5,812 nt of DNA, from contig JAJYPA010000517.1 of the NCBI GenBank assembly GCA_021795795.1, forward strand, positions 1 through 5,812, written 5' to 3'. Under the pieces are notes generated by a model. That model was not told the origin of the DNA. It searched no databases and saw only the letters and a list, made by a program, of their open reading frames with translations. This stretch comes from Pseudomonadota bacterium (GTDB lineage: Bacteria; Pseudomonadota; Gammaproteobacteria; Halothiobacillales; Halothiobacillaceae). Below are positions 1 through 5,812 of the stretch, piece after piece. Both the position numbers and the translations under genes were made by a program. Within the stretch, counting starts at the first letter, position 1, and every line of letters starts with the position of its first letter.

Positions 1-1
1 T

Positions 2-1552
2 TACAAGCAGTTCTCGCGTGATTTCTTTGACCTGATTATCATCGACGAATGCCATCGCGGCAGCGCAGCAGAAGACTCCGCATGGCGCGAGATACTGGAA
101 TATTTTTCATCGGCTACGCATGTGGGATTAACCGCCACGCCTAAAGAAACCAAGGATGTGTCCAGTATTCATTATTTTGGTGATCCGGTTTACAGCTACA
201 CCCTGAAGCAGGGCATAGAGGACGGCTTCCTGGCGCCATATAAAGTCATCCGCATCGACATCGACAAAGACGTGCAAGGCTGGCGTCCGAGCAAAGGCCA
301 AACCGATAAACATGGCAAGATAATTGCCGACCGGGTTTACAACCAGACCGATATGGATCGTACCCTGGTACTGGAAAAGCGCACCGAGCTGGTAGCCCGT
401 AAAATCACCGAATTTCTGGTCGCCACTGACCCTTACGCCAAGACTATCGTATTTTGCGATGATATCGACCACGCCGAGCGCATGCGCCAGGCTTTGGTCA
501 ACCTGAATCCCGAACGGGTGAAGGAAAACCGCAAATACGTGATGCGTATTACCGGCGACGAAAACGAGGGTAAAGCTGAGCTGGATAACTTTATCAACCC
601 GGAAGAACGTTATCCGGTAATCGCCACGACTTCCAAATTGATGACAACAGGTGTCGATGCGCAAACCTGCAAGCTGGTGGTACTTGACCAGCACATCAAA
701 TCGATGACGGAATTCAAGCAGATCATCGGGCGTGGCACACGCATCAATGAGGATTACGGCAAATATTGGTTCACCATCATGGATTTCAAAAAAGCGACAG
801 AGCTATTTGCCGATGAAGACTTTGATGGGCCGCCGATAGTTATTTATGAACCTGCAGCGGATGAATCGCCAGTGCCACCCGATGAGGATGAGGGGGCAGT
901 GACGGTTGATGAAAACGGTAACTTAGTCACGTTCGGTGAAACAGACACCGGAGACAATGCAGACCAGGATGAACCCAGCACCGGACGCATTAAATATGTG
1001 ATGGGCGACGTGACCGTGTATGTCGTCGCCGAGCGCGTGCAATATTACGGGCCGGATGGCAAATTGATTACCGAGTCGCTTAAGGATTACACGCGTCAGA
1101 CTGTGCGTAGGGATTATGCCTCGCTCAACGAATTCCTGCACAAGTGGACGACTGCTCAGCGCAAGGCCGTCATCCTGCAAGAGCTGGAAGCGCATGGCGT
1201 ATTGCTTGAGGCGCTGGCCGATGAAGTTGGCAAGGATTTCGATGCTTTCGACCTGATCTGCCACGTCGCTTTCGATCAGCCACCCCTGACCCGGCGCGAG
1301 CGCGCCGAACAGGTGAAGAAACGCAATTACTTTAGCAAATATCAAGGGAAGGCACGTAAGGTACTGGAAGCATTGGTCGACAAATATGCTGATACAAATA
1401 TTGAAAATATCGAAGATATAAAAATACTTAAAATTGATCCATTCCGACAGATTGGAACTGCTTCTGAATTGATTGGTGAATTTGGTGGGCGAGAAGCTTA
1501 TTTAAAAGCTATTCAAGAATTAGAAGAACAACTTTACGGTAGTTTATGTTAG
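2..1552 (+). CDS. hsdR: Type I restriction enzyme R subunit (EcoAI/EcoEI-like), 5'-truncated by window edge
   Basis: ATP-dependent translocase and restriction subunit of a type I R-M complex. The frame is open from base 2, so the visible part is 516 residues and the real start is upstream; the GTG at 122 lies inside a helicase motif and is not the start. Visible superfamily 2 helicase motifs are DECH (motif II, 44-55), TATP (motif III, 131-142), TTGVDA (motif V, 644-661) and QIIGRGTRI (motif VI, 719-745). An acidic, low-complexity linker (about 857-980) leads to an EcoEI_R_C-like C-terminal region. Family members are about 800 residues, so roughly 300 are missing, including the expected N-terminal nuclease domain and Walker A. 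The stop TAG (1550-1552) overlaps the next gene by 7 bp. From about 1380 the DNA turns AT-rich (hand count about 31% GC over 1381-1552, against about 54% over 1201-1380), though the protein still looks like a normal HsdR tail. Confidence 0.95.
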
Positions 1553-2367
1553 ATTCAAATCAACTCGAATACGAACTTATTCGTCGAAACTTCACGCTTA
1601 ACGTCGACAATACGCATGCCAGAGGATTTCTTAGCCCAGACGCACAGCAATTGGTTTATGTAAAGACCTCTCGAAATCGTAAACATGACCCACTTCTTCC
1701 TGTATTTAAGCAACCGCTCGTTTTACATTGGTCGGTTGAAAAGACGATTAATTTTCCTCAGTTGATTAAGTTAGTCCCAGCAACAGTGGGATATTGCAAT
1801 CACAATATGCGAGGATTTGAAGGGGAAGAGGGTAAAAAACCATATGGAATAGCCGTAGCCATTGAGTCTGGTAAAGTGCTTGATGAAATACTAAACCTTA
1901 TAAATATTATCCCAATACGGCGTGGCTCAGCATTTGAAGACATAGAGCAAGAGATGTCCGAGCTAAAAAAACTCTCAGAGACCACTCGAAAAACAATAAT
2001 TGATGCACGTCTTGGCCAAGGAAAATTCAGAGCTGACCTTCAAGCTTATTGGAAAGGATGCGCTGTTACCGGCTGTGCTGCATATAAAATGCTGCGAGCA
2101 TCACATATCAAGCCATGGCGTGATTCGAGTAATTCTGAGCGATTGGATCCACATAACGGACTTTTGTTGACTGCAAATTTGGATTTAGCTTTTGATCAAG
2201 GTTTAATAAGTTTTGACGACTTAGGTAACATCCTAATCAAAAAAGTACTTAGTAACGAAGACCTCAGTAATTTAGGTATTCGACCTGAAATGAAGTTGCG
2301 GGGAATTGAAGCGGAACACAAATTTTTTCTGACTGAACACCGCAGCATGAACCACTTTAAGAAGTAA
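1546..2367 (+). CDS. HNH endonuclease (HNH_2-like) inserted between hsdR and hsdM
   Basis: A 273-residue protein with a C-terminal HNH-type nuclease domain at about residues 155-225. It shows RLGQGKFR (155-162), a C-x4-C pair (C172, C177), SHIKPW (186-191, likely catalytic His187), DPHNGLLL (201-208, likely Asn204) and [12 protein letters not shown] (214-225), a pattern I recognise from the HNH_2 family. A late LTEHR (262-266) is also usual there. The N-terminal 150 residues match no domain I can name. They may bind DNA or sense a modified base, but that is a guess. The ATG overlaps the hsdR stop and has no convincing Shine-Dalgarno sequence at normal distance, so it is probably translationally coupled to hsdR; the next in-frame ATG is codon 88. 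GC is near 40% in sampled lines, lower than hsdM. It may be an accessory restriction nuclease, a modification-dependent nuclease or a passenger gene. The nuclease call is firm, the role is not. Confidence 0.85.
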
Positions 2368-2371
2368 TTAC

Positions 2372-3847
2372 ATGTCTATCAACTCCACCATCAAATCCAT
2401 CCAGGACATCATGCGCAAGGACGTCGGTGTCGATGGCGATGCTCAGCGCCTGAGCCAACTGGTATGGATGCTGTTCCTCAAAATCTTCGATGATCGTGAA
2501 ACCGAATGGGAACTGCTGCAAGATAACTACCAATCGCCGTTACCGGAGTCATGCCGCTGGCGCAACTGGGCCGCCAACGCCGAAGGCGTGACCGGTGAGG
2601 CGTTAAAGCAGTTTCTCGATAACGAGCTGTTTCCTGCTTTGCAACAACTGGAAGCCAAAGGCGGTGACCAGCGCGCTTATGTAATCCGCTCGGTGTTTGA
2701 AGACGCCTATAATTATATGAAATCCGGCCAGTTGATCCGGCAGGTGATCAACAAGATACAAGAAGGGGTGGATTTCAATAAGGCGCAGGAGCGCCACCTG
2801 TTTGGTGATATGTACGAGCAATTACTGCGTGATTTGCAGGCAGCAGGCAACGCGGGTGAGTTTTATACGCCTCGTGCGGTAACGGAATTCATGGTGCGCA
2901 TGGTCGATCCGCGACTCGGTGAAAAAGTGATGGACCCAGCCTGCGGCACCGGCGGTTTTCTGACCGGTGCGATCGAACACATCCGCACTCGAGAGGTGAA
3001 AACGGTAGACGATGAAGCGCAATTACAGGCGAGCATTTTTGGAATTGAAAAGAAGCCAATGCCGCATTTGCTTTGTACCACCAACATGATACTGCATAAC
3101 ATCGAGGTGCCGAGCAATATCCGCCACGACAACACCCTCGCGCGTCCGTTGATCAGTTGGGGGCCGAAAGAACGCGTGGATGTCGTCGTCACCAACCCGC
3201 CGTTCGGCGGGATGGAAGAAGACGGCATAGAAACCAACTTCCCGGCAGCCTTCCGTACCCGTGAAACCGCAGATCTATTTCTGGTGCTAATCATGCAGAT
3301 ACTGAAAACCGGCGGTCGCGCAGCGCTGGTGTTGCCGGATGGCTTCCTGTTCGGCGAAGGCATCAAAACCCGCATCAAGGAAAAGCTGCTGGCGGAATGC
3401 AACCTGCACACTATCGTGCGCCTGCCCAATAGCGTGTTTGCGCCCTACACCAGCATCAAAACCAACCTGCTGTTTTTCAGCAAAGGCACGCCCACCCAGC
3501 ACATCTGGTTTTACGAACACCAATTGCCAGCGGGCGTAAAAGCCTACAACAAAACCAAACCCCTTAAGGTGGAAGAATTCGCGCCGCTGGAAAAATGGTG
3601 GGGCAAGGAAACCGATAGCTACAAGGCAAGGCTAGAAAACGAATACGCGTGGAAAGTCAGCCTGGAAGATATTAAAGCGCGCAACTACAACCTCGATTGC
3701 AAGAATCCGCATATCGGTGAGCAGGAAATTCATGACCCAGATGCGCTGCTGGCGCAATACAACGCCGTGCAGAATGACATCGCAGCACTGCGTAACCAGC
3801 TGAAAGGCATATTGGGAGATGCGTTGCAACGCGGAGAACACGCATGA
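2372..3847 (+). CDS. hsdM: Type I DNA methyltransferase M subunit (N6-adenine)
   Basis: Methylates adenine within the target selected by HsdS, using S-adenosylmethionine, and forms an M2S core that joins HsdR for restriction. At 491 residues it matches EcoAI-type HsdM, about 490. An N-terminal helical HsdM_N-like domain (about 1-135) is followed by the N6_Mtase domain. Visible motifs are GEFYTPRAV (162-170), the SAM-binding DPACGTGGF (188-196), the catalytic NPPFGG (275-280, the N-P-P-F form typical of N6-adenine enzymes), VLPDGFLF (320-327) and TNLLFFSKG (364-372). All key residues are present, so it should be active. The ATG lies 4 bp after the HNH stop, with a weak purine-rich site AAGAAG (2359-2364) seven bases upstream. 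The 3' end overlaps hsdS by four bases, which suggests coupled synthesis at a fixed ratio. Composition is near 50% GC, unlike the upstream HNH gene. Confidence 0.97.
   Translation: MSINSTIKSIQDIMRKDVGVDGDAQRLSQLVWMLFLKIFDDRETEWELLQDNYQSPLPESCRWRNWAANAEGVTGEALKQFLDNELFPALQQLEAKGGDQRAYVIRSVFEDAYNYMKSGQLIRQVINKIQEGVDFNKAQERHLFGDMYEQLLRDLQAAGNAGEFYTPRAVTEFMVRMVDPRLGEKVMDPACGTGGFLTGAIEHIRTREVKTVDDEAQLQASIFGIEKKPMPHLLCTTNMILHNIEVPSNIRHDNTLARPLISWGPKERVDVVVTNPPFGGMEEDGIETNFPAAFRTRETADLFLVLIMQILKTGGRAALVLPDGFLFGEGIKTRIKEKLLAECNLHTIVRLPNSVFAPYTSIKTNLLFFSKGTPTQHIWFYEHQLPAGVKAYNKTKPLKVEEFAPLEKWWGKETDSYKARLENEYAWKVSLEDIKARNYNLDCKNPHIGEQEIHDPDALLAQYNAVQNDIAALRNQLKGILGDALQRGEHA
3844..3847 (+). promoter_or_regulatory. 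ATGA stop-start overlap coupling hsdM to hsdS
   Basis: The hsdS ATG (3844-3846) shares bases with the hsdM TGA (3845-3847). Upstream purines GGAGAA (3834-3839) give a plausible Shine-Dalgarno inside hsdM, four bases before the start. This arrangement usually makes translation of the second gene depend on the first, which fits the M2S stoichiometry. Confidence 0.8.
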
Positions 3848-5619
3848 GCAATGTTCAGCAATTGCTTATCGATCATCTGGACATTTGGACGGCTGCTGAC
3901 AGCGCAAAAAAAACCGGGCGCGGTCGTAGTTCGGGTAATGCAGCTAGTGTGTATGGCATCAAGAAACTGCGAGAGCTGATACTGGAACTGGCCGTGCGCG
4001 GCAAGCTGGTGCCGCAAGACCCGAACGATGAACCAGCCAGCGAATTGCTTAAACGCATTCAGGCTGAGAAAGCCAAGTTGGTTGCCGAGGGAAAGATTAA
4101 GAAAGATAAGTCACTGTTGCCGATAAACGATTACGAAATACCTTTCGAATTGCCCCAGGGATGGGTGTGGACAACATTGGCGTCTATATCACTTATTAAC
4201 CCTAGAAATAATGCAGAAGATAATTGCCCTGCCTCATTCGTAACGATGAGAATGATAGGAGCAGGGTTTAATTCTATGCACGATCATGAGATTCGTCTTT
4301 GGAAAGAAATTAAGAAAGGTTACACCCATTTTGCAGAGTGCGATATTGGGATTGCGAAAATTACACCATGCTTTGAGAACAGTAAGGCGTGTGTTTTTTC
4401 TGGGCTAGAAAATGGTATAGGCGCAGGGACGACAGAATTACATATTGTCAGGCCAATTAACTTAACTCTCGCACCACGCTATGTTTTGGCTTATTTAAAA
4501 TCCCCACAGTTTTTGCTGGTTGGGGAAACAAGAATGACTGGTACTGCTGGTCAGAAGAGATTGCCAAAAGAGTTTGTCGAGTTGAATCCATTTCCGTTGC
4601 CACCTCTTGCCGAACAACACCGCGTCGTCGCTAAAGTCGATGAGCTAATGGCGCTGTGCGACCAATTTGAAACCCAACACACTAACGCCGCAGTAGCCCA
4701 CGAAAATCTTGTGAGCCAACTGCTTAGCACACTTACCCAATCGCAAAGAGCAGAGGATTTCAACGCCAACTGGCAGCGCATCGCCGCTAATTTTGATACG
4801 CTGTTCACAACTGAAGCCAGTATCGACGCCCTTAAACAAATCCTGCTGCAATTGGCGGTAATGGGTAAACTCGTCCCGCAAGACCCGAACGATGAACCCG
4901 CCAGCGAACTGCTCAAGCGCATACAGGCTGAGAAGGCCAAGTTGATTGCTGAAGGTAAGATCAAGAAAGACAAGCCGCTGCCGCCGATAACTGATGAAGA
5001 AAAACCGTTTGAATTGCCGCAGGGCTGGGCATGGACAACATTGGCGTTTATATCACTAATTAACCCTAGAAATAATGCAGAAGATGATTGCTCTGCCTCA
5101 TTCGTAACGATGGCAATGATAGGAGTAGGATTTAATTCTATGCACGATCATGAGATTCGTCTTTGGAAAGAAATTAAGCAAGGTTTCACCCATTTTGCAG
5201 AGTCCGATATTGGGGTTGCGAAAATCACACCATGCTTTGAGAACAGTAAGGCGTGTGTTTTTTCTGGGCTAGAGAATGGTATAGGTGCAGGGACGACAGA
5301 ATTACATATTGTCAGGCCAATCAACTTAACTCTCGCGCCTCGCTATGTTTTAGCTTATTTAAAATCCCCACAGTTTTTGTTGGTTGGGGAAACAAAAATG
5401 ACTGGTACTGCTGGCCAGAAGAGATTGCCAAAAGAGTTTGTTGAGTTAAATCCATTTCCGCTGCCACCACTCGCCGAACAACACCGCATAGTCATCAAAG
5501 TTGATGAACTGATGGCGCTGTGCGGCCAACTACAATCGCGCATTGCTGGGGCGGCTCAGTTGCAGCAAAAACTGGCGGACGTGTTGATTAAGGAGACAGT
5601 AAGTTGTGATTCTAAATAG
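3844..5619 (+). CDS. hsdS: Type I specificity subunit with two near-identical target recognition domains
   Basis: Chooses the bipartite DNA target for the HsdM and HsdR subunits. At 591 residues it fits type IB subunits (EcoAI/EcoEI HsdS are about 590). Order: N-terminal conserved region (1-105, with YGIKKLRELILELAVRGKLV and PQDPNDEPASELL), TRD1 (about 106-259), central conserved region (260-393, helical spacer plus the second PQDPNDEPASELL), TRD2 (about 394-547), and a C-terminal helical tail ending in LQQKLADVL. Normally the two TRDs are unrelated and read different half-sites. Here residues 101-272 and 389-560 are identical at 159 of 172 positions, with an exact offset of 288 codons. TRD-core DNA is about 38-40% GC in sampled lines, against about 60% in the N-terminal scaffold, a usual sign of exchanged TRDs. 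The frame is intact with no stop, so it is probably functional. A run of eight A at 3906-3913 lies near the start. Confidence 0.97.
   Translation: MSNVQQLLIDHLDIWTAADSAKKTGRGRSSGNAASVYGIKKLRELILELAVRGKLVPQDPNDEPASELLKRIQAEKAKLVAEGKIKKDKSLLPINDYEIPFELPQGWVWTTLASISLINPRNNAEDNCPASFVTMRMIGAGFNSMHDHEIRLWKEIKKGYTHFAECDIGIAKITPCFENSKACVFSGLENGIGAGTTELHIVRPINLTLAPRYVLAYLKSPQFLLVGETRMTGTAGQKRLPKEFVELNPFPLPPLAEQHRVVAKVDELMALCDQFETQHTNAAVAHENLVSQLLSTLTQSQRAEDFNANWQRIAANFDTLFTTEASIDALKQILLQLAVMGKLVPQDPNDEPASELLKRIQAEKAKLIAEGKIKKDKPLPPITDEEKPFELPQGWAWTTLAFISLINPRNNAEDDCSASFVTMAMIGVGFNSMHDHEIRLWKEIKQGFTHFAESDIGVAKITPCFENSKACVFSGLENGIGAGTTELHIVRPINLTLAPRYVLAYLKSPQFLLVGETKMTGTAGQKRLPKEFVELNPFPLPPLAEQHRIVIKVDELMALCGQLQSRIAGAAQLQQKLADVLIKETVSCDSK
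3964..4665 (+). repeat. hsdS direct repeat, copy A (scaffold plus TRD1)
   Basis: First copy of an in-frame direct repeat with period 864 bp and no indels. Aligned by eye to copy B, identity is only about 52% over 3964-4011, about 84% over 4012-4158, 94% (395/420) over the TRD core 4201-4620 and about 80% over 4621-4665. Exact 23-bp identity occurs at 4012-4034 and 15-bp identity at 4609-4623, bracketing the TRD. Scaffold repeats are normal in type IB HsdS; the matching TRD is not. Confidence 0.95.
4828..5529 (+). repeat. hsdS direct repeat, copy B (scaffold plus TRD2)
   Basis: Second copy of the 864-bp-period repeat. The TRD core (5065-5484) differs from copy A at 25 of 420 bases, giving 10 amino-acid changes among residues 114-258 when residue 114 is included. 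The stretch equivalent to residues 171-229 is identical in protein over 59 residues. Bracketing exact matches lie at 4876-4898 and 5473-5487. Recombination between the copies would delete 288 codons in frame. Confidence 0.95.
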
Positions 5620-5623
5620 GTGG
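5618..5623 (+). promoter_or_regulatory. Ribosome binding site of the HipA-like gene
   Basis: AGGTGG overlaps the last two bases of the hsdS stop codon and sits seven bases before the ATG at 5631. It is the strongest Shine-Dalgarno match in the window and fixes the start of the truncated downstream gene. Confidence 0.75.
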
Positions 5624-5630
5624 TGATGAT

Positions 5631-5812
5631 ATGGGCATCCAAATCTTAGAGATTATTGGCCGAGCGACGCAGGGTATTACGAAGCCTTTCATTTGTCGCG
5701 GTGAGGATGAGCATATCTATTTTGTGAAGGGTAGGGGTGCCGGAATGCGTAGCCTCATTTGTGAATGGGTGGTAGGAAATCTTGCCATAAAGCTTGGTGT
5801 GAACTTTCGGCG
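5631..5812 (+). CDS. HipA-like kinase family protein, 3'-truncated by window edge
   Basis: Only the first 60 codons are visible and the frame runs off the end. The protein begins MGIQILEIIGRATQGITKPF and continues with a beta-strand-rich start, a YFVKG segment (a likely kinase-type ATP-binding lysine) and RSLICEWVVGNLAIKLG. From memory this pattern resembles the HipA_2 family of HipA-like Ser/Thr kinases, which often sit beside a DUF3037 gene and near defence loci. The ATG follows hsdS by 11 bp and has a strong Shine-Dalgarno AGGTGG (5618-5623) seven bases upstream, so it is likely co-transcribed with the restriction system. Its catalytic residues lie beyond the window, so activity cannot be judged. 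Confidence 0.7.
   Translation, partial: MGIQILEIIGRATQGITKPFICRGEDEHIYFVKGRGAGMRSLICEWVVGNLAIKLGVNFR

Follow-up and report, generated by a model that had tools for sequence, protein, structure and literature searches.

Which DNA site would be read by a type I specificity subunit (HsdS) whose two target recognition domains (TRDs) are near-copies of each other, and how could such a protein have arisen? The question is raised by the hsdS gene of the window, by which is meant the whole stretch of 5,812 nucleotides analysed here. The first-pass annotation had located the two TRDs and predicted a palindromic target, and its coordinates and percentages are right: TRD1 and TRD2 are identical at 143 of 154 residues (92.9%) without a gap and in 93.5% of their DNA, at an offset of exactly 864 bp, or 288 codons.

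Four genes lie on the same strand of the window: hsdR, of which only the 3' part is present, an HNH_2-domain gene, hsdM and hsdS (Table 1). The HsdR, HsdM and HsdS genes thus occur together, with hsdR clipped by the window edge, and their products are assigned to type I restriction families by Pfam, PADLOC and NCBIfam. The partial HsdR scores 779 bits against the NCBIfam model NF046051 restrict_EcoAI (cut-off 550); the NCBIfam matches of HsdM and HsdS are under their cut-offs. The reading frames of hsdM and hsdS are intact, and the start of hsdS overlaps the stop of hsdM by 4 bases. HsdR is 61% identical to its counterpart in the EcoCFTI system of E. coli CFT073 over 525 columns and HsdM is 66% identical, both below the level of most enterobacterial type IB members, in which HsdM/HsdR identity is over 90% (PMC2481252). 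Judged by sequence, the operon is of the EcoAI-like, type IB restriction-modification kind; the likeness to EcoAI, a type IB enzyme with the site GAG(N7)GTCA, runs through the EcoCFTI sequence and not through EcoAI's own.

Table 1. Genes of the window and segments of HsdS, with window positions and supporting evidence
Feature	Positions	Strand	Evidence
hsdR 3' part, EcoAI/FtnUII-family restriction subunit	2..1552	+	ORF runs off window start; EcoEI_R_C 4.4e-35
HNH_2-domain gene, hsdR-hsdM interval	1546..2367	+	PF13391 2.1e-13
hsdM, N6-adenine methyltransferase subunit, 491 aa	2372..3847	+	N6_Mtase 2.3e-82, HsdM_N 7.5e-16
hsdS, specificity subunit, 591 aa	3844..5619	+	PF01420; PADLOC Specificity_I 4.9e-179
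Conserved repeat 5' of TRD1 (residues 39-100)	3958..4143	+	77% identical to residues 327-388
TRD1 (residues 106-259)	4159..4620	+	TRD1/TRD2 comparison; 57% identical to EcoCFTI N-TRD, 164 columns
Central conserved region (residues 260-388), sets TRD spacing	4621..5007	+	EQ-to-GKLV landmark distance 88 residues
Second conserved-repeat copy, inside central region	4822..5007	+	
TRD2 (residues 394-547), near-copy of TRD1	5023..5484	+	TRD1 sister, SH-aLRT 98
C-terminal conserved helix region (residues 548-591)	5485..5616	+	model helix 543-587

The HNH_2-domain gene has a 7-base overlap with the hsdR stop at its start and ends 4 bases 5' of hsdM, whereas no HNH gene is annotated between hsdR and hsdM in CFT073. 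It can be ruled out as a standard part of such operons, since a homologue is present in one of the 45 loci with a measured R-to-M gap. A homologue (53% identical) occupies the same hsdR-hsdM position in Undibacterium aquatile (L017), and none was found in the other loci of L001-L096, although some of these do not extend far enough to include the site, the gap being measured in 45. The product may be an accessory nuclease of an operon variant.

HsdS is a single uninterrupted frame of 591 residues with two TRDs, rather than a half-S protein with one. Its AlphaFold model (mean pLDDT 90.8, pTM 0.80) places helices at 255-299 and 324-340 in the central region, and the closest PDB folds are the S subunits 5ybb and 3okg. 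The conserved repeat at the N-terminus precedes TRD1, in agreement with the domain order given for EcoAI-like, type IB S subunits in the cited passage of PMC3874165. EcoCFTI has the same S architecture and the same length of central spacer, the EQ-to-GKLV distance being 88 residues in both proteins.

The next-best ungapped offset within the HsdS protein matches 15 of 154 residues, which excludes chance similarity of the two TRDs, and a repeat finder independently returned a 300-nt direct repeat (3982-4281 and 4846-5145, spacing 864, 85%) that takes in the conserved repeat and the beginning of the TRD. In ordinary S proteins, represented by 95 relatives with the window TRD once, TRD1 and TRD2 are 14-25% identical. 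The unusual similarity is confined to the TRDs; the similarity of the flanks and the offset are normal for this type of S subunit. The first-pass annotation had given the offset as exact, and this stands as a measurement but not as anything unusual: the inter-TRD offset is 289 codons in EcoCFTI and 264-289 codons in the other S proteins measured, and so it does not point to a tandem duplication of recent date. That an entire S half was duplicated is ruled out too, because the repeats outside the TRDs have diverged to the degree usual for single-copy S subunits (77% and 38% for the two flanking repeats of the window, against single-copy medians of 66% and 38%). Synonymous divergence between the halves (dS, Nei-Gojobori) is 0.20 in the TRD, 1.28 in the 50 codons before it (residues 51-100) and 1.06 in the 21 codons after it. 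The low value in the TRD and the high values in its flanks indicate that the TRD sequence was copied recently and that the flanking repeats kept their older divergence. One TRD sequence would have overwritten the other within hsdS, in an event delimited by the conserved repeats on either side of each TRD and proceeding by intragenic conversion or by recombination between alleles, leaving what would be the same half-site reader at both positions.

Relatives of the protein carry the same signature. A homologue search with the doubled HsdS as query scored 7,997 proteins, of which the best 120 were analysed, with TRD1/TRD2 identities taken from pairwise mapping (a MAFFT alignment of 294 proteins had misplaced TRD1). 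Among these best 120 of 7,997 the identity is bimodal, with 25 proteins including the window at 73-100% and 95 below 30%; besides the window, therefore, 24 of 119 homologues are doubled among the matches listed. In all 25 doubled proteins the similarity within the TRD pair exceeds that within each of the flanking repeats. Their repeat after the TRD is 31-56% identical, within the range of 94 single-copy S proteins (5-56%), and their repeat before the TRD is 47-90% identical, with 21 of 25 inside the single-copy range. The remaining four (P0025, which comes from Betaproteobacteria LSUCC0117, P0090, P0095 and P0105), at 82-90%, exceed the single-copy maximum of 81%, and in these the copied stretch may reach into the repeat before the TRD.

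The window TRD family occurs as a single copy at position 1 in 67 entries (EcoCFTI counted) and at position 2 in 29, and since single copies are found at both positions the family moves between them. In a tree of 146 TRDs the two window copies are sisters (SH-aLRT 98), the closest other TRD in the set being 85-86% identical to them. The label doubled or single needs seven changes on this tree, which was built from 142 columns and has 63 of 126 inner branches unsupported; on the strength of these changes, doubling has probably had several origins. Near-DNA matches in E. coli are limited to an 88-bp conserved segment among the best 20 of 54, the four matches in phage records are all under 60% identity, and the plasmid search gave no S protein above 53% over most of its length among the matches listed.

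Because a doubled query favours doubled homologues, the frequency of doubling was estimated from three samples unselected for it. For sample (a) the central region and the N-terminal region were each used as a separate query, which gave 190 distinct proteins besides the window among the matches listed. After five with one mappable TRD each were left out, none of the 185 measurable proteins had a TRD1/TRD2 identity of at least 35%. The window TRD family is missing from 174 of the 190 and present once in 16 (also among the 120), so that what this sample shows concerns chiefly S subunits of the same kind with other TRDs. Sample (b) consisted of PF01420 frames from 369 genomes of one class, with 90 loci (30 given and 60 taken in score order among the matches listed; same-frame second matches, one contig-edge fragment and one match with an internal stop were skipped). 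Seven loci had no 300-aa frame and were left out, and none of the 83 usable ones reached at least 50% over 80 residues. For sample (c) a single TRD served as query against 399 genomes of an order and 369 of a class, which gave 46 loci with 45 distinct frames (two of them fragments under 250 aa), of which one is doubled; samples (b) and (c) have genomes in common. The doubled frame (L230/L232, genome G305, C3:51416-52447) is a 432-aa S frame with two TRDs that are 75% alike over 144 residues and distantly related to the window TRD (36%), and by these comparisons it is a case of doubling in another S lineage. Its genome is within the set of sample (b), yet the locus is outside the 90 of that sample. 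Doubling therefore amounts to about 2% or less in samples (a)-(c), in keeping with the rarity that had been supposed for doubled TRDs.

The predicted site follows from the homology of the TRDs and from their spacing. Over 164 columns, the whole TRD length, each window TRD shows 57% identity to the N-TRD of EcoCFTI; against the C-half of EcoCFTI, TRD2 is 22% identical and TRD1 matches only a 16-residue conserved edge. EcoCFTI restricts at GAG(N7)GTCA according to the cited passage of PMC8287963, where SMRT sequencing of plasmids from a strain given the EcoCFTI hsd locus is described as showing only the expected motif, with the data unshown there. EcoAI has the same site as EcoCFTI, and the cited table of PMC3874165 assigns GAG to its N-TRD and TGAC to its C-TRD, with a methyl interval of 9. 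As the two enzymes share one site, the N-TRD of EcoCFTI can be taken, within the reach of these sources, to read GAG. In the folded S subunit the TRDs would face opposite ways along the DNA, so that a pair of equal specificity would read an inverted repeat. The half-site would most likely be GAG, as for the homologous N-TRD of EcoAI and EcoCFTI, and two GAG readers, the second inverted, at the type IB spacing would give 5'-GAG(N7)CTC-3', with the adenine of each half methylated. This site retains the methyl interval of 9, and with it the prediction of the first-pass annotation can be sharpened from a palindrome of unspecified letters to GAG(N7)CTC by way of EcoCFTI and EcoAI.

The two levels of this prediction differ in strength. 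TRD1 and TRD2 are likely to be identical in predicted specificity, and a palindromic bipartite site is considered probable, with good though incomplete confidence; expression and activity of the enzyme are presumed here. That the site is exactly GAG(N7)CTC, in half-site and spacer, is an evenly balanced judgement. The half-site is less sure than the palindrome: EcoCFTI departs from the window TRD2 at three of 49 columns that are nearly invariant in the family, two of them in the NPRN motif, and for this reason an identity of 57% may be too low for GAG to be transferred. The motif itself is absent from the window, where 0.74 occurrences are expected, so that its absence is uninformative. A literature text search for GAGN6CTC, GAGN7CTC, GAGN8CTC and their spelled-out forms returned none, in a search that bracketed or marked-base forms would escape. 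The literature searched yielded no methylome for any relative closer than EcoCFTI. The cited part of a paper on Aeromonas veronii C4 and a paper on Aeromonas hydrophila YL17 give no palindromic type I motif, neither strain being known to carry the doubled S found in Aeromonas.

The principle that a doubled TRD leads to a palindromic site is already published, and the window would be a rare further case. Btr188II of Bibersteinia trehalosi has two imperfect copies of one TRD and, when cloned, methylates the palindromic ACG(N6)CGT (PMC4996451). The HsdS of the window is of the same kind, with two near-identical TRDs (92.9% over 154 residues) in a full-length S. Btr188II and Btr192III, both type I with the site ACG(N6)CGT, are likened to it here by their description; they differ in their M-S-R order with intervening ORFs and in their half-site (PMC4996451), and the Btr188II site was shown by cloning and methylome whereas that of the window is predicted. 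Together with the inverted geometry of S subunits, the Btr188II experiment supports by analogy the palindromic site that had been predicted. The S subunit of M.BstXI, as described in the cited passage of PMC3874165, also has two similar TRDs, both evidently reading CCA, and a symmetric site, although it is part of a type II system with a type I-like methyltransferase and the window is type I. With Btr188II and BstXI as full-length, two-TRD precedents, at least in the passages cited, the remark of the first-pass annotation that palindromic sites are better known from half-S proteins is not borne out. Half-S dimers such as NgoAV and the truncations EcoR124I(delta50) and EcoDXXI obtain a palindrome through two copies of one TRD (PMC3874165, cited passage), but there the TRDs lie on two chains, one on each, and in the window both are in one chain. 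EcoCFTI, which shares the S architecture, has two unrelated TRDs and, in the source passage cited above, an asymmetric site, unlike the near-identical TRDs of the window. Movement of a TRD between positions 1 and 2 (DOMO) is described for Helicobacter pylori and others in the cited passage of PMC3077401; there the type IIG allele HPV225_1544 has one TRD sequence at both positions, with no specificity given for it in that passage. A signature of TRD copying over 25 doubled proteins was not met in the literature passages cited, nor was the proposal, made below, that such a gene could shed 288 codons in frame and as a half-S still recognise its site.

The differences between the two copies bear on whether they still read the same half-site. 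TRD1 and TRD2 differ at 11 residues, 10 of which are within residues 106-170, the N-terminal part of the TRD; replacements and silent changes stand at 10:3 in this part and at 1:14 in residues 171-259 (Fisher p 0.00027, for a split picked after the data had been seen). The cluster could represent specificity drift, in which one TRD would keep the former half-site and its partner, TRD1 with its Arg136 being the likelier of the two, would be moving to a related one, giving a near-palindromic but asymmetric site. TRD2 has Ala at the position of Arg136, and Arg is uncommon there in the family (8 of 144 other members), which fits such a course. The differing columns, however, are tolerant ones (mean entropy 1.89 vs 1.03, p 0.0035), and at all 49 columns that are nearly invariant in the family the copies agree. 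At residues 158, 160 and 170, moreover, TRD1 agrees with EcoCFTI and TRD2 carries the residue that is more common in the family, and Btr188II is palindromic despite its imperfect copies (PMC4996451). Drift already advanced this far is thus regarded as rather unlikely, and two readers of equal predicted specificity remain the preferred interpretation.

Two further readings question whether the doubled gene exists, or matters, in a cell. An assembly could have joined two strains at the conserved central region, one having the TRD in position 1 and the other in position 2, in which case no cell would carry both. The ingredients for this are present: the window contig is the sole source of this HsdS sequence among the matches listed; the TRD family is single at either position in relatives (67 and 29); and the central region is conserved among them. 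The two copies, however, are sisters, about 92% alike as against 86% or less to any other TRD in the set; their longest common exact run is 48 bp, so that long k-mers tell them apart; and a collapsed or repeated read would have yielded identical copies. That the arrangement does exist in other organisms is clear from doubled S genes in Mb-sized contigs of Aeromonas hydrophila (P0014, 4.77 Mb) and Desulfobacter hydrogenophilus (P0081, 5.1 Mb), and a strain chimera is considered distinctly unlikely. It is less probable still, to the point of being hardly credible, that the gene is a non-functional intermediate in which conversion destroyed a useful specificity and left the system silent or decaying. 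The window begins inside hsdR, and the upstream part of that gene is outside the view, which leaves some room for such a state. Against it stand the intact hsdM and hsdS frames, the confident HsdS model (pLDDT 90.8) and the 14 silent changes to one replacement in the C-terminal part of the TRD, as expected under selection after the copying. Recent overwriting of one TRD by the other in a presumably working gene is therefore preferred to both.

The specificity proposed for this uncharacterised enzyme, GAG(N7)CTC, is explicit, comes from sequence alone and can be tested cheaply; it would also test whether TRD specificity is transferable across 57% identity and from the first TRD position to the second. 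The 25 doubled S proteins document TRD copying in relatives and provide a list for seeking palindromic type I sites in existing methylomes. Copying of a TRD onto its partner might also be a recurrent route to palindromic sites in type I systems, with the doubled state as a specificity-neutral bridge from full-length asymmetric S subunits to natural half-S systems and as a start for drift, an idea that is put forward tentatively and is doubtful as it stands. If it were true, an in-frame loss of 864 bp (288 codons) between the TRDs would leave a 303-aa half-S that would dimerise and read the same site, and one of the doubled copies could come to read a new half-site while the enzyme stays functional.

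Some minor features of the window protein and its relatives may be recorded. At residues 166 and 454 (4339-4341 and 5203-5205), TRD1 has Cys and TRD2 has Ser where 136 of 144 family members have Gly. Seven relatives (P0056, P0073, P0095, P0098, P0118, P0049 and P0078) are long, at 771-809 aa; their last S landmarks are near residue 555-603, leaving a C-terminal remainder of about 200 residues or more, and a Pfam scan of P0056, P0073, P0095, P0098 and P0118 gave nothing besides Methylase_S. In five others of 402-417 aa (P0156, P0173, P0196, P0224 and P0275) only the first TRD could be mapped, and these may be contig-end fragments or shortened S proteins. P0121 contains the central conserved region twice (36-99 and 317-380) and P0122 contains it at 259-329 and a second time at the end of the protein; this pattern points to three-TRD S genes truncated by contig ends.
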